A stretch of DNA of 64,000 nucleotides from Acidimicrobiia bacterium (GTDB lineage Bacteria > Actinomycetota > Acidimicrobiia > Spongiisociales > ZC4RG35): positions 310,001 to 374,000 of the forward strand of contig JANQOU010000006.1 in NCBI GenBank assembly GCA_028285585.1, given 5' to 3'. Position numbers and translations under genes: made by a program. The notes below the pieces were generated by a model. It had not been told where the DNA came from. It ran no database searches and saw only the letters and a program-made list of their open reading frames with translations. This document shows, one piece after another, positions 1 through 64,000 of this stretch (positions are counted from its first letter, which is position 1; the number at the start of each line of letters is the position of its first letter).

Positions 1-2
1 GG

Positions 3-164
3 TACGGGGGATCTGGATCTTGCCCGTGGGGCTCAACCTTCGGCCTCGCAACGCAAGCGAGTGGAAGTGTGGAGTGGACCAGACAGCTGAATGATGCCAA
101 CTGCTTGGGATACACGCGAGTCACGGTGAGTAACAACGTCTACGTTACGAATCCCGGCTACTGA
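3..164 (+). CDS. C-terminal end of a small secreted-type protein (partial, cut by window edge)
   Basis: A reading frame is open from the first bases and stops at TGA 162-164, giving at least 53 residues rich in Gly, Ser, Thr and Asn. It has two cysteines (SCPWGS near the start and NANCLGY-like NDANCLGY near the middle) and ends in NNVYVTNPGY. This composition is typical of an exported, disulfide-bonded protein rather than a cytoplasmic enzyme, and a strong hairpin follows directly after the stop. I do not recognise the family. Its start lies outside the window. Because it precedes a lipoprotein and a MacAB-like exporter on the same strand, it could be a cargo of that exporter, but that is only inference. 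Confidence 0.5.
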   Translation, partial: YGGSGSCPWGSTFGLATQASGSVEWTRQLNDANCLGYTRVTVSNNVYVTNPGY

Positions 165-180
165 AGGGTCCACCTCATCA

Positions 181-222
181 ATCTCGCAGTTGATCGTCCT
201 CGGGGTCGATCAACTGCGAGAT
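181..222 (+). terminator. 16-bp perfect hairpin after the partial gene
   Basis: Bases 181-196 are perfectly complementary to 207-222, with a 10-base loop. The hairpin sits 17 bases after the stop of the partial gene, as expected for a terminator, but there is no T-run. Its right arm contains the A and T of an ATG at 221 in the frame of the next gene, so it either makes that ATG a poor start or controls it. Confidence 0.5.
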
Positions 223-238
223 GCTCAATAGGCGACTT

Positions 239-1132
239 ATGAGTGCTTCCAGATCAGCGAGAAGAATCGCCATGGCGACGTTGGTTGTCACTGCGGCGTG
301 TTCGAGTGGTGGCGTAGGCACAACTGCACCAGACCATCTAGACGAACAGACGAGCCATCCAAGCGAGGCCAGTTCTGCCGAGAACGCAGGATTGTCTGCT
401 GAAAACGCGTTGAACGATACCGACATCGTGAGTCCGCTCCTCGAGTTCCAAGGCGGAGGAGCAGTATCCGACGAGATTCACAATGCCGAGGCACGTGCCG
501 TCTCTTCCTGCATGCAGGAGAGAGGCTGGTCTTTTGAACCTCCTCTTCAAAGATCCGCTGTCGCTGAACCTCGTACGATCGGCGAACTTCGTGAGTATCG
601 GGCCACATACGGCTACGGCATGTTCACAGGCGTGGAGCCAGGGGAAGACGGCACAGCGGCTGCCGACAGAAATCACCTCTTTTACTTGTCTCTGTCAAGT
701 GATGAGCAGAGGGCATACCGCGAGGACTTGAACGGTGACGTACACGCGAACGAACGCCCCGCGGATGACAGCTGCGAATCGATTGGTCGCTCGGCGAACC
801 AAATCCCCCTTGAAGATCAAGCTGTAATGAGAGAGCTGGCAGCGCTCTATGAGGCTGCCGGTCAATCGACCGAGTTCCTAGGCGCCGTCGACTCATGGCG
901 ACAATGCCTGTCCGATCGTGGTTACCGGCTGGTGCAGGGCGAGCACCCCACTGAACTGATCGAGCAACAAGCTGACGTCGGAGCCGAGGCCACGACGCTC
1001 GCGGCGCTTGAGATAGACGTGGCCGTCGCCGACTTTGAGTGCGCTGCAAAAACCACCATGGCCGTCCTGCATCGCCTGGAAAGCCAGATCGTGCAACGGC
1101 TGGTCGAGAAGTACCCCGAGTGGGGGAGCTAA
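239..1132 (+). CDS. Lipoprotein of an unrecognised family (paralogue of the one at 5354-6187)
   Basis: The 297-residue product starts with a basic region (SASRSARR), a hydrophobic stretch and a lipobox-like VVTAAC followed by SSGG, so it should be lipidated and held on the outer face of the membrane. I chose ATG 239 over the in-frame ATG 221 because 221 lies inside a 16-bp hairpin arm and 239 has a weak AGGCG upstream. The mature part has spaced cysteines (SSCMQERGW, DDSCES, WRQCLSDRGY, DFECA). The same order of motifs, including YGYGMFTG versus YGFGIST, occurs in the minus-strand lipoprotein at 5354-6187, so the two are paralogues. It ends 6 bases before the adaptor gene of a MacAB-like exporter and is probably its operon partner. 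Function unknown. Confidence 0.75.
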   Translation: MSASRSARRIAMATLVVTAACSSGGVGTTAPDHLDEQTSHPSEASSAENAGLSAENALNDTDIVSPLLEFQGGGAVSDEIHNAEARAVSSCMQERGWSFEPPLQRSAVAEPRTIGELREYRATYGYGMFTGVEPGEDGTAAADRNHLFYLSLSSDEQRAYREDLNGDVHANERPADDSCESIGRSANQIPLEDQAVMRELAALYEAAGQSTEFLGAVDSWRQCLSDRGYRLVQGEHPTELIEQQADVGAEATTLAALEIDVAVADFECAAKTTMAVLHRLESQIVQRLVEKYPEWGS

Positions 1133-1138
1133 CTCTCG

Positions 1139-2371
1139 TTGGCACTATTGCGTCGGACGCTCGTAGGGTTTGGCTTGATCGCCGCTGGCCTCGCCGTCGG
1201 CTGGCTGCTGATCCCTTCATTTGCGGCGGAGGAAGATGCGGCGGCAGTCAGAGAGCCGCCTCCACCCAAACCGATAACGGCCGGCGTTGAGGTAGGGATC
1301 CTTCGAGAGGTTTTGGTTCTGGATGGTGAAGTGCAGCCACAGATCGAGATTGCTGTAGACCCGTGGGTGCCAGTTGGTGCAAGTCGGGCGGTGATCACTT
1401 ACCTGCCTACTCCGGATGTCGTGATCCGATCCGGCGACCCGATCGTCGCTCTTTCGGGGCGACCTCTGATCTTCTTCTCAGGATTGCCGAATCTGTATCG
1501 CGATCTGCATCGGGGATTAACCGGAGTCGACATTGAAAACCTGCAATCGGCTCTGGTGGAACTTGGCTACTTGGAGGGCCCCGAATCTGTCGACGGAGTG
1601 TTCGGAGCAGGCACAGAGGCGGCAGTAGCCGCACTGTACGGCGACATAGGGTTTGCTCCGGCACCTCCACCGGCGGAGACCACAGCAATCAGCATCTGGG
1701 AAGCTGAGAACGCTGTCGATATCGCGAAGAAGGCGCTATCCGACGCCCGGGCCACAGCCGATGCGACCACTGTGACCACATCTGAGCGGGCTCTCGCGGT
1801 TGCGCAGGCCCAACTTAGAGCCTTGTTGCGCGCCCCGACTCTAAGTATTCCTGCCGAAGAGGTCTTGGGAGCGCCTCACGAAGCCTTGATCGTTGAACAC
1901 TCTCCGTACCAGCAAGGTGTTATTGCAGACGCTGCTACTCCAGTGATCTACCTTCGTACGAGCGATACCTTCGTTGTAGCGGAAGCCACATTTGCCCAAG
2001 CGAGCCAACTGGACATGGGGCATCCGGCTGTGGTTCTTGTGGGAGATAGCAACGTTGCTTCGGTGGTGGCGCAGGTGGTGAACGCTGACTCTGATTCGGT
2101 GACCGACACGTTCGTCTTCATCGATGCAGATACCGGCGCGGTGCCGCCGGGAACACCCGTGGTCGTGGAAGTTGAACTCGAAGCGACAGTCGACGAGGTC
2201 GTTTCAGTGCCGTTGTCGGCCGTTCGCACGGCCGCCGACGGCACGTCTTTTGTCACTGTTGTCAACCAATCAGGCGAGCACAAAGTCAAGGTAGAGCTGG
2301 GTGTGACAATCGGAGGAAGGACCGAGATCTTGTCAGGGTTGGGGGGCGACGAACTAGTCGTGGTTGGTTAG
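1139..2371 (+). CDS. MacA/HlyD-like periplasmic adaptor with peptidoglycan-binding domain
   Basis: The 410-residue protein has one N-terminal membrane helix (residues 8-28), then an exported adaptor. A peptidoglycan-binding type 1 segment lies around residues 125-170 (DIENLQSALVELGYL, then VDGVFGAGTEAAV). A short alpha-helical region (about 185-225, rich in Ala, Glu and Arg) and a C-terminal beta-rich barrel follow, ending TEILSGLGGDELVVVG. This arrangement is typical of Gram-positive membrane-fusion proteins that work with MacB-type ABC transporters. Translation starts at TTG 1139, about 11 bases after GGGGGAG. The stop TAG is directly followed by the ATG of the ATPase gene. It probably links the transporter to the cell wall during export of a peptide or lipid; the substrate is not visible from sequence. 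Confidence 0.85.
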   Translation: MALLRRTLVGFGLIAAGLAVGWLLIPSFAAEEDAAAVREPPPPKPITAGVEVGILREVLVLDGEVQPQIEIAVDPWVPVGASRAVITYLPTPDVVIRSGDPIVALSGRPLIFFSGLPNLYRDLHRGLTGVDIENLQSALVELGYLEGPESVDGVFGAGTEAAVAALYGDIGFAPAPPPAETTAISIWEAENAVDIAKKALSDARATADATTVTTSERALAVAQAQLRALLRAPTLSIPAEEVLGAPHEALIVEHSPYQQGVIADAATPVIYLRTSDTFVVAEATFAQASQLDMGHPAVVLVGDSNVASVVAQVVNADSDSVTDTFVFIDADTGAVPPGTPVVVEVELEATVDEVVSVPLSAVRTAADGTSFVTVVNQSGEHKVKVELGVTIGGRTEILSGLGGDELVVVG

Positions 2372-3037
2372 ATGGATACAGAACCCGCGCTCCGACTCAC
2401 AGGTGTCTCCAAAATCTATGGCGATGACCTCAAGGTGCTCGATTGTGTGGACTTTGAGGTCGGGGTTGGCTCATACATCGCACTTACAGGACCCAGTGGG
2501 AGCGGCAAGACCACCTTGCTGAACATCATGGGTCTCCTCGACACGGTCAGCGCCGGGACTCTCGTCTTTGAGGGCAAGGACACCAGCAGGTGGACTGATC
2601 GAGAGCGGTCGAGGACAAGAGCTGACGCTCTCGGATTCGTTTTCCAGAGCTATCACCTGTTCGAGGATCGCTCGGTATCTGACAACGTCGAGATCGGACT
2701 GGTACATCAAGAACGTCCGACAAAAGAACGAGCCGAGGAAATCAACGAAGCGATCCGAACCGTCGGGATGGAGGATAGAGCCGAGGTTTCGGCCAGAACG
2801 TTATCTGGAGGGGAACGCCAGCGAGTTGCGATTGCACGAGCCTTGGCCAGACGTCCGCGGATTCTGCTGTGCGACGAACCAGTCGGAAATCTGGATACAG
2901 ACAACGCTGAATCTGTTCTCGACGAGATCGATCGGATACACAGAGCCGGAGTAACTGTCGTCATGGTGACTCACGATCCTCGTTCGGCTGAACGAGCCCA
3001 GCTTGTGGTGAGCCTTCGAGATGGCTGTCTCGTGTAA
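2372..3037 (+). CDS. MacB/LolD-type ABC transporter ATP-binding protein
   Basis: The 221-residue ATPase carries a Walker A motif (GPSGSGKTT, residues 40-48), a Q-loop (VFQSYHLF), an ABC signature (LSGGERQRVAIARAL, from residue 144), a Walker B motif (ILLCDEPVGNLD) and the switch histidine in MVTHDP. Length and signature match the LolD/MacB/FtsE group, which powers extracytoplasmic permeases without moving substrate through a classical channel. It lies between the adaptor gene (0-base gap) and the permease gene (3-base gap), so the three genes form one export unit. Confidence 0.93.
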   Translation: MDTEPALRLTGVSKIYGDDLKVLDCVDFEVGVGSYIALTGPSGSGKTTLLNIMGLLDTVSAGTLVFEGKDTSRWTDRERSRTRADALGFVFQSYHLFEDRSVSDNVEIGLVHQERPTKERAEEINEAIRTVGMEDRAEVSARTLSGGERQRVAIARALARRPRILLCDEPVGNLDTDNAESVLDEIDRIHRAGVTVVMVTHDPRSAERAQLVVSLRDGCLV

Positions 3038-3040
3038 CCC

Positions 3041-4213
3041 ATGAAGTTGAGAGACCTTGTCCGCGAGACGAGCCGGTCGATCGGGGAGCGTAAAGGAAGG
3101 TCCCTCGTTGCCTCGCTGGGCTCGACCCTGGGGATAGCGACGATCGTGGCCGTTCTAGGGCTCTCTTGGACTGCTTCCAATCAGATATCGGTCAGGTTCG
3201 ATGCGCTTCTCGCATCCGTCGTCTATGTAGAGCCGGCGTCGCCTCTCGAAGACGCCAGGTTGCGTAACGCTGATCTTGCCTCCCTCACCGAGATCACGGG
3301 CGTGATCGCCGCTGCTCGAACATCTGTCTTGGGCACGCGCGACGCATCGATGCGGCCAGTGGATGGTCGTGTGATCAGCGTGACTCCTGTGGTCGTCGGC
3401 GGAGATCTGACCGGTGCCCTTGACCTGTCAGTTTCGGAAGGCCGGCTTTGGGACTCGGCCACGATTCAGCCATCGACACCTCCGATAGCAGTGCTCGGTA
3501 AGAGTGTCGTCTCCCAGCTCGCACTTCCGCGATTCGCCGGCCCGTTCACGATCTGGGTGGAAGGACGGCCAGTCACCATCATCGGATATGTAGAAGCTGG
3601 GGATGTGGATCCAAGGGTGGATGGCTGGGTGATCACCCCGGAGGCCAACTTCGATCCTTCTATCTGGAGCAACGAAGGAAACACCGGCATCTTGGTAAGG
3701 GTCACACCAGGTGCAGGCGGATCGGTCGCACAACAGGCTCCTATAGCACTCGGACCCGAATCACCTTCCAGCTTCGTTGCGTTGGCACCCCCTGAACCTG
3801 AGATCCTAAGAAGACAAGTCGAGGGTGACACCAGGCTCGCATTCTTGGTGGCGGCTGGGGTTGCCTTGGTCGTCGGGACACTTGCCATCGCGTCAGCCGT
3901 CATGACTTCCGTCGTCGAGCGAACGGAACAATTCGGAACCCGCAGGGCACTCGGCGCAAAGCGAAGTGACATCGTTCGCTTGGTTCTCACCGAGTCTCTG
4001 ACACTCGGCGTCTTGGGCGGTGGCGCCGGATGTGTTCTGGGTCTCGTCGTGGTCCTCGCCTTCTCAGCCTTTCTGGCGTGGCAGCCGGTCTTTGATGTGC
4101 GTCTGCTTCCTTTGGCCATCGGGCTCGGTGGTCTTGTCGGAGCGATAGCGGGACTGCTCCCGGCCGTCCAAGCGGGTCGTGTTGACCCGATTCGAGCGAT
4201 GCGTCGCCTCTGA
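3041..4213 (+). CDS. MacB/FtsX-family ABC transporter permease
   Basis: The 390-residue permease has an N-terminal membrane helix (about residues 22-45), a large external domain (about 46-260), and three C-terminal helices. The FtsX-domain hallmark ERTEQFGTRRALGAKRSDI joins the second and third helices, and the protein ends in the typical PIRAMRRL tail (MacB group: P-x-E-A-L-R). It is the last gene of the lipoprotein-adaptor-ATPase-permease operon. The FtsX fold suggests a mechanotransmission pump or extractor acting on lipoproteins, peptides or antibiotics outside the membrane. The neighbouring lipoproteins are possible clients or partners. Confidence 0.9.
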   Translation: MKLRDLVRETSRSIGERKGRSLVASLGSTLGIATIVAVLGLSWTASNQISVRFDALLASVVYVEPASPLEDARLRNADLASLTEITGVIAAARTSVLGTRDASMRPVDGRVISVTPVVVGGDLTGALDLSVSEGRLWDSATIQPSTPPIAVLGKSVVSQLALPRFAGPFTIWVEGRPVTIIGYVEAGDVDPRVDGWVITPEANFDPSIWSNEGNTGILVRVTPGAGGSVAQQAPIALGPESPSSFVALAPPEPEILRRQVEGDTRLAFLVAAGVALVVGTLAIASAVMTSVVERTEQFGTRRALGAKRSDIVRLVLTESLTLGVLGGGAGCVLGLVVVLAFSAFLAWQPVFDVRLLPLAIGLGGLVGAIAGLLPAVQAGRVDPIRAMRRL

Positions 4214-4359
4214 GCATCGACGTAACAAGGCGGCTAAAACGAAGCTGGTCCGAGATCGATGTGATGCTTGGCGTGTCGAAGCAGACTGCTCAGAAGAAGT
4301 ACTCCAAAGTCACTTCATCAGACTCACAACCAGCAGAACTTCTCCACCCAGCAAAGCTG

Positions 4360-5328
4360 TCAGGAGCCCTGCTCGACGAACGTTTGTGGCCCGTACTCCA
4401 GCGGTCCATCCCAGTCGGTGTCTTGATGCACCAAGGTTGCAGACGTTAAGGCCGCGGTGAACACGGTTGTGCATGTTGCACAACTCAGGTCGACCACAAA
4501 AAAGGTCTCTGGTGGTGCGGCAGGCTCAATCGGGCCGCGAGAGACAATGAGTCGGCGGCCATCAAAGTCGTGGATTCTGACCCATGCCTCATCGTCGGTT
4601 CCGATCTGCTGGTCGCCAATCATCTCACCGGTTTCGTCGGCTATCTGAAGTCGTGCATGCGTTAACACCTCAGTGGGTGTTCCTTCGTCGGCATTTGCCA
4701 GGCTTGGACCTTCAATCCACACAGACCATCCGTTGGCAGCAGACCAGACCTCCGCCCCGTTCTGTTCCACTGCCACGTAGCCATCGAGATCTGGCACTCC
4801 AGTCCCGTCGGAGAGCCGAAAGTGCGCGAACTCTTCGTACCCGAGTGCGGCGACCATCTCCCCTCCAGCGCTGACGACTTCCACTAACCGACCAGGTACC
4901 CCTTGGACGACGAGAACCGGTTCGGCCCTACCTTCGGCAAACCAAAGGAGATTCGACCCCTCAACAAAGACGAGTCCTCCCGCGCGATCGCGTGCGACCG
5001 CTTTGTCGAACTGAGATGATGCTGGCCACACCACCGTTCCGTCCGCCGCCACCAGCCCGTCTCGTCCCAACGTCACCCATTGGTGGGCCGACAAGTCAAG
5101 ATTCGAAGCCGGTTCGGAAGGTGGCAACGATGTTGTAGTCGATGACACATGAGCAGCAGTCGTGGATGCCTGTTCTTCGAGAACAGTGGATGCGCCTGTT
5201 TCGACACCGCCCCCACAAGCAACAAGAAGGCTGAGAACTGCCAAGGAGCCAAGAAACAAACCTCCGCCCACCGCGGGCCGACTCACACACGCCTCAGTGT
5301 CCGGAATCGACTGGATGTCGCCGCTCAT
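4360..5328 (-). CDS. Lipoprotein, possibly beta-propeller-like, function unknown
   Basis: From ATG 5328 the product is 322 residues. It has a signal peptide ending in the lipobox LLVAC followed by GGG, a Ser/Thr-rich linker, then a beta-rich domain with short repeated pieces such as LGRDGLVAADGTVVW and AGGLVFVEGSNLLWF that resemble propeller blades. Two cysteines near the C-terminus (LSCATCTT) could form a local disulfide. A longer reading frame to 5412 would overlap the preceding minus-strand gene by 59 bases without a signal-like N-terminus, so I prefer 5328. It follows the lipoprotein gene 5354-6187 closely and is probably cotranscribed. I do not recognise a named family. Confidence 0.65.
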   Translation of the reverse strand: MSGDIQSIPDTEACVSRPAVGGGLFLGSLAVLSLLVACGGGVETGASTVLEEQASTTAAHVSSTTTSLPPSEPASNLDLSAHQWVTLGRDGLVAADGTVVWPASSQFDKAVARDRAGGLVFVEGSNLLWFAEGRAEPVLVVQGVPGRLVEVVSAGGEMVAALGYEEFAHFRLSDGTGVPDLDGYVAVEQNGAEVWSAANGWSVWIEGPSLANADEGTPTEVLTHARLQIADETGEMIGDQQIGTDDEAWVRIHDFDGRRLIVSRGPIEPAAPPETFFVVDLSCATCTTVFTAALTSATLVHQDTDWDGPLEYGPQTFVEQGS

Positions 5329-5353
5329 ACGTATGAAGGCCGACTGTGCATCT

Positions 5354-6187
5354 TCATCCAGCCACGAGAAACTCGAGTTGCTCTTGGAACACATCAGCGT
5401 GGTCATGAACAAACGAGGGCTCGTACTCAGCAGCCACCTCGCGCATTGCCGCTAGGACCGGCGGTTCGCACTCGAGGTGAGCCGTAGCTATCTCCCTCTC
5501 CAAGTCCTGCAGTGCCGCAAGCTGCGCAGGGCGCTCTTTGACGAGCTGGTACTCGTGCAAGAGCCAGGCAAGAACGTCATCGAGCGTGGAGAAGTCGGGT
5601 AGGACCGAGCTGGCAGTACCACGCACGCAAGCTTCCCATTCCTGTTCCGCGGTGATGACCCGAATATCCGCCGTAACTCGGTTCTTGAGACCATCTACCG
5701 CCTGCTGGAACGGTTTCGGCAACCTAGGCAATGCCTCGCGAACCCGCCGGTCGCAGACACTCAGCGTCTCTGAGTACAGAGTTCTGTGTTGCTGCGACAA
5801 GGATCTTTGATGCTCCTGATTTGGATCTTCTGCATCACGGGTGTGCCGCTCAAATGCGGCAAAAGTTTCATCGTTGGTTGAGATCCCGAAGCCATAGCGG
5901 GTTATGAACTCGGTTCGGTCTACGCCAATGCCGGGCCCGAAGGCCACGGCCTCATACCCAACTGGAGTGAATCGCATGCCGAGCCCTTTCATGCAATCCG
6001 CGACCAGTTGCTGCTCACGATCATGAACCTCCTGAGCGAGCTGCCGCTCTGCGTCAAGATCACCCCACGGGACCAGAACCCCAAGGATGGCTCTTTCGTC
6101 CAACTCCGGATTCGCTACAGACGTACATGCTGCGAAAAGCAGCAGGGTGGCCACCAGCGAAGCCAAAAGGCGATGCGGTGCTTCCAT
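5354..6187 (-). CDS. Lipoprotein, paralogue of 239-1132
   Basis: The 277-residue protein starts at ATG 6187 after a very good ribosome site (AGGAGGT). Its signal peptide ends in the lipobox LLFAAC followed by TS. The mature part repeats the layout of the lipoprotein at 239-1132: a cysteine before an aromatic/Pro segment (ADCMKGLGMRFTP), a YGFGIST motif, a Ser-rich turn before a helix (SLSQQHRTLYSETL), a WEACV segment and a late LEREIATAHLEC segment. These shared cysteines suggest conserved disulfides in an exported helical domain. Downstream on the same strand is another lipoprotein gene. The biochemical role is unknown. Confidence 0.75.
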   Translation of the reverse strand: MEAPHRLLASLVATLLLFAACTSVANPELDERAILGVLVPWGDLDAERQLAQEVHDREQQLVADCMKGLGMRFTPVGYEAVAFGPGIGVDRTEFITRYGFGISTNDETFAAFERHTRDAEDPNQEHQRSLSQQHRTLYSETLSVCDRRVREALPRLPKPFQQAVDGLKNRVTADIRVITAEQEWEACVRGTASSVLPDFSTLDDVLAWLLHEYQLVKERPAQLAALQDLEREIATAHLECEPPVLAAMREVAAEYEPSFVHDHADVFQEQLEFLVAG

Positions 6188-6273
6188 TCCATACCTCCTG
6201 AGTGGTCCTCTGTCTCTGTGTCCTCATCCCAGCCGATGTCGCGGGTTAACGCGACAAATCCAACAGAATCGTT

Positions 6274-6990
6274 TCAGTCGATCGGCACTAGGTACACGGT
6301 CTCGGTTGTCTCGTCGAGTGAGAAACTGGCGCAACGTCTTTCGGGAGTCGTTGGTTGCGTCGTCATCTGCCACGAAGCCAAGCCACTTTCGTCGAGGACT
6401 CGTCGCACCTTCTGTGCCGCATCATCCATGGAGATGCAGCTGTCCGACGAGAAGTAGTCGACTAAGTCAGCCTCGACTCTGCGTATCAGATCTGCATGTC
6501 CCTGGCTGGAAGGGTCGGGGCGGGCGAGTCCAAGTCGGTCGCATGTCGACCCGTCGTCCGTGGGGAACACCGCCAAGGCTCCGTTCTCTTTCACGCAAGC
6601 AGTAAGCGGCGGGACAAACCCCGGAGGCCCGAAGTCCTCATTGACCAGGACCGCATCCGACCATGCGGATTCGCAGGCCGCGGCGGTGGCGTCGGTGCCA
6701 CTCGCCGCTACTGCTATGTCGGCGTTGAGGTCAACCGACCGATAGCAACTGATCGCAGTGGCTATCTGAATGGGCCGAGTCAACACGATGGCAGCTGCGG
6801 TGGTCAACACCAGGAGGGCGGCCAAGATGATGGCGAGCCTCAGCGACTGGCGGCTGAATATGCCGGACTCCGTCGTCGTGACTTTGTTGAAAATGAGTTG
6901 GGCCCGCGCCGAATCGGGACCATCGACATCCCCCGTGTCAATCGGGTTCGTTGCCCGAAGACGGGCTAGTCCGTCGTGTTGATCGCTCAT
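6274..6990 (-). CDS. Membrane-anchored six-cysteine protein paired with sigma factor (putative anti-sigma)
   Basis: The 238-residue protein has a cytoplasmic N-terminus of about 48 residues (including LRATNPIDTGDV), one membrane helix (about 49-71) and an external domain with six cysteines beginning SCYRSVDL. There is no HxxxCxxC zinc motif, so it is not a classical ZAS anti-sigma factor. Its ATG overlaps the stop of the sigma gene as ATGA, which implies translational coupling and a partner role. The protein at 8876-9598 has the same architecture with all six cysteines aligned (CY-VDL, ACES/ACTS, TACV/VGCV, STC-LGL, SCIS/QCRD, CASFS). Anti-sigma or sensory function is inferred from position and topology only. 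Confidence 0.7.
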   Translation of the reverse strand: MSDQHDGLARLRATNPIDTGDVDGPDSARAQLIFNKVTTTESGIFSRQSLRLAIILAALLVLTTAAAIVLTRPIQIATAISCYRSVDLNADIAVAASGTDATAAACESAWSDAVLVNEDFGPPGFVPPLTACVKENGALAVFPTDDGSTCDRLGLARPDPSSQGHADLIRRVEADLVDYFSSDSCISMDDAAQKVRRVLDESGLASWQMTTQPTTPERRCASFSLDETTETVYLVPID

Positions 6991-7598
6991 CGGTGAGTGT
7001 CCTGGTCAGGTTCGTTTCTTTGACCTTCTGAAGGTTTGTGTCTGGATTCGCCTTCTTGTTGCTGTTCGGCCACGGCCAACTCGACGTTCAACCGCTCGCG
7101 GGCGCGATAGAGCATCGACCTCACCCGCCGCACTGGGGTGTTCAACACAACCCCGATCTCCTCGTGGCTCAGCTCTTCGAACGCTGCCAGCCGAAGAATC
7201 TCTTGATCCTTGATCGACAGTCGTGACATGGCCGTCCAAACGAGTTCATACTCATCGCGCTTCTCAGCCGACCAGGACGGATCAACAGGAGCGGGCTTAG
7301 TGGGCAATGTGCCCTGAGCCTTCTCTCTAAGCAGCAACAACCGCCGGTTGGAGCGCCACCTGTTGTGCATTTGCTTACGGGCGACCCCATAGAGCCACGC
7401 CTGAGGCTCGTCGGTGCCCAAGAAGGTCTTGACCCGCCTCCAAGCCACCGTGTACGTCTCGGCTACCACATCGTGCGCATCTTCGAGATCGACGGTACGG
7501 CGCAATACGTATGCAAGCGTCTTGGAGTACGTCTCGCGATAGGCATCTTCGAAGGCCGCTCGGTCGCTCTCGGCACGGGACGAGGTCACGCGACGCAT
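6987..7598 (-). CDS. ECF-type RNA polymerase sigma factor
   Basis: The 203-residue protein has a region 2 segment (FEDAYRETYSKTLAYVLRR, then DAHDVVAETYTVAWRR and AWLYGVARKQMHNRWRSNRR) and a region 4 helix-turn-helix (LSIKDQEILRLAAFEELSHEEIGVVLNTPVRRVRS, quoted here in parts by position 140-175). I chose ATG 7598, which has GGAAG five bases upstream, over an upstream in-frame codon at 7616. The stop overlaps the start of the six-cysteine membrane protein, forming a sigma/anti-sigma-like cassette. It diverges from the crystallin-like gene at 7673, and only 74 bases separate the two starts, so it may control that gene and itself. Paralogue of 8282-8812. Confidence 0.88.
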   Translation of the reverse strand: MRRVTSSRAESDRAAFEDAYRETYSKTLAYVLRRTVDLEDAHDVVAETYTVAWRRVKTFLGTDEPQAWLYGVARKQMHNRWRSNRRLLLLREKAQGTLPTKPAPVDPSWSAEKRDEYELVWTAMSRLSIKDQEILRLAAFEELSHEEIGVVLNTPVRRVRSMLYRARERLNVELAVAEQQQEGESRHKPSEGQRNEPDQDTHR

Positions 7599-7672
7599 GA
7601 CCGCTTCCGGACACATATGTCATGTAGATGCAAACCGCTTCTACGGCCGCTTCTTTGAAAGGGAGAGAACAA

Positions 7673-8263
7673 GTGCCTGGAAAGATAGATGTCCTTGCGA
7701 GCTGGACTCTGATGGTCAGTCTGGTGCTGATCTCTGGTCAAGGGACAGATGAGACGTACAAACAAGAACAGATCACAACCGAGGGAAACGCAGTCTTCGC
7801 GACCTTTGCAGGAGAGAGCATCAACCTCGCCGAGAGCTGGGGTGGAGCTCGAGCATGCCTCATCTGGCAAGAAGTTGGTGTTTCTGAGTGTTTCGAGTCG
7901 GAGGCCGAGATGGATCGGCGGATTGCGGAATTGGAAAACGAGTACGTCAAGGCAGAGGCGAGTCAGAGAATCAGACGTGTGGCCTCTTCGACATGTTCGA
8001 GTTTTCTTCGCCTGTACGACTTGACGGCGTACAGGTCGCCTGTGCTCTACCTGCGTGACCGTTATCAGTGGCTGAACCTTTCCTCGTATGGATTCAACAA
8101 CAGGACTTCTTCGTACAAGGTCGGAGCGTGCAACTCGGTTTTTGCTGACTACTCGAATGGCGGAGGTGCCTTGTATCCGACCAACCTGACGCAGGCCTAC
8201 GATCAGGCTTCATCGATGAACAGTGGCTGGAACAACGACGTTTCTTCGGTCTATATCGGCTGA
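7673..8263 (+). CDS. Secreted beta-gamma-crystallin-like protein with two calcium-clamp motifs
   Basis: The start is GTG 7673, preceded by GGGAGAG; in-frame ATG 7628 has no such site. The 196-residue product has a short hydrophobic export segment (about residues 8-22), a charged helical middle (about 75-103) and a C-terminal crystallin-like domain (about 108-196) containing LRLYDLTAY, LSSYGFNNRTSSYK and GWNNDVSS. The hexamers NNRTSS (142-147) and NNDVSS (187-192) both fit the N/D-N/D-x-x-S/T-S calcium clamp of microbial beta-gamma-crystallins. The related peptidase-inhibitor I36 fold is an alternative label. It sits between two divergent sigma cassettes, so it may be their shared output. Exact role unknown. 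Confidence 0.72.
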   Translation: MPGKIDVLASWTLMVSLVLISGQGTDETYKQEQITTEGNAVFATFAGESINLAESWGGARACLIWQEVGVSECFESEAEMDRRIAELENEYVKAEASQRIRRVASSTCSSFLRLYDLTAYRSPVLYLRDRYQWLNLSSYGFNNRTSSYKVGACNSVFADYSNGGGALYPTNLTQAYDQASSMNSGWNNDVSSVYIG

Positions 8264-8281
8264 CGAACAACAAAGGGGAAA

Positions 8282-8812
8282 GTGGCGGCAAACCTATCCG
8301 ATCAGAAGGCTGCTCGGTTTGAAGATCTCTATCGAGAGACCTACGAGCCAGTTGTGGCATATTGCCGCCGTCGGGCACGGTCACATCACGAAGCCGAAGA
8401 GGTGGTCTCCACAACGTTCCTGGTCGCGTGGAGACGCTTCGATGACTTCGCATCAGCCGAACTACCCCTCGCTTGGTTGTACGCCGTCGCGTACCGCAGT
8501 CTCTCCAACCAACGACGCGGATGGGGTCGCCGTTCCGCCCTCAAGAAGCGCCTTCAGATAGAGGGAACGGGTTCGGTTCAGTCCCCAGATCGTGAAGCGG
8601 AGGCACGGCTCGAGGCCTCCAGAGCGTTTGAAGCCCTGGCAACCCTCTCTAACTACGATCAGGAGATAATCCGGCTAGCGGCCTTTGAAGACCTCGCCTA
8701 CGAAGCAATCGGTGTCGTCGTAGGCAAGTCTGTGGATGCGGTGAGGTCTGACATATTCCGTGCCCGGCAACGCCTCAGAAGGGCTTTTGATGGCGGAGGG
8801 AGCGGCTCATGA
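8282..8812 (+). CDS. ECF-type RNA polymerase sigma factor (paralogue of 6987-7598)
   Basis: The 176-residue protein starts at GTG 8282 after AAGGGGA and is close to the preceding crystallin-like gene (18 bases), so cotranscription is likely. Region 2 is visible in ARFEDLYRETYEPVVAY and AEEVVSTTFLVAWRRFDDF, followed by LAWLYAVAYRSLSNQRR. Region 4 includes LSNYDQEIIRLAAFEDLAYE and GVVVGKSVDAVRSDIFRARQ. It resembles the minus-strand sigma factor at 6987-7598 across both regions, which indicates duplication of the cassette. The gene for its presumed membrane partner begins 63 bases downstream. Confidence 0.88.
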   Translation: MAANLSDQKAARFEDLYRETYEPVVAYCRRRARSHHEAEEVVSTTFLVAWRRFDDFASAELPLAWLYAVAYRSLSNQRRGWGRRSALKKRLQIEGTGSVQSPDREAEARLEASRAFEALATLSNYDQEIIRLAAFEDLAYEAIGVVVGKSVDAVRSDIFRARQRLRRAFDGGGSGS

Positions 8813-8875
8813 CTCCGATGTTGCAGGTTTCTCTCGATCATCTTGCGTACTGCATCTCGGTGAGGAGGTCGTTGC

Positions 8876-9598
8876 GTGCCTGAACGCGATCCCTACGAGA
8901 TTCTGAGGGACAACGATCCTGTGGACTTGACTCGCGTGGCAAGCAGTCGATCCCTTGAGGCCGACGCTCTACTCACCATGATCACAACACAAGGCAAATC
9001 GCCGTGGTCCCGCCGTCCACTACGCATCGCATTAGCAGTGGCCGCCGTGTTCTTGCTGGTAGCGGCGACCTGGATCGTGTACAGGAGTGTTACCAACGTG
9101 CAAGGAGTGTTGTGTTATTCGACTGTCGATCTCGACTCCGACAGAGCGGCCGTTCGACCCGAAGACACTCTCAGCACGCAGGCTTGCACATCCCCTTGGG
9201 AGGAGGGCGTGTTGACGAACCCGAATGTGGAGCAAGGAGAAGTGCCTCCATTCGTGGGATGCGTGACAGAGGAGGGAATTCTCGCGGTGTTTCCATCAGC
9301 AAATGCGAGTACCTGTGCATCACTCGGATTGGCACCGTTTGAAGAAGGAACCTTAGAAAGTGACTCATCTGCGGCCATCGAACTCCAAGACCAGCTCGTC
9401 AAGTACTTCTCGGCGGGCCAATGCAGAGACGTGGACATCGCCGCCGCCGATATCGGAAGAATGCTGTCAGAGGCCGGCGATGCCTTCGAGGGCTGGCGTA
9501 TCGAGGCTCACGCGGCCACGTCTTCTCGGCCCTGTGCCAGCTTCTCTATGGACTACAGCAACAGCACCCTGTACATAATCCCGATTCCGGAACTCTGA
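8876..9598 (+). CDS. Membrane-anchored six-cysteine protein (putative anti-sigma), paralogue of 6274-6990
   Basis: The 240-residue protein starts at GTG 8876 after GAGGAGG. It has a cytoplasmic N-terminus with YEILRDNDPVDLTRV, a membrane helix (about residues 49-70, LRIALAVAAVFLLVAATWIVY) and an external domain beginning VLCYSTVDLDSD. Six external cysteines align one-to-one with those of the protein at 6274-6990, and the protein closes with CASFSMDYSNSTLYIIPI. No zinc-binding anti-sigma motif is present. Position after a sigma gene suggests that it holds or releases that sigma factor in response to an external or redox signal. This is inference; the family name is not known to me. Confidence 0.7.
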   Translation: MPERDPYEILRDNDPVDLTRVASSRSLEADALLTMITTQGKSPWSRRPLRIALAVAAVFLLVAATWIVYRSVTNVQGVLCYSTVDLDSDRAAVRPEDTLSTQACTSPWEEGVLTNPNVEQGEVPPFVGCVTEEGILAVFPSANASTCASLGLAPFEEGTLESDSSAAIELQDQLVKYFSAGQCRDVDIAAADIGRMLSEAGDAFEGWRIEAHAATSSRPCASFSMDYSNSTLYIIPIPEL

Positions 9599-9700
9599 CC
9601 ACACAACCACTTGCATGGATTCTCGGCAAACCACGGCATTTTCGTCGTGGCGTTCATGTGGTGGTCGTGTCCGGTTGCGGCCTTGCGTTGCGCAAATGAC

Positions 9701-9714
9701 GCGACTTAAGTCGC
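9701..9714. promoter_or_regulatory. 14-bp perfect palindrome, possible operator
   Basis: GCGACTTAAGTCGC at 9701-9714 is a perfect palindrome in the 137-base gap before the small helix-turn-helix gene. It lies 21 bases upstream of ATG 9736, where a repressor or autoregulator could bind. A smaller inverted pair TTGCG/CGCAA at 9683-9695 is just upstream. No binding protein can be assigned from sequence. Confidence 0.35.
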
Positions 9715-9735
9715 CGTCGGGACACTTCTATAGCG

Positions 9736-10098
9736 ATGGGAAGTCCCGGCAGACAGCAAACCTCACCTGCGGCAAGGCCACATGAGGTGCTCGAAGTCGC
9801 CCCAGAGCTCGACGCCATCGAGATCAGCATCATCAAGAACCTCCTGGTCAGAAACAGCAAGGCCGAGGCTTTTGCTGCGGCAGGCATCTCTGACAGACAC
9901 GGACGGCGATTGCTCAAGCGGCTTCGTGAGAGCTACGACGTCCCCAACACCTACGCCCTCGTTGCCACCCTTGTCACATCGGACGATCCGAACGGAGGGT
10001 CAGGACTGTGTCAGGTCGAAACTCACGTCGCGACACAAGACGTCATCCGGACACAGACTAAGAAACAAGCGGGGACGGGAACAACGGACCGCGACTGA
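9736..10098 (+). CDS. Small LuxR-like helix-turn-helix protein
   Basis: The 120-residue product has a central segment (about residues 27-80) with the spacing of a LuxR/NarL C-terminal helix-turn-helix: IEISIIKNLLVRNSKAEAFA, then GISDRHGRRLLKRLRESYDV and PNTYALVATLV, close to the usual pattern of recognition helix, KLGV-like turn and QAV-like last helix. No receiver or ligand domain is attached, and the N- and C-terminal tails look disordered. Nothing resembling a good ribosome site precedes ATG 9736; a TATAGC box at 9729-9734 is too close for a normal leader. A palindrome at 9701-9714 may be its operator. Possible autoregulated DNA-binding protein; coding status is moderately supported. Confidence 0.5.
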   Translation: MGSPGRQQTSPAARPHEVLEVAPELDAIEISIIKNLLVRNSKAEAFAAAGISDRHGRRLLKRLRESYDVPNTYALVATLVTSDDPNGGSGLCQVETHVATQDVIRTQTKKQAGTGTTDRD

Positions 10099-10256
10099 CA
10101 GCCCCGCCATTCGAGCCTCCGAGCCGACCGGCGGGGAACAGTCGTAAGCGTTTCCCACCGATTGTCAGGTCGCCTTCGTACGGACAGCAGACGAGCCACA
10201 GCATCGCCGCAAACCCAACGGATATGTCCTAGCCCGCGGTTAACGTCCGCCGACTG

Positions 10257-11183
10257 ATGGCTGAATCTCTCGTTGAAGCAAGGGGCTTGACCAAGGAGTT
10301 CGGCGACTTCACCGCAGTCGATGGGATCGACTTCGACATCCACCCCGGTGAGGCGTTCGGGTTCCTCGGCCCAAACGGCGCAGGCAAGACCTCCACCATG
10401 AGGATGATCACCACGGTCAGCCCGATCACCTCCGGGCACATGACTGTCTTCGGCCTCGACCCGACCACCCAAGGGCGTGGGATCAGGCAGCGGCTCGGTG
10501 TGGTCCCACAGGAGGACAATCTCGACCAAGAGCTGACGGTCTCCGAGAACCTTTATGTCTTCGGCCGCTATCACGACATGACCAAGGCTGAGATCCTGCC
10601 CAAGGTCGAGGAGCTTCTCGAGTTCGCCCAGCTGACTGATCGGGCCGACGCGGTGGTCGAGCACCTCTCCGGCGGGATGAAGCGCCGGCTCACCATCGCC
10701 CGAGCTCTCATCAACAACCCCGACCTGGTCATACTCGACGAACCGACGACTGGTCTCGACCCTCAAGCACGGCACCTGCTCTGGGATCGTCTCTACAAGC
10801 TGAAGCGTGACGGGGCGACTCTCATCATCACCACCCACTACATGGACGAGGCCGAGCAGCTCTGCGACCGGCTTGTGGTCATGGACCAGGGCAAGATCGT
10901 TGCCGAAGGGTCGCCCAGGGAGCTGATCGAACGCTACGCCCCCAGGGAAGTGGTTGAGCTTCGCTTTCAAGACGGCCAACAAGAAGACGCCGTCGCCAGG
11001 CTGGACGGCCTGGCGGCCCGTTCCGAGATCCTCGCCGACCGCATCATGCTCTACACAGACGACGCCGACGACACCCAAGAGGGGCTGGGCAGCCGGGGTG
11101 TCGATCCTGAGCAAGTCCTGGTGCGCCGATCCACCCTCGAGGACGTGTTCCTTCGACTGACCGGGCGCCAGTTGATCGACTGA
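10257..11183 (+). CDS. ABC-2 type exporter ATP-binding protein (DrrA/NodI-like)
   Basis: The 308-residue ATPase contains GPNGAGKTST (Walker A, about residues 41-50), the Q-loop VVPQEDNLD, the signature LSGGMKRRLTIARAL, Walker B LVILDEPTTGLDP and the switch TTHYMDEAEQLCD. The extended C-terminal region (about 230-308), ending TLEDVFLRLTGRQLID, matches drug-resistance ATPases of the DrrA/NodI group. The stop overlaps the next start as TGATG at 11183, so ATPase and permease are coupled. With the two permeases downstream it should export a hydrophobic compound or lipid-linked molecule; the substrate is unknown. Confidence 0.93.
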   Translation: MAESLVEARGLTKEFGDFTAVDGIDFDIHPGEAFGFLGPNGAGKTSTMRMITTVSPITSGHMTVFGLDPTTQGRGIRQRLGVVPQEDNLDQELTVSENLYVFGRYHDMTKAEILPKVEELLEFAQLTDRADAVVEHLSGGMKRRLTIARALINNPDLVILDEPTTGLDPQARHLLWDRLYKLKRDGATLIITTHYMDEAEQLCDRLVVMDQGKIVAEGSPRELIERYAPREVVELRFQDGQQEDAVARLDGLAARSEILADRIMLYTDDADDTQEGLGSRGVDPEQVLVRRSTLEDVFLRLTGRQLID

Positions 11184-11968
11184 TGACGACTCTCCGCAGG
11201 TCGCTCCGTTTCGCCGAGTCCGAGGTCATCGCCTACCGCCGAACATGGCGCGGGACGATCATCTCGTCGTTCGTGAACCCGGTGCTGTTCCTGGCCGCTA
11301 TGGGCTCCGGTCTGGGCGCCCTCGTCGACAACGGGCCCGGTCTCCCTATCGACTACATCCTCTTCCTCGCGCCCGGTCTTCTTGCAGCGACGGCGATGCA
11401 AAACGGTGCCGGTGACGGCTCTTTCCCGGTGATGGCCGGAGTGCTGTGGCGCAAGAACTTTCACGGAACCATCACCACCCCGTTGGGCCCGGAGGACATC
11501 GTGTGGGGAAGGCTGCTCTGGGGAACCGCTCGGCTCGGCTTCGTCCTCACCGTCTTCGCAATCATCGCCTACCTGTTCGGAGCCATGGATCTCGGACCGG
11601 GCCTCGTGGCAGTGATCCCGGGCATCCTGACTGGACTCGCCTTCACCGCCGTGATCACCGCCTGGACCCTGACCCAAGAAGACGGCCGCAGCCTCTCCAC
11701 CCTGTTTCGCTTTGCCATCGTCCCACTGTTCCTGTTCTCGGGCACGTTCTTCCCGATCAGCCAGCTGCCCGGATTCCTCCAGTCGGTCGCCTATGTGACG
11801 CCCCTGTTCCACGGTGTGGAGCTGGTCAGGAAGATCACGCTCTCTGATCCTGATCCGAGCCTCGTGACCACCATGCCGATGTGGGTCCACTTCTGCTACC
11901 TGGTCGTGATGTTTGCAATCGGCATCTACCTCTCGATCCGATTCCTCCACCAGAAGCTGCGGCCATGA
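11183..11968 (+). CDS. ABC-2 type transporter permease, first subunit
   Basis: The 261-residue protein has about six membrane helices. It shows ABC-2 permease features: an N-terminal YRRTWRGTIISSFVNPVLF segment, a VLWRKNFHGTITTPLG coupling loop, and the FLFSGTFFPISQLPGFLQ motif before the last pair of helices. The second permease downstream repeats these (YRRMWKVVF, KLKFNKVYDGILTTPM, FLFSGTFFPLDVYP), so the pair arose by duplication and probably forms a heterodimer. Starts and stops overlap on both sides (TGATG with the ATPase, ATGA with the next permease). Confidence 0.9.
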   Translation: MTTLRRSLRFAESEVIAYRRTWRGTIISSFVNPVLFLAAMGSGLGALVDNGPGLPIDYILFLAPGLLAATAMQNGAGDGSFPVMAGVLWRKNFHGTITTPLGPEDIVWGRLLWGTARLGFVLTVFAIIAYLFGAMDLGPGLVAVIPGILTGLAFTAVITAWTLTQEDGRSLSTLFRFAIVPLFLFSGTFFPISQLPGFLQSVAYVTPLFHGVELVRKITLSDPDPSLVTTMPMWVHFCYLVVMFAIGIYLSIRFLHQKLRP

Positions 11969-12774
11969 GTGTCCAAGCACCGTCACGAATCACTCCTGTG
12001 GGCCGGATCACCCCTTTCCGGGCACAGCGGATATGGGAGAAGAACTACATCGCCTATCGCCGGATGTGGAAGGTCGTGTTCAGCGGCTTCTTCGAACCGG
12101 TGTTCTACCTGCTTGCGGTGGGAATCGGTGTGGATGCCATGGTGGGCGACGTCACGCTGCCAGGCGGCAGCGCGATCCCCTACGCCACCTTCGTGGCACC
12201 GGCGATGATGGCCGCCTCAGCGATGAACGGCGCAGTCATCGAGACCACGTTCAACATCTTCTTCAAGCTGAAGTTCAACAAGGTGTACGACGGGATCCTC
12301 ACCACCCCCATGAAGCCGTCTGACATCGCCATCGGTGAGATCGGATGGGCGCTGCTGCGCGGCGTTCTCTACTCCACAGGCTTCATCGTCGTGATGTTCG
12401 CCCTGGGCATGACCGAGTCATGGTTGGCCATCTTCGCCATTCCCTCGGCGACCCTGGTTGGGTTCGCCTTCGGCGCCTGCGGGCTCGCCGCAGCCACATA
12501 CATGAGATCGTGGCAGGACTTCGATCTGGTGACTTTGGTCACCATGCCGCTGTTTCTCTTCTCGGGCACCTTTTTCCCACTCGACGTCTACCCGCCGCTT
12601 ATCCAGACCATCGCCTCGGTGTCACCGCTCTATCACGGGACCGAGCTCCTCCGAGGGTTCACACTCGGGATCGTCGACTCGACCATGTTCGGGCACGCAG
12701 CGTTCCTTCTGGTGATGGGCCTGATCGGAGCCGGGATCGCCAACCGTCGGCTCGATGGGATGCTCCGCAAGTAG
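11965..12774 (+). CDS. ABC-2 type transporter permease, second subunit
   Basis: The 269-residue permease starts at ATG 11965, inside the stop of the first permease (ATGA), rather than at an earlier in-frame codon at 11881 that would lie deep in the previous gene. It has a cytoplasmic N-terminus, about six helices and the conserved FLFSGTFFPLDVYPPL segment. It is a close relative of the preceding permease; both resemble NodJ/DrrB. Together with the ATPase at 10257 they make a complete exporter. The next gene, hutU, begins only 20 bases later but is functionally unrelated. Confidence 0.9.
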   Translation: MSVQAPSRITPVGRITPFRAQRIWEKNYIAYRRMWKVVFSGFFEPVFYLLAVGIGVDAMVGDVTLPGGSAIPYATFVAPAMMAASAMNGAVIETTFNIFFKLKFNKVYDGILTTPMKPSDIAIGEIGWALLRGVLYSTGFIVVMFALGMTESWLAIFAIPSATLVGFAFGACGLAAATYMRSWQDFDLVTLVTMPLFLFSGTFFPLDVYPPLIQTIASVSPLYHGTELLRGFTLGIVDSTMFGHAAFLLVMGLIGAGIANRRLDGMLRK

Positions 12775-12793
12775 CTGACGTATTCTCCACGAC

Positions 12794-14458
12794 ATGCTCG
12801 ACCTCAACTTTCCCCTGCACGCCCCTCATGGAAGCGATCTCAACACCAAAGGCTGGTTGCAAGAGGCGGTCCTTCGATGCCTGCTGAACAACCTGGATCC
12901 TGATGTCGCCGAGGACCCCGAGCAGCTGATCGTCTACGGCGGGCGAGGCAAGGCGGCGCGCGACCTCGACTCGCTCCACGCCATCGTCGCCACCTTGCAG
13001 CGTCTCGAGAATGACCAGACGATGCTGGTCCAATCGGGCAAGCCGGTTGGCGTGTTCACAACCCATGAGATGGCCCCTCGGGTGCTGATCGCCAACAGCC
13101 TCCTGGTGCCGAAGTGGGCCAACCTCGACAAGTTCTGGGAGCTGGAAGCGGAGGGCCTCATCATGTACGGGCAGATGACCGCCGGCTCCTGGATCTACAT
13201 CGGGACACAGGGGATCCTCCAAGGCACCTATCAGACTTTCGTGGCCATCGCCGAGCAGAAGTTCGGCGGATCTCTTGCCGGCACCCTGACACTCACCGGC
13301 GGTCTCGGTGGGATGGGCGGTGCCCAGCCACTGGCGATAACCATGAACGGAGGTGTCGCCCTCTGTGTGGAGATCGACCCTCATCGGATCGAGCGGCGTC
13401 TGGAAACCGGCTATCTCGATGTTCAAGCCAACGACGTGGAGCACGCCATCGAGCTGGCGATGGAAGCCAAGCGAGATCGCAAGGCGTTGTCGATCGGGCT
13501 GGTGGGCAATGCCGCCGATTTGTTCCCACAGCTTCTCGAGATGGGGCTGGACGTCGACATCGTCACCGACCAGACCTCGGCGCACGATCCGCTGTACGGG
13601 TATGTCCCATCTGGATACACGCTCGACGAGGCGTCGTCGTTGCGGAGCGACGACCCCGACACCTACATCAAGGCGTCGAGGGAGTCGATGGCCACTCAGG
13701 TGGAGGCCATGGTGGGATTCCAGAACGCCGGGGCCGAGGTCTTCGACTACGGGAACAACCTCCGAGGCGAAGCGCAGACAGCCGGCTACCTGGACGCGTT
13801 CTCCTACCCCGGGTTCGTGCCCGCCTACATACGCGATCTCTTCTGTGAGGGCTCAGGCCCGTTCCGATGGGTGGCCCTGAGCGGTGACCCGGCCGATATC
13901 ACCGCCACCGACAAAGCTCTCCTCGAGCTGTTCCCCGAGAACGAGGCGCTGGCGCGATGGATCAAGATGGCAGGTGAGAAGGTGCACTATCAGGGCCTGC
14001 CCGCCCGGATCTGCTGGCTGTCGTACGGAGAGCGGCACCTGGCAGGTCTCCGCTTCAACGAGTTGGTTGCCTCTGGTGAGGTTTCAGCGCCGATTGTCAT
14101 CGGGCGAGACCATCTCGACTCGGGCTCGGTGGCGTCGCCCTACCGGGAGACCGAGGCGATGGCGGATGGCTCCGACGCCATAGCCGACTGGCCGATCCTC
14201 AACGCGATGCTCAATGTCAGCTCCGGTGCCGCCTGGGTGGCGGTTCATCACGGCGGAGGCGTTGGCATCGGCAACTCGATTCACTCAGGTGCACAGGTGG
14301 TCGCCGACGGCACCGCACAAGGTGCCTTGCGAGTCGAGCGCGTCCTGACCAACGACCCGGGCACCGGTGTGATGCGTCACGCCGACGCCGGCTACGAGAT
14401 CGCCCAGCGAGTGGCGAGAGAGCGCGGCGTCGACATCCCCATGCTCGACCCCCAATAG
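12794..14458 (+). CDS. hutU: Urocanate hydratase
   Basis: The 554-residue protein matches the usual urocanase length. It converts urocanate to imidazolonepropionate in histidine degradation, using a tightly bound NAD. Visible hallmarks are [10 protein letters not shown] near residue 50, the glycine-rich NAD segment [13 protein letters not shown], and the active-site region [15 protein letters not shown] with its conserved cysteine, followed by [13 protein letters not shown] and [12 protein letters not shown]. No hutH, hutI or hutG is nearby, so the rest of the pathway must lie elsewhere or use other enzymes. The gene ends 15 bases before a palindromic repeat shared with position 53.7 kb. Confidence 0.97.
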
Positions 14459-14473
14459 AGAGACTCTCTCACG

Positions 14474-14520
14474 TTGCTATAGCAACGCGTGTCGCTCAGC
14501 GCGACGCCTTGCTATAGCAA
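14474..14520. repeat. 47-bp dispersed palindromic repeat, copy 1
   Basis: Two copies of the 12-base palindrome TTGCTATAGCAA (14474-14485 and 14509-14520) flank a 23-base GC-rich core that itself can form a small hairpin (GTCGC/GCGAC type arms). The whole 47 bases recur in reverse-complement orientation at 53696-53742 with one mismatch in the core. This copy lies between the convergent hutU and dus genes and may act as a bidirectional terminator. Confidence 0.85.
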
Positions 14521-14529
14521 CGGGCAGAG

Positions 14530-15645
14530 TCAGCCTCCGCTGACCACTTGCTCGGCCGCGCGCCCTATGCGGGTGCCCGCCCGGCTCTCGAGAAAGCCGT
14601 GTGGCAGCTTGACCGGGCGCGGTCCGTGGCTGTGACCCCTCACCATCCTGTTGGCTGCGTCGGGAAAGGAGATGTCGCCGTCAAGCTGGTCAACGAGATC
14701 TCTGAGGGACTCCACCGACTCGACCCGCGCCATCTGGTCGCGAAGCACCGGCCCCGCCGGGAACCCCTTCAGATACCAGGACGGATGTTTGCGAAAGAGC
14801 CGGATGCCCATGCGGGGACCGAAGTGATCGACCAACAGCTCGGCGTGCCGCACCATGATCTCCCCGACCTCACCCAGGTTGGGGGGTGCCGAGATGGGCC
14901 GGCCCGCAAACACGTCGGCCAGGTCACGAAACAGCCAGGGCCGCCCGAGACAACCACGGCCCACAACCACTCCGTCACACCCTGTCTGGGCCATCATCTC
15001 CACTGCGTCCTCTGCCGTCCAGATGTCACCGTTTCCGAGCACCGGGATGCTGGTCACGGCCTCTTTGAGCACCCGAATCGCCGACCAGTCGGCATTCCCT
15101 GCGTAGAGCTGTCGGGCAGTTCGGGCATGAAGAGCAACAGCGGCCGCCCCCTCTTCCTCGGCTATCAGCCCAGTCTCGACAAACGTCAGGTGATCGTCGT
15201 CGATGCCCTTGCGAAACTTCACGGTGACGGGCACACCGCCGGCGTTGCCGACTGCCGAGGCGACGATCGACCGGAACAGGTCGGTCTTCCAAGGCAGGGC
15301 CGCTCCCCCGCCGTGCCGGGTGACCTTCCCCATCGGGCACCCAAAGTTCATGTCGATGTGATCCACACCCTGGGCTTCGACCAGGAATCGAACCGCGTCG
15401 CCCAGAGACTCCGGATCGGTGCCGTAGAGCTGGATAGACCTCGGAACCTCGTCTTCGTCGAAACGAGCCAAAGCAAGTGTCTTCTCGTTGCGCTCGACCA
15501 GGCTGCGTGCGCCGATCATCTCCGAGACGTACAAACCGGCGCCAAACTCACGGCACAGCCGCCGGAATGGGGCGTTGGTGACACCCGCCATCGGTGCGAG
15601 CACCACTGGCGGGTCCACTCTCAGAGAACCGATGGCCAAAGTCAT
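14530..15645 (-). CDS. dusB: tRNA-dihydrouridine synthase (DusB-like)
   Basis: From ATG 15645 the product is 371 residues, the normal size for this FMN enzyme, which reduces uridines in tRNA D-loops using NADPH. The N-terminal PPVVLAPMAGVTNAPFRRL, the substrate/catalytic motif NFGCPMGKVTRHGGGAAL (conserved Cys), VTVKFRKGIDDDH, ALHARTARQLYAG, VLGNGDIWTAEDA and the phosphate-binding GCDGVVVGRGCLGRPWLF are all present. An open extension to 15810 would run into the divergent aminotransferase gene and has no family similarity. The gene is convergent with hutU. Confidence 0.94.
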   Translation of the reverse strand: MTLAIGSLRVDPPVVLAPMAGVTNAPFRRLCREFGAGLYVSEMIGARSLVERNEKTLALARFDEDEVPRSIQLYGTDPESLGDAVRFLVEAQGVDHIDMNFGCPMGKVTRHGGGAALPWKTDLFRSIVASAVGNAGGVPVTVKFRKGIDDDHLTFVETGLIAEEEGAAAVALHARTARQLYAGNADWSAIRVLKEAVTSIPVLGNGDIWTAEDAVEMMAQTGCDGVVVGRGCLGRPWLFRDLADVFAGRPISAPPNLGEVGEIMVRHAELLVDHFGPRMGIRLFRKHPSWYLKGFPAGPVLRDQMARVESVESLRDLVDQLDGDISFPDAANRMVRGHSHGPRPVKLPHGFLESRAGTRIGRAAEQVVSGG

Positions 15646-15704
15646 CAGCCCAAAGGTTATTCCTGACAGATTTGCTTGCAGGAACCTCTGGTTAGCCTCG
15701 CCTG

Positions 15705-16904
15705 ATGCCCAACGGATTCGCAGGCGGGTATTCGAAGCTGCCCGATCGCCTCGGCGGGATCGGCCGCGCCCTGTGGGCCGTTCACTACGAGGCCTCGCGG
15801 CGTCGGGCACAGGGTGACGACATCATCATGTTGAGCATCGGAGAGCCGGACATGCCTACTCCTCCGGCCATCGTCGATGCCGCCGAGAGGTCTCTTCGCG
15901 CCGGCCGAACCCACTACTCGCCGGCCGAAGGCGAGCCGGAGGTGCTCCAAGCCCTGGCCGACTCGTACACGAAACGAACGGGACGGCTGATCGAACCGAG
16001 CCAGCTCATGTTCACTCCAGGGACTCACACTGCTCTGTATCTGGTGTGCCAGACGCTCCTCGACTCCGGAGACGACCTCCTCGTGCCCGAGCCCTTCTAT
16101 GCCGCCTACACCCCGGTGGTGTCTGTGACCGGTGCAAACGTGATCACCGTGCCACTCCGCTCGGACGAGGGCTTCCGGCTTCGAGCCGACGACATCGCGG
16201 CAAAGATCACCCCCAAAACCAAGGCTCTGCTCCTGAACAACCCGCACAACCCGACAGGAGCAGTGTTGAGCCTTGACGCCGTCGAGGAGATCACGCGCAT
16301 CTGCCACGAGAACGACATCTGGGTCATCAGCGACGAGGTTTATGAGCACTTGGTCTACAGAGGCACCTTCTCGTCTCCGTTCGACATCGATCAGTACGCC
16401 GAGGGAGTCGCAGTCGTCTCGAGCTTGTCCAAGTCACACGCCATGGCTGGATGGCGCAGCGGATGGGCCCTGGCGCCGCGGGACCTGATGCACCGTGTTC
16501 GCCAGATCGGAGAGGCAGTGACCTTTGGTGCTCAGCCGTTCCTCCAGGACGCAGCGGTGTTCGCCCTCCAAGAAGCTGCCAACACCGGTGCTGAGATGTG
16601 TGCGATCTTCGCCCGACGCGCGGAGAAGGCGTGCTCGATACTCAACGATTCCAAGCACATCGTGGCCCACGAGCCCGACTCAGGTGTTTTTGTCATGGCC
16701 GACATCAGCCGCACCGGCCTGAGTGGGTCGGAGTTCGCGATGGGCCTCCTCGACTCCGAGTCGGTCGCCACGATGCCCGGTGAGTCTTTCGGCGAATCAG
16801 CCGCTGGACATCTCCGGATCAGCCTCACCGTCCCGGACGAAGAGTTGGTGGAGGCTTGTCTCAGGCTGCGTGACTTCGCCTCACGTCAAGCGTTGGAGAC
16901 GTAA
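15705..16904 (+). CDS. Class I/II PLP-dependent aminotransferase
   Basis: The 399-residue protein is the standard size for a fold-type I aminotransferase. Visible motifs are the N-terminal MLSIGEPDMPTPP, the THYSPAEGEPEVLQAL segment, NNPHNPTGAVLS, the ISDEVYEHLVY segment with the PLP-contacting Asp and Tyr, the PLP lysine in SSLSKSHAMAGWRSGW, and the substrate carboxylate arginine in GHLRISLT. Substrate (aspartate, alanine or aromatic) cannot be fixed from this alone. It starts 60 bases from the divergent dus gene and is convergent with the thioesterase operon. Confidence 0.93.
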   Translation: MPNGFAGGYSKLPDRLGGIGRALWAVHYEASRRRAQGDDIIMLSIGEPDMPTPPAIVDAAERSLRAGRTHYSPAEGEPEVLQALADSYTKRTGRLIEPSQLMFTPGTHTALYLVCQTLLDSGDDLLVPEPFYAAYTPVVSVTGANVITVPLRSDEGFRLRADDIAAKITPKTKALLLNNPHNPTGAVLSLDAVEEITRICHENDIWVISDEVYEHLVYRGTFSSPFDIDQYAEGVAVVSSLSKSHAMAGWRSGWALAPRDLMHRVRQIGEAVTFGAQPFLQDAAVFALQEAANTGAEMCAIFARRAEKACSILNDSKHIVAHEPDSGVFVMADISRTGLSGSEFAMGLLDSESVATMPGESFGESAAGHLRISLTVPDEELVEACLRLRDFASRQALET

Positions 16905-16914
16905 CCGAAGACGT

Positions 16915-17322
16915 TCAGAACTCGGTGCTGGTGATGTTCTGAAGCCGCACCTGCGATTGGGCCAGCAGGCGTTCATCGCTCTCCCGTCGGATGAAGACCT
17001 GCCAGATCTGCTGGGACCGGCCACAGTGGATCGGCGTCGCCTCTCCCACGATGACCCCCTCGGTGACTCCTTTGATGAAGTCTGTCTTGTTGGTGAGCCC
17101 GACGGCACCCGCCATGCCCTGCTCGATCGCCCAGCAGGCAGCACCAGTCGACGCAAGAGTCTCAGCGAGAGTGCAATGAACCCCTCCGTGGATCAGCCCA
17201 TAAGGCTGGGAGTGGTATTCGTCAACGACGATGTGGCCGACCACCCGGTCCACGCCGATTTCGTCGAGCACGATCCCCGAATGGCCGACGTAGTTGACCG
17301 AGTGGGCGAATGGGCTCTCCAT
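16915..17322 (-). CDS. Hotdog-fold acyl-CoA thioesterase (PaaI-like)
   Basis: From ATG 17322 the product is 135 residues, normal for a single hotdog domain. The PYGLIHGGVHCTLAET segment carries the HGG motif of PaaI-type thioesterases, followed by the central helix and VGLTNKTDFIKGVTEG. ATG 17322 overlaps the stop of the upstream lipoprotein (TGATG), which fixes the start better than an extension to 17385. It is the last gene of a four-gene minus-strand operon. The acyl-CoA substrate is not predictable. Confidence 0.88.
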   Translation of the reverse strand: MESPFAHSVNYVGHSGIVLDEIGVDRVVGHIVVDEYHSQPYGLIHGGVHCTLAETLASTGAACWAIEQGMAGAVGLTNKTDFIKGVTEGVIVGEATPIHCGRSQQIWQVFIRRESDERLLAQSQVRLQNITSTEF

Positions 17323-18281
17323 CAGCTGCCGCACCCCGCCTGCAACTGCTCCACTGGGCCCAAGTCGTCGTTCACGTACTCCCACACTGCCACAGAGAAA
17401 CCCTCCCAGAACGCCGAGTCCAGCACGATCTCCATCTTCCCGTCGTCGTTGAGGTCGGCGACAGCACCAACGGCAAAGCCTTCCACGAACTGGGTTTCAG
17501 GGTCGGTGATGGCAGTCGCCCCGAGAATGGCTGTCTGGACGTCACCCTGAACAACCTTGCGCATGAAGGCAATCGAGTAGTCGCCTTCCACCGACAGGTA
17601 CGACCCTGTGATCTCCTCGGCGACCACGATGACCTCGTTGGTCCCGTCACCCTCGAGGTCGGTCCGGAACAACTGCTTGATCACCGGATCGGGCACGACA
17701 AGGCCCCGATCAGCGAGGAGGTCTGAGGCGAAAGCGGCATAAGTCCCGTCATCGGAAAAGGCCTCGAAAAGGTGTGGTTGAAGCTCCCACGGCGCCGAGA
17801 TCGCCACGCCATAGGGACCGGGGAACTCGCCGAGCAGATGCTCGTTGTCGAGGTCGACACCGAGGTTGTCCAACGGCTCGCAGACGAACGTTTGCGGGCC
17901 TCCGGTAGTGGTGGCCTCCAGGCCGACCACGGCTATCTGATAGCTCTCGCCGCCTACGACGGGCAGTGCACCCACATCCTCTGCCGGTACCCAAATCCCA
18001 CCATCCCACCACCCAAGCGCCCCGAAGCCGGTTGTGATCAGAGGGTCATCAGCCCAGTTACCCGATGGGACAGTGGTGGTGGTACTTGCGGGAGTCGTCG
18101 TAGTTGTCGAGGTCGTGCTGGTGGTCGCGGCAGGCGTGGCGCTGGTTGCAGGGGCCGGTTGCGAAGTGGTCACCAGTGTCAGGCTCGTTGTCGTCGTCGC
18201 CAACGACGTGCTCGACTCGGCTGTCTCCGCAGGGCTACAAGCTGCCAGCAGCAAAATGGCGGCTATTGAGGCGCGGCGCAT
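17322..18281 (-). CDS. Lipoprotein with Thr-rich linker and FG-GAP-like repeats
   Basis: The 319-residue product begins with MRRAS, a short hydrophobic core and a lipobox LLLAAC followed by SPAE, then a long Ser/Thr/Pro-rich linker (about residues 20-72) typical of wall-spanning actinobacterial lipoproteins. The globular part carries two metal-type loops, DLEGDGTNEVIVV and DLNDDGKMEIVLD, which fit the DxDxDG calcium loops of FG-GAP/VCBS repeats in integrin-like propellers. It lies between maf and the thioesterase in an operon with a 4-base gap and a 1-base overlap. It may be a surface binding or adhesion protein; no specific partner can be named. Confidence 0.8.
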   Translation of the reverse strand: MRRASIAAILLLAACSPAETAESSTSLATTTTSLTLVTTSQPAPATSATPAATTSTTSTTTTTPASTTTTVPSGNWADDPLITTGFGALGWWDGGIWVPAEDVGALPVVGGESYQIAVVGLEATTTGGPQTFVCEPLDNLGVDLDNEHLLGEFPGPYGVAISAPWELQPHLFEAFSDDGTYAAFASDLLADRGLVVPDPVIKQLFRTDLEGDGTNEVIVVAEEITGSYLSVEGDYSIAFMRKVVQGDVQTAILGATAITDPETQFVEGFAVGAVADLNDDGKMEIVLDSAFWEGFSVAVWEYVNDDLGPVEQLQAGCGS

Positions 18282-18285
18282 CGGG

Positions 18286-18888
18286 TCAAGTTAGCTCTTG
18301 CGGAACTCGATTCCTGTACGTGTTGAGATTGTCTCCGACGTAACCGACCATCCTCGACAGCAGGTGGATCGGAAGCCCAATCACGGTGAAGGGGCTGCCT
18401 TTGACGGATTCGATGAAGCGGCCACCTGCCCCCTGGAGCCCATACGCGCCCGCTTTATCCATCGGCTCGCCGGACGCCACGTAGTCGGCTATCTCCTCTT
18501 CGGTCATGGTCATCACAGTGACCTCCGTGATGTCCACCATCGACTCCACCCGAGACGCGCCATCCCACATCCCAACAGCGACCCCTGTGAAGACGTCGTG
18601 TGCATCGCCCTGGAGACTCCTCAGCATGGATCTCGCCTCCTCAGGGTGAGCAGGCTTGCCCAACACCCGGCCTTCGTGGACAACTGCGGTGTCCGCGGCC
18701 AGCACCAACCTCCCCGGCTCGACCACAGCCAGCGCTTTCTCCGTGGCCAGTCGCTCCACGTAAGCGGCCGGAGGCTCATCCGGGCGACGGGTCTCATCGA
18801 TGTCGGCCGGCACCACCTCGAACCTGAGCCCTAGCCGCTCCAGAAGCTCGGCACGTCTTGGCGAGCCGGACGCCAAGACCAGGCTCAC
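18286..18888 (-). CDS. maf: Maf-family nucleoside triphosphate pyrophosphatase
   Basis: The 200-residue protein has the Maf hallmarks: SGSPRR near the N-terminus, the catalytic AADTAV segment, KP then DVFTGVAV, and DKAGAYGLQGAGG near residue 150. Maf proteins hydrolyse non-canonical or standard dTTP/UTP and are linked to septum control. The last pattern suggests the YhdE-like dTTP/UTP subgroup. Its ATG overlaps the amidohydrolase stop (ATGA at 18885-18888), and the lipoprotein gene starts 4 bases after its stop. Confidence 0.94.
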   Translation of the reverse strand: MSLVLASGSPRRAELLERLGLRFEVVPADIDETRRPDEPPAAYVERLATEKALAVVEPGRLVLAADTAVVHEGRVLGKPAHPEEARSMLRSLQGDAHDVFTGVAVGMWDGASRVESMVDITEVTVMTMTEEEIADYVASGEPMDKAGAYGLQGAGGRFIESVKGSPFTVIGLPIHLLSRMVGYVGDNLNTYRNRVPQELT

Positions 18889-19949
18889 CTCACCGCGCCC
18901 TTTCGAATCACATGCACCGGATGGCGAAGGACCTCGAGATCCTCGAGCGGATTCGCAGCAAACAGAACAGCGTCGGCAGATGCCCCGACTTCGAACACAC
19001 TGGTGCGGCCCACGGAATCGAAGCCGGCGTCAGAAACAGCTGAGAGCACCTGGCCATTGCTCAGACCCAGCTGCTTCAGCCTGATCCCCTCGTCGACGAC
19101 CTGCGCCGTGGAGCCTTCGAGGTCGGTTCCTGTGAGCACCCTCACACCCGACTCGATGGCCGCCAACAAGAGCCGCTCGACGTTGTCGAGGCCTTCCCTG
19201 ATCAACCGCCCGCCGGAGGAATCAGCTCCGAGCTGGCGAATCACTGCCTCCATGCGGCCCACGGTGGGCACCCATGAACCCTCGCGCTCGCCCAAAGCAA
19301 CAACGTCGTCTTCCGTGAGAAAGAGCCCGTGCTCGATCGACTGCACTCCGGCGCGAACGGCGTCAGAAGGCGTTCCCGGAGCCATCGTGTGGATCGCAAC
19401 CTTCGAACCGTGTTGTCCGGCAACCTGGACAGCCGTCGCCAGCTCGGCTTCAGTGAAGTTGGACACAGGCCCACGACCGCGTCGCGGCCAGTCACCGGCG
19501 AGTTTCACCCATCCGCGGCCGGCTTTCGCCTGACGAGCAACCGAGTCGGCGATGGCCTCAGGCTCGATGACATGGCCGAATCCGGGAAAATAGCCATCAG
19601 GCACCGAGATGATCTGAGCGGCCGCCTCCACATGGGGCCGTTCCTCCGGCGGCATCGATCGCAGCAGCTCAATCACGGTTTCGTCGCCCCAGCCCTTGTC
19701 CAGAACCAAGGTGACCCCGGCCGCAAGTGCATCAGCCGCTCGCCGCCTGGCACCCTCGGAGTCTCCCGGGCCAACCTCCATGCTCGGTGAAGCGAGATGG
19801 GCATGGGCATCCACCAAGCCCGGGATCGCCCAGAGCTCTTCACCCAAGCTGGCATCTGGATCGCCAACAGGAGCGCTCCAACGGCCGGCTTCGATGTCCC
19901 TGACAACAGGATCGCCTGATGGCGACCGCAAGGTGACGCGAACTCTCAC
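18885..19949 (-). CDS. Metal-dependent amidohydrolase (imidazolonepropionase/prolidase-like)
   Basis: The frame is open to 20045, but that would run into the divergent S41 protease gene, so I place the start at GTG 19949 (354 residues). The metal site is visible in order: GLVDAHAHL (HxH), a lysine in GRGWVKLAGDW, histidines in KVAIHTMAPG and GVQSIEHGLFL, and the aspartate in RVLTGTDLEGS. The C-terminus returns to the small beta-domain (GASADAVLFAANPLEDL). These belong to the amidohydrolase superfamily, group with binuclear or mononuclear metal centres. Substrate unknown. It heads the minus-strand operon with maf, a lipoprotein and a thioesterase. The start codon lacks a good ribosome site, so it is uncertain. 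Confidence 0.82.
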   Translation of the reverse strand: MRVRVTLRSPSGDPVVRDIEAGRWSAPVGDPDASLGEELWAIPGLVDAHAHLASPSMEVGPGDSEGARRRAADALAAGVTLVLDKGWGDETVIELLRSMPPEERPHVEAAAQIISVPDGYFPGFGHVIEPEAIADSVARQAKAGRGWVKLAGDWPRRGRGPVSNFTEAELATAVQVAGQHGSKVAIHTMAPGTPSDAVRAGVQSIEHGLFLTEDDVVALGEREGSWVPTVGRMEAVIRQLGADSSGGRLIREGLDNVERLLLAAIESGVRVLTGTDLEGSTAQVVDEGIRLKQLGLSNGQVLSAVSDAGFDSVGRTSVFEVGASADAVLFAANPLEDLEVLRHPVHVIRKGAVR

Positions 19950-19982
19950 AATTGAGACGGTAACTGCCGCGGATTCCTCATA

Positions 19983-21368
19983 ATGAGACCGATGCGTTGT
20001 CGTGTCGCAGCCCTTGCCCTCTTGCTCGCTGCCTGCAACGTTCAAACGACACCAACAACGCAGGGGACCGTTTCAACGTTGCCGGACGCGGAGGCAACCA
20101 CGACGACGGCCCCAGGCCAGGACTACACGGTCCAGGGCTGCATCTCCCCACAGGTGACCTTCTCTGCGCTGTGCGAGATCCACGAGTTGATCCACATCTG
20201 GCATGTCGACCGGCCAGTCGACGACTCTCGCCTTGCTGCCGCCGCCATCGAAGCTATCGACTCATACGTGGTGACTGAAACGGCTCCAAGGCCACGAACG
20301 TTGCAGTGTGCCGTGCCTTCCAACGAGTTCGAGCCGATGTGCGCGTCACTCGCCGAACTAGTTCTCGAGTCAGAGGCAGCGGTCGGCCCGGCTGTTGAAG
20401 CCGCTGTGCTGGCAATGGCGGACTTCGGGTTGGACCCGTTCAGCTACTACGTGCCACCTGACCAGGTCGGAGCATTCCGAGCCAACGGAGTCGTCGGCGG
20501 CGTGGGAGTGCTCCTCGATGCGCGAGATGCCGCTGGATCGAAGTGCGCAAGAATCAGTGATAGCTGCCTGCTCGAGATCGTCTACGTGGTCGAAGACAAC
20601 CCTGGCGAAGCGGCCGGGCTGATGGCCGGAGATGTGATCGTCGCCGTGGATGGTGAACCAACCATCGGCAAGGGGTTCGCCGCCACGGCTGTCGACATCG
20701 CCGGCGAGGAGACAGGAGTGGTCGAGCTGACCGTTCAGCGCGAGAGCGGGTCTCTGATCGTCGCCGTCGAGCGTGACGAGTTGGAGATTCCCACGGTGAT
20801 CGTCGACCTGCCTGTCGACGACATCGGCTATCTCAGGATCCCGGACTTCGAAGACGACATCCCGGACTTGGTCGACGAGGCCCTGACCTCACTCTCCGAG
20901 TTCCGGCCGGACACGATCGTGATTGACCTCAGAGACAACCCGGGAGGGCTCATCGACTCGGCGATAAACGTCGCCGATCAGTTCATCGACGGCGGTGTCA
21001 TCATCGAGAGCCATGCGCCCGATGAGTTCATCGAATACACGGCTTCAGGCTCCGGGCTGGCGCTATCGCCTCGGCTGATCGTGCTGGTCAACCAGGGCAC
21101 CGCATCGGCTGCCGAAATCTTGGCCGCGTCCCTGAGGGAGCGACGCGGTGCCCTTGTGATCGGCTCCGCCACCTTTGGTAAAGATGCCGTGCAGATACCC
21201 TTCGACCTGCGGAACGGTGGCGAGATGTTCATGGCGGTGGCGCGTTGGCAGACACCCGCTGGAATCTCTGTCTCCGAAGGCGGACTGTTGCCTGATGTCG
21301 AGTACGACTGGCCAGTCGGCCTGACCAACGAGGAGATAGTCGAGGCCGCACTCGAAGCTGGGCAATGA
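19983..21368 (+). CDS. S41-family carboxyl-terminal processing protease, lipoprotein (first of tandem pair)
   Basis: The 461-residue protein has a signal peptide with lipobox LLLAAC (around residue 18), a Thr-rich linker, a cysteine-containing helical domain (GCISPQ, ALCEIHELIHIWHV), a PDZ domain (about 165-260, ending GLMAGDVIVAVDGEP) and an S41 catalytic domain. The catalytic serine lies in NQGTASAAEILA and the lysine in SATFGKDAVQ, so it should be active. The substrate-binding loop IDLRDNPGGL is present. CtpA-type proteases trim or degrade exported proteins. The next gene is a paralogue starting inside its stop (ATGA). Confidence 0.9.
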   Translation: MRPMRCRVAALALLLAACNVQTTPTTQGTVSTLPDAEATTTTAPGQDYTVQGCISPQVTFSALCEIHELIHIWHVDRPVDDSRLAAAAIEAIDSYVVTETAPRPRTLQCAVPSNEFEPMCASLAELVLESEAAVGPAVEAAVLAMADFGLDPFSYYVPPDQVGAFRANGVVGGVGVLLDARDAAGSKCARISDSCLLEIVYVVEDNPGEAAGLMAGDVIVAVDGEPTIGKGFAATAVDIAGEETGVVELTVQRESGSLIVAVERDELEIPTVIVDLPVDDIGYLRIPDFEDDIPDLVDEALTSLSEFRPDTIVIDLRDNPGGLIDSAINVADQFIDGGVIIESHAPDEFIEYTASGSGLALSPRLIVLVNQGTASAAEILAASLRERRGALVIGSATFGKDAVQIPFDLRNGGEMFMAVARWQTPAGISVSEGGLLPDVEYDWPVGLTNEEIVEAALEAGQ

Positions 21369-22756
21369 TCAAGAAGATCGCGACATCGTTGGGGGTCATG
21401 GCCCTGGTGCTGGCAGCCTGTCAGGCCCAGCCGGTCGACGAGCGCCCCGCAACCACCTCGACTTCCACAGCTCCTCCGACCACTCAGGCCGAGACGGGGG
21501 CGACCTCCTCTCCGATGCGAATCGTCGACACGGTCCAATGCGAAGAGGCCGGCGAAGACGTCGTCATCGTCTGCGAGGCATACGACCTCATCCAGCGGCA
21601 CTACGTCGATGACATCGAGGACAGCGCTCTCGCCGAGGCTGCGAAGTTGGCGCTCGTCTCTGAAGACCCTCCGGTCACATCCAGCCCACTGTCGTGTGCG
21701 ATCCCTGCGCAGGCGTTCATCGAGTCATGTGAGACCGCGGCAGGGTTCAACGGCGACGACAAGACGGCAGCCGAGGCGATCCTGACCGGATTCACGAGCT
21801 ATGCGCTCGACCCCAACTCCGCGTACTTCGACAAGGCGGCCCTCGAGTTGCTGGAGCAGGAGCAAGAGGGTGAAATCGAGGGGATTGGCGCACTGGTCTC
21901 ACCCGAGGATCCGACCATCGAAGGCGAGAACAAGCAGTGCGCCATCGTCAGTGAGACCTGTCGAATCTCAATCGTGTCGACCATCGAGGGCGCACCGGCC
22001 GAAGGTGCCGGATTGCTGAAGGACGACGTGATCGTCGGCGTGGACGGTGAGTCGATCCTCGGCTGGACCATCGACGAGGTGACATCACGGGTTCGAGGCC
22101 CCGCCGGGACCGATGTGACCCTCACCATCGAGAGGGAGAGTGCAGAGCTCGATGTGACCATCACCCGGGCAGCCGTCGAGATACCGGTGCTGGAGTCGGC
22201 GACGTTCGGCGACGCCGGCTACATACGTCTCTCCGTGTTCTCGCAGACGGCCGATGAGCAGTTCGAAAGAGCGGTTGTCGCTCTGCTTGGCGAGGATGTG
22301 AGCAGCCTGGTTATCGACCTCCGCAACAACCCGGGAGGACTGTTGGACACCGCGATCGCAGTCACCTCAGTCTTCCTTCCCGACGGGGACGTGGTGGTCA
22401 CTGAGGGGCCGGGTGAGCGCACTTCCTACCCCGTGGAAGGCACCGCAATCATCCCAGACGACTTGAAGGTCGTCTTCGTCGTCAACAAGGGCAGCGCTTC
22501 CGCCTCAGAGGTGGTGTCGGCAGTTCTCCAGGAGCGCGGCGAGATAACGGTCGTTGGCGAGAACACCTTCGGCAAGAACACAGTCCAGCAGCGGTTCCCC
22601 CTCTCCAACGGAGGGGCGCTCAAGCTGACCATCGCCCGCTGGGTGACGCCTGGCGGCCTCGACTTTGGCGGAGTCGGTGTCACGCCGGATGTCGATCTGG
22701 CCGTCGACGAGCTCGATGCCGAGGCTCTAGTCGTGGCGGTTCTGGCCGCAGCCTGA
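21365..22756 (+). CDS. S41-family carboxyl-terminal processing protease, lipoprotein (second of tandem pair)
   Basis: The 463-residue protein mirrors its upstream neighbour: lipobox LVLAAC, Thr-rich linker, a two-cysteine segment (VQCEEAGEDVVIVCEAYDLI), a PDZ domain (about 165-255, AGLLKDDVIVGVDGES) and the S41 domain with IDLRNNPGGLL, the catalytic serine in NKGSASASEVVSAVL and the lysine in NTFGKNTVQQ. These match the canonical CtpA motif more closely than the first copy does. Translation is coupled to the first copy through ATGA at 21365. The pair may share substrates or divide specificity on the cell surface. Confidence 0.92.
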   Translation: MIKKIATSLGVMALVLAACQAQPVDERPATTSTSTAPPTTQAETGATSSPMRIVDTVQCEEAGEDVVIVCEAYDLIQRHYVDDIEDSALAEAAKLALVSEDPPVTSSPLSCAIPAQAFIESCETAAGFNGDDKTAAEAILTGFTSYALDPNSAYFDKAALELLEQEQEGEIEGIGALVSPEDPTIEGENKQCAIVSETCRISIVSTIEGAPAEGAGLLKDDVIVGVDGESILGWTIDEVTSRVRGPAGTDVTLTIERESAELDVTITRAAVEIPVLESATFGDAGYIRLSVFSQTADEQFERAVVALLGEDVSSLVIDLRNNPGGLLDTAIAVTSVFLPDGDVVVTEGPGERTSYPVEGTAIIPDDLKVVFVVNKGSASASEVVSAVLQERGEITVVGENTFGKNTVQQRFPLSNGGALKLTIARWVTPGGLDFGGVGVTPDVDLAVDELDAEALVVAVLAAA

Positions 22757-22794
22757 GTCAGGCATACAATCCCAGCTCGCAACAGGGAGCAGAA

Positions 22795-24075
22795 TTGACT
22801 GTAGGAGTCGGGATTCTCGGTGGAGGCACCGTCGGTGGTGCGCTCGCCCACCGCCTTCTCACCGAGCGTCAAGCCATCGCCGACAAGGCCGGGCTCTCCC
22901 TGGATCTCCGGTATCTCGCGGTGCGCGAGCTCGGCAAGCCGCGTCCATACGCCTTTCCTGCCGGTGTGCTGACCGATCGGCCTGAAGACGTGGTCAACGA
23001 CCCGTCAGTGAACCTGGTCGTGGAGTTGATGGGTGGCATGGAGCCCGCCGGCGATCTCGTCTTGCAAGCGCTCAAGTCGGGAAAGCCTGTCGTCACCGCC
23101 AACAAGGAGCTGGTCGCTGCGCGAGGCAAAGAGCTGATCGAGGCTGCTGAGGCAAGTGGAGTCTCCCTGCTGTTCGAAGCTGCTGTCGGCGGAGCGATCC
23201 CCATCATCCGCCCACTGTCCGAATCGCTGGCAGGCGAGCGCATCAGCGAGGTGCTCGGCATCGTCAATGGCACCACCAACTACATCCTCACCCAGATGTG
23301 TGACAACGGCGCTCCCTATTCGAGCGCTCTCGCCAAGGCCCAGGATCTGGGCTATGCCGAAGCCGACCCCACAGCCGACGTGTCGGGCGGAGATGCCGCG
23401 TCCAAGGCAGCGATTCTCGCGAGCCTCTCCTTTGGGACATGGGTTGGCAGTGAAGATGTCTATCGCGAAGGCATCGAGGACCTGCTGGCGATAGACATCT
23501 CCTACGCAGCAGACCTCGGGTATCTGCCGAAGCTGCTTGCAGTAGCCAGCGACACAGGCGAAGGGGTGAGTGTGCGCGTTCACACGACGCTGATTCCGAG
23601 CGACCATCCGTTGGCCACCGTGCGCGGATCGCAAAACGCGGTCTACGTCAAGGGCCCCGACGTGGACGAGCTCCTGTTTGCCGGGCCCGGAGCGGGAGGA
23701 GACCCGACAGCAACCGCTGTGCTCGGCGACATCATCACGTCGTCGCGAGAGCTGCTCGCAGGTGCGCAAGTCCCGCCAAGGGTGCGCTTCGGCCCAGGCC
23801 GGTTGCGCGCGTTCGAAGAGGTCGAAACGAGTTGGTATCTCCGCCTCGAGGTGATGGACAAGCCAGGGGTGCTGGCGCAAATCGCGGCCACGATCGGAGG
23901 CAACGCGGTCAGCATCGAGTCGATGGTCCAGCTCGGCCGGGACGACGAGGCCACTCTCCTGTTCATCACCCATCCCTCACCAGAGGCCGACCATCGCAAG
24001 GCGATAGCTGCCCTCGGCGAGCTCGACGTGGTCAGGCAGGTGGCCGCAGCCATCCGGGTGTTGCCCCCGACGTGA
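22795..24075 (+). CDS. hom: Homoserine dehydrogenase
   Basis: The 426-residue enzyme reduces aspartate semialdehyde to homoserine on the way to threonine and methionine. It starts at TTG 22795 after GGGAG. The NAD(P) motif GILGGGTVGGAL opens the protein; NKELVA, NGTTNYILTQM and YAEADPTADVSGGDAASK mark the catalytic domain. A C-terminal ACT domain (from about residue 352, DKPGVLAQIAATIGG) should bind a regulatory amino acid such as threonine. No thrB or thrC follows; the next gene is convergent. Confidence 0.96.
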   Translation: MTVGVGILGGGTVGGALAHRLLTERQAIADKAGLSLDLRYLAVRELGKPRPYAFPAGVLTDRPEDVVNDPSVNLVVELMGGMEPAGDLVLQALKSGKPVVTANKELVAARGKELIEAAEASGVSLLFEAAVGGAIPIIRPLSESLAGERISEVLGIVNGTTNYILTQMCDNGAPYSSALAKAQDLGYAEADPTADVSGGDAASKAAILASLSFGTWVGSEDVYREGIEDLLAIDISYAADLGYLPKLLAVASDTGEGVSVRVHTTLIPSDHPLATVRGSQNAVYVKGPDVDELLFAGPGAGGDPTATAVLGDIITSSRELLAGAQVPPRVRFGPGRLRAFEEVETSWYLRLEVMDKPGVLAQIAATIGGNAVSIESMVQLGRDDEATLLFITHPSPEADHRKAIAALGELDVVRQVAAAIRVLPPT

Positions 24076-24092
24076 TCGAGCGAGCCTCGACC

Positions 24093-24133
24093 GCGCTGCA
24101 CCAAGTAGCGCACAACACCACCTCATGCAGCGC
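24093..24133. terminator. 8-bp inverted repeat between convergent hom and msrA
   Basis: GCGCTGCA (24093-24100) and its exact complement TGCAGCGC (24126-24133) could form a stem with a 25-base loop in the short gap between the convergent hom and msrA genes. The place suits a bidirectional terminator, but the loop is long and there is no T-run. Confidence 0.3.
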
Positions 24134-24167
24134 AGACGAGGTTGGTCAGTCGGCGGGTTGAGCCGGT

Positions 24168-24806
24168 CTAGCCAAGCCCCGGGTAAACGATTCCGGTGTT
24201 GGCGTGGCAGTCATAGCCATGCGGGTTCTTGCCGAGGTACTGCTGGTGATAGTCCTCTGCGAAGTAATACTCCTCCAGCGGCTTGATCTCTGTGGTGATC
24301 GCCGGGAATCCGAGAGGGGTCAACTCCGCCTGGTAAACGTCCTGCGAGCGCTTCGCCTGATCGAGCTGCTCGTCGCTCGTCGTGTAGACCGCTGAGCGGT
24401 ACTGAGTGCCGACGTCGTTGCCCTGCCGGTAGCCGGTGGTGGGATCGTGGGTCTCCCAGAACACCTTGAGCAGGGAGTCGTAGCTCACCTGCGACGGGTC
24501 ATAAACGACCATCACCACCTCGGTGTGACCGGTGCGGCCTGAGCAGACCTCCTCATAGGAAGGGTTGGGCGTGAGGCCGCCGGCGTATCCAGCAGATGTT
24601 GTGTGCACACCGGGGAGCTGCCAGAACCTCCGCTCGGCGCCCCAGAAGCAGCCCATGCCGAACACCGCTACTTCGAGCTCGTCGGCGAAAGGGCCTTCCA
24701 GCGAGTTGCCATTGATGAAATGGGCTGACGGCACCTCGACGGGTGTGTCACGACCGGGCAGGATGTCGTCGACGGCAGGCATTTCCACGGACTCTGTTCC
24801 AAACAT
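24168..24806 (-). CDS. msrA: Peptide-methionine (S)-S-oxide reductase
   Basis: The 212-residue enzyme repairs S-isomers of methionine sulfoxide. The catalytic motif [11 protein letters not shown] (cysteine near residue 54), [26 protein letters not shown] and [21 protein letters not shown] are all present, with HGYDCH near the end. It begins at ATG 24806 after GGAGGT. The first 45 residues (for example [14 protein letters not shown]) extend beyond the catalytic core, as in many actinobacterial MsrA proteins. The R-isomer enzyme msrB is separately encoded at 61855. Confidence 0.96.
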
Positions 24807-24835
24807 CTTCTACCTCCAGCGAGTGCTCATACAGG

Positions 24836-25216
24836 TCAACCGCTCAACACCGCCTCTAGTTCCATCTCGACGACCCATCGCGGGTCGATCAACCCGGCAA
24901 CCACGATCATCGTGGCGGCGGGCCTTATCTCAGAGAACACCGCCCCATGCGCCTCACCCACCACATCCGCGATCGAAGAGTCGGTGATGTACATCCGGGT
25001 CCTCACCACGTCGTCGGGTGCGCCACCGGCTTCGGCGAGCGCTGAGAGCATTATCTCCAGGCAACGCTCTGCCTGAGCCCTCGGGTCGGGATCAACAAAG
25101 TCGTCCGGCCAGATCGGCGCCGTCCCTGCGACGACAACCCTGTTGTCGATGCGGACAGCCCTGGAGAAGCCAACTAGTGGCTCGAACGGAGACCCTGAGG
25201 AGACGTTCTGACGCAT
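24836..25216 (-). CDS. Rid-family (YjgF/YER057c/UK114) protein
   Basis: The 126-residue protein has the Rid-family length and pattern: RAVRIDNRVVVAGTAPI, AQAERCLEIMLSALAEAG, VVRTRMYITD and RPAATMIVVAGLIDPRWVVEMELEAV. Rid proteins are trimeric; RidA itself hydrolyses reactive enamines/imines from PLP enzymes, but only some subfamilies keep that activity. The arginine in the PRW segment could serve as the carboxylate-binding residue. It lies between msrA and a PPOX gene on the same strand, suggesting a loose stress-protective group. Confidence 0.9.
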   Translation of the reverse strand: MRQNVSSGSPFEPLVGFSRAVRIDNRVVVAGTAPIWPDDFVDPDPRAQAERCLEIMLSALAEAGGAPDDVVRTRMYITDSSIADVVGEAHGAVFSEIRPAATMIVVAGLIDPRWVVEMELEAVLSG

Positions 25217-25240
25217 GTCCTCAGCCTAAGCGCCGCAGCC

Positions 25241-25636
25241 CTAGCCCATGCCTGATGTCTTCACCGGCCCGATGTTCATGACAACCCTCTCGTCACCCTC
25301 CCGGTGCCACGGATAACGGTCCTTGTCGATGTACTTCTTTGCCAACCGGGAGATGAAATCGATGTCCGGGTCTTCATCGACGCGGTCCAGCTCGCCGCGA
25401 ACTTCCAAGTAGCGGTAGGCGTTCGACGGGTCGAGGATCGACAGTGAGACCCTGGGGTCCTCTGTGAGATTGCGGTACTTCTGGCGTGTCTTGGTGAGCG
25501 AAAAGCGTATGTGAGTGCCGTCCCAGTCGAACCACACCGGGCTGCTCTGAGGTTCGCCTGACGGGCCCAGGCTGGCTACATGGGCAAAGGCCTTCGTGTC
25601 CCAGTCGAGAAGGTCTGCATGTGAATCAGGGATCAT
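25241..25636 (-). CDS. PPOX-class flavin/F420-dependent oxidoreductase
   Basis: The 131-residue protein has the split-barrel fold signature of the pyridoxamine-phosphate-oxidase class: FAHVASLGPSGEPQSSPVWFDWDG, IRFSLTKTRQKYRNLTEDPRVSLSILDP, and YLEVRGELDRVDEDPDIDFI. These features fit the Rv1155-like actinobacterial group, which often uses F420 or FMN. A ribosome site AAGGAAG precedes ATG 25636. The exact substrate is unknown. Confidence 0.88.
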   Translation of the reverse strand: MIPDSHADLLDWDTKAFAHVASLGPSGEPQSSPVWFDWDGTHIRFSLTKTRQKYRNLTEDPRVSLSILDPSNAYRYLEVRGELDRVDEDPDIDFISRLAKKYIDKDRYPWHREGDERVVMNIGPVKTSGMG

Positions 25637-25785
25637 CGGCTTCCTTGTGTCTCGGGTAGAAGGTCGAACGGTTAGAAGCCTTTACTCATTCCTTGCAAGG
25701 GCATCCGGCCGTGGAGTATCGCCGGTTGCCGGCGTCTTCACCCATGCACGCCGGTCCGATCGATGTCTAGATTCCACTTCGCCCA

Positions 25786-26949
25786 ATGAAGAGGTTTGGT
25801 TACCCTTTTCTGATCCCCATGCGATCCACTCGCCTTCTTTCCCTTGTCCTGGCGACCTCTCTCCTGCTCACTCTGGCCCTGGTCGCCTTCCCCTCGGCGT
25901 CCGCACAAAGTGTCGACGAAGCCGAGAGGGACGCCGAGCAGGCCAAGGAGCAAGCCGAGCAAGCCGATGGCCTGGTGGACGCGGCCGTCGCCGAGCGTGA
26001 GCAGATCGAAACCGAGCTCGCCCTGACGATCGAGCGGGTCAACACGCTTGCCGCCGAGCTATCGGTGGTTGGAGCGGGGCTCGACCGCATCGGCGAGAAG
26101 CTCGGATTTGCCGACGTGGAGCTTGCCGGGATCCAGAACGAGATCGAACTCCAAGCCGTGGATGCATACATGACGGTGGTTTCCTCACCTTCGGTGGCGG
26201 TGGTCAACTCCGCATCGGTGGAGAAGGCTCTCGTGGCCGGCACGGTTGTCGAAGACGTCGTCACCAGCGGACGCACCCGAGTGGACGAGCTCATCGTGCA
26301 GCGAAGCACTCTCGAGGACCTTCAGCTCAGTTTCCTGGCAGAGCAGGACAGGTTCGCCGCACTGAAGGCAGACCTCGACGCCGAGGTGGAGCACCTGGCC
26401 GAGTTGTACGACAGGGCCGATGCAGCGCTCGCGGAGGCCATTCGAGCCAGTCAGGCGGCCGATGCCACCTATCAGGAGGCCCTGAGCGCAGTCGACCTGG
26501 CTCGTGCCCGCGAGGCCGAGCGGAAGCGTCAGGAGGAGCGGGCGACCACAACGACGACCACCCCCAACGGGCCTACGACAACTCAACCTCCAGGTGCCAC
26601 GACGACCACCTCCGGTGGCAGTGGGCCGTGGACTCACCCGCCAGCAGTGGAGCAGTGGCGTCCTCTGGTGGAAGAGCACTTCCCGCCACATCGCGTTGAA
26701 GAGGCTTTGCGGATCATGACGTGCGAGAGCAGCGGCAACCCAAACGCTTACAACCCGTATTCAGGGGCATCCGGCCTCTTCCAGTTCTTGGCCAGCACCT
26801 GGGCCTCGAGTTCTCCGAAGGCCGGGTACGCCGGATACAGCGTTTTCGACCCGGTGGCCAACACCGCCTCCGCGGCGTGGCTCGCCAATCGATACGAAGA
26901 GCTGGGTCACTACTACTGGCTGGCGTGGAGCTGCCGAAGGGTTCTCTGA
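25786..26949 (+). CDS. Secreted coiled-coil protein with transglycosylase-like domain
   Basis: The 387-residue protein has an export signal (LLSLVLATSLLLTLALVAFPSASA), an Ala/Glu-rich coiled coil (about residues 38-255), a Thr/Pro/Gly linker and a C-terminal lysozyme-like domain. That domain contains RIMTCESSGNPNAYNPYSGASGLFQFLASTWA, quoted in parts, with the likely catalytic Glu in CESSGNP, as in lytic transglycosylases and Rpf-like hydrolases. A second ATG at 25819 would give a more standard signal peptide and may be the true start. Probably a peptidoglycan-remodelling enzyme tethered or oligomerised by its coiled coil. Confidence 0.85.
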   Translation: MKRFGYPFLIPMRSTRLLSLVLATSLLLTLALVAFPSASAQSVDEAERDAEQAKEQAEQADGLVDAAVAEREQIETELALTIERVNTLAAELSVVGAGLDRIGEKLGFADVELAGIQNEIELQAVDAYMTVVSSPSVAVVNSASVEKALVAGTVVEDVVTSGRTRVDELIVQRSTLEDLQLSFLAEQDRFAALKADLDAEVEHLAELYDRADAALAEAIRASQAADATYQEALSAVDLARAREAERKRQEERATTTTTTPNGPTTTQPPGATTTTSGGSGPWTHPPAVEQWRPLVEEHFPPHRVEEALRIMTCESSGNPNAYNPYSGASGLFQFLASTWASSSPKAGYAGYSVFDPVANTASAAWLANRYEELGHYYWLAWSCRRVL

Positions 26950-26973
26950 GCCGGGCTTAGACTCCCGCCGCTG

Positions 26974-28299
26974 ATGGAGAATGTAGAGCACAAACCTGGT
27001 CGTCAGATCGCGCTGATGGCGGCAGCCATCGCCGTCTGCGTCCCTGGAGTGGCGGTTCGCTTGTCCGGTGCCCACCTCGAGCCGATCGCTGCGGCCGTGG
27101 TATTCGGTGCCGCAATCGTCGGAGCCGCCTTCGTCCTTTCTTGGGCAGCGGAAGTGATCCAGCTCGATGTCGGATCCGGCCTCGCCCTTGCGCTGCTCGC
27201 TCTGATAGCCGTGCTCCCCGAGTACGCCGTCGACTTCGTGCTGACCGCTGAGGCCGGCCAGGAGTTCGCCGAGACGGGAGCGGCCACCGAGTGGGGCCCG
27301 CGAGCGCTGGCGAACATGACGGGAGCCAATCAGCTGCTGATTGGCTTCGGTTGGCCGATGGTGATCTTGCTCGGCACCTGGAGAGTGAAGAAGAGACAAT
27401 CCAGCCCGGAACAGGCCGAGGGAGCGACTGCCGAGGTCATCTACCTCAACAAGACCCAGTCGGTCGACATCGCCTTCCTCGCCGTTGCCTCGCTGTACGG
27501 GCTGACACTGTTCCTCAAAGACACGCTGGCCCTCTGGGATGCCGTCATCCTGGTTGGACTTTACGTGGCGTACATGATCCGGCTTGCCGGCGCGTCGGCC
27601 AGCGAGCCCCATCTCGTAGGACCGAGTGCCTACATCGCGTCTCTGCCCAAGGCGACGCGTCGCATCGTCAACTACGCAGGATTCGTGATCGCCGCCGGTG
27701 TGATCCTTGCCGTCGCCGAGGAATTCGCGCACTCGCTCATCGAGCTGGGAGAGGAGATCGGCATCAGCGACTTCCTGCTCATCAAATGGCTTGCCCCCCT
27801 CGCCTCCGAAGCTCCCGAACTTCTCATCGCAGCTCTATTCGCCTGGCGTCTGGCGGCACGCACCGGCATCGGCGCTCTCATCTCGTCCAAGGTGAACCAA
27901 TGGACCCTGCTCGTGGGGACGTTGCCGATTGTTTTTGCGATCTTCGCCCGTCAGATGCAAGGCCTCCCGCTCGACCGGGTCCAGCAGATCGAGTTGTGGG
28001 TCACTGCTGCTCAATCGGTGTTTGCTGTGGCCATCATCGCCAGCCGTTCAGTGAACCGGACCGAAGCGTGGGCGATGCTCGGGCTCTTCGCCGCTCAACT
28101 GGGTGAGTCGTGGCTTTCGGAGATCGGCGTGATCTCGGCCGAGATCTCAGAGCAAGTGCGCATAGGCGTTGGAGTGGTGTTCATCGTCGCAGCCATATGG
28201 GTGCTTCGCTCCGACTTCCGGATCTTCGTCCGCGTGCTCAAGGACGGTTTCCGGGCGTCGTGGGAAGAGCTCGAAGCCGAGGAGCCGACAAGGGTCTGA
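26974..28299 (+). CDS. Sodium/calcium-exchanger-family (CaCA) membrane transporter
   Basis: The 441-residue protein has about ten to eleven membrane helices. It has two inverted alpha-repeats typical of the CaCA superfamily: LIAVLPEYAVDFVLTAEAG with NMTGANQLLIGFGWP, and KWLAPLASEAPELLIAALFA with SSKVNQWTLLVGTLP. The acidic residues PE and SEAPE are those expected to bind the cation. It is likely a cation/proton or cation/sodium antiporter of the YrbG type; the ion is not determined. It follows the cell-wall hydrolase gene by 24 bases. Confidence 0.88.
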   Translation: MENVEHKPGRQIALMAAAIAVCVPGVAVRLSGAHLEPIAAAVVFGAAIVGAAFVLSWAAEVIQLDVGSGLALALLALIAVLPEYAVDFVLTAEAGQEFAETGAATEWGPRALANMTGANQLLIGFGWPMVILLGTWRVKKRQSSPEQAEGATAEVIYLNKTQSVDIAFLAVASLYGLTLFLKDTLALWDAVILVGLYVAYMIRLAGASASEPHLVGPSAYIASLPKATRRIVNYAGFVIAAGVILAVAEEFAHSLIELGEEIGISDFLLIKWLAPLASEAPELLIAALFAWRLAARTGIGALISSKVNQWTLLVGTLPIVFAIFARQMQGLPLDRVQQIELWVTAAQSVFAVAIIASRSVNRTEAWAMLGLFAAQLGESWLSEIGVISAEISEQVRIGVGVVFIVAAIWVLRSDFRIFVRVLKDGFRASWEELEAEEPTRV

Positions 28300-28372
28300 A
28301 TCGAGGCCCTTCCAATCTGTCCTCACCACCGCGTAGGTTTAGCACCACCTCAACGCGTCGAAAGGAACAGGT

Positions 28373-29071
28373 GTGGCCAAGCGGCACTTCACAAAAGGCG
28401 TATTCGACTTCCTCAAGGAGCTGGAGGCGAACAACAACAAGTCTTGGTGGGAGGCCAACAGAGATCGATACATCGAGGTGATCCGGGAGCCGGCACTCGA
28501 CTTCGTCGAGGACTTCGGGGAGCGGCTGAAGAAGATCACACCTCACTACGTGGCCGATACCCGCACCAACGGCGGTTCTTTGATGCGGCCGTACCGGGAC
28601 GTTCGGTTCTCTAGGGACAAGACTCCGTATAAGACGAACGTGGGAATCCACTTCCGCCACGAGGGAGGGAAAGACGTTCATGCTCCTGGGTTCTACCTCC
28701 ATCTGGAGCCAGGTCAGAACTTCGCCGGAGTGGGGCTCTGGGGCCCGGAAACCGCGATCGCACGTCAGATCCGTCAGGCGATCTACGACAACCCCGCCGA
28801 CTGGAAGAAGGCAACGAAGACAAAGGGCTTCGTCGGCTCCTGGAGCATCGACCTCGACCATGAGGGGAACACACTCAAACGAGTCCCCAAGGAGTTCGAT
28901 GGCGATCATCCCTATCCCGACGACCTGCGTCTCAAGAGCTTCACCGCCGGAGCCCGTCTCACCCAGCAGCTGGTGACATCCGAAGGTTTCGATACCGCTC
29001 TGGCCAGGGAGTACAGGAAGGCAGCGGCCTACATGAAGTTCCTCAACGACGCGATTGGGGTGCCCTTTTGA
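28373..29071 (+). CDS. DUF2461-family protein
   Basis: The 232-residue protein starts at GTG 28373 after AAAGGA. It begins with FTKGVFDFLKELEANNNKSWW and continues with RPYRDVRFSRDKTPYKTNVGIHFRH, then GFYLHLEPGQNFAGVGLW and LKRVPKEFDGDHPYPDDLRLKSF, which are the conserved blocks of DUF2461 (TIGR02453). The family is widespread, cytosolic and of unknown biochemical role; the conserved Arg/Asp/Lys pattern suggests a binding or enzymatic pocket. It stands alone between the exchanger and a small unknown protein. Confidence 0.9.
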   Translation: MAKRHFTKGVFDFLKELEANNNKSWWEANRDRYIEVIREPALDFVEDFGERLKKITPHYVADTRTNGGSLMRPYRDVRFSRDKTPYKTNVGIHFRHEGGKDVHAPGFYLHLEPGQNFAGVGLWGPETAIARQIRQAIYDNPADWKKATKTKGFVGSWSIDLDHEGNTLKRVPKEFDGDHPYPDDLRLKSFTAGARLTQQLVTSEGFDTALAREYRKAAAYMKFLNDAIGVPF

Positions 29072-29100
29072 CCTCCTGGTCTCGACGACCCGCCTAGCGT

Positions 29101-29535
29101 GTGACCGTTGCTCTACAGGGGGATTCCTGGCTCATGCCCATCTACGCCGGTGTGGTCACGTTCGATGACGACAACGTCGAAATCGCGGTCGGCTTGGAGG
29201 AGGATCGTGTCCGGCTGTCAGCCGGAGCGACGAAGATCGGTGACTGGCCGCTAGAGGAATGCTCGATAGCGGAGGCCGGGGAGGGTGTGTTCACCATCAC
29301 CGCCGAGAACGAGGCTCTTTCGTTCAAACCGGACAGCCCGGCAGACTTTGCGGCTGCGATCAGACGGAGCCACAGAACGGCTGAAGCCGAAGACGGATCG
29401 GGAGACAGCGCCGATGCGAACTCTCCCGACCAAGACGTCTCTGACGCCAAACCCCTGACCATGGGCGCCTTCTATGTCCTGTGCGGGGTGACCACCCTGC
29501 TTGGTCTTTGGGCACTCGCAAACCTGCTTTTCTAA
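29101..29535 (+). CDS. Small protein with C-terminal membrane helix, function unknown
   Basis: The 144-residue product starts at GTG 29101. The first 95 residues look like a small beta-barrel or PH-like domain (IYAGVVTFDDDNVEIAVG, DWPLEECSIAEAGEGVFTI), followed by an acidic linker (about 95-120) and one C-terminal membrane helix (FYVLCGVTTLLGLWALANLLF, 21 residues shortened here to its core LCGVTTLLGLWAL). It is convergent with and overlaps by 4 bases the end of the next gene. No family is recognised; a tail-anchored envelope protein is a reasonable description. Confidence 0.65.
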   Translation: MTVALQGDSWLMPIYAGVVTFDDDNVEIAVGLEEDRVRLSAGATKIGDWPLEECSIAEAGEGVFTITAENEALSFKPDSPADFAAAIRRSHRTAEAEDGSGDSADANSPDQDVSDAKPLTMGAFYVLCGVTTLLGLWALANLLF

Positions 29536-30104
29536 GTAGGGAGCTCCATCCATCCGCCGACCCGGTCGAGCAGATACTCGGAGACCTCCCGAGAGGCGTC
29601 GAGCACCTCACACAGCTGCTCTCTGCCCGTCAAGACATCTACCAGGCTGACACTCGACTTTCCCTGAACCATCAGCCGCCGCTCCGGAGCGTCGGTCACC
29701 GCGCCAAAGGAGTCGATTGCTGATACTTCGATCGGGACCACGGTCCCTGCGAGACCGGCCAGATCGGTCGCCAATATCAGCAAATCTGGCGGGTTGTGCA
29801 GCGGGGGTACGGCCCAGTTGAAATAGAGGTCGAGGTGATACTCGTCCTCGGGCTCTTCCCACTCTTCGGTGATCTCCTCCAGCTTCTCCCTCAGGTTGAG
29901 CACGACCCTCGGATCGACATCGAGAGCAACGTGCAGGTCGATTGGCCCGCCACAACCCGCCTCAGGGTGCACGTCTACCTCGAACGACTGCCGCAACGAG
30001 TAGGTCTCCACGAAGTGCCTCTCGTCGTGAACGTGGAATCCGTGCTCGGTGGCATGCTCTTTGAAGTCGGCTATGAATCCGGCAATGTCGACGGTCATCG
30101 CCAT
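29532..30104 (-). CDS. Conserved-looking protein of unknown function
   Basis: The 190-residue protein has no signal peptide or membrane helix. It begins VDIAGFIADFKEHATEHGFHV and includes a strongly acidic segment (LEEITEEWEEPEDEYHLDLYFNW, about residues 72-95) followed by a beta-rich half (VPIEVSAIDSFGAVTDAPER). The balanced composition, single intact frame and short gap to the BrkB gene support coding. I recognise no domain. Possible partner of the membrane protein gene upstream on the same strand. Confidence 0.65.
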   Translation of the reverse strand: MAMTVDIAGFIADFKEHATEHGFHVHDERHFVETYSLRQSFEVDVHPEAGCGGPIDLHVALDVDPRVVLNLREKLEEITEEWEEPEDEYHLDLYFNWAVPPLHNPPDLLILATDLAGLAGTVVPIEVSAIDSFGAVTDAPERRLMVQGKSSVSLVDVLTGREQLCEVLDASREVSEYLLDRVGGWMELPT

Positions 30105-30140
30105 TGAGGTTATTTCACCGGAAACGGAAATGGGAGACGG

Positions 30141-31148
30141 TCATCGGCGTGAGCGGCGCCACCCGACAAAGAAGCCGGCTAGGAACCCGGACACGGCTCC
30201 GGCCGGCACCGAAGGTGCCGGCTGAGCCACGACGGTCTCCGCGACAAGGGCAGCTTCGATCTCTTTCCTTCTCCTCTCCGACGGTGCGATCACATCTCCG
30301 TGATCGAGGAAGTCCTCATAGACCTTCATCACCACACCCCCCAGCAGGAAGACGCTGGAGAGCAGATATGCGAGAAAGATGATCACGAACAAAGCCCCGG
30401 CAACAGTGGCCGCGCTGGTGTCATCCGACCAGGCGAAGTACGACTCGGCGCCCGCCGCAGTCAGGACGAAAAGGAACGCGACCAGCATCCCGCCACGCAT
30501 CACTGCCCGTCGCGAGATCTTCACGTCGGTCATGGTCTGATAGAGAAGCCCAAGCAGTACCGGCAGGAATATCAGCGAGACGAACGGCGTCAGCCAGTCC
30601 AGCACCGCGTGCAGTGGCTCGAGACCAAGCCCAGCGAACGTCCCATCGAGGTATTGCCAAACCACGTTGGCGAGCCACACGGCGAGAACCGTCATCCCGA
30701 GCCCTAGCGCCCACAAGAAACCCCATCCCCGCTTCTTGACGAACTCGACAATCCCCGAGGTCTTGCCATAGGGAACATGAAAGATGTCGTCCAAGTTGTT
30801 GCGGATCTCATAGAACAGGCTCGATGCCGTCCACAACAGCAGGGCAAGGCCGACAACAGTGGCGGTGCCACTGCCGGACAGCGCCGTGTCGAGGAGCGTT
30901 CTGAAGGCATTGGCAACATCAACACCGAGCACCGACTCGATGCCTTCGTAGATTCGATCTTTGGCTTCGGCGTCACTGCCAAGCACTCTCCCTAGGACGC
31001 CGACCGAGATGATGAAGACCGGAGCCAAGGCAAAGAGGGTCCGATAGGCCACGGCGGCAGCCATTCGTGAAACCCGACGTGCGCCGTACTCTGTGATCGA
31101 GGCGTGGAGCAGACGGTAAACGAAGCTCGACTGAGCGGTCTTCAGCAT
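30141..31148 (-). CDS. YihY/BrkB (UPF0761)-family membrane protein
   Basis: The 335-residue protein has about six membrane helices and the family blocks RMAAAVAYRTLFALAPVFIIS, LLDTALSGSGTATVVGLALLLW, the FYEIRNNLDDIFHVP segment, and the PFVSLIFLPVLLGLLYQTMTD and FLAYLLSSVFLLGGVVMK segments. ATG 31148 is used; a TTG directly before it is possible. The family was once called ribonuclease BN, but that activity belongs to another protein; its true role is unclear. Its start is 38 bases from the divergent DNA ligase gene. Confidence 0.92.
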   Translation of the reverse strand: MLKTAQSSFVYRLLHASITEYGARRVSRMAAAVAYRTLFALAPVFIISVGVLGRVLGSDAEAKDRIYEGIESVLGVDVANAFRTLLDTALSGSGTATVVGLALLLWTASSLFYEIRNNLDDIFHVPYGKTSGIVEFVKKRGWGFLWALGLGMTVLAVWLANVVWQYLDGTFAGLGLEPLHAVLDWLTPFVSLIFLPVLLGLLYQTMTDVKISRRAVMRGGMLVAFLFVLTAAGAESYFAWSDDTSAATVAGALFVIIFLAYLLSSVFLLGGVVMKVYEDFLDHGDVIAPSERRRKEIEAALVAETVVAQPAPSVPAGAVSGFLAGFFVGWRRSRR

Positions 31149-31186
31149 CAACTGCGATCAGGGTATCGACATAAACTCGCATCGCG

Positions 31187-32206
31187 ATGAGTCACCCCTT
31201 CCCACCGCCAGCCGAGACCATGGAAGCGAAGGTTTCGGAGAAGTGGCCCAAAGGCGACTTCGTCTACGAGCCGAAATGGGACGGGTTTCGCTGCCTCTCG
31301 TGGTCCCAGCCGGAGATCCGCCTCGACTCGCGCAACCAACGACCGCTGCTTCGCTATTTCCCGGAGCTGACCAGTGCTCTAGAGCAGCTCCCACCGGGCA
31401 CGGTGGTCGACGGGGAGGTGGTTGTCGTAGTCGACGGGGTCACCGACTTCGACACCCTTCAGCAACGGATCCACCCGGCTGAGTCTCGAGTCAACATGCT
31501 CTCGGAGGAGACCCCGGCCGAACTAGTTGCTTTTGACCTTCTCGCCGACCGTGAGAAGGACCTGAGAGAAGCACCCTTCTCTGAACGACGTGACCGACTT
31601 GTCGCTCTCGCAGAAGAGCTCGATTTTCCCTGGCATCTCACACCCCAGACCGCAGACCAGGAAGTGGCCAAGCAATGGTTCCACGAGTTCGAGTCGGCAG
31701 GCTGTGACGGGATCATCGCCAAGCGGCCGGAGTTGGAGTATCAGCACGGCAAGCGAGCCATGGTGAAGATCAAGCACCGCAGAACCATCGATGTCGTGGT
31801 TGGTGGCTTCCGCGAGCACAAGGATGGCGGCAAGATCGGCTCACTGTTGCTCGGCCTCTACAACGCGGAAGGCGACTTCCATTTCATCGGCCACTGCTCC
31901 GGTTTCCCCGATGTCGACCGTGCCGAGCTGTTCGACAAGTTCATGGAGCTGCGCTCGGAGGAGAGCTTCGACGAAAGAGCCAGGGCACCAGGTGGGCCAA
32001 GTCGATGGTCGGGCGGACAGGACAAATCCTGGGTCCCGGTTCAGCAAGGAGTTGTGGTGGAGGTGAGCTACGACCAGCTCGAGGGAGATCGGTTCCGACA
32101 CGCGTCCAGATTCCACCGTTGGCGACCCGACAAAGATGCCCGTGACTGCATCATGGATCAGCTGGAACGGCCAGAGGGACCAGGGTTTCGGCAAGTGGTC
32201 GATTAG
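31187..32206 (+). CDS. ATP-dependent DNA ligase (LigC type)
   Basis: The 339-residue protein carries the nucleotidyltransferase motif I lysine in FVYEPKWDGFR (about residue 30), motif III VVDGEVVVV, motif IV GCDGIIAKRPE, motif V VKIKHRRTIDVVVGGF, and a C-terminal OB domain (about 215-339). Length and domains match the stand-alone LigC group rather than the multidomain LigD. Together with the polymerase at 35678 it resembles the split pieces of the actinobacterial NHEJ/excision repair system; no Ku gene is present in the window. Confidence 0.93.
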   Translation: MSHPFPPPAETMEAKVSEKWPKGDFVYEPKWDGFRCLSWSQPEIRLDSRNQRPLLRYFPELTSALEQLPPGTVVDGEVVVVVDGVTDFDTLQQRIHPAESRVNMLSEETPAELVAFDLLADREKDLREAPFSERRDRLVALAEELDFPWHLTPQTADQEVAKQWFHEFESAGCDGIIAKRPELEYQHGKRAMVKIKHRRTIDVVVGGFREHKDGGKIGSLLLGLYNAEGDFHFIGHCSGFPDVDRAELFDKFMELRSEESFDERARAPGGPSRWSGGQDKSWVPVQQGVVVEVSYDQLEGDRFRHASRFHRWRPDKDARDCIMDQLERPEGPGFRQVVD

Positions 32207-32229
32207 GCCGCAGACCTGCAACACTTCCC

Positions 32230-33144
32230 GTGATGGGCCAGGGGAACGTCGTCGAGATATCGGGTCTGACGCACGACTACGGAGAGGTCGTCGCCCTCAA
32301 GAACCTCGACCTCGAGATACCGAGCGGGATCACGGGGTTGGTCGGGGCCAACGGAGCCGGCAAGACGACGATGCTCCGCCTGTTGCTCGGGCTGCTTCAC
32401 CCCACAGCCGGGACCATCTCCGTTCTCGGAGCCGACCCGCAGACGACGCCTCTCGAGGTCAGGGCCAAAGTCGGGTACATGCCGGAAGTCGACTGCCTGC
32501 CCAAGGATCAAACAGCGGCTGACTTCGTCGCGTACACCGCACAGCTGGCCGGCATCCCGTCCCGGGAGGCGAAGCGGCGCTCATCGGAGACCCTGTTCCT
32601 GGTGGGACTCGAGGAGGAGCGCTTCAGATACCTCGGCGACTTCTCCACCGGCATGCAACAGCGAGTCAAGCTGGCACAGGCCATCGTGCACGACCCTGAT
32701 CTTGTCCTGCTCGACGAGCCGGCCTCCGGGTTGGATCCTGAAGGCCGTGTCCAGATGCTGAATCTGATCCGCCGGCTCGGTGAATTCGATATCGACATCA
32801 TCGTCAGCTCACACGTCCTCACCGACATTGAGCAGACGTGCAGCTGGGTGGTGATGCTGGATGCTGGAGACCTCCTCAGGAACGGTCCGCTCCAAGGCTT
32901 CGACGAGTTGGGAACAGTCGTCGTGGAGCCAGTGACCAACATCGATCAGCTAGTTCAAGCGATCGAGCGCCGCGGGCAAGAAGCGGTCCGGGACAACCGG
33001 CAAATCGTCGTCGGGCCCGGCGGGCACGAGATCGAGGAAGCCGTCGTAGCTGCCGCCGCCGAGACGCAATCGGGCCTGATCAGGATGGTGCGCGGGTCTT
33101 CATCGTTAGAGGACCTGTTCCTGCAGAAAGACGGCACGTCGTGA
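32230..33144 (+). CDS. ABC transporter ATP-binding protein (first of operon)
   Basis: The 304-residue ATPase (GTG 32230, or ATG 32233) has Walker A GANGAGKTTM, a Q-loop-like VGYMPEVDCL, the signature variant FSTGMQQRVKLAQAI, Walker B LVLLDEPASGLDP and the switch VSSHVLTDIEQTC. FSTGM in place of LSGGQ is common in the ABC-2 group linked to membrane or bacteriocin-type exporters. The stop overlaps the permease start as GTGA at 33141. It is the first of four coupled genes arranged ATPase-permease-ATPase-permease. Confidence 0.93.
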   Translation: MMGQGNVVEISGLTHDYGEVVALKNLDLEIPSGITGLVGANGAGKTTMLRLLLGLLHPTAGTISVLGADPQTTPLEVRAKVGYMPEVDCLPKDQTAADFVAYTAQLAGIPSREAKRRSSETLFLVGLEEERFRYLGDFSTGMQQRVKLAQAIVHDPDLVLLDEPASGLDPEGRVQMLNLIRRLGEFDIDIIVSSHVLTDIEQTCSWVVMLDAGDLLRNGPLQGFDELGTVVVEPVTNIDQLVQAIERRGQEAVRDNRQIVVGPGGHEIEEAVVAAAAETQSGLIRMVRGSSSLEDLFLQKDGTS

Positions 33145-34022
33145 CCGACCAGGTGATCTACGACCGCGGCTACCGCAAGTACGACGGGCCCAGAACGGGG
33201 CCATCCGGTGCCAGGCGAGCGGTCTACAAAGACGGGCTGCGCCGTGTTCTCGGCCTCGGCCGCAAAGCGCGCTACAAGATCTTTCCTTGGGTCCTCATCA
33301 CGATCGCGTTCATCGCGGCAGCGGTGTTCATTGGGATCCACTGGGCCATCGGCGACATCGCGGAGAGCCTGGGCGAAGGTGTCCCGTCGTACGGAGGCCT
33401 CTTCGACTTCTACTCGGCGATTGCCCTGCTGTTCATAGCCTTCTCGGGACCGCAGCTGATCATCCCGGACCGAACCAAAGGTGTCTTGTCTGTCTACTTC
33501 TCACGGCCGCTCACAGTTGACGGCTACCTGACCTCGAAACTCAACTCCTTTGTGACTCTCGTCGGCGCCTTCTACATCGTCCCGCAGATCCTGCTCCACC
33601 TCGGCCTCGCCCTGATTGCCGACGGTGGGTTTGTCCCTTACTTGTCGGCGAACCTCGACATCCTCTGGAAGGTCCCAGTCACAGCCTTGGCTTTCGTGGC
33701 GCTTCATGGTGCTCTGATCTTCCCGCTTTCGGCGACGATCAGCCGAACCGGGATCGCCGCCGCCGCTTTCTTGGGAATCCTCACAGCCGGCTCAGGAATC
33801 GCCGCACGCGTGGCCGAAGCCTCGTTTGCCGGCGCCCGCTGGGCATCTCTGCTGGCACTCGACCAGCATCCGCGCATCATCAGGGACCGGCTCTTCGGTG
33901 ACACCGTCGACTACCCGGCGGAAATTGCCGGCTTCGAGTGGTGGGTGTCGATCGTGGTCATTGCGGTCCTTGCCGCGATTGGCGGCGTCTTCGTGAGACA
34001 GCGGTACCGGAGGTTGGCGTGA
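33141..34022 (+). CDS. ABC-2 type transporter permease
   Basis: The 293-residue permease begins at GTG 33141, which overlaps the previous stop; a longer frame from 32838 would lie inside the ATPase gene. It has a charged cytoplasmic N-terminus (YRKYDGPRTGP), about six helices, and the loop IIPDRTKGVLSVYFSRPLTV, which is the conserved coupling segment of ABC-2 permeases that lack a fused ATPase. Its own stop overlaps the next ATPase start as GTGA. Confidence 0.9.
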   Translation: MTDQVIYDRGYRKYDGPRTGPSGARRAVYKDGLRRVLGLGRKARYKIFPWVLITIAFIAAAVFIGIHWAIGDIAESLGEGVPSYGGLFDFYSAIALLFIAFSGPQLIIPDRTKGVLSVYFSRPLTVDGYLTSKLNSFVTLVGAFYIVPQILLHLGLALIADGGFVPYLSANLDILWKVPVTALAFVALHGALIFPLSATISRTGIAAAAFLGILTAGSGIAARVAEASFAGARWASLLALDQHPRIIRDRLFGDTVDYPAEIAGFEWWVSIVVIAVLAAIGGVFVRQRYRRLA

Positions 34023-34936
34023 CAGACACAGTGAGCGTCAGTGCCCTGTCCAAGTGGTTTGGGCCCAAGGTCGCCGTGAGCGAAGTGACCATAGGCATCG
34101 GACCTGGCGTGACCGGCCTGCTCGGCCCGAACGGCGCAGGCAAGACCACTCTGATGAGAGTTGTGGCCGGATTGCAACGGCCATCGCAAGGTGACATCAG
34201 TGTCCTTGGTGAGAACCCCCGCAAAACCCCGGCGGTCTACAAGAAGATGGCGCTGGTTCCCGAGGATGAGGCCGTCTACGAGCGGCTGACCGCCAGGGAG
34301 TTCATCACCCTGGCAGCCCGGCTCGCCAAAGTGGACGACTACATCTCGGCGACCGAGGAAGTGCTGTCGATCGTCGACTTGCGCGACTCCGCTGACCGGC
34401 AGCTCGGCGGCTTCTCCAAAGGTATGAGGCAGAGGGCCAAGGTGGCAGCAGCTTTGGTGTCCGATCCCGAAGTGCTTCTCCTCGACGAGCCACTGAACGG
34501 GGCAGACCCAGTTCAGCGAGCCGCGTTGATCAAGCTGTTTCAAGAGCTTGGCGAGAAAGGCCGGACCGTCATCGTGTCGTCACACGTTCTTGCGGAAGTG
34601 GAGCGAATGGCCGACCGCGTCATCGCCATGGTGGACGGGCGCCTCGCCGCTGTGGGTAGCGTGGAGACCATCCGATCGGCGATGACCGACCGTCCTCGCC
34701 AGATTTTCGTCGACTGCTCCAACCCACGCCGACTCGCAGCAGCCCTCATCGAGACCAGCGGTGTCATTGGGGCCCACTTGTCGGGCAGCCAGCTCAGGAT
34801 CGAAGCCTCTGATGCGGGGGCAGTCGCCGCCGCCCTTCCCGTTCTCGCCGTAGAGAGTGGCGTGTCGATGACCCGGCTCGAGCCGGCCGATGAGTCTCTC
34901 GAGTCGGTCTTCCGGTATCTGGTGGATGCGCGCTGA
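34019..34936 (+). CDS. ABC transporter ATP-binding protein (second of operon)
   Basis: The 305-residue ATPase starts at GTG 34019 (overlap with the permease stop). It has Walker A GPNGAGKTTLM, ALVPEDEAVYERLTA, the signature FSKGMRQRAKVAAAL, Walker B VLLLDEPLNGADP and VSSHVLAEVERM. The Walker B aspartate pair is slightly unusual: the D-loop reads NGAD rather than SGLD. It is a paralogue of the ATPase at 32230 and is coupled to the last permease by TGATG at 34936. Confidence 0.93.
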   Translation: MTDTVSVSALSKWFGPKVAVSEVTIGIGPGVTGLLGPNGAGKTTLMRVVAGLQRPSQGDISVLGENPRKTPAVYKKMALVPEDEAVYERLTAREFITLAARLAKVDDYISATEEVLSIVDLRDSADRQLGGFSKGMRQRAKVAAALVSDPEVLLLDEPLNGADPVQRAALIKLFQELGEKGRTVIVSSHVLAEVERMADRVIAMVDGRLAAVGSVETIRSAMTDRPRQIFVDCSNPRRLAAALIETSGVIGAHLSGSQLRIEASDAGAVAAALPVLAVESGVSMTRLEPADESLESVFRYLVDAR

Positions 34937-35664
34937 TGGTTCTAGCTGTCCATCTCTACAAGAGGCTCATGCGCAAAGGACGAGTCATCGCACTTCTCGC
35001 CCTTTCATCTGTGCCGGGGCTCGTCTATTGGCTGTCTAGCTTCGACGCCACCCCTGCTCAACAAGAGACCAGGTACAGCGACATCCTCGCGACGGCAGGA
35101 TTCTCTTTCGCCATAGCGGTCCTCATCCTCACCGTGGCCACTCTGCGTGAGGAGCGAGACGGCGGGACCCTCCCGTACATCTACATGCGGCCCATCCCCC
35201 GGGTTGTGATCGCCGCCTGGTCGATCGTCGCGGGCATCGCCTCTGCTCTCACTATCGCATTGGGTGGATGGCTGACAAGTGTCATCGCAGTCCTGGCCGT
35301 GGGCGGCGACCTTTCGATCACGTGGTCCGGCCTTTCGCTATTCGTGGCGGCTGCCTTTGGCTATTCAGCGGTGTTCGTGCCCCTGGGCTACCTGGTGCCG
35401 AGGTCATTGCTGGTCGGTCTCGGCTACGTCATCGTGGTGGAGTCGATCCTCGCTGCGGCGGTCACAGGACTCGCCCAATTCTCGATTTGGCGGATCTCTC
35501 TCTCGATCTTCGCCGACCTCTCGCCGATCGTGGGCAACGAAGCCACTCAACTGCTCGGGCCGGTGTCGCCGGGGGCGGGCGGGGGTGTGATCAAGCTCGC
35601 CGCGATCCTGGTGGTAGGCCTGGCGGCACTGACGGTCACCCTGCAACGCCGCGACGCTTTGTAG
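34936..35664 (+). CDS. ABC-2 type transporter permease (last gene of operon)
   Basis: The 242-residue protein starts at ATG 34936 within the previous stop. It contains about six helices and the ABC-2 coupling loop REERDGGTLPYIYMRPIPR, matching in place the RTKGVLSVYFSRPLTV loop of the other permease. With the upstream genes it forms a two-ATPase, two-permease transporter. The gene ends 13 bases before the convergent LigD-polymerase gene. Confidence 0.88.
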   Translation: MVLAVHLYKRLMRKGRVIALLALSSVPGLVYWLSSFDATPAQQETRYSDILATAGFSFAIAVLILTVATLREERDGGTLPYIYMRPIPRVVIAAWSIVAGIASALTIALGGWLTSVIAVLAVGGDLSITWSGLSLFVAAAFGYSAVFVPLGYLVPRSLLVGLGYVIVVESILAAAVTGLAQFSIWRISLSIFADLSPIVGNEATQLLGPVSPGAGGGVIKLAAILVVGLAALTVTLQRRDAL

Positions 35665-35677
35665 CGCCGACCCTGCG

Positions 35678-36679
35678 TCAGTACTGGTCGTCCGCTCGCC
35701 GCTGCTTCGACGGTTGCACCCGGGGCGGCTCTCCCGGCATTTTCGGGTAGTGAGGGGGCCAAGGAGCGTCACCGACACCGTCATCCTCGTCACGAAGCAC
35801 CCACTTGAGAAGTGTGTCGATCCGGCCTTCTGTGTCGTCGATACCGGCAGTCAGGTCGCCAACAGACTCCCAGCGCTCAGCGAAGGAGCCCAGCGGGAAG
35901 TCGGCGATCTCGATGTGCTCTAGCTCATCCCAGGTGAAAGGTGCCGAGACGAATCCCGTCGGCCGGACGCCATATGCGGAAGAGACAGTCTTGTCCCGGG
36001 CGTTCTGGTTGTAATCGACAAACACACCGTGACGCTCCTCCTTCCACCACTTCGTGGTGACCAGGCCTTCCATGCGGCGCTCCAACTCCCGGGCGAACGC
36101 GAGCACGGCGCGGCGTGTCTGGAAGAAGTCCCAGATCGGCTCGATGCGCACGTAGACGTGGATGCCCCTGCTCCCCGAAGTCTTTGGCCACCCGACGAGA
36201 CCGAGCTCTTCGAGTAGCTGACGGGCACCCGCCACGGCTTCTTTGACCTGAGCGAAGGCCACGCCTGGCGTTGGGTCGAAGTCGAAACGCAGCTCGTCGG
36301 GGTGATCGATGTCCTCTGCACGTACCGGCCAGGGGTGAAAGTCGAGACACCCGAGCTGGGCGAGACGGACCGGGTCGGCCAGCTTCGTCGGGACGTTCAT
36401 CCGCCCTGGACGCTGCGAAGGGAACCTGATCTGGATCGTGTCGAAAGGGGTGTTCTTGGCCGCGCGCTTGTGATAGATAGGATCGACTGTCACGTCCTGC
36501 ATGTATCGCTTCAGCATGGTCGGGCGTCTGGCAATCCCCCTGGCAGCTCCCTCGGCGACCCTGGCGAAGTGATCCGCCACGTCGAGCTTCGTCCAACCTT
36601 GCTCCGGGAAGACGACGCGGTCGGGGCTTGAGATCCGAACCTCATCACCGGCGACGTCGACCACGGCGTGATCAGCCAC
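35678..36679 (-). CDS. Stand-alone LigD-type DNA polymerase/primase domain
   Basis: The 333-residue protein matches the archaeo-eukaryotic primase-like polymerase domain of LigD. VRISSPDRVVFPEQGWTK opens it; the metal-binding pair sits in LRFDFDPTPGV; the KTSGSRGIHVYVRI motif and the VFVDYNQNARDKTVSSAYGVRP segment follow. No ligase or nuclease domain is fused, so it is the independent PolD form found in several Actinobacteria. A LigC-type ligase lies 3.5 kb away on the opposite strand beyond the ABC operon, and no Ku gene was seen. Confidence 0.94.
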   Translation of the reverse strand: MADHAVVDVAGDEVRISSPDRVVFPEQGWTKLDVADHFARVAEGAARGIARRPTMLKRYMQDVTVDPIYHKRAAKNTPFDTIQIRFPSQRPGRMNVPTKLADPVRLAQLGCLDFHPWPVRAEDIDHPDELRFDFDPTPGVAFAQVKEAVAGARQLLEELGLVGWPKTSGSRGIHVYVRIEPIWDFFQTRRAVLAFARELERRMEGLVTTKWWKEERHGVFVDYNQNARDKTVSSAYGVRPTGFVSAPFTWDELEHIEIADFPLGSFAERWESVGDLTAGIDDTEGRIDTLLKWVLRDEDDGVGDAPWPPHYPKMPGEPPRVQPSKQRRADDQY

Positions 36680-36861
36680 GATCGATGCTCGCTTTCGAGA
36701 ATGTGAGACTCACGGCGTGGCCGGCCGCCATCGAGATCTCTCCAGGTTGGGGACGTCGTGTGCCCATATGAGAACTGGAGGGTACTGAATCGGCGGGTGC
36801 CCTCTCTAGCCTGATATGTGATCCGTCGAGACAACCTGCTCCGAATAGGGGCGAGGCCAGA

Positions 36862-37464
36862 GTGACTACAACCGTTCTCACACCAAGGTCCATAATGGGG
36901 CGCACCACCAGGCCATGGCAGATGAGCACTAACACCGATTCAGGAGTCGCCGCCAGAGTCAGGAGCGGTGAGCGGGCCGCGCTCGAGCAAGCCTTCAACA
37001 GTCATGGCGGCGCCGTCAAGTCGATGGCGATGAGGGTTCTCCGTGAAGAGTCGCTCGCCGAAGACGTGGTCCAGGATGTGTTTGTCGCGTTCTGGCGCGA
37101 TCCAGCCAAGTTCGACGACTCGCGAGGGAGCCTTCGAACCTTTCTCGTGACCATCGCTCACCGGCGCGCCGTCGATCTCGTGCGAGCCGAAGAAGCCAGG
37201 TTCAGGCGCGAGGAGAGAGTTCCCCAAGAATCTGAACCAAGCATCGACGACGAGGTTTGGACCAGGGCCTTAGGCGACACCGTGCGAAAGGCACTGGACG
37301 AGCTTCCCGATCGAGAGCGGAAAGCGATAGCCATGGCCTACTTCGGCGGTCTGAGCTATGTGGAAGTCGCCCGGCGACTCGGCGAGCCTGAGGGAACCAT
37401 CAAGAGCCGGATCCGAGCCGGAATGACAAAACTCTCCGTGTCGCTGGCAGGGGTGAGCACCTGA
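36862..37464 (+). CDS. RNA polymerase sigma factor (SigK-like ECF)
   Basis: The 200-residue protein has a region 2 segment (LEQAFNSHGGAVKSMAMRVL, LAEDVVQDVFVAFWRDPAKF) and a region 4 helix-turn-helix (DLPDRERKAIAMAYFGGLSYVE-like LPDRERKAIAMAYFGGLSYV, then EVARRLGEPEGTIKSRIRAGM). GTG 36862 has GAGG six bases upstream; ATGs at 36895 and 36922 are alternatives and would remove a poorly conserved leader. The stop overlaps the RskA-like gene (TGATG at 37464), the classical actinobacterial SigK/RskA layout. Confidence 0.9.
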   Translation: MTTTVLTPRSIMGRTTRPWQMSTNTDSGVAARVRSGERAALEQAFNSHGGAVKSMAMRVLREESLAEDVVQDVFVAFWRDPAKFDDSRGSLRTFLVTIAHRRAVDLVRAEEARFRREERVPQESEPSIDDEVWTRALGDTVRKALDELPDRERKAIAMAYFGGLSYVEVARRLGEPEGTIKSRIRAGMTKLSVSLAGVST

Positions 37465-38156
37465 TGAGCCATTCCGACATCCGCGACCTGATCCCGCTGT
37501 ACGCATTGGATGCCCTCGAGGAACCCGAAGCTGCGGAGGTGGATCGTCACCTCAAGGACTGCGAGGACTGTCGACAGCTTCTGTCAGAGTCGTACCAGGT
37601 CACCTCGCTCATGGCCGACGACGGACCCGCTCCGAGTCACGTCTGGCAGCGCATCGATTACCAGATCTCCGACCTGGAGAAGTCAGAGATCGTCGATCTC
37701 GCTACGCGGCGCAAACAGCGCCGATGGATGAGCATTGCCCTGGCTGCGGCGACGGCAGCCGTCGTGTTCGCAGGCGTCACCATCATGCAACAGTCAATAG
37801 AAGGTGACGAAGCGTTGGTGGCTCTGGCCGGCGGCGTTGCCGATAACCAAGGATCCGTCGTCGCCGACTTCGTCGTTGATGACGCGTCCGTCGCACAGGT
37901 TGTCCTGGGGGTCGATGGTGTCGGTTATGTGATCCCGACCGACTCACTGGCTCCACTCGATAGCGACAGGACTTACCAACTCTGGGTGATAACACCGGAC
38001 GAGAAGGTGATATCGGCCGGTGTGCTCGGAGCCACCCCAGGGCCTTCTACCTTCACCTGGAAGGGTGACGTGGCCGGGTTTGCCCTTACCCGGGAGGTGG
38101 CGGGCGGCGTGGTGTCCAGCGACGGTGACGTTGTCTCCTTGATCACCGACATCTGA
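37464..38156 (+). CDS. RskA-like anti-sigma factor with zinc motif
   Basis: The 230-residue protein has a cytoplasmic zinc-type anti-sigma domain with HLKDCEDC (HxxxCxxC, about residues 28-35), a single membrane helix (about 90-112, SIALAAATAAVVFAGVTIM), and an external RskA domain (about 120-230) with YQLWVITPDEKVISAGVLG and FALTREVAGG. It should hold the upstream sigma factor at the membrane until cleaved. Contrast the six-cysteine partners in the first 10 kb, which lack this motif. Confidence 0.93.
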   Translation: MSHSDIRDLIPLYALDALEEPEAAEVDRHLKDCEDCRQLLSESYQVTSLMADDGPAPSHVWQRIDYQISDLEKSEIVDLATRRKQRRWMSIALAAATAAVVFAGVTIMQQSIEGDEALVALAGGVADNQGSVVADFVVDDASVAQVVLGVDGVGYVIPTDSLAPLDSDRTYQLWVITPDEKVISAGVLGATPGPSTFTWKGDVAGFALTREVAGGVVSSDGDVVSLITDI

Positions 38157-38158
38157 GC

Positions 38159-39088
38159 GTGCTCCAGCAGGTCAGAGCATCACTCACCGGGCTGGCTGAT
38201 TCGCTCCGGCGCCGCGTCGTTGCCGGCGCATCCGCACCATTCGGGCATGCACCATTCCCTCTCGAGAAGACCATGGATCACGCGGGTGATCCCGGGCTGC
38301 TCGGGCCGGACAGCGTCTCATGGACTGTTATCGGCGACGTAGCGGCATTCATCGGCGGGATCCGCGGGTTGCTCGTGCAAGCAGCCCACCCTGAGGTGGT
38401 GGCCGGTGTCGGAGACCACTCCCGATATCGCGACGATCCGCTGGGACGTCTCTCTCGGACATCGGCATACGTGACCGCCACTACGTATGGCGCTATGGCT
38501 GAGGTGGAAGCTGCCGTGCAGAAAGTCAATGACATCCACCGCCACGTGAGAGGAGTCAGCTCCCGCGGAATTCCGTACAGCGCCGAAGACCCGCCATTCG
38601 CAGCCTGGGTCCACAACGCTCTCACAGACTCGTTCCTCACAGCGCATCTCGCCTTCGGAGGCATCGAGCTGAGCGCATCTGAGGCAGACAGGTTCGTCTC
38701 CGAGCAACAGCGAGTCGGGTCGCTGCTGGGAGCCGACCCGATGCCCGACCGTGCATCGATGCTGTCAGCATGGATCGAGGGTCACCCCGGCCTTGCAACG
38801 TCGCCTGAGATGAGAGATGCCGTCGCCTTCATCATCAATCCCCCGCTGGACGCTTCGATCAAGACTGGCTACGTCCTGTTGCGAGACGCTGCGATGAGCA
38901 CCATCCCCGATCGAGTCCTGCAAACACTGGAGTTGGAACGGCCCCGTCTCGGCCACTTTGCGGGCAAGACGGCAATAGCAGGGCTTCGATGGGCACTGGG
39001 TTACTCCCCCACGTGGGAGCTGGCGCTACACCGGTCGGGTGCCGAAGTGCCCGAAGGGTTGTTCACTCAGCCTTCGCGGGTCGCCTGA
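38159..39088 (+). CDS. MpaB/DUF2236-family putative oxygenase
   Basis: The 309-residue protein starts at GTG 38159, 2 bases after the anti-sigma stop. It carries the family blocks RGLLVQAAHPEVVAGVGDHS, DDPLGRLSRTSAYVTATTYG, HRHVRGVSSRGIPYSAEDPP and AAWVHNAL. The conserved histidines (QAAHP, GDHS, WVHNA) are those proposed to bind heme or iron in the MpaB/Lcp rubber-oxygenase relatives. The substrate is unknown. Cotranscription with the SigK-like pair suggests it may be part of that regulon. It overlaps the convergent hydrolase gene by 22 bases. Confidence 0.88.
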   Translation: MLQQVRASLTGLADSLRRRVVAGASAPFGHAPFPLEKTMDHAGDPGLLGPDSVSWTVIGDVAAFIGGIRGLLVQAAHPEVVAGVGDHSRYRDDPLGRLSRTSAYVTATTYGAMAEVEAAVQKVNDIHRHVRGVSSRGIPYSAEDPPFAAWVHNALTDSFLTAHLAFGGIELSASEADRFVSEQQRVGSLLGADPMPDRASMLSAWIEGHPGLATSPEMRDAVAFIINPPLDASIKTGYVLLRDAAMSTIPDRVLQTLELERPRLGHFAGKTAIAGLRWALGYSPTWELALHRSGAEVPEGLFTQPSRVA

Positions 39089-40209
39089 GCCCTCTGCTCG
39101 AGCCAGTCTGAACACAAGGCTCCGACCGACCTGGCCCGCAACGAGGAAACTGCGTCAAAGCCGTGCTGGGCCCAACGCACCTCGCAGTAGCCGACATCTG
39201 CCCCTGTCGACCTGAGAGCTTCGACGAAATGACGGGACTCTGCGGCCAGCACGATCGAGTCGAACTCTCCATGAACGACCAGAAACGGAGGGGCGGCGGA
39301 TGTCACCTGATCGATCGGAGAGCCGAGCTCATAGAGATCCGGGGCCTCTGAAGGAGTTGCTTTCATGACATACCGTGCGACGAACGGCCAGTCGTATCTC
39401 GTGGGATTCCGGACGAGCAGGTCATAGATCCCATAGAACGGGACACACGCCAACAAGTCTTGCGAGATCGTCTCGAATCCGGGCGTCAGATCATCTCGAT
39501 CAGGGGTCAAAGCTGCCAACGCTGCCAGATGCGCCCCAGACGAAGCACCGGAGATGGCAACTCGGTCCCGGTCGATTCCAAGCTCCTCGGCCTGTCGCTT
39601 GGCCCAAGCGACAGCCGCCTTCACGCCGATGAGATGCTCTGGGAAGGTCGCCACCGGCGACAACGGATAGCGGATGTCGAGGATGACCCAGCCGCGCTCG
39701 ATAAGCCTGTGCAGCATCGGTCTGGCCTGCCGGCCGGGCCGGCCTCGCATCCACGAACCAGGGTGCACATAGATCAGTGCTGGGGCGTTGACAGCTCCGG
39801 CCGGGATCATCAGGTCGAGGGTGTGACCGTTCCAATACTCGACGTTGGCCCGGACCATCGTCCCCTCGGGAGGGCGCTCGTAGAACGGCAGCAACAGCCA
39901 CCACGGCCGATGGCCAAGTTGGCGGCTAGCGATGACACTTCGCGAGAAGACCACAACCATTCCGCCCAGCCCGGCGACGAGGAAAACGAGGCCGACGAAA
40001 CCGATATCTCGGTCCAAGGCACCCAACTCCACGAAGACCCAAGCCACAAGCAGCCTGGCAGCGATGAACACCAGCGTCAGCTCCGATAGGAGCATCCCGG
40101 GCAGCCAGAGCGGCGGAAACCGATGCCCTGGCGGGACCGGGCGCCTGAGGGCGTTGACGGTCCACAAACCTGCCGTGAAGAAATAGATGACGAAGAGAGC
40201 CGAGATCAT
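39067..40209 (-). CDS. Membrane-anchored alpha/beta hydrolase (esterase-like)
   Basis: The 380-residue protein begins with three or four membrane helices (residues 1-100; IYFFTAGLWTVN, LLSELTLVFIAARLLVAWVF, GLVFLVAGLGGMVVVF), then a cytosolic or external hydrolase domain. The catalytic triad is visible: serine in SGASSGAHLAALAAL, aspartate in VVHGEFDSIV and histidine in AQHGFDAV. YVHPGSWMRGRPGR is an oxyanion-type HGG-like segment. Fused membrane segments plus an esterase core are found in several actinobacterial carboxylesterases. Substrate unknown. It ends inside the MpaB-like gene on the other strand. Confidence 0.85.
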   Translation of the reverse strand: MISALFVIYFFTAGLWTVNALRRPVPPGHRFPPLWLPGMLLSELTLVFIAARLLVAWVFVELGALDRDIGFVGLVFLVAGLGGMVVVFSRSVIASRQLGHRPWWLLLPFYERPPEGTMVRANVEYWNGHTLDLMIPAGAVNAPALIYVHPGSWMRGRPGRQARPMLHRLIERGWVILDIRYPLSPVATFPEHLIGVKAAVAWAKRQAEELGIDRDRVAISGASSGAHLAALAALTPDRDDLTPGFETISQDLLACVPFYGIYDLLVRNPTRYDWPFVARYVMKATPSEAPDLYELGSPIDQVTSAAPPFLVVHGEFDSIVLAAESRHFVEALRSTGADVGYCEVRWAQHGFDAVSSLRARSVGALCSDWLEQRAQATREG

Positions 40210-40250
40210 CTCACTGCTCGCTTGGCGACAGACATACGCTGGACAACAAC

Positions 40251-41249
40251 ATGTTCGAGCGAGTCATTCTGAGGAGAATCGTCACGATATCAGCCGTCGT
40301 CTTGATGTTTGTGGTCACGACGGTGCTTGCTCCTCTCCTCTTGATCCTCGCAGTTCTGGTGGACATCGCCAGGGCTCTCGCCGGAACCAGGGCATGGATG
40401 ACAACACGGTCCCTTGTCTTCGGCTGGGCCTACCTGCTTGGAGAGATGTGGGCTGTGATGACCCTGGGGTTGGTCGCCCTGACGGGAAAACAACGCTCGA
40501 TCGAACTCACCTATGGGCTGCAAAGGACCTGGGCTCGTTGGAACCTGCTGTGTCTCGAGTTCATCTTCGGGTTGAGCATCGCGGCAAAGGGTCTGGAGTC
40601 CGCCGAGTCGCCGCCTTTCATCGTGTTGTCGCGTCACGCATCGTTGATCGACACGTTGATCCCAGCGGAGTTGATCACAAGACCGTCTGGCGTCCGTCTT
40701 CGCTACGTGCTCAAGAAGGAACTTCTTCTCGACCCGGCACTGGACATCGCCGGCAACCGGCTGCCCAACTACTTCGTTGCCCGCGGATCCGGCGAGTCAG
40801 AGAGCGATCGGCAGGGCATAAAGGACCTGATTGACTCAATGGGCAGTGACGAAGCTGTGCTGATCTATCCGGAGGGGACTCGTTTCAGTGTTGAGAAGCA
40901 GCGGCGGCTCAGAGCAAGGTTCGCCGAGAGGGAAGGCAGAGTCGCAGAGCTGGCGGTGGGGCTGGAACGGGTTCTCCCGCCACGACCCGGCGGGACACTG
41001 GCTCTCCTGGAGGCATCCGAAGCCGACGTCGTGATTCTTGCCCACAACGGGCTGGAAGGCTTTGCGCGTGTGAAGGACATCTGGGCCGGTGACCTGGTGG
41101 GCCGCACCATCAACGTGAAGATGACCAGGATCGCACGCGGCGACATACCCGAGGACCGCGGCGACCGCGTCCAATGGCTCTTCGAGGTCTGGTCAGATCT
41201 GGACAAATGGGTGCAAGAGCAGGCCGACCCGGGTCACGGCTCCCGATAG
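40251..41249 (+). CDS. PlsC-type 1-acyl-glycerol-phosphate acyltransferase
   Basis: The 332-residue protein has two N-terminal membrane helices (about residues 10-30 and 50-75), then the acyltransferase core: RHASLIDT carries the HxxxxD motif, and IYPEGTRFS gives the substrate-binding block. NYFVARGSGESESDRQG sits between them. These features fit phosphatidic acid or related membrane acylation. It is convergent with a KAS III gene (16-base overlap), and an esterase gene lies upstream on the opposite strand, so a small lipid-metabolism group is suggested. Confidence 0.88.
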   Translation: MFERVILRRIVTISAVVLMFVVTTVLAPLLLILAVLVDIARALAGTRAWMTTRSLVFGWAYLLGEMWAVMTLGLVALTGKQRSIELTYGLQRTWARWNLLCLEFIFGLSIAAKGLESAESPPFIVLSRHASLIDTLIPAELITRPSGVRLRYVLKKELLLDPALDIAGNRLPNYFVARGSGESESDRQGIKDLIDSMGSDEAVLIYPEGTRFSVEKQRRLRARFAEREGRVAELAVGLERVLPPRPGGTLALLEASEADVVILAHNGLEGFARVKDIWAGDLVGRTINVKMTRIARGDIPEDRGDRVQWLFEVWSDLDKWVQEQADPGHGSR

Positions 41250-42298
41250 AGAACCGCTCCGTAGTGAGCACCGGCGCCAAACGCGGCGAAGCAAACCACC
41301 GTTCCCCGAGCGACTCTGCCCGCCTTGCGTAACTCGTCGTAGAGAATCGGAAGGGTCCCGGCGGTCGTGTTCCCGTAGCCGGCGATGTTGGAAGGCACCT
41401 TCTCGAAGCCCATGCCGAAGCTCTTCCGCACACCCTCCAGGATCCGGTCGTTGGCCTGATGCGCCACCACGAGATCCACTTCGTCGAGCGTGAGACCGGT
41501 TTGCTCCAGAACTTCGAGAGCCGCCTCGGGCATCAACCGCACCGCACGCCGATACAGCCCTCCGCCGTCCATGACAGGAAGGTGCCCGTCCTCGGTCAAT
41601 TGGTCGGAGGACACCCAAGGCCTCTCCTTGAACCCCACCCCGGGGACGAGGATCAGCTCGAACGACTCCCCGTCGGTGTGAAGACTCGAACCGAGCACAC
41701 CGGTGGAAGGTGAATCACCAGCGGAAAGGACCATCGCTCCGGCACCATCTCCGAACAGCACACTCCACGCTCGATGCTCGGTGTTTCGCGTGTAGTCATC
41801 AGCAGGGAGCTCAACCGAATCATCCCCCAAGACCCGGTCCCAGGAAGCCCTGCTCCATGGGAGGAAGCCGGCATGAACCTCAGCGCCCACCACCACCACG
41901 TGACCAGCACGTCCAGTGCTCAGATATGCATCGGCCAGATCAAGCCCGTACAGGAACCCGCTGCACTGCTGACGCAGGTCCATCGCTGCGACATGGTTGA
42001 GACCAAGACCTGCTTGGACCAATCCGGCGATGCCCGGAGCGATGTAGTCGGGTGTCATGGTCGCGGTGACCAGCATGTCGACTTCACTCGGCTCCAGCCC
42101 GGCGTCCTCGATGGCGCGGGCAGCCGCATCGATGGCGAGATCAGAAGCTCCAACACCTGGATCGACGAATCGCCGCTCTTTGACGCCGGTCCTGGAAGTG
42201 ATCCAATCATCGGAGGTGTCCATGATCTGGGCCAGATCATGGTTGGTGACCACGTTGTCGGGGACCGACACACCGGTTCCCATGATGACCGAGCCCAT
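41234..42298 (-). CDS. 3-oxoacyl-ACP synthase III family (FabH-like) enzyme
   Basis: The 354-residue thiolase-fold protein has the Cys-His-Asn triad of KAS III: DLRQQCSGFLYGL, VVAHQANDRILEGV and AGYGNTTAGTLP. DTSDDWITSRTGVKERR near the N-terminus is also typical. Normal FabH starts fatty acid synthesis by condensing acetyl-CoA with malonyl-ACP, but the segment between about residues 150 and 185 (SRASWDRVLGDDSVELPADD) is longer than in E. coli FabH, so a side-pathway role (secondary metabolite or long-chain condensation, OleA-like) is possible. ATG 42298 follows GAGGTGAGGTG; a GTG at 42301 is an alternative. Confidence 0.85.
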   Translation of the reverse strand: MGSVIMGTGVSVPDNVVTNHDLAQIMDTSDDWITSRTGVKERRFVDPGVGASDLAIDAAARAIEDAGLEPSEVDMLVTATMTPDYIAPGIAGLVQAGLGLNHVAAMDLRQQCSGFLYGLDLADAYLSTGRAGHVVVVGAEVHAGFLPWSRASWDRVLGDDSVELPADDYTRNTEHRAWSVLFGDGAGAMVLSAGDSPSTGVLGSSLHTDGESFELILVPGVGFKERPWVSSDQLTEDGHLPVMDGGGLYRRAVRLMPEAALEVLEQTGLTLDEVDLVVAHQANDRILEGVRKSFGMGFEKVPSNIAGYGNTTAGTLPILYDELRKAGRVARGTVVCFAAFGAGAHYGAVLYREP

Positions 42299-42380
42299 CA
42301 CCTCACCTCATCTTGCTGTCGTTGCGAATCATCAAAGGTTGCCGAGCTAGTGAACCCCATCCAGCTCATAGTCAACGGGA

Positions 42381-43127
42381 TCATGCCGTCTCCGGTGTCG
42401 GAGTAGGGAACTGTTCTAGCGGAATCGCGTACACAACGACGTTGCTGTCGTATTCCTGGGCGCTGGCGTTGAATCCGCCGCCACAGGTGATGAGAGTCAA
42501 CGTGGGAGACCCCGAGCGGCTGAAGATCGTGCTCAGAGGAAGCTCATCTTTGTCATATGTGGTGCGAGCTTCGACCACGAACCAAGACTCGGAGCCGTCG
42601 TCGTATGACACCGCAACTCGGTCACCCGGAGCCAAGTCACGCAAGTTGTAGAAGACGCCTGGTCCCTGGCTGGACAAGTCGACGTGTGCCGCCAGGACCG
42701 CAGACCCTCTCTCACCCGGCGCCGGGCCATGCTTGTACCAAGCGACGTCGTTCACATTGCGAGGCACATCCATCTGGCCGGTTCGCCGGTCTACGCCGTG
42801 CTCGGCGACGGAGGCGTCCACCCCGATCGCTTGGATGCGAAGTCGAACCGGGGATCGCTCAGGCTGCGAGCCGAGCTGTTCGAGCAGAGAGACCTCATTC
42901 GGCGGGATCGACTCGGGTGCTGACTCCGCGGCCGGCTCAGATGTTGAGGGAGAGATGTCCGAGCCAGGATAAGAAGCGCCACTCGCCGGACTCAGCGCTG
43001 TCTCAGACGACAGCACATCACCTGCCTCGGTTGCGGGCAGCGAAAGGCCGGTGACTACGGCACCGATGACGAAGGCCACGGCCACCGCGAGAAGAATCGT
43101 CGGCAGTCGGGAGAAATCTGGCTTCAT
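42381..43127 (-). CDS. Class F-type sortase
   Basis: The 248-residue protein has an N-terminal membrane anchor (about residues 9-30), a Ser/Pro/Glu-rich linker and a C-terminal sortase domain. The catalytic histidine is in SAVLAAHVDLSSQGPGVFYNL, the cysteine in TLTLITCGGGF, and YDSNVVVYA follows where the usual arginine-bearing strand lies. The layout SxxGxGVFYxLRDLxPGD is typical of actinobacterial class F sortases. ATG 43127 replaces a longer frame to 43172 with no signal. The DUF4397 gene immediately upstream encodes the obvious substrate candidate. Confidence 0.85.
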   Translation of the reverse strand: MKPDFSRLPTILLAVAVAFVIGAVVTGLSLPATEAGDVLSSETALSPASGASYPGSDISPSTSEPAAESAPESIPPNEVSLLEQLGSQPERSPVRLRIQAIGVDASVAEHGVDRRTGQMDVPRNVNDVAWYKHGPAPGERGSAVLAAHVDLSSQGPGVFYNLRDLAPGDRVAVSYDDGSESWFVVEARTTYDKDELPLSTIFSRSGSPTLTLITCGGGFNASAQEYDSNVVVYAIPLEQFPTPTPETA

Positions 43128-43190
43128 GTCTGGCTCGCGAGTGGGGAGACCCTGCAACGGGCCTCCCCACACGTCACATCGAGAGCTGGC

Positions 43191-43988
43191 TCAGCGCTCC
43201 TTCCGTGCCAAGACCACAGATCCGGCGAGAGCCGCAACGGCAAGACCCGCGAGTGCGATCGGCACCATCGGGTTGATGCCGGGGAGCAGCCCGGCGTCGC
43301 CGGTGGGCACACCACTGGGCGACTCGTGCAAGCCGGCTATCGCCGCCGTAGCCACTTCAAAGCTGCCGCCCTCAACTGAGCCGATCGCGTAGGCGATGGT
43401 GTTGGTGCCTTCGCCTAGAGGAACGTCGGCATCGAAAGCGACCGTGCCTGGATCTCCAGCCGCGGTGATCTTGATGTTGTAAGTGGCGGCCGGAACATCG
43501 GTGTCGGCGCCTCCGCCATTGGTCACACCTTCCCAGACCGCACCGTCGTTGGCGAGAATGTCAACGGCTCCGAAGTCAGCCAGGTGCCGGGCAGTGATCC
43601 GGGCGTCCCCGGCGTCGGTCGAGCTGTTGTTCTCGACAAAGACACCAAGCGTCGGCGAGCCACCCTCTTCTAGATAGGCAGCAATCGTGGCGACAGCACC
43701 GGCAGGAAGCGTTGTGGATCCGGCAAGAGCGGGATCACCCGCATCCGGATCCGCTCCCGTGGCATAGATGTCGATGTCGTAGTCCCCGGCTGGCAGCGCC
43801 AACGGCCCGAAGACGTCGCCAAACGTCGAATTCTCGAAGGTCAGGTCACCATTCACGTATATGTCGACCGCGAGGTCGGGCACACCGTGAACCACGATGA
43901 CTTCGCCTTCCGACGACTGAGCAAAGGCTGTGGTGGCAGGAACAATCGCCAGAACCGTCACCAGCAGCGCGAGCTTCATCCTTTTCAT
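43191..43988 (-). CDS. DUF4397-type exported protein with sorting-signal-like C-terminus
   Basis: The 265-residue protein has a cleavable signal (KLALLVTVLAIVPATTAFAQ) and two beta-rich units; the first begins VIVVHGVPDLAVDIYVNGD and includes LPAGDYDIDIYATGADPDAG, the second starts ARHLADFGAVDILANDG, both typical of DUF4397. The end carries a sorting-type tail: SPSGVPTGDAGLLPG, a hydrophobic helix (PMVPIALAGLAVAALAGSVV) and a basic ARKER. It lacks a canonical LPxTG, but PTGDAG is a plausible variant for the adjacent class F sortase. SD AAAGGGG precedes ATG 43988. Confidence 0.85.
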   Translation of the reverse strand: MKRMKLALLVTVLAIVPATTAFAQSSEGEVIVVHGVPDLAVDIYVNGDLTFENSTFGDVFGPLALPAGDYDIDIYATGADPDAGDPALAGSTTLPAGAVATIAAYLEEGGSPTLGVFVENNSSTDAGDARITARHLADFGAVDILANDGAVWEGVTNGGGADTDVPAATYNIKITAAGDPGTVAFDADVPLGEGTNTIAYAIGSVEGGSFEVATAAIAGLHESPSGVPTGDAGLLPGINPMVPIALAGLAVAALAGSVVLARKER

Positions 43989-44010
43989 GAGGAAACCCCT
44001 TTCTCGATTT

Positions 44011-44031
44011 CAGTTGCCATCGGAGCAACTG
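44011..44031 (-). promoter_or_regulatory. 7-bp hairpin in the leader of the DUF4397 gene
   Basis: CAGTTGC (44011-44017) and GCAACTG (44025-44031) form a perfect stem with a 7-base loop, 23-43 bases upstream of ATG 43988 on the minus strand, just before the ribosome-binding site. It could be an operator or leader hairpin; the gap of about 180 bases to the divergent gene at 44172 holds no other clear element. Confidence 0.3.
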
Positions 44032-44171
44032 TGTTTCCACAAGACGGATTCGGAGCCCGTCACCCGGATGGATGATGTGATCGGCAGAAATCGTCAGAGC
44101 CGGCGACGAGGTGATGACCACGCGAACGAGTTGCCCGGCCGTACCCTCCTTTGGGAAGAGTCAGGAGAGAC

Positions 44172-44651
44172 ATGGTCGAACCCATCAAGGACCCATCCGA
44201 GGCAGACATCGCGACATGGCACCGCACGTTTGCGCCTCGGGCCTTCAACCACACCTGGACCTTGCTCGACGCCGACGCGCTGAGCCGGCAGCAAGAGGAA
44301 GAGATGCTGGCCGCCACCTTCGCCCAGCGCTACCACTGGTATGTCGCCGGAGAGCCGCGCAATTGGGCCATAGCGGACTGGCAGGTGGCTCGAGTCGCCG
44401 CAGTGATCGGCTACTTCGACCTGGCCCGCCGCTTCGCCGAGCGATCACTCGAAGTGAGTGTCGAGCATGGGCTCGATCCGTTTGTCATCGGATTCGCCCA
44501 CGAGGCGATCGCACGAGCCGCCGCTCAAGTCGATGATGTCGAGACGTTCACCGAGCACCTCGCCATGGCCCGAGCCCAACTCGACGGCATCGAAGACGCT
44601 GAAGAGCGCGATGCCCTAGCGGCTGATCTGACTGAGATGAGCGAAAGCTGA
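44172..44651 (+). CDS. Small soluble helical protein of unknown function
   Basis: The 159-residue protein starts at ATG 44172, six bases after AGGAGAG, rather than at a GTG-like upstream codon 44151. It appears all-helical, with tryptophan-rich segments (DIATWHRTFAPRAFNHTW, RYHWYVAGEPRNWAIADWQV), followed by helices resembling tetratricopeptide-like units (YFDLARRFAERSLEVSVEHG, PFVIGFAHEAIARAAAQVDD, ETFTEHLAMARAQL). No membrane segment. The TPR-like spacing suggests a protein-interaction role. It ends exactly at the modC stop on the other strand. Confidence 0.7.
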   Translation: MVEPIKDPSEADIATWHRTFAPRAFNHTWTLLDADALSRQQEEEMLAATFAQRYHWYVAGEPRNWAIADWQVARVAAVIGYFDLARRFAERSLEVSVEHGLDPFVIGFAHEAIARAAAQVDDVETFTEHLAMARAQLDGIEDAEERDALAADLTEMSES

Positions 44652-45686
44652 TCAGACCGGGTCGATGTGGACTTCTGTGGCCTTCACAGAGAGCCACACA
44701 TCGTCGCCGACCCCGATTCCAAGTGACTCAATCGCCGCCGGTGTGACCTCGGCTGTCATCTCAACCACCCCAGCGGTCAGCAGTCGAACCCGGTCGCCGT
44801 AGTTCTCAACACGGTCCACCCTCGCCCGCCAGACGTTCCGAGGGCTCCCATCAGGTGCGTGGGTGTGTATGGAGACGGCCCGCGGGTGGATGGTGACTAT
44901 CACCGGCCCCGACACGGTGGTGTCGGCCGTGACCAATGCCGAAGATCCCAGGTCGAGGCGTCCCGAATCGGCTTCGGCATGAAGCAGATTCGCCCCAGCG
45001 AGGTCTGCGGCGTAAGGCGTTCTGGGCCGCAGCCTGATCTGCTCCGGGGTGCCGGCCTGTGTCACCTCTCCATCCTCCAGCACGTGAACCACGTCGGCGA
45101 GAAGGAAGGCTTCGGTGGGATCATGTGTGATCAAGACTTTTGGCCCTTGAAACCTCTCGAGTGCGTCGGCCAGGCCGCGGCGAACGTCAACGCGACTCGT
45201 GGCGTCCAAAGCCGAGAGGGGCTCGTCGAGCATCAGAAGATCCGGGTCACGACAGAGGGCACGAGCCAACGCAACCTTCTGCGCCTCGCCACCGGAGAGA
45301 TCGGCCACAGGTCTTTCCCTGAGATCATCGATGCCCAACTCCTCGAGCCATTGGTCGGCAGCAGCGAAGTTGGTGGTGCCGAACGTGACGTTCTCCAACA
45401 CGTTGAGATGGGGGAATAGCAAGTAGTCCTGAAACACGATCCCCAGATGGCGCGCCTCGGGTGGGACAAAACCCTCTGGTGTCCCGTCATCAAAGGTCCG
45501 CTCACCGAGGGAAATCCGGCCAGCTTCGATCGATGTCAAGCCAGCGACAGCATCGACGAAAGTCGACTTTCCAGCACCGTTGGGGCCGAGCAGGGCGAGA
45601 GTCGCGCCTGCCGGCACATCGAGATCAACAGACAGCAAGAACCCATCAGACCTGGTCAGGGAGAATCTGGCGTGGAGCCCAGTCAT
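44652..45686 (-). CDS. modC: Molybdate ABC transporter ATP-binding protein
   Basis: The 344-residue ATPase has Walker A GPNGAGKSTF, Q-loop FQDYLLFPHLNVLENV, signature LSGGEAQKVALARAL, Walker B LLMLDEPLSALD and the switch LITHDPTEAFLL, followed by a C-terminal TOBE/MOP-type domain (about 215-344). Start ATG 45686 overlaps the modB stop as ATGA. The order gabD2-modA-modB-modC is one operon; molybdate uptake (possibly tungstate) supplies molybdoenzymes, and the divergent MOSC gene fits this. Confidence 0.93.
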   Translation of the reverse strand: MTGLHARFSLTRSDGFLLSVDLDVPAGATLALLGPNGAGKSTFVDAVAGLTSIEAGRISLGERTFDDGTPEGFVPPEARHLGIVFQDYLLFPHLNVLENVTFGTTNFAAADQWLEELGIDDLRERPVADLSGGEAQKVALARALCRDPDLLMLDEPLSALDATSRVDVRRGLADALERFQGPKVLITHDPTEAFLLADVVHVLEDGEVTQAGTPEQIRLRPRTPYAADLAGANLLHAEADSGRLDLGSSALVTADTTVSGPVIVTIHPRAVSIHTHAPDGSPRNVWRARVDRVENYGDRVRLLTAGVVEMTAEVTPAAIESLGIGVGDDVWLSVKATEVHIDPV

Positions 45687-46462
45687 CGGGCAAGCCACCT
45701 GTCCCGCAACCCGACGAGGACGGCGAGCGCCAGACCGACCATCACAAGGCTGATTGCGACCGCTGCATCTCGATCGGTCTCCAGTGCGACGAAGACCGCC
45801 AACGGGAGGGTTTGTGTCTCGCCCTGGAGGTTGCCGGCGAACGCAATGGTCGCCCCAAACTCTCCTACGGCGCGAGCCCAGGTGAGCACCAAGCCCGCGA
45901 CCAGCGAAGGCCTGATCATCGGAAGTGTGACTCTGCGAAAGACCTCGGACTTCGTGGCACCGAGAGAGGCGGCGGCCCCCTCATATCTGCGGTCGATGTT
46001 GCGGAGGGCGGCTTCCACCGTGATCACCAGGAAAGGCATGGAAACGAAGGTGGCGGCGATGATCACGCCCCATATTGAGAAAGGGAGGACGATGCCAGTC
46101 GCCTCGTAGAGGGGACCTCCGATGATGCCGGCGCGGCCCAACGCGAACAGCAGTGCAGCGCCACCCACGATCGGTGGAACCACCAGAGGCAACAGCACCA
46201 GACCTCTGACCAGTGCCTTCCCCCGGAACTCAGCTCGTGCCAGAAGCCAGGCCAGTGGAATGCCGAGCACCGCCGAGATGAGGACCGCCGAGACCGACGC
46301 GACAGCCGAAAGCGCAAGAGCATCGAGCACCAAGTCGCTGGCGAGCATCGAGCCGAACTCGGCCCAAGGAGTGGTGGCGATCAAGCCCACCAGCGGGATC
46401 ACGAACAGGGCGACGGCGACGATCGCAATCGCCACGGCCCAACGCGGCAAGGAACTTCTCAT
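45683..46462 (-). CDS. modB: Molybdate ABC transporter permease
   Basis: The 259-residue protein has about five membrane helices and the ModB coupling-loop pattern ASLGATKSEVFRRVTLPMIRP followed by VAGLVLTWARAVGEFGATI. The LGIPLAWLLARAEFRGK segment near residue 70 is also conserved. It overlaps modA (ATGA at 46459) and modC (ATGA at 45683). It should form the membrane channel for molybdate delivered by ModA. Confidence 0.93.
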   Translation of the reverse strand: MRSSLPRWAVAIAIVAVALFVIPLVGLIATTPWAEFGSMLASDLVLDALALSAVASVSAVLISAVLGIPLAWLLARAEFRGKALVRGLVLLPLVVPPIVGGAALLFALGRAGIIGGPLYEATGIVLPFSIWGVIIAATFVSMPFLVITVEAALRNIDRRYEGAAASLGATKSEVFRRVTLPMIRPSLVAGLVLTWARAVGEFGATIAFAGNLQGETQTLPLAVFVALETDRDAAVAISLVMVGLALAVLVGLRDRWLAR

Positions 46463-47199
46463 GGGCTGATGAACCCGTATCTTGCAAGGATCGCCTGCCC
46501 GGCCGATGACAAGACAAAGTCAACGAAAGCAGTCGCCGCAGCCGGATGTGCTGAGTCTGCCAACGCTGCCATCGGGTACTCGGCGACGGTCGAATACTGC
46601 GTTGGCAGCTGGATGCCTTCCACCTCACCGGCGAGGACATCGGTCGCGTAGACCATCCCCGCATCGAGCTCACCAGCTTCGATCTTGGTGAGCAGGGACC
46701 GCACATTCGGCTCATTGGTGTCCGGTGCCGCCACGACACCGGAGGCGTCCAAGGCAGCACGCGCCAGAATCCCACAAGGCACCTGAGCCTCACAGAGACC
46801 CAGGAACAGATCATCACGGGCAAAGTCGGAGATGCCGGTCACATTCGCTGGATTCCCAGGGGGAACAGCGATCTCAATCTGGTTGAGAGCAAAAACCGAC
46901 GGGCGGCCCGACACCAACCCGGCGTCGGAGATCTGCTCCATGATCTCCCGGCTGGCGGAGGCAAAGACATCCACCGGGGCCCCGGAAAGGATCTGCTCGC
47001 GCAGCAACGAGGAACCGGCGAGATTCAGCACAACATCGACGTCCGGGTTTTCCCGTTCGAAGGCAGACTCGATTTCGCCAAATGCTTCACTCAGCGAGGA
47101 GGCAGCAGACACCCTCAACGCCTGGTCAGATCCATTGTCACAAGCAGAGGCAACAGCCAAGACCGTTATCAAGCCGAGCACCCTCAGCCTCGACGCCAC
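46459..47199 (-). CDS. modA: Molybdate-binding lipoprotein
   Basis: The 246-residue protein has a signal peptide with lipobox VASAC (around residue 20) and the ModA pattern RVSAASSLSEAFGEIESAFE, LAGSSLLREQILSGAPVDVFASAS and NQIEIAVPPGNPANV; it ends ILARYGFISP. Start is GTG 47199, overlapping the aldehyde dehydrogenase stop (TAGTG). Serine residues in the SAASS and AGSS segments are the expected oxyanion ligands. It captures molybdate outside the membrane for ModBC. Confidence 0.93.
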   Translation of the reverse strand: MASRLRVLGLITVLAVASACDNGSDQALRVSAASSLSEAFGEIESAFERENPDVDVVLNLAGSSLLREQILSGAPVDVFASASREIMEQISDAGLVSGRPSVFALNQIEIAVPPGNPANVTGISDFARDDLFLGLCEAQVPCGILARAALDASGVVAAPDTNEPNVRSLLTKIEAGELDAGMVYATDVLAGEVEGIQLPTQYSTVAEYPMAALADSAHPAAATAFVDFVLSSAGQAILARYGFISP

Positions 47200-48773
47200 T
47201 ACTTGTAGAAAGGGGTGTGGCGGAGCAACTTGAGCAGCGGGCCGAGGATCCTCTGGTAACGCTCGTAACTCATCCCAGGCGGTGGGGCGAACGCCGGAAC
47301 AAGCCTCTGCACGGCAACCGTCTGGGCTTCTGTGAACTTGAGCAGCCCTGTTGCACCGTGACGACGACCCAAGCCCGAAGCCTTCATACCACCCATAGGC
47401 GCGTCGTAGCTAGACCAGGTAGCCGCATACCCGTCATTGACTCCGACCGTGCCGGCGTCGAGACGAGAAGCGACATCAACCCCTCGACGATTGTCCGTGG
47501 TCCAGACACTGAAGTTCAGGCCCTGGTCCGAGTCGTTGGCCATGGCTATCGCATCGTCGACATCCTCGTATTCGTAGATCGACACCACCGGGCCGAAGGT
47601 CTCGCCCCTGCACAACGCCATTGAGTCATCCACATCGGTCAACACGGTCGGCTCATAGAACAACGGGCCTACATCAGGACGAGGTTTGCCGCCCGTGAGC
47701 AGCGCGGCGCCCCGGTCCACTGCATCCTCAACGTGAGCGTGGACGGCATCGAGGTGGCTTCGATCGATCATCGAGCTCAACTTCGATGAGAAGTCGTACT
47801 CAGCCGTGACACTCAGGCTGCGGCTGTGCTCAACGAACCTTTGCGTGAACTCGTCGCGGATCCGAGAGTCGACATATATCCGCTCCATGGCGAGGCACAG
47901 CTGGCCGCCATTGGCATACACCGCTCGCGCCAACCCTGGAATGGCAACCTCGAGATTCGCATCAGCCATGACGATGGCGGCGTTCTTGCCGCCAAGCTCC
48001 ATCGACGAGGCGATGAGCCTGTTAGAAGCTTGTTGTGCCAGAGCGCGGCCTACCTCAGTCGAGCCGGTGAAGGCGATGAAGTCGACCTGATCAATGAGGT
48101 CGGAGCCGATCTTCTCCCCATATCCGGGGATGACCTGGAGCAGACCCTCGGGGAGACCCGCCTCGTCTAGGAGCATTGCGCCGTAGAGGGCCGAGTAAGG
48201 CGTCTTTTCATCAGGTTTGACCACCACTGCGTTCCCAGCGAGCAGCGCGGGGACTATGTCGGAGATCGCCAACGTGAACGGGAAGTTCCAGGGGGTGATG
48301 TTGCCCACCACGCCAACAGGGTGGTGATACTCGTAGGCGGTGGTGAGGCCAGGCAGGGATGTGGCTCTCCTCTTGCGGCGCAACAGGGCCGGGCCAGTCT
48401 TGATGTAGTAGCGAGTCGTCGCCGCCGTGTCGTACACCTCTTCGAATGCAGGCACCCGGGCTTTGCCGGCTTCTAGCTGGATCAAGTCGATAGCCGTGTC
48501 GGCGCGTTCGAGGACAAGGTCATGAAACCGCGACAGGACCGCCACCCGCTCGCTCAAAGGAGTCGCCGCCCAGCTCTCCTGCGCCACGCTGGCCGCAACG
48601 CCAGCCTTGACCACATCTCTCGACTCGGCCTCGGGCACTCGGCCGATCTCGGACTCGTCGAATGGAGCGATCACGGGGATGCTCGAACCGCCAGATGCCA
48701 CATTGGCACGCGCCGCCAACCGCTCCAGAAACGCGGAGTCGATCGATGGGGGCCAGAGCAACTCGGGCATCAT
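47199..48773 (-). CDS. gabD2: Succinate-semialdehyde dehydrogenase, GabD2 type
   Basis: The 524-residue NAD(P)-dependent aldehyde dehydrogenase shows VGNITPWNFPFTLAISD, FTGSTEVGRAL, the glutamate in ASSMELGGKNAAIV and the catalytic cysteine in NGGQLCLAMERIYV, followed by ETFGPVVSIYEY and SVWTTDNRRGVDV. The GGQLCLxMERIYV pattern and length resemble mycobacterial GabD2. It oxidises succinate semialdehyde to succinate in 4-aminobutyrate or 2-oxoglutarate-decarboxylase bypass metabolism. ATG 48773 is followed by another ATG. It is the first gene of the mod operon, which is odd because these enzymes need no molybdenum. Confidence 0.9.
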   Translation of the reverse strand: MMPELLWPPSIDSAFLERLAARANVASGGSSIPVIAPFDESEIGRVPEAESRDVVKAGVAASVAQESWAATPLSERVAVLSRFHDLVLERADTAIDLIQLEAGKARVPAFEEVYDTAATTRYYIKTGPALLRRKRRATSLPGLTTAYEYHHPVGVVGNITPWNFPFTLAISDIVPALLAGNAVVVKPDEKTPYSALYGAMLLDEAGLPEGLLQVIPGYGEKIGSDLIDQVDFIAFTGSTEVGRALAQQASNRLIASSMELGGKNAAIVMADANLEVAIPGLARAVYANGGQLCLAMERIYVDSRIRDEFTQRFVEHSRSLSVTAEYDFSSKLSSMIDRSHLDAVHAHVEDAVDRGAALLTGGKPRPDVGPLFYEPTVLTDVDDSMALCRGETFGPVVSIYEYEDVDDAIAMANDSDQGLNFSVWTTDNRRGVDVASRLDAGTVGVNDGYAATWSSYDAPMGGMKASGLGRRHGATGLLKFTEAQTVAVQRLVPAFAPPPGMSYERYQRILGPLLKLLRHTPFYK

Positions 48774-48892
48774 CAGAAGGTTACAGCCAAGCCCAATGTG
48801 CTCGATGGGGTCAGGCCGGTCACTCGATCAATGGTGCAGCAGCGCTTTGGGACAAGCGGGGTGCAACTGGGCAGCACGCCTACCCTCAGCGG

Positions 48893-49354
48893 ATGGCCGA
48901 AGTCTTTCAGATCAACACCTCCGGAGGGGGCGTCCCGAAGCTCCCCGTTGACCATGCCGTCGTGAACGAAAGGGGCCTGATCGGCGACGAACAGGCCGAC
49001 AAGGTTCATCATGGAAGCCCTGACCAGGCACTGTGCCTCTACTCCATGGAGGTGATCACGGCATTGCAGGAAGAAGGACACCCGATCGATGCCGGGTCAA
49101 CCGGCGAGAACGTCACCATCAGCGGCCTCGAGTGGAGCGAGGTGGTCCCGGGAAAACGCCTGTCGATCGGGCCTGACGTCCTGGTCGAGATCACGGACTT
49201 TGCCCAACCCTGCTCCAAGAACGCCCAATGGTTCTTGGAAGGGAAGTTCGGGCGCATGAGCCAGAGCAGGCACCCGGGAGAATCGAGGGTGTACGCCAAG
49301 GTGATCGAGACCGGTGCGATCTCAGCAGGTGACCAAGTCGAGCTAGTCGGGTAG
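48893..49354 (+). CDS. MOSC-domain protein
   Basis: The 153-residue product starts at ATG 48893 (GGATGG region). The MOSC-type blocks are FQINTSGGGVPKLPV, VNERGLIGDEQADKVHHG, PDQALCLYSMEVI, STGENVTISGLEW, and a conserved cysteine in ITDFAQPCSKNAQW. MOSC domains deliver or handle sulfur for molybdenum cofactor enzymes. The gene diverges from the gabD2-mod operon, which supports a molybdenum link. It overlaps the convergent hydrolase-like gene by 12 bases. Confidence 0.9.
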   Translation: MAEVFQINTSGGGVPKLPVDHAVVNERGLIGDEQADKVHHGSPDQALCLYSMEVITALQEEGHPIDAGSTGENVTISGLEWSEVVPGKRLSIGPDVLVEITDFAQPCSKNAQWFLEGKFGRMSQSRHPGESRVYAKVIETGAISAGDQVELVG

Positions 49355-49978
49355 CCGGTCGGCGAGGAACTCGAGAGTCTTCGCCCATGCCGTCTCGAAT
49401 GCGGCAGGGTCGAAGTGGTCTCCGTCCGGATCACAGAAGCCGTGCCTGGTTCCCTGGTAGTTGACCACCTCGACGGGGAGCGACTCCAAACCCATCGTGG
49501 CCTCCATGAACGCTGCCTCGTCCTCGGAGACGTACTCGTCATCCTCTGCAAGATGGACCAGGTAGGCCGACTTCGACCCGGCGAAGTCGATCTGCTGGCT
49601 GCCATAGAACGAGACAGCAGCGGCCACCTTCTCGCTCAGACGCACTGACGCCCACAAACCCAGCGATCCGCCCATGCCAAACCCGACGATGCCGATGGGG
49701 CCCTCTGTCGACCTCTCGTGAAGGAGGGTGACCGAGGACAAGACCAGGGATGCGAGCCGGTCTGGGCTGGCTGAGCCGAGATGATCCAAAGCCTGCTGCT
49801 CCGACTCTGGCAACTCGCCAAAGTTGATGTCCGGTGCAAGGACGGTGTAGCCGCGATCAGCCAAGCCGTCGGCGAGGTTGCGCACGGCTGACGTCAAACC
49901 CCAGAAAGAGTGCAGCAGCAGGACACCCGGACCGGGGCCTGAGTCGTCTTGCACGAAGTAGGCAAGGTCTCGGACCAC
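49343..49978 (-). CDS. Dienelactone hydrolase-family protein lacking the catalytic nucleophile
   Basis: The 211-residue protein matches the dienelactone hydrolase family: GPGVLLLHSFWGL, VLAPDINFG, a nucleophile elbow at 99-104, the acid in LAEDDEYV (about 146-147) and the histidine in GTRHGFCDP (179). The elbow reads GFGMGG instead of GxCxGG, so residue 101, normally Cys or Ser, is glycine (codon GGC at 49676-49678). The other two triad residues are intact. A catalytic role is therefore doubtful; it may bind a ligand, or have another function. Starts at GTG 49978 and diverges from the MFS gene. Confidence 0.85.
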   Translation of the reverse strand: MVRDLAYFVQDDSGPGPGVLLLHSFWGLTSAVRNLADGLADRGYTVLAPDINFGELPESEQQALDHLGSASPDRLASLVLSSVTLLHERSTEGPIGIVGFGMGGSLGLWASVRLSEKVAAAVSFYGSQQIDFAGSKSAYLVHLAEDDEYVSEDEAAFMEATMGLESLPVEVVNYQGTRHGFCDPDGDHFDPAAFETAWAKTLEFLADRLPD

Positions 49979-50012
49979 ACGGCCAAACTAGGCCAAGCTC
50001 TACTCTTGCCGG

Positions 50013-51668
50013 ATGTCCTCGGCGGTCGCCCCACTCAAATACCCGCATTTTCGCTGGTTGTGGGCAGGAAACATCTTCTCGGCCTCGGGCACCTTCATCC
50101 AAGCCGTAGCCGGGTCGTGGCTGATGTTCGAGCTGACCGGATCAAACGCCTGGGTGGGTCTGATGGTGGCTTCGGCCACGCTGCCACTCCTCTTCTTCGC
50201 CCTCACCGCCGGAGCGCTGGCGGACATGTTCAAGAGAACCAATCTGATGCTGATCGCTCAGGGCATCATGGGTGCCTCGGCCGCGACCATGGCCGTTCTC
50301 AGCTATCTGGACCGGATGACGCCTGGGATCCTGCTCACACTTGGCCTGACTCTGGGGACAGGACTCGCTTTGAACATCCCCGCGTGGCAAGCCCTGGTTC
50401 CCGATCTGGTCCCACGTGGCCTGATCGCCTCGGCGGTGGCACTCAACTCGGCAGCGTTCAACGCTGCTCGAGCAATAGGCCCGGCATTCGGCGGAGCGCT
50501 TGTGGTCGCCTACGGAGCCGAAGCAGGATTCGCGGTGAACGCGTTGTCATATGTGGCAATCATCATCGCTCTGATCACGATCGGGCCCCAGCTGGAGAAG
50601 ACCGACCGAGAGACACCACAGTCGATGAGATCTGCCATCTCGGTGGGGATCAGGTTCGCCAGGTTCACTCCCATGTTCCGCAACCTGATGACGTTGGTGG
50701 CTCTCTTTGCAATCACCTCCGCAGTCGTTCAAGCAGTGCTCCCCGTGCACACCGACCATCTGGGCGGGACGGCGGCATCCTTCGGCCTTCTCTACGCCGC
50801 CATGGGGGCGGGTGCCCTCACCGGTGCCATCGTCCGTCCCAGGATCTCGAGTTGGTTCGCCAGCTCCTGGGTGCCCTACACGATCAGCCTCTTCGGAGGG
50901 GCCGGAATACTTCTCGGCCTGGCCCCGAACATCTGGGTAGCAGGAGTCGGCATGTTCTTCGCCGGGCTCTTCTGGCTGCTGACCCTGGCAACTCTCAACG
51001 CCACTGCGCAGCTGCTTTCACCTGCGTGGATCAGAGGGCGGGCGATGTCGATCTACACACTGGCGTTCGCCGGAGTCTTGCCGATCGGATCAATACTCTC
51101 TGGCCTGGTTGCCGACCAGATCGGGACGTCGGGCTCGCTGCTCGTGTTCTCCTCAGCAGCCGTTCTGCTGGGCATGGCCAGCCCCCGGCTCAAGATCCCG
51201 GCGATCGACGAGGTCGAGAGCCCTGAGTTCAGCGTCGACAGGGCGAGCGCCGCCCACCAAGACAATGACGTCTCTCTCGAAGGCGGGCCGGTCATCGTGC
51301 TCAACACATGGAAGATCGACGAGGCGGCCTTTGGCGACTTCACATCTCTGATGAACGACATCAGGCTGGTCCGGCTGAGCACCGGCGCCTACAGGTGGCG
51401 GCTATTCAGATCGACGTCCGATCCAACCCGGCTCACCGAGATGATGGCTGTGGAGAGCTGGGAGGAGCATCTCCTGCAACACGGCCGGATAGACGACACA
51501 TCGGCTGAGCTGATACGACGAGCAAGGACCTTCGACATCAACGGCGGCCCTAGGACGAGGCACCTCATCGCAATCGATGTTGCCCATCCCCCCGAGTTTG
51601 ACGAGCTGGTGGCCACCCACGACGAGCTTCACCGGACCGACGGGTCGATTCCCTATCCCGATCGATAG
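50013..51668 (+). CDS. MFS transporter of the transmembrane secretion effector (MFS_3) type with C-terminal domain
   Basis: The 551-residue protein has about 12 membrane helices in residues 1-390 (starting NIFSASGTFIQAVAGSWLMF, with ADMFKRTNLMLIAQG as the loop between helices 2 and 3 and the paired ARAIGPAFGGALVVAYG). A soluble tail of about 140 residues follows: VIVLNTWKIDEAAFGDFTSL, GAYRWRLFRSTSDPTRLTEM and VAHPPEFDELVATHDELHR. A cytosolic tail of this type is common in pfam05977 MFS exporters and has an antibiotic-monooxygenase-like (dimeric alpha-beta barrel) appearance. Substrate unknown. Confidence 0.87.
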   Translation: MSSAVAPLKYPHFRWLWAGNIFSASGTFIQAVAGSWLMFELTGSNAWVGLMVASATLPLLFFALTAGALADMFKRTNLMLIAQGIMGASAATMAVLSYLDRMTPGILLTLGLTLGTGLALNIPAWQALVPDLVPRGLIASAVALNSAAFNAARAIGPAFGGALVVAYGAEAGFAVNALSYVAIIIALITIGPQLEKTDRETPQSMRSAISVGIRFARFTPMFRNLMTLVALFAITSAVVQAVLPVHTDHLGGTAASFGLLYAAMGAGALTGAIVRPRISSWFASSWVPYTISLFGGAGILLGLAPNIWVAGVGMFFAGLFWLLTLATLNATAQLLSPAWIRGRAMSIYTLAFAGVLPIGSILSGLVADQIGTSGSLLVFSSAAVLLGMASPRLKIPAIDEVESPEFSVDRASAAHQDNDVSLEGGPVIVLNTWKIDEAAFGDFTSLMNDIRLVRLSTGAYRWRLFRSTSDPTRLTEMMAVESWEEHLLQHGRIDDTSAELIRRARTFDINGGPRTRHLIAIDVAHPPEFDELVATHDELHRTDGSIPYPDR

Positions 51669-52342
51669 GTCTGAGCGAACGCCATTTCCCGTCGGAACTT
51701 CTTCCAGTCCGACTTGGTAGTCGACCAGAGCACATCGGTGATCACACTGACCACCCCGACCAACACCAAGGCCCAGACGACCCAAGCGGGCAGACCGGCG
51801 GCAACCGCCGGGACGATGAGGGCGAACGGGACGATCTTGGACACGATTGCACCCGAGGCGTGCATCCACGCTCGCCGCTTCGGCGCGGTGCTCAGGTATG
51901 ACGAGTAGTCGACCTTGACGCCTGGCTGGGGCCGGCCAATCGTCCCGACGAACCAAGCAGTGAATCGAATGCCGACCAGTCGCCCCACGACGAGATGGGC
52001 GAGCCCGTGGGTGGCTACGAAGATGACCCCGAACCCGGCCAGGAACATGACAATCGCCGGCCAATCCTCGAAGGAGTAGGCAAGGCCTACCAGCACACCG
52101 CCGACGGCCACTGCCAGCCAGGCGAGAGCAGTTCCCGCGCCTTGAGGGATGACGAGGAGAGCCCAATTGCGAAAGGCCTGCTGATCGATCCCAGCAACAC
52201 GCTCGGCGTGGCCCTGGAGCAGGGTGGGATTCTTCTTCATCTCGGCGACGGCCGGCCAGAAGCCGGTGCCGGCCAACCCATCCCCGGCTTTGACGGCGGC
52301 TTCGGCTCTGGTCAGCGCCTGGTCAATGTCAGACGGACCCAT
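51653..52342 (-). CDS. Site-2-protease-like membrane protein with degenerate metal motif
   Basis: From ATG 52342 the product is 229 residues: a soluble helical N-terminus, then about five membrane helices. THGLAHLVVGRLVGIRF (from residue 111) sits in a helix like the HExxH motif of M50 site-2 proteases, but reads HGLAH, so the catalytic glutamate is missing. The following PQPGVKVDYSSYLSTAPKRRAW, then ASGAIVSKIVPF, resemble the family's loop and small-residue-rich second helix. It may be an inactive homologue or another metal-binding membrane protein. It overlaps the MFS gene by 16 bases and diverges from the sigma gene at 52405. Confidence 0.6.
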   Translation of the reverse strand: MGPSDIDQALTRAEAAVKAGDGLAGTGFWPAVAEMKKNPTLLQGHAERVAGIDQQAFRNWALLVIPQGAGTALAWLAVAVGGVLVGLAYSFEDWPAIVMFLAGFGVIFVATHGLAHLVVGRLVGIRFTAWFVGTIGRPQPGVKVDYSSYLSTAPKRRAWMHASGAIVSKIVPFALIVPAVAAGLPAWVVWALVLVGVVSVITDVLWSTTKSDWKKFRREMAFAQTYRSG

Positions 52343-52404
52343 CTGGCAATGATAGGTACCGTCAAAAAAGTGCAACCGTCGAGGCACCACAGGGTTCTTC
52401 TCAC

Positions 52405-52923
52405 ATGATGGATGAGATAGGCAAAGCTCTCGCCACCGATCTGGACGGCGCCTTCCCGACAGTGGTCGAGCAGATGGGAAAACGCCTGTACTGGGGTCTG
52501 CGGAGAATGTCGGCAGATCACCAGGAGGCAGAGGATCTCACCCAAGAGACCTTCATCCGCGCCTATCGGGCTCTCGGTGGCTACGACAGCCAGCGGATAC
52601 ATGAGCTGCGTCTCGAAGGCTGGCTCTGGACCATCGCCCTCAACTTGGGGCGAAACCACGCACGAGACCGCGCTCGACGGCCGACCTATGTGGAGTTGCA
52701 GGAGAAGGGTGTGGAGGATCCCGAGGTTGCCGACGGAGCTGCCTGGGACCGGCGCCTGAGCGCACTCAACAGCCATCAAAGGACCGCCGTCGTCCTGAGG
52801 CACGTCAACGGCCTCGGCGTAGGCGAGATCGCCGAGGCCACCGGACGCCCCGAGGGGACGGTGAAAGCCGACATCCATCGCGGACTTGCACGTTTGAGAG
52901 AAGTACTGGAGGACGAAGAATGA
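52405..52923 (+). CDS. ECF-type sigma factor coupled to the Ogt/Ada fusion gene
   Basis: The 172-residue protein contains region 2 (MGKRLYWGLRRMSADHQEAE, DLTQETFIRAYRALGGYDSQ, LEGWLWTIALNLGRNHARD) and region 4 (LSALNSHQRTAVVLRHVNGL, VGEIAEATGRPEGTVKADIH). The short form lacks any extra domain. Its stop overlaps the start of the alkylation-repair gene as ATGA at 52920, so both are made together. No anti-sigma gene is adjacent; either the fusion protein acts as partner or regulation is transcriptional. A second ATG at 52408 is an alternative start. Confidence 0.92.
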   Translation: MMDEIGKALATDLDGAFPTVVEQMGKRLYWGLRRMSADHQEAEDLTQETFIRAYRALGGYDSQRIHELRLEGWLWTIALNLGRNHARDRARRPTYVELQEKGVEDPEVADGAAWDRRLSALNSHQRTAVVLRHVNGLGVGEIAEATGRPEGTVKADIHRGLARLREVLEDEE

Positions 52924-53678
52924 GCATCGATACGCAACTTGCGCAGTTGATTGGCGATCTGCCGGCCGGGACCAGCGAGGGGGTGGCTTTGGGCACGGGG
53001 ATGGCGGACGGATTCGACATCTACCCAACCGCCATTGGGGATGTCGTTGTTAGTTTCAACCCAGAAGGTGTCTCCTCGGTCGACATCGCCGATGACACCT
53101 TCACCCAACGATTCGAGAGCCGGTTCGACCGTCCACTGCTGCGAGCCGAGCCACCAAAGGACTGGGGACGGCACATCCCACAGGCACTCGATGAGGGGAG
53201 GCCGGGCAAGCTGCCCGTCGATCTCAGGTCGGTGACCCCGTTTCAAGCGGAGGTGCTGGACCGAACGGCGACCATCCCGAAGGGGGAAGTCCGGCCATAC
53301 GCATGGCTGGCCAACGAAGTCCAGAGACCAAAAGCGGTGCGGGCCGCTGGCTCGGCGGTGGCGAACAACCCGATTCCCCTCATCATCCCGTGCCATCGGG
53401 TGGTGCGGTCAGATGGGCACGTCGGCAACTACTCCTTGGGCGGGCCTCACAACAAGGAGGAATTGCTGGAGTACGAAGGAGCGCCACCTCAGTGGCTCGA
53501 GGATCTGGCGGGCAAGAGAATCCGGTTGCGGGGCAACACCTCAACAGGGATCGTCTGCCACCCCACCTGCCGCGCCATCAGGAGATCGAAGGAGTCGAAC
53601 GTGATCGACTTCCGCAGTTTGGGCGATGCCGTCGACGCGGGGTACCGGCCCTGCGAGTTGTGCCGCCCCACCCCCTGA
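52920..53678 (+). CDS. Methylated-DNA-protein-cysteine methyltransferase fused to Ada-type zinc domain
   Basis: The 252-residue protein joins two repair domains. Residues about 30-190 form an O6-alkylguanine methyltransferase with its acceptor cysteine in LIIPCHRVVRSDGHVGNYSLGG (Cys158). Residues 205-250 are an Ada zinc domain: TGIVCHPTCRAIRRSKESNV with Cys213 and Cys217, then GYRPCELCRP with Cys245 and Cys248, matching the E. coli Ada spacing C-x3-C...C-x2-C. In E. coli Ada the zinc domain comes first and an AraC domain follows it; here the order is reversed and no AraC domain is present. The upstream ECF sigma gene suggests that it senses methylation damage. SD GGAGGACG precedes ATG 52920. 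Confidence 0.9.
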   Translation: MSIDTQLAQLIGDLPAGTSEGVALGTGMADGFDIYPTAIGDVVVSFNPEGVSSVDIADDTFTQRFESRFDRPLLRAEPPKDWGRHIPQALDEGRPGKLPVDLRSVTPFQAEVLDRTATIPKGEVRPYAWLANEVQRPKAVRAAGSAVANNPIPLIIPCHRVVRSDGHVGNYSLGGPHNKEELLEYEGAPPQWLEDLAGKRIRLRGNTSTGIVCHPTCRAIRRSKESNVIDFRSLGDAVDAGYRPCELCRPTP

Positions 53679-53695
53679 CCCCGCACTCTGCATCC

Positions 53696-53742
53696 TTGCT
53701 ATAGCAAGCCGTCGCGCTGAGCGACACGCGTTGCTATAGCAA
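53696..53742. repeat. 47-bp dispersed palindromic repeat, copy 2 (inverted relative to copy 1)
   Basis: TTGCTATAGCAA occurs at 53696-53707 and 53731-53742 around a 23-base core. The unit is the reverse complement of 14474-14520 except for one base in the core. Bases 53743-53763 (GGTGTGTCGGTCAGCGCGAC at 53743-53762) add a further inverted half-copy of the core, so the larger structure spans about 53690-53765. It lies between the Ogt/Ada gene and tkt, both on the plus strand. Confidence 0.85.
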
Positions 53743-53841
53743 GGTGTGTCGGTCAGCGCGACGCTGTGCACGGCAAAGGAGGGGAGCCGGGCTGAGGCGC
53801 AGCTAGAACGACGCCCTGGCGTGGCGTTACCCTCCCGGTCG

Positions 53842-55782
53842 ATGTCTTCGAATGAACAACTTGCAGTCAACACCATCAAGGCGCTGGCGATGGATGCGGT
53901 GCAGAAGGCCAACAGCGGGCACCCGGGGATGCCAATGGGGATGGCCGACATCGCAGTCACCCTCTGGTCGCGCTTCATCAGGATCGACCCGGACCGACCC
54001 GACTGGCCCGACAGAGACCGATTCGTCTTGTCCAACGGCCACGGGTCGATGCTTCTCTACTCCCTTCTCCACCTGTCCGGATTCGACCTCCGCCTCGACG
54101 ACCTGAAGAACTTCCGGCAATGGGGCAGCCACACGGCGGGCCACCCGGAGATCGACCACAAGCTGGGTATCGAGATGACTACGGGGCCGCTCGGCCAAGG
54201 CTTCGCCACAGGCGTTGGCATGGCCATCGCCGAGAAGCACCTCCAATCCCGATTGGGCTCTGATCTCGTCGACCACCGAACCTATGGCTTTGTCTCAGAC
54301 GGGGACCTGATGGAGGGGATCAGCTCGGAAGCGGCCTCGATGGCAGGGCATTTCGGCCTGGGCAAGCTGATCTACCTCTACGACGACAACCGAATCTCCA
54401 TAGACGGCTCGACGGACATCACCTTCAGCGAGAACGTGCCGGCACGTTTCGACGCGGTCGGGTGGCACACCGAGTCTGTCGATGGGCATGACCGCGAAGC
54501 AATCGCTGAGGTACTGGAGACTGCAATCGCGGAGTCGGACCGGCCCTCGCTGATCGTGTGCCGGACTCACATCGCTCATGGAGCGCCGAACCTCCAAGAC
54601 ACGGCCGCATCGCATGGGCAGCCTCTCGGAGAGGAGGAAATCAAGCTCACCAAGGAAGCGATGGGCATCCCCATCGACCCCAGCTTCTGGGTCGACGAAG
54701 CTGTTTATGAGTTCTTTGCGGACGCCATGGGTCGAGGCCGGAACGCCAGCTCGAGATGGCAGGATCGATTCGATGGGGCAAACGAGGATCAGAAGAATCT
54801 GTGGCAAGCCCTCCATTCGCCTGACGAAGTCACTCTCCAAGGACCTGGTTTTGCCACCGGAGACAAACTGGCCAGCCGCGCCTCCTCAGGAAAGCTCTTC
54901 GAGGAGATGGCAGAGAAAGCACCCGGCTTCATCGGCGGGTCCGCTGATCTTGCCGGCTCGACCAAGACCGCGATCGACGGCTCACGACTCTTCTCCAAAG
55001 AAGACCCAGCGGCGCGCGACATCCCGTTCGGAGTGAGAGAGCATGGAATGGGCGCCGTCGTCAACGGCATGGCGATCCACGGCGGCCTCAAGCCGTATGG
55101 AGCGACCTTCTTCGTGTTCAGCGACTACATGCGTCCTGCGGTGAGGCTCTCCGCTCTCATGGAGATCCCGTCCATCTGGGTGTGGACCCACGACTCGATC
55201 TTCCTGGGCGAGGACGGCCCGACCCACCAGCCAATCGAGCACCTGGCCTCGCTTCGGGCCATCCCAAACCTGTGGGTTGTCAGACCGGCAGACGCCAACG
55301 AGACCGTCGCCGCATGGGAGATCGCCCTGAATCGCCCCGACGGCCCGGTTGCGCTGGTGCTCACGAGACAGGGGCTCTCGACTTTGGAACCGGTGAGCGG
55401 TGGCTTGGCACGCGGTGGGTACGTCGTGAGAGATGGCTCAGATGTGACACTCATAGGCACCGGGTCGGAGGTAGGCCTGTGTCTGGAGGCGGCCGACTTG
55501 CTCGCTGCCCAAGAAATCGAGGCGAAAGTAGTCAGCCTGCCCTGCATGGAGATCTTCCGGCAGCAGCCACCCGAATACCAAGCTGAGGTCTTGGGCAGCG
55601 CGCCTAGGGTCTCCGTCGAAGCAGGCTCGACCCTGGGTTGGGCAGCCGTTGTCGGTGACGACGGGCTCTCCATCGGCATCGATCACTTCGGAGCGTCGGC
55701 ACCCGACACGGTTCTCGCCGAGCAGTTCGGGTTCACAGCGGAATCAGTCTCGACGCGAGTGCTCGAACATCTCAGAGGCTGA
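53842..55782 (+). CDS. tkt: Transketolase
   Basis: The 646-residue protein is a full-length TPP enzyme of the pentose phosphate pathway. The N-terminal domain has KANSGHPGMPMGMADIA, LSNGHGSMLLYSLLHLSG, GPLGQGFATGVGMAIAEK, and the TPP-binding VSDGDLMEGISSEA...DDNRISIDG. The second half shows IPFGVREHGMGAVVNGMAIH, FVFSDYMRPAVRLSALM and GPTHQPIEHLASLR. ATG 53842 was chosen over an earlier in-frame codon at 53746 that would overlap the repeat unit. The FAD oxidoreductase gene follows after 3 bases. Confidence 0.97.
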   Translation: MSSNEQLAVNTIKALAMDAVQKANSGHPGMPMGMADIAVTLWSRFIRIDPDRPDWPDRDRFVLSNGHGSMLLYSLLHLSGFDLRLDDLKNFRQWGSHTAGHPEIDHKLGIEMTTGPLGQGFATGVGMAIAEKHLQSRLGSDLVDHRTYGFVSDGDLMEGISSEAASMAGHFGLGKLIYLYDDNRISIDGSTDITFSENVPARFDAVGWHTESVDGHDREAIAEVLETAIAESDRPSLIVCRTHIAHGAPNLQDTAASHGQPLGEEEIKLTKEAMGIPIDPSFWVDEAVYEFFADAMGRGRNASSRWQDRFDGANEDQKNLWQALHSPDEVTLQGPGFATGDKLASRASSGKLFEEMAEKAPGFIGGSADLAGSTKTAIDGSRLFSKEDPAARDIPFGVREHGMGAVVNGMAIHGGLKPYGATFFVFSDYMRPAVRLSALMEIPSIWVWTHDSIFLGEDGPTHQPIEHLASLRAIPNLWVVRPADANETVAAWEIALNRPDGPVALVLTRQGLSTLEPVSGGLARGGYVVRDGSDVTLIGTGSEVGLCLEAADLLAAQEIEAKVVSLPCMEIFRQQPPEYQAEVLGSAPRVSVEAGSTLGWAAVVGDDGLSIGIDHFGASAPDTVLAEQFGFTAESVSTRVLEHLRG

Positions 55783-55785
55783 TCG

Positions 55786-57108
55786 GTGACATCCGGCACC
55801 CGGGTCGTGATCATCGGCGCCGGCATCGCCGGGGTGTCCACAGCCTTCCACTTGTCTTGTCGACACGACATCTCGGACGTCGTCGTCGTCGATCCTCGGC
55901 CGCCGCTGACCCTGACATCGGACAAGTCGACGGAGTGCTACCGCAACTGGTGGCCAAACGCCTCGATGGTCGGCTTGATGAACAGTTCGATCGACCTTCT
56001 GGAGGAGATGGCGGAGGAATCCGGTGACATCTTCAGCCTGCGACGGCCCGGCTATCTGTATGTGACCGCAGACCCAGAGACTTTCCGACGAATGGGCGAG
56101 GAGGCGGATGCGGCATCCTCGTTTGGGGGCGGCGAGGTGCGTCGGCACCCGGCAGACGGACCATATCGGGAGCAGGTCGACGGGGTGGACCTGCTCGGCC
56201 CCGACGACCTTCGCGAGCATCATTCCTACGTGACCGACGAGGCAGTTGGCGCCCTCGAAGTGCGGCGAGCCGGGTATTTCAGCGCACAACAGCTGGGAAG
56301 CTGGATGTTGGATCAGGCCAAAGCTCGAGGGGTAAGAGTGGTCGCTGCAACCGTGACATCCATCCTCACGGAGAACGGCCGGGTCACGGGGGTGGAGCTC
56401 GACGACGGGTCCTCGATCGACGCCGGGCACGTTGTTGTGGCGGCCGGGCCGATGGCCAGACCAGTGGCCGCATTGGCAGGGCTCGACCTGCCCCTCCACT
56501 CTGAGCTGCACATCAAGGTGGCGTTTCGGGACCATCTCGGCGTGGTGCCGAGAGACGCAGGGATGTTCATCTGGTCGGACCCTCAGCATCTCGACTGGTC
56601 CGATGAGGAACGCGAGGCTCTATCGGACATGGGACGCACGGATGTCACCGGGGAGATGCCGATCTATTGCCATGGACGACCGGAAGGTGGTGCCGAGTCG
56701 CCGTATGTCGTTGGGTTGTGGGAGTACCACGGGGACGTCATGGAGCCGGTCTGGCCATTCCCCATCGACGACCTCTACGCCGAGGTGGTGATGAAAGGCC
56801 TGACAACGATGATCCCGGGCCTCGCCCCCTACCTCGACGGCCTGCCCGAGCACTCAGTCGATGGTGGCTACTACACAAAGACCGAGGAGAACCGCCCGCT
56901 GATTGGCCCGGCTGGCCTGGAGGGACTCCATCTCGTCTGCGCCTTCTCAGGCTTCGGGGTGATGGTGGCGTCGGGCGCAGGCGACCTCGCTGCGCGCCAC
57001 ATCGCGGGTGCAGACTTGCCGGGATACGCTGATGACTTCCTGCTCAGCCGCTACGACCGACCCGAATATCTCGCCATGATCGAAGCCCTCGGCTCCGGCC
57101 AGCTCTGA
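55786..57108 (+). CDS. FAD-dependent amino-acid/amine oxidoreductase (DAO family)
   Basis: The 440-residue protein opens with the FAD dinucleotide fold VVIIGAGIAGVSTAFHLS and continues with DPRPPLTLTSDKSTECYRNWW, a pattern seen in sarcosine and glycine oxidase-like enzymes. The C-terminal KTEENRPLIGPAGLEGLHLV and CAFSGFGVMVASGAGDLAA close the FAD site. The substrate (a secondary or primary amine) is not predictable. GTG 55786 begins 3 bases after the tkt stop, so they may be cotranscribed without an obvious metabolic link. Confidence 0.9.
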   Translation: MTSGTRVVIIGAGIAGVSTAFHLSCRHDISDVVVVDPRPPLTLTSDKSTECYRNWWPNASMVGLMNSSIDLLEEMAEESGDIFSLRRPGYLYVTADPETFRRMGEEADAASSFGGGEVRRHPADGPYREQVDGVDLLGPDDLREHHSYVTDEAVGALEVRRAGYFSAQQLGSWMLDQAKARGVRVVAATVTSILTENGRVTGVELDDGSSIDAGHVVVAAGPMARPVAALAGLDLPLHSELHIKVAFRDHLGVVPRDAGMFIWSDPQHLDWSDEEREALSDMGRTDVTGEMPIYCHGRPEGGAESPYVVGLWEYHGDVMEPVWPFPIDDLYAEVVMKGLTTMIPGLAPYLDGLPEHSVDGGYYTKTEENRPLIGPAGLEGLHLVCAFSGFGVMVASGAGDLAARHIAGADLPGYADDFLLSRYDRPEYLAMIEALGSGQL

Positions 57109-57112
57109 CGTT

Positions 57113-58117
57113 TTGAGCAAGTTCACTCGCCGCACGCCTCATCTGATCGGCATAGGTGCCGCCGCGATTGCTGGCGCACTGATTCTCCCGACCTGCTTCT
57201 CGACAGACATGGGACCGAGACGGCCTGCCCCCGACAAGGGCCCAAACGGCACCGAGGTAGCGCAGGTTGAGGTAGAAGGAACACGGTTCGTGATGTACGA
57301 CGAGGGGGAAGGAACCACAGCTGTCGAGGTGCTTCACCGTGGGATCCAACCGACGGTCCACCGCGCCAAGTTCAATCAATCCAACATTCTTCGCGCTACC
57401 GAGACATGCGGGTGGCTGACGGAGCCCAACTCGGAAGTCAACGAGTGGGGTTGCGACATCGAGTTGCCACGTGTCTTCTTCGGCAGGGTGACCAATCCGG
57501 ACATCGGGTATGTCTGTGTCGGGACAATTGAGAGCTTTGGTGGTGGTTTCAACGTTCGAGGCGCCCGCGTACTCGAATTCGACAGCAGCGGGTTCATCCT
57601 CGCGGCCGCCGCACCGAACGAGAGTTCTGCGCCTCACCTGTTCACGGCCAGTGGGTCACAGTACGGAGAGCCACCACTCGATGCGCCTTCGGCACCAATC
57701 TACGAAGCCTGCGAGTCGGTCATCGGGGTGGACGGATCGGAGAAGAAGATTTGGGTTGACCTCTGGGTCAGTGTCGACGACTCGCTGCCGACAGATGATC
57801 ATCTCACCATCGTCATCGGAGCCGGCTTCTTCACGAGAGGCATCAGTCTTGGTGCGTTCGAAGACGAGACGAGAATCCCACTCACCTTCGCCATGACGTC
57901 TTCGGCCACGCGTCTGTCGGTCGAGGTCCACAACGAACTCGACGAAGGAATACTCGTAAGCTCCCAGCTCGATTGGCCGGTCGAGATAGACGACCTTCTA
58001 ATGCAGCCGGAAGCGTGCGACGGCCTCACCACCCTTGAGATGGATGTAGGTGCCGGTGTCCTCGACGGAGAGCCAGACATCGAGTTTCGATTCGTCGACT
58101 CAGAGTGCTCCTCTTGA
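57113..58117 (+). CDS. Secreted or lipid-anchored protein of unknown function
   Basis: The 334-residue product has an export signal (MSKFTRRTPHLIGIGAAAIAG, shortened here to its twin-arginine TRRTPHLIG and hydrophobic core; ends LILPTCF), with a cysteine at the likely anchor but a non-standard lipobox (LPTC). The rest is beta-rich with several cysteines (ATETCGWLTE, EWGCDIE, YVCVGTIE, EACESV, EACDGL, DSECSS) and pairs of aspartates. Start is TTG 57113, four bases after the previous stop, so the signal region could begin slightly downstream. No family recognised. Resembles the accessory lipoproteins in the first 6 kb in style but not in motif. Confidence 0.6.
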   Translation: MSKFTRRTPHLIGIGAAAIAGALILPTCFSTDMGPRRPAPDKGPNGTEVAQVEVEGTRFVMYDEGEGTTAVEVLHRGIQPTVHRAKFNQSNILRATETCGWLTEPNSEVNEWGCDIELPRVFFGRVTNPDIGYVCVGTIESFGGGFNVRGARVLEFDSSGFILAAAAPNESSAPHLFTASGSQYGEPPLDAPSAPIYEACESVIGVDGSEKKIWVDLWVSVDDSLPTDDHLTIVIGAGFFTRGISLGAFEDETRIPLTFAMTSSATRLSVEVHNELDEGILVSSQLDWPVEIDDLLMQPEACDGLTTLEMDVGAGVLDGEPDIEFRFVDSECSS

Positions 58118-58136
58118 CGACAAGACCACCTTCCGC

Positions 58137-59501
58137 TCAGGTGCAGGTGCTCTCCAAGGAAAGCCCGTCGTGGGCGGCCGTCGGGTCGGCCAGGATCGCA
58201 GCCGTCTCGAGGCGAATCCGCTCCTGGTCGTAGTAGGTGCGGCCGGGATCGGTCCCACTTATGTATTCGCGATCCACGTGGAGCACTCCGACCCGGTCAA
58301 ACCTGATCAGAGGAAGCAGGTCGACGAAGTCGACGAGGCGGTCTTGAGGGATGTCCGTCTCGAGAGTCTCTTTCAACACTCCGGCGATCGCCCCGTACGA
58401 GGCCAAGAACTCGAGTGGGTTGGTCTGCGCCATCACCGCCCCCAGCACGCAACGCTGACGGTTCATTCGGGCGAAGTCGTCGGCATGCCTACGGATCCGG
58501 GCGTACGCGAGCGCGAGATGCCCGTCCAGCTGCTGAGTCCCCTCCTCGATCACGATGTGCTCGATCGTCACCCCGTCCTCGTGCGGGTATGTCTCGTCGA
58601 CAATCGTGTTTGGCACCACGATCTCCACGCCTCCCAGGGCGTCGACGATGCCCACGAAACCGTCCAGCGTGACCATGGCGTAATAGTGGATCTCCAAGTC
58701 GAGAAGGTGTCCGATCGCCGATTTGAGAGCACGCGGGCCAGGGTCGCCCGGCCCGGGGAACCAGTCCGGGTTCTCACTGGCCACGAAGTACAGGTCGTTG
58801 AGCAGCTGGGGGAAGCAGTCACACTCCCAAACACCGTGCCCTGGGGCGAGGTCGATGCCCGAGAAGTTGCGGGGCAAGGAGATCATGGCAATGTCGCCCG
58901 TGTCCGGATCGATGCTGACGACGATCATCGTGTCCGTCCGCACATCCGTTCTACCCGCACCCACATCGGTGCCGAGCAGAAGGACGTTGAGTCTCTCCAA
59001 GCCGTTCCAAATCACCGAAGGTGGAACAGTCGTGTCGGTGGTCACACCGGGCTGGGCCGGCTCCCGCGGTGTCTCCTCTTCAGCGAACACTTCCGTGATC
59101 AGAGAGGTCTGAACCAGGTTGTAGTACCCGAGCACCACGTGAGGGACGAGCACGACAACCCACACGAACAGCACCAAGATCAGACTGGCGCTGTTGCCGA
59201 CATCGGGGCCGCTCGAAGCGAGCACGAAGGCGTCGTAGGCAGCCCAGGCACGGAACGAGAGGAGCACGAGGTTGCCTGCCATGACCAGAGCCAGCGAGTC
59301 CGTGGACGCCCAAGCCTTGACGATCTCAGTTTGGAAGAAGAGCACCGCAACAAGGAATGAAGCGATGAGAGCTGCATCAACCAGCAGCAGCCGAACGGCC
59401 CTTGACCGAGCGCCCGCGTAGAGCTGCCCGGCACCGGGCATCAAGGCAGATAGAAGTGACGCCAGCCAAGAGTTTGGACGGCGTGCCTGCTCCAGAGACA
59501 C
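58137..59501 (-). CDS. LytR-CpsA-Psr (LCP) family protein with extended membrane region
   Basis: The 454-residue protein has an unusual N-terminus with four or five membrane helices (residues 12-125; LLSALMPGAGQLYAG, LLLVDAALIASFLVAVLFF, LVLLSFRAWAAYDAFVL, LILVLFVWVVVLVPHVVLG), and the LCP domain beyond residue 165: RLNVLLLGTDVGAGRTDVRT, DIAMISLPRNFSGI, IHYYAMVTLDGFVGIVDALGG and AYARIRRHADDFARMNRQR. LCP enzymes attach wall polymers such as teichoic acid or arabinogalactan to peptidoglycan. The multi-helix N-terminus differs from the single helix typical of the family. Confidence 0.92.
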   Translation of the reverse strand: MSLEQARRPNSWLASLLSALMPGAGQLYAGARSRAVRLLLVDAALIASFLVAVLFFQTEIVKAWASTDSLALVMAGNLVLLSFRAWAAYDAFVLASSGPDVGNSASLILVLFVWVVVLVPHVVLGYYNLVQTSLITEVFAEEETPREPAQPGVTTDTTVPPSVIWNGLERLNVLLLGTDVGAGRTDVRTDTMIVVSIDPDTGDIAMISLPRNFSGIDLAPGHGVWECDCFPQLLNDLYFVASENPDWFPGPGDPGPRALKSAIGHLLDLEIHYYAMVTLDGFVGIVDALGGVEIVVPNTIVDETYPHEDGVTIEHIVIEEGTQQLDGHLALAYARIRRHADDFARMNRQRCVLGAVMAQTNPLEFLASYGAIAGVLKETLETDIPQDRLVDFVDLLPLIRFDRVGVLHVDREYISGTDPGRTYYDQERIRLETAAILADPTAAHDGLSLESTCT

Positions 59502-59549
59502 GCCGACGAGTCTATGGGACGGCCGAGGGCTATCCCTCAGGCTCTGCGA

Positions 59550-60293
59550 TCAGCTGAACTTGGTCTTCGGCTGCTCCAACCGCTCACCATCGATGAAGAC
59601 ATCCACCTTCTCGTTGTAGAACGAAACCATGCCGGTGACCTTCTGTGACTCCGGGAGCGGCGAGTCGTAGCCCCACAAAACGTTCTCGTGAGTGTTCCCG
59701 TCGACAGTCACGTCCCAGTAGCGAGCGACGCCTTTGTAAGGGCATGCTGTCTCGAGGTCGGTAGGCGTGGCAAGGTCCATGCGCACATCAGTCTTCGGCA
59801 GGTAGTAGCGCGTCGGCAAGCCGGTCTCGAACAAGAACACAGCACTCGTCGAATCGGCAACGGTCACTCCGTCTATCTCGACCCGCACATGGCGGCTGGA
59901 AGGCAGCGTGTCGATCCTGGTGTAGGGGTCGCGGGCGTGAACCCAAACTTCCTGATCTTCCTCGAACCAGTGATCGAGGGTCTTCCAGACGAACGCATAG
60001 TGCCCCGCCAGCTCAGGGATCTTGGGCTCGTGAAACGCATAGGCGGCACCTTCGGCGTCTCCCGACTTGACCGCATACTGCGTGGCCTCACCACGACTGG
60101 GGCTCCTCTTCGTCTCACCGGTGTCGACAAGCAGATCCGTCCTCACGTCGGCCTCCGGGAAGTAGTAGGTCGGGTAGTACGGAACCTCCCAGACGAGAAG
60201 CGGATTGGACGAGTCGACCACGTACTCGCCACCCAGCATCGCCCGGACTCGGCGGTCCGAGGCCTCTACTTTCACTCTTCCGGCGTCAGCCAT
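59550..60293 (-). CDS. Protein with two DUF427 domains
   Basis: The 247-residue protein repeats one fold twice: residues about 20-115 (ADVRTDLLVDTGETKRSPSR and AFHEPKIPELAGHYAFVWKT) and about 130-235 (KTDVRMDLATPTDLETACPYKG and WGYDSPLPESQKVTGMVSFYNE). Each copy has the DUF427 arrangement of VRxDLL...T...CPYKG-like turns and a W-x-Y-x-P-x-P loop. Single DUF427 proteins are common; tandem ones are known in Actinobacteria. The biochemical role is unknown. The gene is minus strand between LCP and CHAD genes. Confidence 0.88.
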   Translation of the reverse strand: MADAGRVKVEASDRRVRAMLGGEYVVDSSNPLLVWEVPYYPTYYFPEADVRTDLLVDTGETKRSPSRGEATQYAVKSGDAEGAAYAFHEPKIPELAGHYAFVWKTLDHWFEEDQEVWVHARDPYTRIDTLPSSRHVRVEIDGVTVADSTSAVFLFETGLPTRYYLPKTDVRMDLATPTDLETACPYKGVARYWDVTVDGNTHENVLWGYDSPLPESQKVTGMVSFYNEKVDVFIDGERLEQPKTKFS

Positions 60294-60353
60294 CTCATCT
60301 TCTCTCGATCGGATACTTCCCGTTCAACCTTCGGCTAGGTGGGAAGATTCCGG

Positions 60354-61376
60354 TCAGTAGACGACGAGGGTCTCGACTGGCGCCGCCAGCGCCATGCTCC
60401 TGGCGCCCCAGTATTCGCCAAACCTGTGCCGCAAAGCACCTGGCTTCTCCGCGTAGACGCGACGACCCAGAATCTCTGCAGCCGTCTGGAGTTCGGCACG
60501 GCGTTGGGCTATCAGAGCGGCAAACAGCGAGCGCTCGCGGGGATTGCGGCAAAGGTCTGGCCGGTTGTGAATCAGCTCCGCCAGCTCCGCCAGATCATGG
60601 TCCTCTCCCAAGATCTCGCCGAGTCGGTCGAGTGTCGCGGCCAGACCGACAACCACCTCGGGCCAGAGCGGGGCCAAGAACTCGATCTGGTGCCTCAGGT
60701 ACTTGGCGCGTTTGCGCCACTCGTGAAAGTCATAGCTCGTTCGCGACCTGTAGGCGGCAACCATCTCTGTGCGACCGCGACTGTAGGTGTCGTGCAACCC
60801 AGGCTCGATGGCCGCGTAGTCGTCCCTGATGCCGAGACCGTAGACAGCGCTGGCATCGGGATCGGTGGGCCAAGCCGTATAGCGGCTGTGTGCCTTCTCC
60901 AGGTTGTGGACCACCCGTCCTATCAACTGGGGATCCTCCAAAGCAGTCAATTCGATGAGGTCGCGACGATGCGTCAGGCGGGCCAGGAGCTCATCAAAAG
61001 TGGAAGGTGCCAGCAGATCGCCGTACAAATCCCGGATCAACATCCCCGCCTCAGTGACAGCGAAAGATGACCTGACTTCCGCCAGCAACCGACCGGTGTC
61101 GCGGATCGCCCGATCCTCGTATCCGAACACGCGCTCGGTGAGCTCACCGCGCACCAGGCGGAGGAGAGCGCGGACCCGCTTCATCGACTTGCGCGATTGG
61201 TGCACCGCATTAGCGAACTCATCTTCACCGTCGAAGAAACCCGCGGCAGCCAGCTCGAGCTGATCGATTGCAACCCTCTTGACACCATTGGCCAGGGCTT
61301 CCGACTGGCCCAGAGCAACCCGAGCGTCGATATCGGAGAGGGTGGTGGGTGGCGAGTAGGTGGCCGGGACGGTCAC
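60354..61376 (-). CDS. CHAD-domain protein
   Basis: The 340-residue all-helical protein has two CHAD repeats: the first includes ANAVHQSRKSMKRVRALLRLV and the second FHEWRKRAKYLRHQIEFLAP. The conserved histidines with trailing Arg/Lys (HQSRKSMKR, HEWRKRAKY) bind polyphosphate in this family. No CYTH domain is fused or adjacent, unlike in many CYTH-CHAD proteins. Probable role in polyphosphate binding or granule association. Starts at GTG 61376, 12 bases from the divergent Nudix gene. Confidence 0.9.
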   Translation of the reverse strand: MTVPATYSPPTTLSDIDARVALGQSEALANGVKRVAIDQLELAAAGFFDGEDEFANAVHQSRKSMKRVRALLRLVRGELTERVFGYEDRAIRDTGRLLAEVRSSFAVTEAGMLIRDLYGDLLAPSTFDELLARLTHRRDLIELTALEDPQLIGRVVHNLEKAHSRYTAWPTDPDASAVYGLGIRDDYAAIEPGLHDTYSRGRTEMVAAYRSRTSYDFHEWRKRAKYLRHQIEFLAPLWPEVVVGLAATLDRLGEILGEDHDLAELAELIHNRPDLCRNPRERSLFAALIAQRRAELQTAAEILGRRVYAEKPGALRHRFGEYWGARSMALAAPVETLVVY

Positions 61377-61388
61377 CCGTTCAGCGTA

Positions 61389-61862
61389 ATGTCGCGCCTC
61401 ATGAGATCAGCGGGTCTTCTCCCCTACCGGCTGGACCCATTCGAGGTGCTGATAGCCCACCCTGGCGGGCCGTTCTTCCGGGGGCGGGACCAGGGTGCGT
61501 GGTCGCTGGTCAAGGGCCTGGTCAAGAAGAACGAGAGCGACGAGTCCGCCGCTGCCCGCGAGTTCGAAGAGGAGACGGGCTGGCGCGCACCCGAAGCCCA
61601 GTGGGTTGCTCTGGGCGAAACCGTGCTGCGATCCCGGAAAGTGGTCGTGGCTTGGGCGGTGGAACAAGAGTTTGAGATGTCCTCCTTCAACCCCGGGACT
61701 TTCACTCTCCACGGCCGCCAATACCCGGAAATCGACCGCGTCGAGTGGTCTACACCGAAGCTGGCTCGGTACCGGCTGAACAACGCGCAAGGTGTCTTCA
61801 TCGCTCGACTAGAAGCCCACCTGGGGTTGAATGGAAGTCCAGAAAGGAGTCTCGATGAGTGA
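61389..61862 (+). CDS. Nudix hydrolase
   Basis: The 157-residue protein has a clear Nudix box [20 protein letters not shown] followed by TGW (about residues 45-67), fitting G-x5-E-x7-REUxEExGU. [20 protein letters not shown] and WSLVKG come before it. The segment is close to diadenosine-polyphosphate or nucleotide-sugar Nudix enzymes, but the substrate cannot be stated. ATG 61389 is preferred; ATG 61401 is possible. It overlaps msrB by 8 bases and diverges from the CHAD gene. Confidence 0.92.
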
Positions 61863-62247
61863 CATGCCGCAGACGGAGTCGGAGTGGCGAGACAAGCTGA
61901 GCCCCGAGCAGTATCAGGTGTTGCGACAAGGTGGCACAGAGCGGGCTTTCACCGGCAAGTATTGGGACACCAAGGCTGAAGGCGTGTACCGATGTGCAGG
62001 TTGTGGCGAGAAGCTGTTCTCATCGAACACGAAGTTCGAGTCGGGGTCCGGATGGCCGAGCTTCTACAAGCCGCTCGACTCCGGCATCGTCGATGAGGAA
62101 GAGGACCGTTCGTTCGGGATGGTGAGGACCGAGATCAAATGCGCCAACTGCGGAGGCCACCTCGGTCACGTCTTCGATGACGGACCGAACCCCACCGGTC
62201 TTCGCTACTGCGTCAACTCCGCCTCGCTCGACCTCGAGACCGACTAA
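61855..62247 (+). CDS. msrB: Peptide-methionine (R)-S-oxide reductase
   Basis: The 130-residue enzyme reduces R-isomers of methionine sulfoxide. The structural zinc cysteines are in [11 protein letters not shown] and [14 protein letters not shown], and the catalytic cysteine in [24 protein letters not shown] and RTEIKC are also typical. ATG 61855 follows AAAGGAG and is preferred over an upstream in-frame start at 61831. It overlaps the Nudix gene, so the two are coupled. The S-isomer enzyme msrA is at 24168. Confidence 0.96.
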
Positions 62248-62354
62248 CCGACGAGTTAGTCACCGCTCCCCTCTCCCAGGGCTCGTGCCGCATGAGCGCC
62301 GCCTGTGGCCGACGGTTTATAAACACTGCTCACGAAGCAAGCCGGCATGGGTAA

Positions 62355-62680
62355 GGTGTAGAAATCTGGTGAGGCGAAGGAGGAGGTGCCAGATGAGGTT
62401 TCGTTCTCTGTGTCGGCAACTGCAACTCGTGACACGCCGACCGCTGTGACACCGACACGTGCTTCTGGGAGGCCCATGCGCTGACTTCGCTCGTATGGAG
62501 CTGTGGAACTCCGAGCCAGAACCCGGGAACTGGGAAGGCACAGCTCTGATCCTTGAGGCGGGTCATCCAACCCTCTCCACCCACCCTGATGGGAGGAAAG
62601 GAACGTGCAAAAGGATGGCCCGCCTCAAGCTTTGAAAGCAGGCGGGCGGGAGCGTAGCCACGACAGACCCGCCGCGCCCC
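62355..62680 (+). ncRNA. Candidate structured RNA or structured leader in a 0.5-kb gap
   Basis: The 507-base gap 62248-62754 has no convincing gene but several complementary pairs in series: 62364-62369 with 62389-62394, 62410-62416 with 62452-62458, 62498-62505 with 62539-62546, a 17-bp stem 62552-62568 with 62613-62629 (one G-U pair), and 62645-62650 with 62668-62673. A TATAAA box at 62317-62322, rare in this GC-rich DNA, could start a transcript near 62330. It does not match RNase P, tmRNA, SRP or common riboswitch landmarks that I know. The strand is chosen from the downstream gene and the TATA-like box; either strand could be used. Confidence 0.4.
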
Positions 62681-62754
62681 GAAACCTTCTGATGGTTCAC
62701 ACCTCGGCAAGTTGATGCTCACGAGTCGGGGGTAGTGACGGTAACTTTCCCGGC

Positions 62755-63675
62755 GTGGCACGACAGCGGCTGGCGACGGTCACCTCCGAATTCGGCTCCG
62801 GAAAGCGGGAGTCTCACGATGCAACACCGTTTTACGAGCGGTTCGCCGCGCCGATCATCTCCAAAGATGAGCGGGTCAACCCCCCTGCGTCCCGCGACAC
62901 TCTCTTCCACGGTGACGCCAGGCACATGACTGACGAGCAGGTCGCTGACCGCTCGGTGGCCTTGATGATCACATCGCCCCCTTACTTCACCGGCAAGGAG
63001 TACGAGACAGACGTGAGCGAAGGCCACGTCCCATCGAGCTATGTCGAATACTTGGAGAATCTCACCGAAGTCCTGGCCGTGTGCCTGCGCAAGCTGGAGC
63101 CCGGCGGGCGAATGGCGGTCAATGTCGCGAACCTCGGGCGCAAACCCTATCGGTCCTTGTCAGCCGACGTGATCAGGATCCTCCAGGACGAGCTGGGGAT
63201 GCTGCTTCGCGGAGAGATCATCTGGCAAAAAGCGAAAGGTGCAGGTGGCAGCTGTGCTTGGGGCTCATATCGCTCGCCGCAGAACCCAGTTCTTCGCGAC
63301 ATCACCGAGCGGGTCGTCGTTGCATCCAAAGGCCGCTTTGATCGGGCCATCAAACGAGCCGACCGCAAAGCAGCAGGACTTCCCCATGAACCCTCGATCG
63401 AAACCGATGAGTTCCTCAACGCCACCCTGGATGTGTGGGACATCCCGTCCGAGTCGGCGACGAAAGTCGGCCACCCGGCGCCTTTCCCCACGGCCTTGCC
63501 CAGAAGGCTCATCGAGCTGTTCACCTACAAAGACGATCTCGTTCTCGACCCGATGATGGGCTCTGGCTCAACAGCGGTGGCCGCCGTCACCGCCGGGCGT
63601 CACTATGTGGGGTTTGACACGGAGACGGACTACATCGAGCTTGCCGAGAAGCGGATCGCTGAGGTGAGCCGATGA
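62755..63675 (+). CDS. DNA methyltransferase, beta class, probably N4-cytosine specific
   Basis: The 306-residue protein has the motifs in beta-class order: MITSPPYFTGKEYETD (motif IV SPPY) near residue 73 and, at the C-terminal end, VLDPMMGSGSTAVAAVTAGR (motif I FxGxG-type) near 265-275. LEPGGRMAVNVANLGR and GEIIWQKAKGAGGSCAWGSY lie between. SPPY, rather than DPPY or NPPY, favours N4-cytosine methylation. No restriction endonuclease gene is adjacent, so it may be a solitary methylase. Start is GTG 62755; the phosphatase gene begins in its stop (ATGA). Confidence 0.9.
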   Translation: MARQRLATVTSEFGSGKRESHDATPFYERFAAPIISKDERVNPPASRDTLFHGDARHMTDEQVADRSVALMITSPPYFTGKEYETDVSEGHVPSSYVEYLENLTEVLAVCLRKLEPGGRMAVNVANLGRKPYRSLSADVIRILQDELGMLLRGEIIWQKAKGAGGSCAWGSYRSPQNPVLRDITERVVVASKGRFDRAIKRADRKAAGLPHEPSIETDEFLNATLDVWDIPSESATKVGHPAPFPTALPRRLIELFTYKDDLVLDPMMGSGSTAVAAVTAGRHYVGFDTETDYIELAEKRIAEVSR

Positions 63676-64000
63676 GCTATCGGATCCTGGCCGTCTGCGC
63701 CGGGAACATATGCAGATCACCAGCAGCGGAGGCAGCCATCAGGCGAGCAGCTGAAGAGTTCGGGATCGAGGTCGAAGTCGACTCTGCGGGAACGGGTGCC
63801 TGGCACATCGGCCAACCCCCGCACCCAGAGTCGATTGCCGCCGGAGCGAGAGCCGGTCTGGAAGTCGAGGGCAGGGCCAGAAAGGTGCACACCGCCGACT
63901 TCGACCGGTTCGACATCATCCTCGCCATGGATCGGTCCAACATGCGAGACCTGGAGCACCTGGCGCGCTCACTCGAAGACCAGGCGAAGTTGCGGCTGTT
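63672..64000 (+). CDS. Low-molecular-weight protein-tyrosine-phosphatase (partial, cut by window edge)
   Basis: The first 109 residues are visible. The phosphate-binding loop CAGNICRSPAAEA (C-x5-R) is at residues 9-21, followed by VEVDSAGTGAWHIGQPPHPE and the substrate-pocket ILAMDRSNMRDL. Low-molecular-weight phosphatases act on tyrosine-phosphorylated proteins or, in some cases, arsenate. The acid loop (DP motif) is beyond the window. Start ATG 63672 overlaps the methyltransferase stop, implying a shared transcript. Confidence 0.92.
   Translation, partial: MSYRILAVCAGNICRSPAAEAAIRRAAEEFGIEVEVDSAGTGAWHIGQPPHPESIAAGARAGLEVEGRARKVHTADFDRFDIILAMDRSNMRDLEHLARSLEDQAKLRL

Follow-up and report, generated by a model that had tools for sequence, protein, structure and literature searches.

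We propose, with a probability of roughly 0.68, that the locus described here encodes a module of ECF sigma factors and class-II-like anti-sigma factors, with a secreted crystallin as its main product. The locus lies in a 64,000-nt window (the whole stretch of DNA that was analysed) of Acidimicrobiia bacterium GCA_028285585.1, contig JANQOU010000006.1, positions 310,001-374,000 of the forward strand, in a genome of 2.6 Mb.

Two sigma/cysteine-protein pairs around one crystallin gene

The reading frames of the original prediction, two cassettes flanking a crystallin gene between 6274 and 9598, were confirmed as stated. Together with a neighbouring gene they are as follows:

6274-6990, minus strand: cysteine protein 1, a six-cysteine single-pass membrane protein, putative anti-sigma factor (frames, alignments, homologues)
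6987-7616, minus strand: ECF sigma factor 1 (Pfam Sigma70_r2/r4_2; TIGR02937)
7673-8263, plus strand: secreted betagamma-crystallin-like protein (signal-peptide-like hydrophobic start; likely GTG start)
8282-8812, plus strand: ECF sigma factor 2 (Pfam Sigma70_r2/r4_2)
8876-9598, plus strand: cysteine protein 2, a six-cysteine single-pass membrane protein, putative anti-sigma factor (frames, alignments, homologues, structure model)
9736-10098, plus strand: small HTH protein (no Pfam family found for the window copy; relatives adjoin crystallin genes elsewhere)

The frames of sigma 1 and cysteine gene 1 overlap by 4 bases, and an alternative start of sigma 1 is possible at the ATG at 7598. As the crystallin gene shares its strand with sigma 2 and lies 18 bases from it, we assigned it to the right-hand sigma 2/cysteine pair, with which it probably forms one operon.

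Both sigmas (176 and 209 aa) are ECF sigma factors with regions 2 and 4 only: Sigma70_r2 and Sigma70_r4_2 were matched above the Pfam cut-offs, the Pfam search gave no region 3 family in either protein, and the NCBIfam model TIGR02937 was also matched above cut-off. With these domains and 43% identity between them, they are the two paralogous ECF sigma genes that had been predicted. The idea of a duplicated system, if this means a local duplication of the cassettes, was not supported: it was rejected because trees, most forks of which are weak, do not unite the two cassettes and place sigma 2 with sigma genes from other genera (the broken genes of L093 and L096 were left out). As judged from these trees, the two sigma/anti-sigma pairs around one crystallin are thus of separate old descent.

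Six-cysteine membrane proteins as putative anti-sigma factors

The cysteine proteins share 36% identity. In line with the prediction, each has exactly six cysteines, all aligned and all located beyond a lone hydrophobic stretch, the CYxxVDL, STCxxLGL and CASFS blocks are common to the pairs, and the HxxxCxxC zinc anti-sigma motif is absent from both proteins. The six-cysteine pattern is not a matter of chance, since it is kept in 12 of 12 first homologues and in 25 of the 45 aligned stretches of a wider set, the others being fragments, split genes, second stretches, tail-only relatives and two members without a cysteine pair.

We assessed the linkage to sigma genes in 40 loci fetched with their flanks (weaker tail-only places were left out) and in the window. 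Directly behind an ECF sigma gene lie 39 of 42 profile-matching open frames, frequently with a 4-base overlap, so that the co-encoding expected of an anti-sigma factor is found for them; among the remaining three there are only fragments and one protein with a single lobe. Relatives that carry other outer domains have the cytoplasmic tail and membrane helix too, and 12 of 12 such relatives stand behind an ECF sigma gene. A tail and helix so widely shared, combined with variable outer domains and always behind an ECF sigma gene in the fetched loci, fits a sigma-binding tail. The anti-sigma idea had been made to depend on whether the six-cysteine domain always follows an ECF sigma gene, and these counts support it computationally: the six-cysteine membrane proteins behave like putative anti-sigma factors.

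One could instead take the cysteine protein for a sigma-dependent envelope protein which is simply transcribed along with the sigma gene and has no hold on the sigma. Consistent with this, Pfam and NCBIfam gave neither a family above cut-off for the cysteine proteins nor an anti-sigma family for their cytoplasmic tail, and the cysteine gene often has its own predicted promoter. However, the part most widely shared behind the ECF sigma genes is precisely the cytoplasmic tail with its helix, while the outer domains change, and we thus consider this explanation very unlikely.

In the structure model the outer domain is well predicted, whereas the cytoplasmic part of about 45 residues shows helices at 6-12 and 27-38 with low confidence (pLDDT 50-60), followed by a helix at 46-69. 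Neither the cysteine profile nor the crystallin returned a credible match among the sequences of solved structures. A fold search with the cysteine-protein model gave no convincing match either (Foldseek best E 1.1), which does not in itself establish a new fold; the best VIA-align result, a phage tail sheath (Z 4.9, 66 residues, rmsd 3.1), was judged to be chance. The cysteines themselves are lost or duplicated pairwise with whole lobes: L081 and L109 lack lobe 2 together with its two cysteines, the third and fourth cysteines are missing together in L108, and L107 and L108 possess an extra second lobe carrying its own cysteine pair. They therefore look like structural disulfides, and the joint losses would predict bonds between the third and fourth and between the fifth and sixth cysteines, leaving the first to pair with the second.

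The crystallin and its promoter-like element

The window crystallin carries two clamp motifs, NNRTSS and NNDVSS, both of the (N/D)(N/D)xx(S/T)S form of betagamma-crystallins and I36, and the crystallins have four invariant cysteines. No Pfam family reaches its cut-off for the window copy, its relatives give weak below-cut-off matches to Inhibitor_I36 and Crystall, and its structure model is poor (pLDDT 47.8). Of 22 aligned crystallins, 19 retain the second clamp and 10 the first. This bears on the earlier idea that the six cysteines act as a redox switch or that the pair senses calcium. The six invariant outer cysteines and the calcium clamps of the crystallin would suit it, but redox sensing finds no support in cysteines that come and go with whole lobes, and the limited retention of the first clamp weakens the case for calcium sensing, which may still occur; taken as a whole, we hold the idea to be highly doubtful.

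The crystallin adjoins 21 of 24 full six-cysteine loci as opposed to 0 of 12 tail-only loci, and a class-wide search of 247 genomes gave 17 crystallin matches, spread over 13 genomes and every one of them at one of these loci. Linkage so tight might mean that the crystallin is a ligand or co-sensor, which, secreted and possibly calcium-loaded, would bind the six-cysteine domain and set sigma activity in an autocrine loop. Both partners lie outside the membrane, the four invariant crystallin cysteines agree with such a role, and RsiV offers a precedent of an anti-sigma factor acting as receptor for a secreted protein (PMC5014341). Still, co-regulation suffices to explain the linkage, L104 and L107 have the six cysteines with no crystallin found, and in G503 a crystallin relative adjoins a sigma whose membrane partner has a different outer domain and lacks the six-cysteine one. 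A ligand role is thus rather unlikely; its more specific form, a calcium-dependent extracellular autocrine loop in which the window would hold two receptors with their sigmas sharing one crystallin, we consider unlikely.

Upstream of the crystallins we found a conserved promoter-like element, GCGACG or GAAACG followed by N12 and CGGACAC. It also stands before other genes for secreted proteins and, in many cases, before the cysteine gene. Its spacing is fixed at 12 bases in the 13 sites. For the matrix, 13 of 15 upstream regions were used, leaving out the view from sigma 1, which is the region of the window crystallin, and L103, which has CGGAAAC; the crystallins of L085 and L096 reach the contig end. 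On leave-one-out, 12 of 13 loci still have the crystallin site as their top-ranking one. Within the 64-kb window, the six highest-scoring sites fall between 5.2 and 10.1 kb. The sites noted at this locus are as follows:

5286-5325, minus strand: promoter-like site in the start region of the 4360-5412 frame, a putative lipoprotein gene, matrix score 16.0
7027-7066, minus strand: weaker promoter-like site within sigma 1, 47 nt upstream of cysteine gene 1, matrix score 11.0
7586-7625, plus strand: GCGACG-N12-CGGACAC element before the crystallin, overlapping the sigma 1 5' end, score 41.2 (leave-one-out 33.6)
9656-9695, minus strand: promoter-like site that no clear gene follows, back to back with the site at 9697-9736, matrix score 23.5
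9697-9736, plus strand: promoter-like site upstream of the small HTH gene, matrix score 17.0
10026-10065, plus strand: promoter-like site upstream of an ABC transporter ATPase gene, at a distance of about 190 nt, matrix score 22.5

No promoter of this kind was found upstream of sigma 1 (best score 3.8) or before cysteine gene 2 (score -11.8). Across the loci, 11 of 17 cases have a site scoring at least 8 in front of the cysteine gene, a score reached by 0 of 3000 random stretches. Sites of at least 13.5 were found neither at the crystallin-last loci L097, L098, L100-L102 and L105 nor at L103 and L106. Because the three-mismatch matches in the source genome (505 versus 347 in the control) did not include two window sites with two mismatches, an exact degenerate pattern was used instead; it gave 7 matches, 4 of them at the locus, versus 1 in the control. 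In family genomes this pattern occurs 50 times in ten genomes with six-cysteine proteins and 18 times in ten without, and 2 of 10 fetched six-cysteine-free loci hold a well-scoring site (28.6 and 16.2). The element is therefore not exclusive to this sigma type.

The -35 half changes along with the recognition helix of the sigma: GAAA goes with VRV/VAV (3 loci) and GCGA with VR[ST]-type helices (8 loci), with one exception, in a count that omits L079 (sigma outside that alignment) and L103 and in which some cases are close relatives and not independent. In SigW-type sigmas, base -34 is contacted by residues at the equivalent position of the helix, where SigZ, with C-34, carries Ser (passages of PMC6713349). 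As the conserved element stands upstream and its -35 half tracks the helix, the crystallin is supported as a putative sigma-dependent secreted output, as the original prediction had suggested.

On the other side, the element might be bound by the LuxR/HTH regulator encoded nearby and not be the sigma promoter. HTH genes adjoin many crystallin genes with the sites in between, the sites are often back to back, and several crystallin sites hold, by eye, a TGTCCG-N4-CGGACA dyad. Nevertheless, the secondary sites, again by eye, keep GCGACG/GAAACG-N12-CGGACAC and not the dyad half, L083 and L094 have sites with no HTH match, and the tracking of the recognition helix points to a sigma; we find a regulator site quite unlikely.

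In the sigma/anti-sigma module that we prefer, the predicted two-helix cytoplasmic tail would hold the ECF sigma at the membrane in a CnrY-like manner, one helix would cross the membrane, and the two-lobed outer domain, presumably braced by three disulfides, would receive an extracellular signal. The sigma would then be freed, probably via regulated proteolysis; Peptidase_M50 genes are present in the source genome, but also in 14 of 14 control genomes. Once free, it would read the promoters described above, so that the element before the crystallin operon would create a positive loop and the one often found before the anti-sigma gene a negative loop. Further putative targets, whose genes also have the element in front of them, are an I36-type inhibitor, a matrixin-like protease, small unknown secreted proteins and a LuxR/HTH regulator.

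Comparison with known systems

Searches of open-licence papers on crystallin/ECF sigma, bacterial crystallins, Acidimicrobiia anti-sigma factors, CU044_5270, I36/sigma and ECF classification returned no paper on this set, and the sigma/six-cysteine/crystallin signalling module seems not to have been described previously. It would connect a so far uncharacterised sensor domain of anti-sigma factors with a secreted crystallin, a kind of protein little understood in bacteria, and it offers a concrete, testable promoter code together with a set of secreted proteins as putative regulon.

The weak Pfam matches of the relatives and the double clamp of the window copy recall I36 and bacterial betagamma-crystallins, but the scores stay below the cut-offs and an extra N-terminal FEGxxIDL..C..ECF segment is present. 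The actinobacterial NCBIfam family CU044_5270 shows weak similarity to tail and helix in 4 of 10 tail-only relatives (19-21 bits versus a 100-bit cut-off), whereas the window proteins are not matched. Class I anti-sigma factors (ASDI, zinc or non-zinc; RseA, RsiW) are, as here, membrane-anchored and co-encoded with an ECF sigma, but their anti-sigma domain averages 101 residues (passages of PMC7406223) against a cytoplasmic part of about 45. A class I zinc (ZAS) identity was thus rejected on this length and on the missing HxxxCxxC. In RsiV, the lysozyme receptor and anti-sigma factor of SigV, the outer domain reads an outside protein (PMC5014341 and PMC4183432). The window proteins gave no family match to RsiV domains.

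The proposed likeness is to the class II anti-sigma factor CnrY, which has one membrane helix and an outer part, as here, and, to our knowledge, no six-cysteine domain. We found no common sequence family between CnrY and the window proteins, and CnrY is not known to have a crystallin partner. In CnrY a short two-helix cytoplasmic part holds the ECF sigma (passages of PMC7406223). Class II tails have fewer than 50 residues, with two helices ahead of a membrane helix; the tail of the window proteins, with its two low-confidence helices, may be of this kind and would bind the sigma likewise. Next to these systems, the module would show one sigma-binding tail combined with many outer sensors in Actinomycetota.

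Two sigma/six-cysteine cassettes and their linkage

The window, which lies in a genome of 2.6 Mb, had been proposed to carry two sigma/six-cysteine pairs on opposite strands flanking a crystallin gene, and this layout is borne out by the reading frames, identities and cysteine positions:

6274-6990, minus strand: cysteine protein 1 gene (membrane protein), overlapping the sigma 1 gene by four bases
6987-7616, minus strand: ECF sigma 1 gene, upstream partner of cysteine protein 1
7673-8263, plus strand: secreted crystallin-like gene, first of the plus-strand row
8282-8812, plus strand: ECF sigma 2 gene, 18 bases after the crystallin gene
8876-9598, plus strand: cysteine protein 2 gene (membrane protein), 63 bases after sigma 2

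The two sigma factors are 43% identical and the two cysteine proteins 36%. Each membrane protein has a single hydrophobic stretch near residue 50, preceded by basic residues, and exactly six cysteines, every one C-terminal of that stretch. In a tree, sigma 2 groups with the sigma genes of L092 and L088; judging by the sequences, the two cassettes are most likely separate old lines which now share one crystallin and the intervening space.

A cysteine-protein profile built from 12 homologues, among which all six cysteines are invariant, had matches in 45 of 395 class genomes and in 18 of 396 drawn from the phylum (overlapping draws), and relatives in named records are mostly labelled Acidimicrobiia or Actinomycetota. 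We took 40 loci with flanks, plus the window. An ECF sigma gene lies directly upstream on the same strand for 39 of 42 profile-matching frames; of the other three, L095 is a fragment, L096 the latter half of a split gene, and L109 a protein with one lobe. It precedes all 25 frames having all six cysteines (in L093 that sigma gene is broken). The check proposed at the outset, whether the cysteine protein always follows an ECF sigma gene, thus comes out in favour. L110 retains just a short remnant of the cysteine protein. At L096 (G061:C148, 2315-3029, minus strand) the six-cysteine gene lies in two frames, either as a broken gene or through a sequencing error, and L109 (G567:C43, 5008-5517, minus strand) is a four-cysteine relative without tail motif or sigma gene, with a large protein-kinase-like gene nearby.

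Constant tail and exchangeable outer domain

Twelve relatives among the loci taken share with the cysteine proteins only model positions of roughly 3 to 80, a stretch comprising the cytoplasmic tail (LRxxNPVD...) plus the membrane helix. Their outer domains differ (one is Gmad2 plus Germane, another resembles SCO4651 lipoproteins), and all 12 stand behind an ECF sigma gene. The cysteine protein is modular, with a constant tail and membrane helix and an exchangeable outer domain. As the tail stays constant beside sigma genes while the outer domain varies, this matches what is expected of an anti-sigma factor. By eye, L022 (G080:C32, 1501-3210) has the tail motif LRSTNPV fused to an apparent beta-propeller outer domain.

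In the structure model, the outer domain (residues 77-238) forms two lobes with pLDDT mostly about 90, and a PDB fold search with this model gave no outstanding match. Lobe 2 is absent together with cysteines five and six in Streptacidiphilus L081, cysteines three and four are missing together in L108, and lobe 2 is duplicated, with a cysteine pair in either copy, in both L107 and L108. Because cysteines are lost or repeated pairwise, the six appear to pair up as three structural disulfides.

The crystallin gene and its promoter-like element

A crystallin query against the class gave 17 matches in 13 of 247 genomes, and coordinate comparison places all 17 in sigma/six-cysteine loci. The gene is present at 21 of the 24 loci with all six cysteines (absent from L093, L104 and L107) and at none of the 12 tail-only loci, and it either opens the row (crystallin-sigma-cysteine gene) or closes it. 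With a 22-member profile, 296 phylum genomes yielded nine matches in 7 genomes: six at sigma/six-cysteine loci, two in G503 and a weak one in G432, near which no sigma gene was found. One G503 relative has as neighbours a sigma gene and the gene for a membrane protein of the tail type whose outer domain differs, and the other is 2.2 kb away from a sigma gene. Together with the locus counts, these G503 cases tie the crystallin primarily to the sigma system and nearly always to the six-cysteine domain. Four cysteines are kept in all 22 crystallins; the second calcium clamp is kept in 19, the first in 10 and both in 8.

Ahead of 13 crystallin genes we found GCGACG or GAAACG (or variants), exactly 12 bases, and CGGACAC, 42-81 nt from the crystallin start. 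In leave-one-out matrices the crystallin site is the top site of its own locus in 12 of 13 cases, the exception being L079, where a back-to-back site outscores it. With the window left out of the matrix, the window's six highest-scoring sites (33.6 to 11.9) all fall within 5.2-10.1 kb of the 64 kb; six trials with random sequence of the same kind gave best scores of 8.0 to 13.8, so that the sixth site, taken alone, is within chance. GSRAYN13CGGACAC occurs seven times in the whole genome, four of them at this locus (reversed control, one). A similar pattern occurs 50 times in ten genomes with the six-cysteine protein, 17 of these at sigma/six-cysteine loci by our own count of the places listed, and 18 times in ten genomes of the same family without it, where two of ten loci taken have a site scoring over 12. 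Since sites also occur in the latter genomes, similar ones may be read by other sigma factors. A strong GAAACG-type element (28.6) lies at L228 (G125:C36, 1490-1529, minus strand), in a genome that lacks the six-cysteine protein; this promoter code may be shared by another sigma there.

A -35 part GAAA (L083, L086, L099) goes with a sigma recognition helix VRV or VAV, and GCGA (eight loci including the window) with VR[ST], VKS or IRS; L087, with GTCACG and VRT, breaks the pattern. As the loci are partly related, this covariation is only suggestive. According to excerpts of PMC6713349, recognition-helix residues of SigW contact base -34, and SigZ has C at -34 and serine at that helix place. A second site precedes the cysteine gene by 43-74 nt in the scoring cases, inside the sigma gene or just past its end; it scores 8 or more in 11 of 17 cases, several of them close relatives, whereas none of 3000 random stretches does. 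In the window, no such site precedes cysteine gene 2. Where present, this site would be negative feedback.

Putative regulon and proposed mechanism

Behind further sites lie genes for an I36-type inhibitor that passes the Pfam cut-off (L089), for a matrixin-like protease just short of it (L086) and for several secreted proteins without family; by these predicted sites, the element would mark a small regulon of secreted proteins. HTH genes adjoin the crystallin in seven other loci taken (the L090 protein has a GerE domain), and the window has an HTH gene at 9736-10098. Beyond cysteine gene 1 are two putative lipoprotein genes without family (4360-6187, minus strand), one with a promoter-like site at its start. 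At L194 (G061:C9, 973-1736, minus strand), a site scoring 14.7 is followed by short peptides in tandem that resemble one another (TPA..KTAL.GAL..CW.GS.Y.C), possibly ribosomal-peptide precursors.

Around the observed linkage, modular tail, conserved cysteines and conserved element with its covariation, we propose that the tail would hold sigma until the two-lobed domain receives a signal from outside, and that sigma, once freed, would then switch on the crystallin operon together with the anti-sigma gene and genes for secreted proteins. Each part on its own belongs to a known kind. The literature searched yielded no account of the combination, of the six-cysteine sensor domain or of the crystallin as output. 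The tail of about 45 residues, with two helices predicted at low confidence in the structure model, would be similar in build to the short two-helix tail of class II anti-sigma factors such as CnrY, and unlike that of class I, as far as excerpts of PMC7406223 describe them.

Follow-up and report, generated by a model that had tools for sequence, protein, structure and literature searches.

The window analysed here is a stretch of 64,000 nucleotides from contig JANQOU010000006.1 of an Acidimicrobiia bacterium, and its positions are counted from its first letter. Within it, an ECF sigma factor gene and the gene of a DNA-repair protein overlap on the forward strand behind a putative promoter. The features of this locus are as follows.

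52371..52397, + strand: putative ECF-type promoter, TGCAAC-N17-GTTC, with 7 nt between it and the start codon of sigma
52405..52923, + strand: ECF sigma factor gene, 172 aa, with sigma2 and sigma4 regions only (Pfam/NCBIfam)
52920..53678, + strand: Ogt-Ada(Zn) fusion gene, 252 aa (Pfam), sharing ATGA with the sigma gene
52920..53009, + strand: N-terminal extension of Ogt, residues 1-30, with L7, L10 and P15 nearly invariant
53010..53483, + strand: O6-alkylguanine-DNA alkyltransferase (AGT) domains (Pfam DNA_binding_1), with a profile match to the C-terminal domain of E. coli Ada (1sfe, 1e-31)
53391-53393, + strand: codon of the acceptor Cys158 in the PCHR motif, invariant in 46/46 relatives
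53526..53669, + strand: Ada-type Zn domain with Cys213, 217, 245 and 248 (Pfam Ada_Zn_binding), with a profile match to N-Ada10 (1adn, 2.7e-9)
53556-53558, + strand: codon of Cys213, the first cysteine of the Zn domain

An initial annotation had described this locus as an ECF sigma factor gene joined by a stop/start overlap to a reversed Ogt-Ada fusion. That description holds: both open reading frames are present, the sigma stop and the fusion start share the four nucleotides ATGA, and Pfam recovers the domains of both proteins. In the sigma protein these are Sigma70_r2 (1.1e-13, residues 21-92) and Sigma70_r4_2 (1.8e-13, residues 114-164), and a protein of fewer than 200 aa with regions 2 and 4 only is by definition an ECF (group 4) sigma factor. 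In the fusion, an AGT domain (DNA_binding_1, 1.8e-27, residues 107-187) precedes Ada_Zn_binding (3.2e-12, residues 205-250), and Pfam finds no AraC/HTH_18 domain, bearing out the reading that the order is opposite to that of E. coli Ada and that the AraC part is missing. The AGT fold and the PCHR acceptor cysteine identify the protein as an Ogt/AGT; the same fold appears in the predicted model of a relative, L074 (Z 17.0 against 1sfe). The cysteines were also correctly assigned, as Cys158, 213, 217, 245 and 248 are all invariant among 46 relatives whose mean column identity is 58%.

The surroundings of the pair are less constant. Across the intergenic stretch that contains the sigma promoter lies a divergent gene (51653-52342, - strand), which encodes a membrane protein of no Pfam family, with the motif THGLAHLVVG. 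Between the fusion and transketolase genes the palindrome TTGCTATAGCAA occurs twice (53696-53707 and 53731-53742) and is a possible transketolase operator. The divergent membrane gene, MFS_3 and transketolase were considered as members of the unit and rejected, because they adjoin the sigma gene only in close relatives.

Conservation of the sigma-Ogt pair and its promoter

Loci were picked by likeness to the repair protein, and the presence of a sigma gene was not a criterion. A relative of the repair protein is present in 127 of the 138 genomes of the host's order, and a sigma gene lies directly upstream on the same strand in 84 of 90 fetched loci, with the exact 4-nt overlap in 77 of those 84. 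The adjacency of sigma and Ogt is far beyond chance in this order. Outside it, the pair is found in Nonomuraea, Thermobifida fusca, Actinoallomurus, Pseudonocardia and Streptosporangium, as well as in metagenome-assembled genomes labelled in their records as Chloroflexota, Dormiibacterota and Thermomicrobiales; these relatives came from an alignment query, an earlier contig scan with a single protein having given none.

The fusion and sigma pair was thus sought in other genomes and found there. Among distinct loci with a C-terminal Zn domain, 123 of the 125 that can be evaluated carry a sigma gene directly upstream; the two that do not are from Nostoc (L130) and Methylomirabilota (L131), and three more end at contig edges. 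A sigma gene also precedes Ogt without the Zn domain in 31/45 loci, and E. coli-type Ada in 0/9. Among the loci viewed, no further regulator gene is a recurrent neighbour of sigma. Judged by this coupling of genes, the sigma-Ogt pair is a conserved unit that spans several bacterial phyla.

In the sigma tree, the compact pairs of sigma and Zn fusion, including that of the window, form one clade (support 95/84), and a separate one (98/96) holds the sigma factors of Rhodococcus, Psychromicrobium and Speluncibacter that have a Zn-less Ogt as their partner. Because distinct ECF lineages pair with Ogt, the pairing may have arisen more than once. In two further loci, L126 and L132, the ECF sigma gene stands 250-300 nt upstream of the Ogt-Zn fusion and is of another, only distantly related kind, perhaps another independent pairing.

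A promoter-like element, GCAAC-N18-GTT, stands upstream of sigma in 80 of the 84 sigma-linked loci of the host's order, and the best pattern in a shuffled-sequence control reaches only 8/84. The copy in the window has a 17-nt spacer, one base shorter than the consensus, and the sigma transcript is probably leaderless. The element is kept in Nonomuraea, Thermobifida fusca and Chloroflexota, and takes the variant form GAAAC in the actinobacterial family f36. Since the motif tracks sigma across classes and phyla, TGCAAC-N18-GTT is best read as the sigma factor's own promoter, and its near-invariance argues that the sigma-Ogt operon is probably autoregulated. A second sigma copy with the same promoter (L221, G074:C29) was seen in the genome that also carries L017.

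Candidate regulon

Across the 138 genomes, the strict motif TGCAAC-N15-GGKGTTC occurs at 122 sites, compared with 10 for the reversed control; the relaxed form TGCAAC-N17/18-GTTC, with 8 sites in the host genome and 13 for the control, is uninformative alone. We examined 40 further strict sites outside the mapped sigma-Ogt loci, one of which turned out to be a second sigma copy. EamA-type transporter genes follow 18 of the 40; in 17 cases the gene starts 7-12 nt past the motif, and in L209 the distance is 33 nt. Three more sites precede PQ-loop genes and two precede MFS transporter genes, the families having been assigned by Pfam searches of representatives. About 15 of the 40 look like chance, matching the control expectation.

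The link to an exporter extends to the host and to other lineages. In the host, CGCAAC-N15-GGTGTTC stands 9 nt upstream of the start codon of the EamA gene (G000:C12:4541-5461, - strand), whose product is 67% identical to a promoter-linked target in a relative. Independently of the motif, the fusion is followed at once, or nearly so, by EamA in three loci of Chloroflexota (L096, L097, L105) and three of family f36 (L181, L185, L190), and in L185 the two overlap. In a fourth locus, L192, a second Ogt-like (AGT-like) gene sits between fusion and EamA. Through most of the host's order, EamA is unlinked to the pair.

Other genes behind such sites vary with the lineage. Six Nonomuraea genomes, and Streptosporangium as well, have a second strict site in front of an SDR gene (L264-L269, L272), and in one genus PQ-loop membrane genes of SemiSWEET-like type (L241, L243, L245) start 6-9 nt after the promoter. 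As these sites suggest, the output of the sigma factor looks like export and detoxification, differing by lineage. EamA is mostly unlinked and Nonomuraea has SDR in its place among the targets, and the regulon therefore does not name the inducer. Two genera share, at 59% identity, an open reading frame in which an HhH-GPD DNA glycosylase is fused with a signal-peptidase-like S26 segment (L233:2073-2972 and, in the host, L277 at C8:11882-12799), and a sigma promoter site precedes it in L233. The glycosylase was rejected as a regulon member, since the host homologue has no promoter and the L233 site is unshared.

The Ogt extension and a predicted complex

What is constant across the sigma-linked proteins is the Ogt domain and an N-terminal extension of about 30 residues. 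The extension measures 25-50 aa in most sigma-linked relatives; the sigma-less fusions have room for less, no more than 10 aa in L131 and 23 aa in L130. It has no sequence relative in the PDB, and a Pfam search to E 0.1 finds no class I anti-sigma domain in the Ogt fusion.

In L074 the two genes share a reading frame, and translation through the sigma stop therefore yields a natural sigma-Ogt chain. The AlphaFold2 model of this read-through (450 residues), judged by its scores and by structural matches, reaches a pLDDT of 93.5 and a pTM of 0.84, for a single pair whose tether favours contact and with an alignment of mostly unpaired rows. Residues 5-187 of its sigma part match CnrH as bound by CnrY (Z 17.5, 2.2 Å over 154 residues), and likewise SigW-RsiW and RpoE-NepR, with Z of 16-17.5 across the closed complexes, whereas RNAP-bound sigma factors fit only at 22-27 Å. 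The sigma factor is thus predicted to be held much as an anti-sigma factor would hold it.

Modelling sigma with the Ogt extension alone, at an alignment depth that differs from that of the full run, gives a pTM of 0.51, with no match over the full length closer than 7 Å, and the extension alone was rejected as a sufficient clamp on sigma. If sigma moved freely against Ogt, the expected pTM would be roughly the fraction of the chain that the larger body makes up, some 0.6. Because pTM is 0.84 with Ogt and 0.51 with the extension alone, the closed state of sigma appears, within the model, to depend on the Ogt body. In a mean-field covariation analysis of 121 sigma-Ogt pairs (effective 105), the scores between the two proteins did not rise above noise.

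Proposed mechanism and known systems

We hypothesize that Ogt is at once the repair enzyme and the cytoplasmic inhibitor and sensor of its ECF sigma factor, releasing sigma upon alkylation, and we think this somewhat probable. The gene coupling, the promoter and the exporter link are read from the sequences and the complex is predicted, whereas the inhibition of sigma, the alkyl trigger and the substrate of the exporter are what we infer here. Unalkylated Ogt would clasp sigma2 and sigma4 in a closed, inactive form until an alkyl group from O6-alkylguanine was transferred irreversibly to its Cys158. Alternatively, the trigger could be Zn-bound Cys213, alkylated by an alkyl phosphotriester or directly by an electrophile. 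Alkylated Ogt would alter its shape or be lost, and the sigma factor so released would transcribe TGCAAC-N18-GTT promoters. Among these, its own operon would renew Ogt and close the loop, while lineage-specific detoxification genes, above all the EamA/DMT exporter, would be driven as well. It is possible, if short of probable, that the suicide repair enzyme is itself the anti-sigma factor in a stoichiometric sense: each lesion repaired would consume one inhibitor and free one sigma. In other words, the cell would count its damage and respond by renewing the repair enzyme and inducing an exporter for the alkylating compound.

The same operon could be explained with Ogt as merely a target, the sigma factor being controlled by its expression level or by another protein, ogt being co-transcribed since repair is one output of the regulon, and the AlphaFold2 contact being an artefact of tethering. 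Ogt is a target under any model, as the operon bears the sigma factor's own promoter, and the comparable group ECF122 has been reviewed among those of unknown mechanism without an anti-sigma factor (PMC8999054). We nevertheless regard this explanation as unlikely: it leaves unaccounted the exact translational overlap retained across phyla, the extension that sigma-linked Ogts have and the sigma-less L131 does not, the rise in pTM from 0.51 to 0.84 that requires the Ogt body, and the want of any other recurring regulator gene in the loci viewed. Quite improbable, in our judgement, is that Ogt acts as a positive partner, so that the alkylated, damage-bound protein recruits or activates sigma as methylated Ada does with RNA polymerase. 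E. coli Ada does contact the polymerase (PMC4437013), but the sigma predicted here is closed and inhibited, 22-27 Å from its RNAP-bound counterparts.

The initial annotation had suggested another signal, methylation of the Ada-type Zn domain (here at Cys213), with sigma rather than an AraC domain receiving it. The zinc-ligand cysteines, C-x3-C ... C-x2-C, are indeed invariant in 46/46 relatives, and nearly every C-terminal-Zn fusion (123/125) is linked to sigma. However, the domain has been lost in genera of the same family and in other clades (L036, L041, L044-L048, L054, L060, L080-L084) that keep the sigma factor and the overlap and, for the most part, the promoter. Ada R45 and R71 read the A box (PMC4437013); their equivalents, residues 220 and 247, are A/I and V/L, with Arg at 247 in 3/46. 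The fusion thus has neither the A-box contact arginines nor the Zn-AraC HTH-AGT order of an E. coli-type Ada regulator. Because several lineages drop the domain and keep sigma and overlap, it is probably no obligate relay but an addition to the system, either a sensor that accepts methyl groups or a further repair site. It could serve as a second sensor; the relay is not the conserved core of the system, and we consider it rather doubtful. The wider idea of an alkylation-response module fared better, gaining the conserved pairing, the promoter, the exporter regulon and the predicted complex while losing the Zn relay as its conserved centre.

The textbook adaptive response relies on Ada. The sigma-Ogt unit would be an alternative to it that is widespread among Actinomycetota, Chloroflexota and their relatives and couples an alkyl-repair protein to a sigma factor whose promoter is defined. 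It would also link DNA repair to small-molecule export, hinting at a diffusible alkylating metabolite as the inducer, and cultured hosts such as Thermobifida fusca and Nonomuraea render the circuit testable.

Sigma-Ogt adjacency itself is already catalogued as ECF122, a group with a conserved neighbouring 6-O-methylguanine DNA methyltransferase, no known anti-sigma factor and a mechanism listed as unknown, whose model member is WP_057211282.1 from Cellulomonas sp. Root930 (PMC8999054). Our proposal offers a concrete mechanism for that pairing. The window sigma likewise has an O6-methylguanine methyltransferase as its conserved neighbour; we liken it to ECF122 by this gene neighbour. By sequence, the sigma factors paired with Ogt fall into two separate clades, either of which may be ECF122. 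The Zn domain, promoter and exporter of the window unit go unmentioned in the ECF122 review (PMC8999054). In a literature search that covered few subscription papers and took the ECF classification from a review, the promoter, the exporter regulon and the Zn-fusion linkage appear unreported, and we found no report of the second sigma lineage or of a predicted sigma-Ogt complex.

Like E. coli Ada, the fusion unites an AGT and a four-cysteine Zn domain in one protein and, as proposed here, ties alkylation sensing to transcription. Unlike Ada, it has its domains reversed, has no AraC domain, does not keep the A-box contacts and has a sigma factor for a partner. The modelled sigma adopts the same closed shape as in CnrH-CnrY, RpoE-NepR and SigW-RsiW, although the protein it is paired with is a DNA-repair enzyme that does not resemble CnrY, NepR or RsiW in sequence. 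In SigR-RsrA and SigH-RshA, a cytoplasmic cysteine-based redox sensor is encoded with its ECF sigma factor in an autoregulated operon. The arrangement that we propose is similar, with a cysteine-based cytoplasmic sensor beside an ECF sigma factor in an autoregulated operon. It differs in that the fusion has no Hx3Cx2C anti-sigma domain of the RsrA/RshA kind, and its cysteines are the predicted alkyl-accepting sites of a repair protein.
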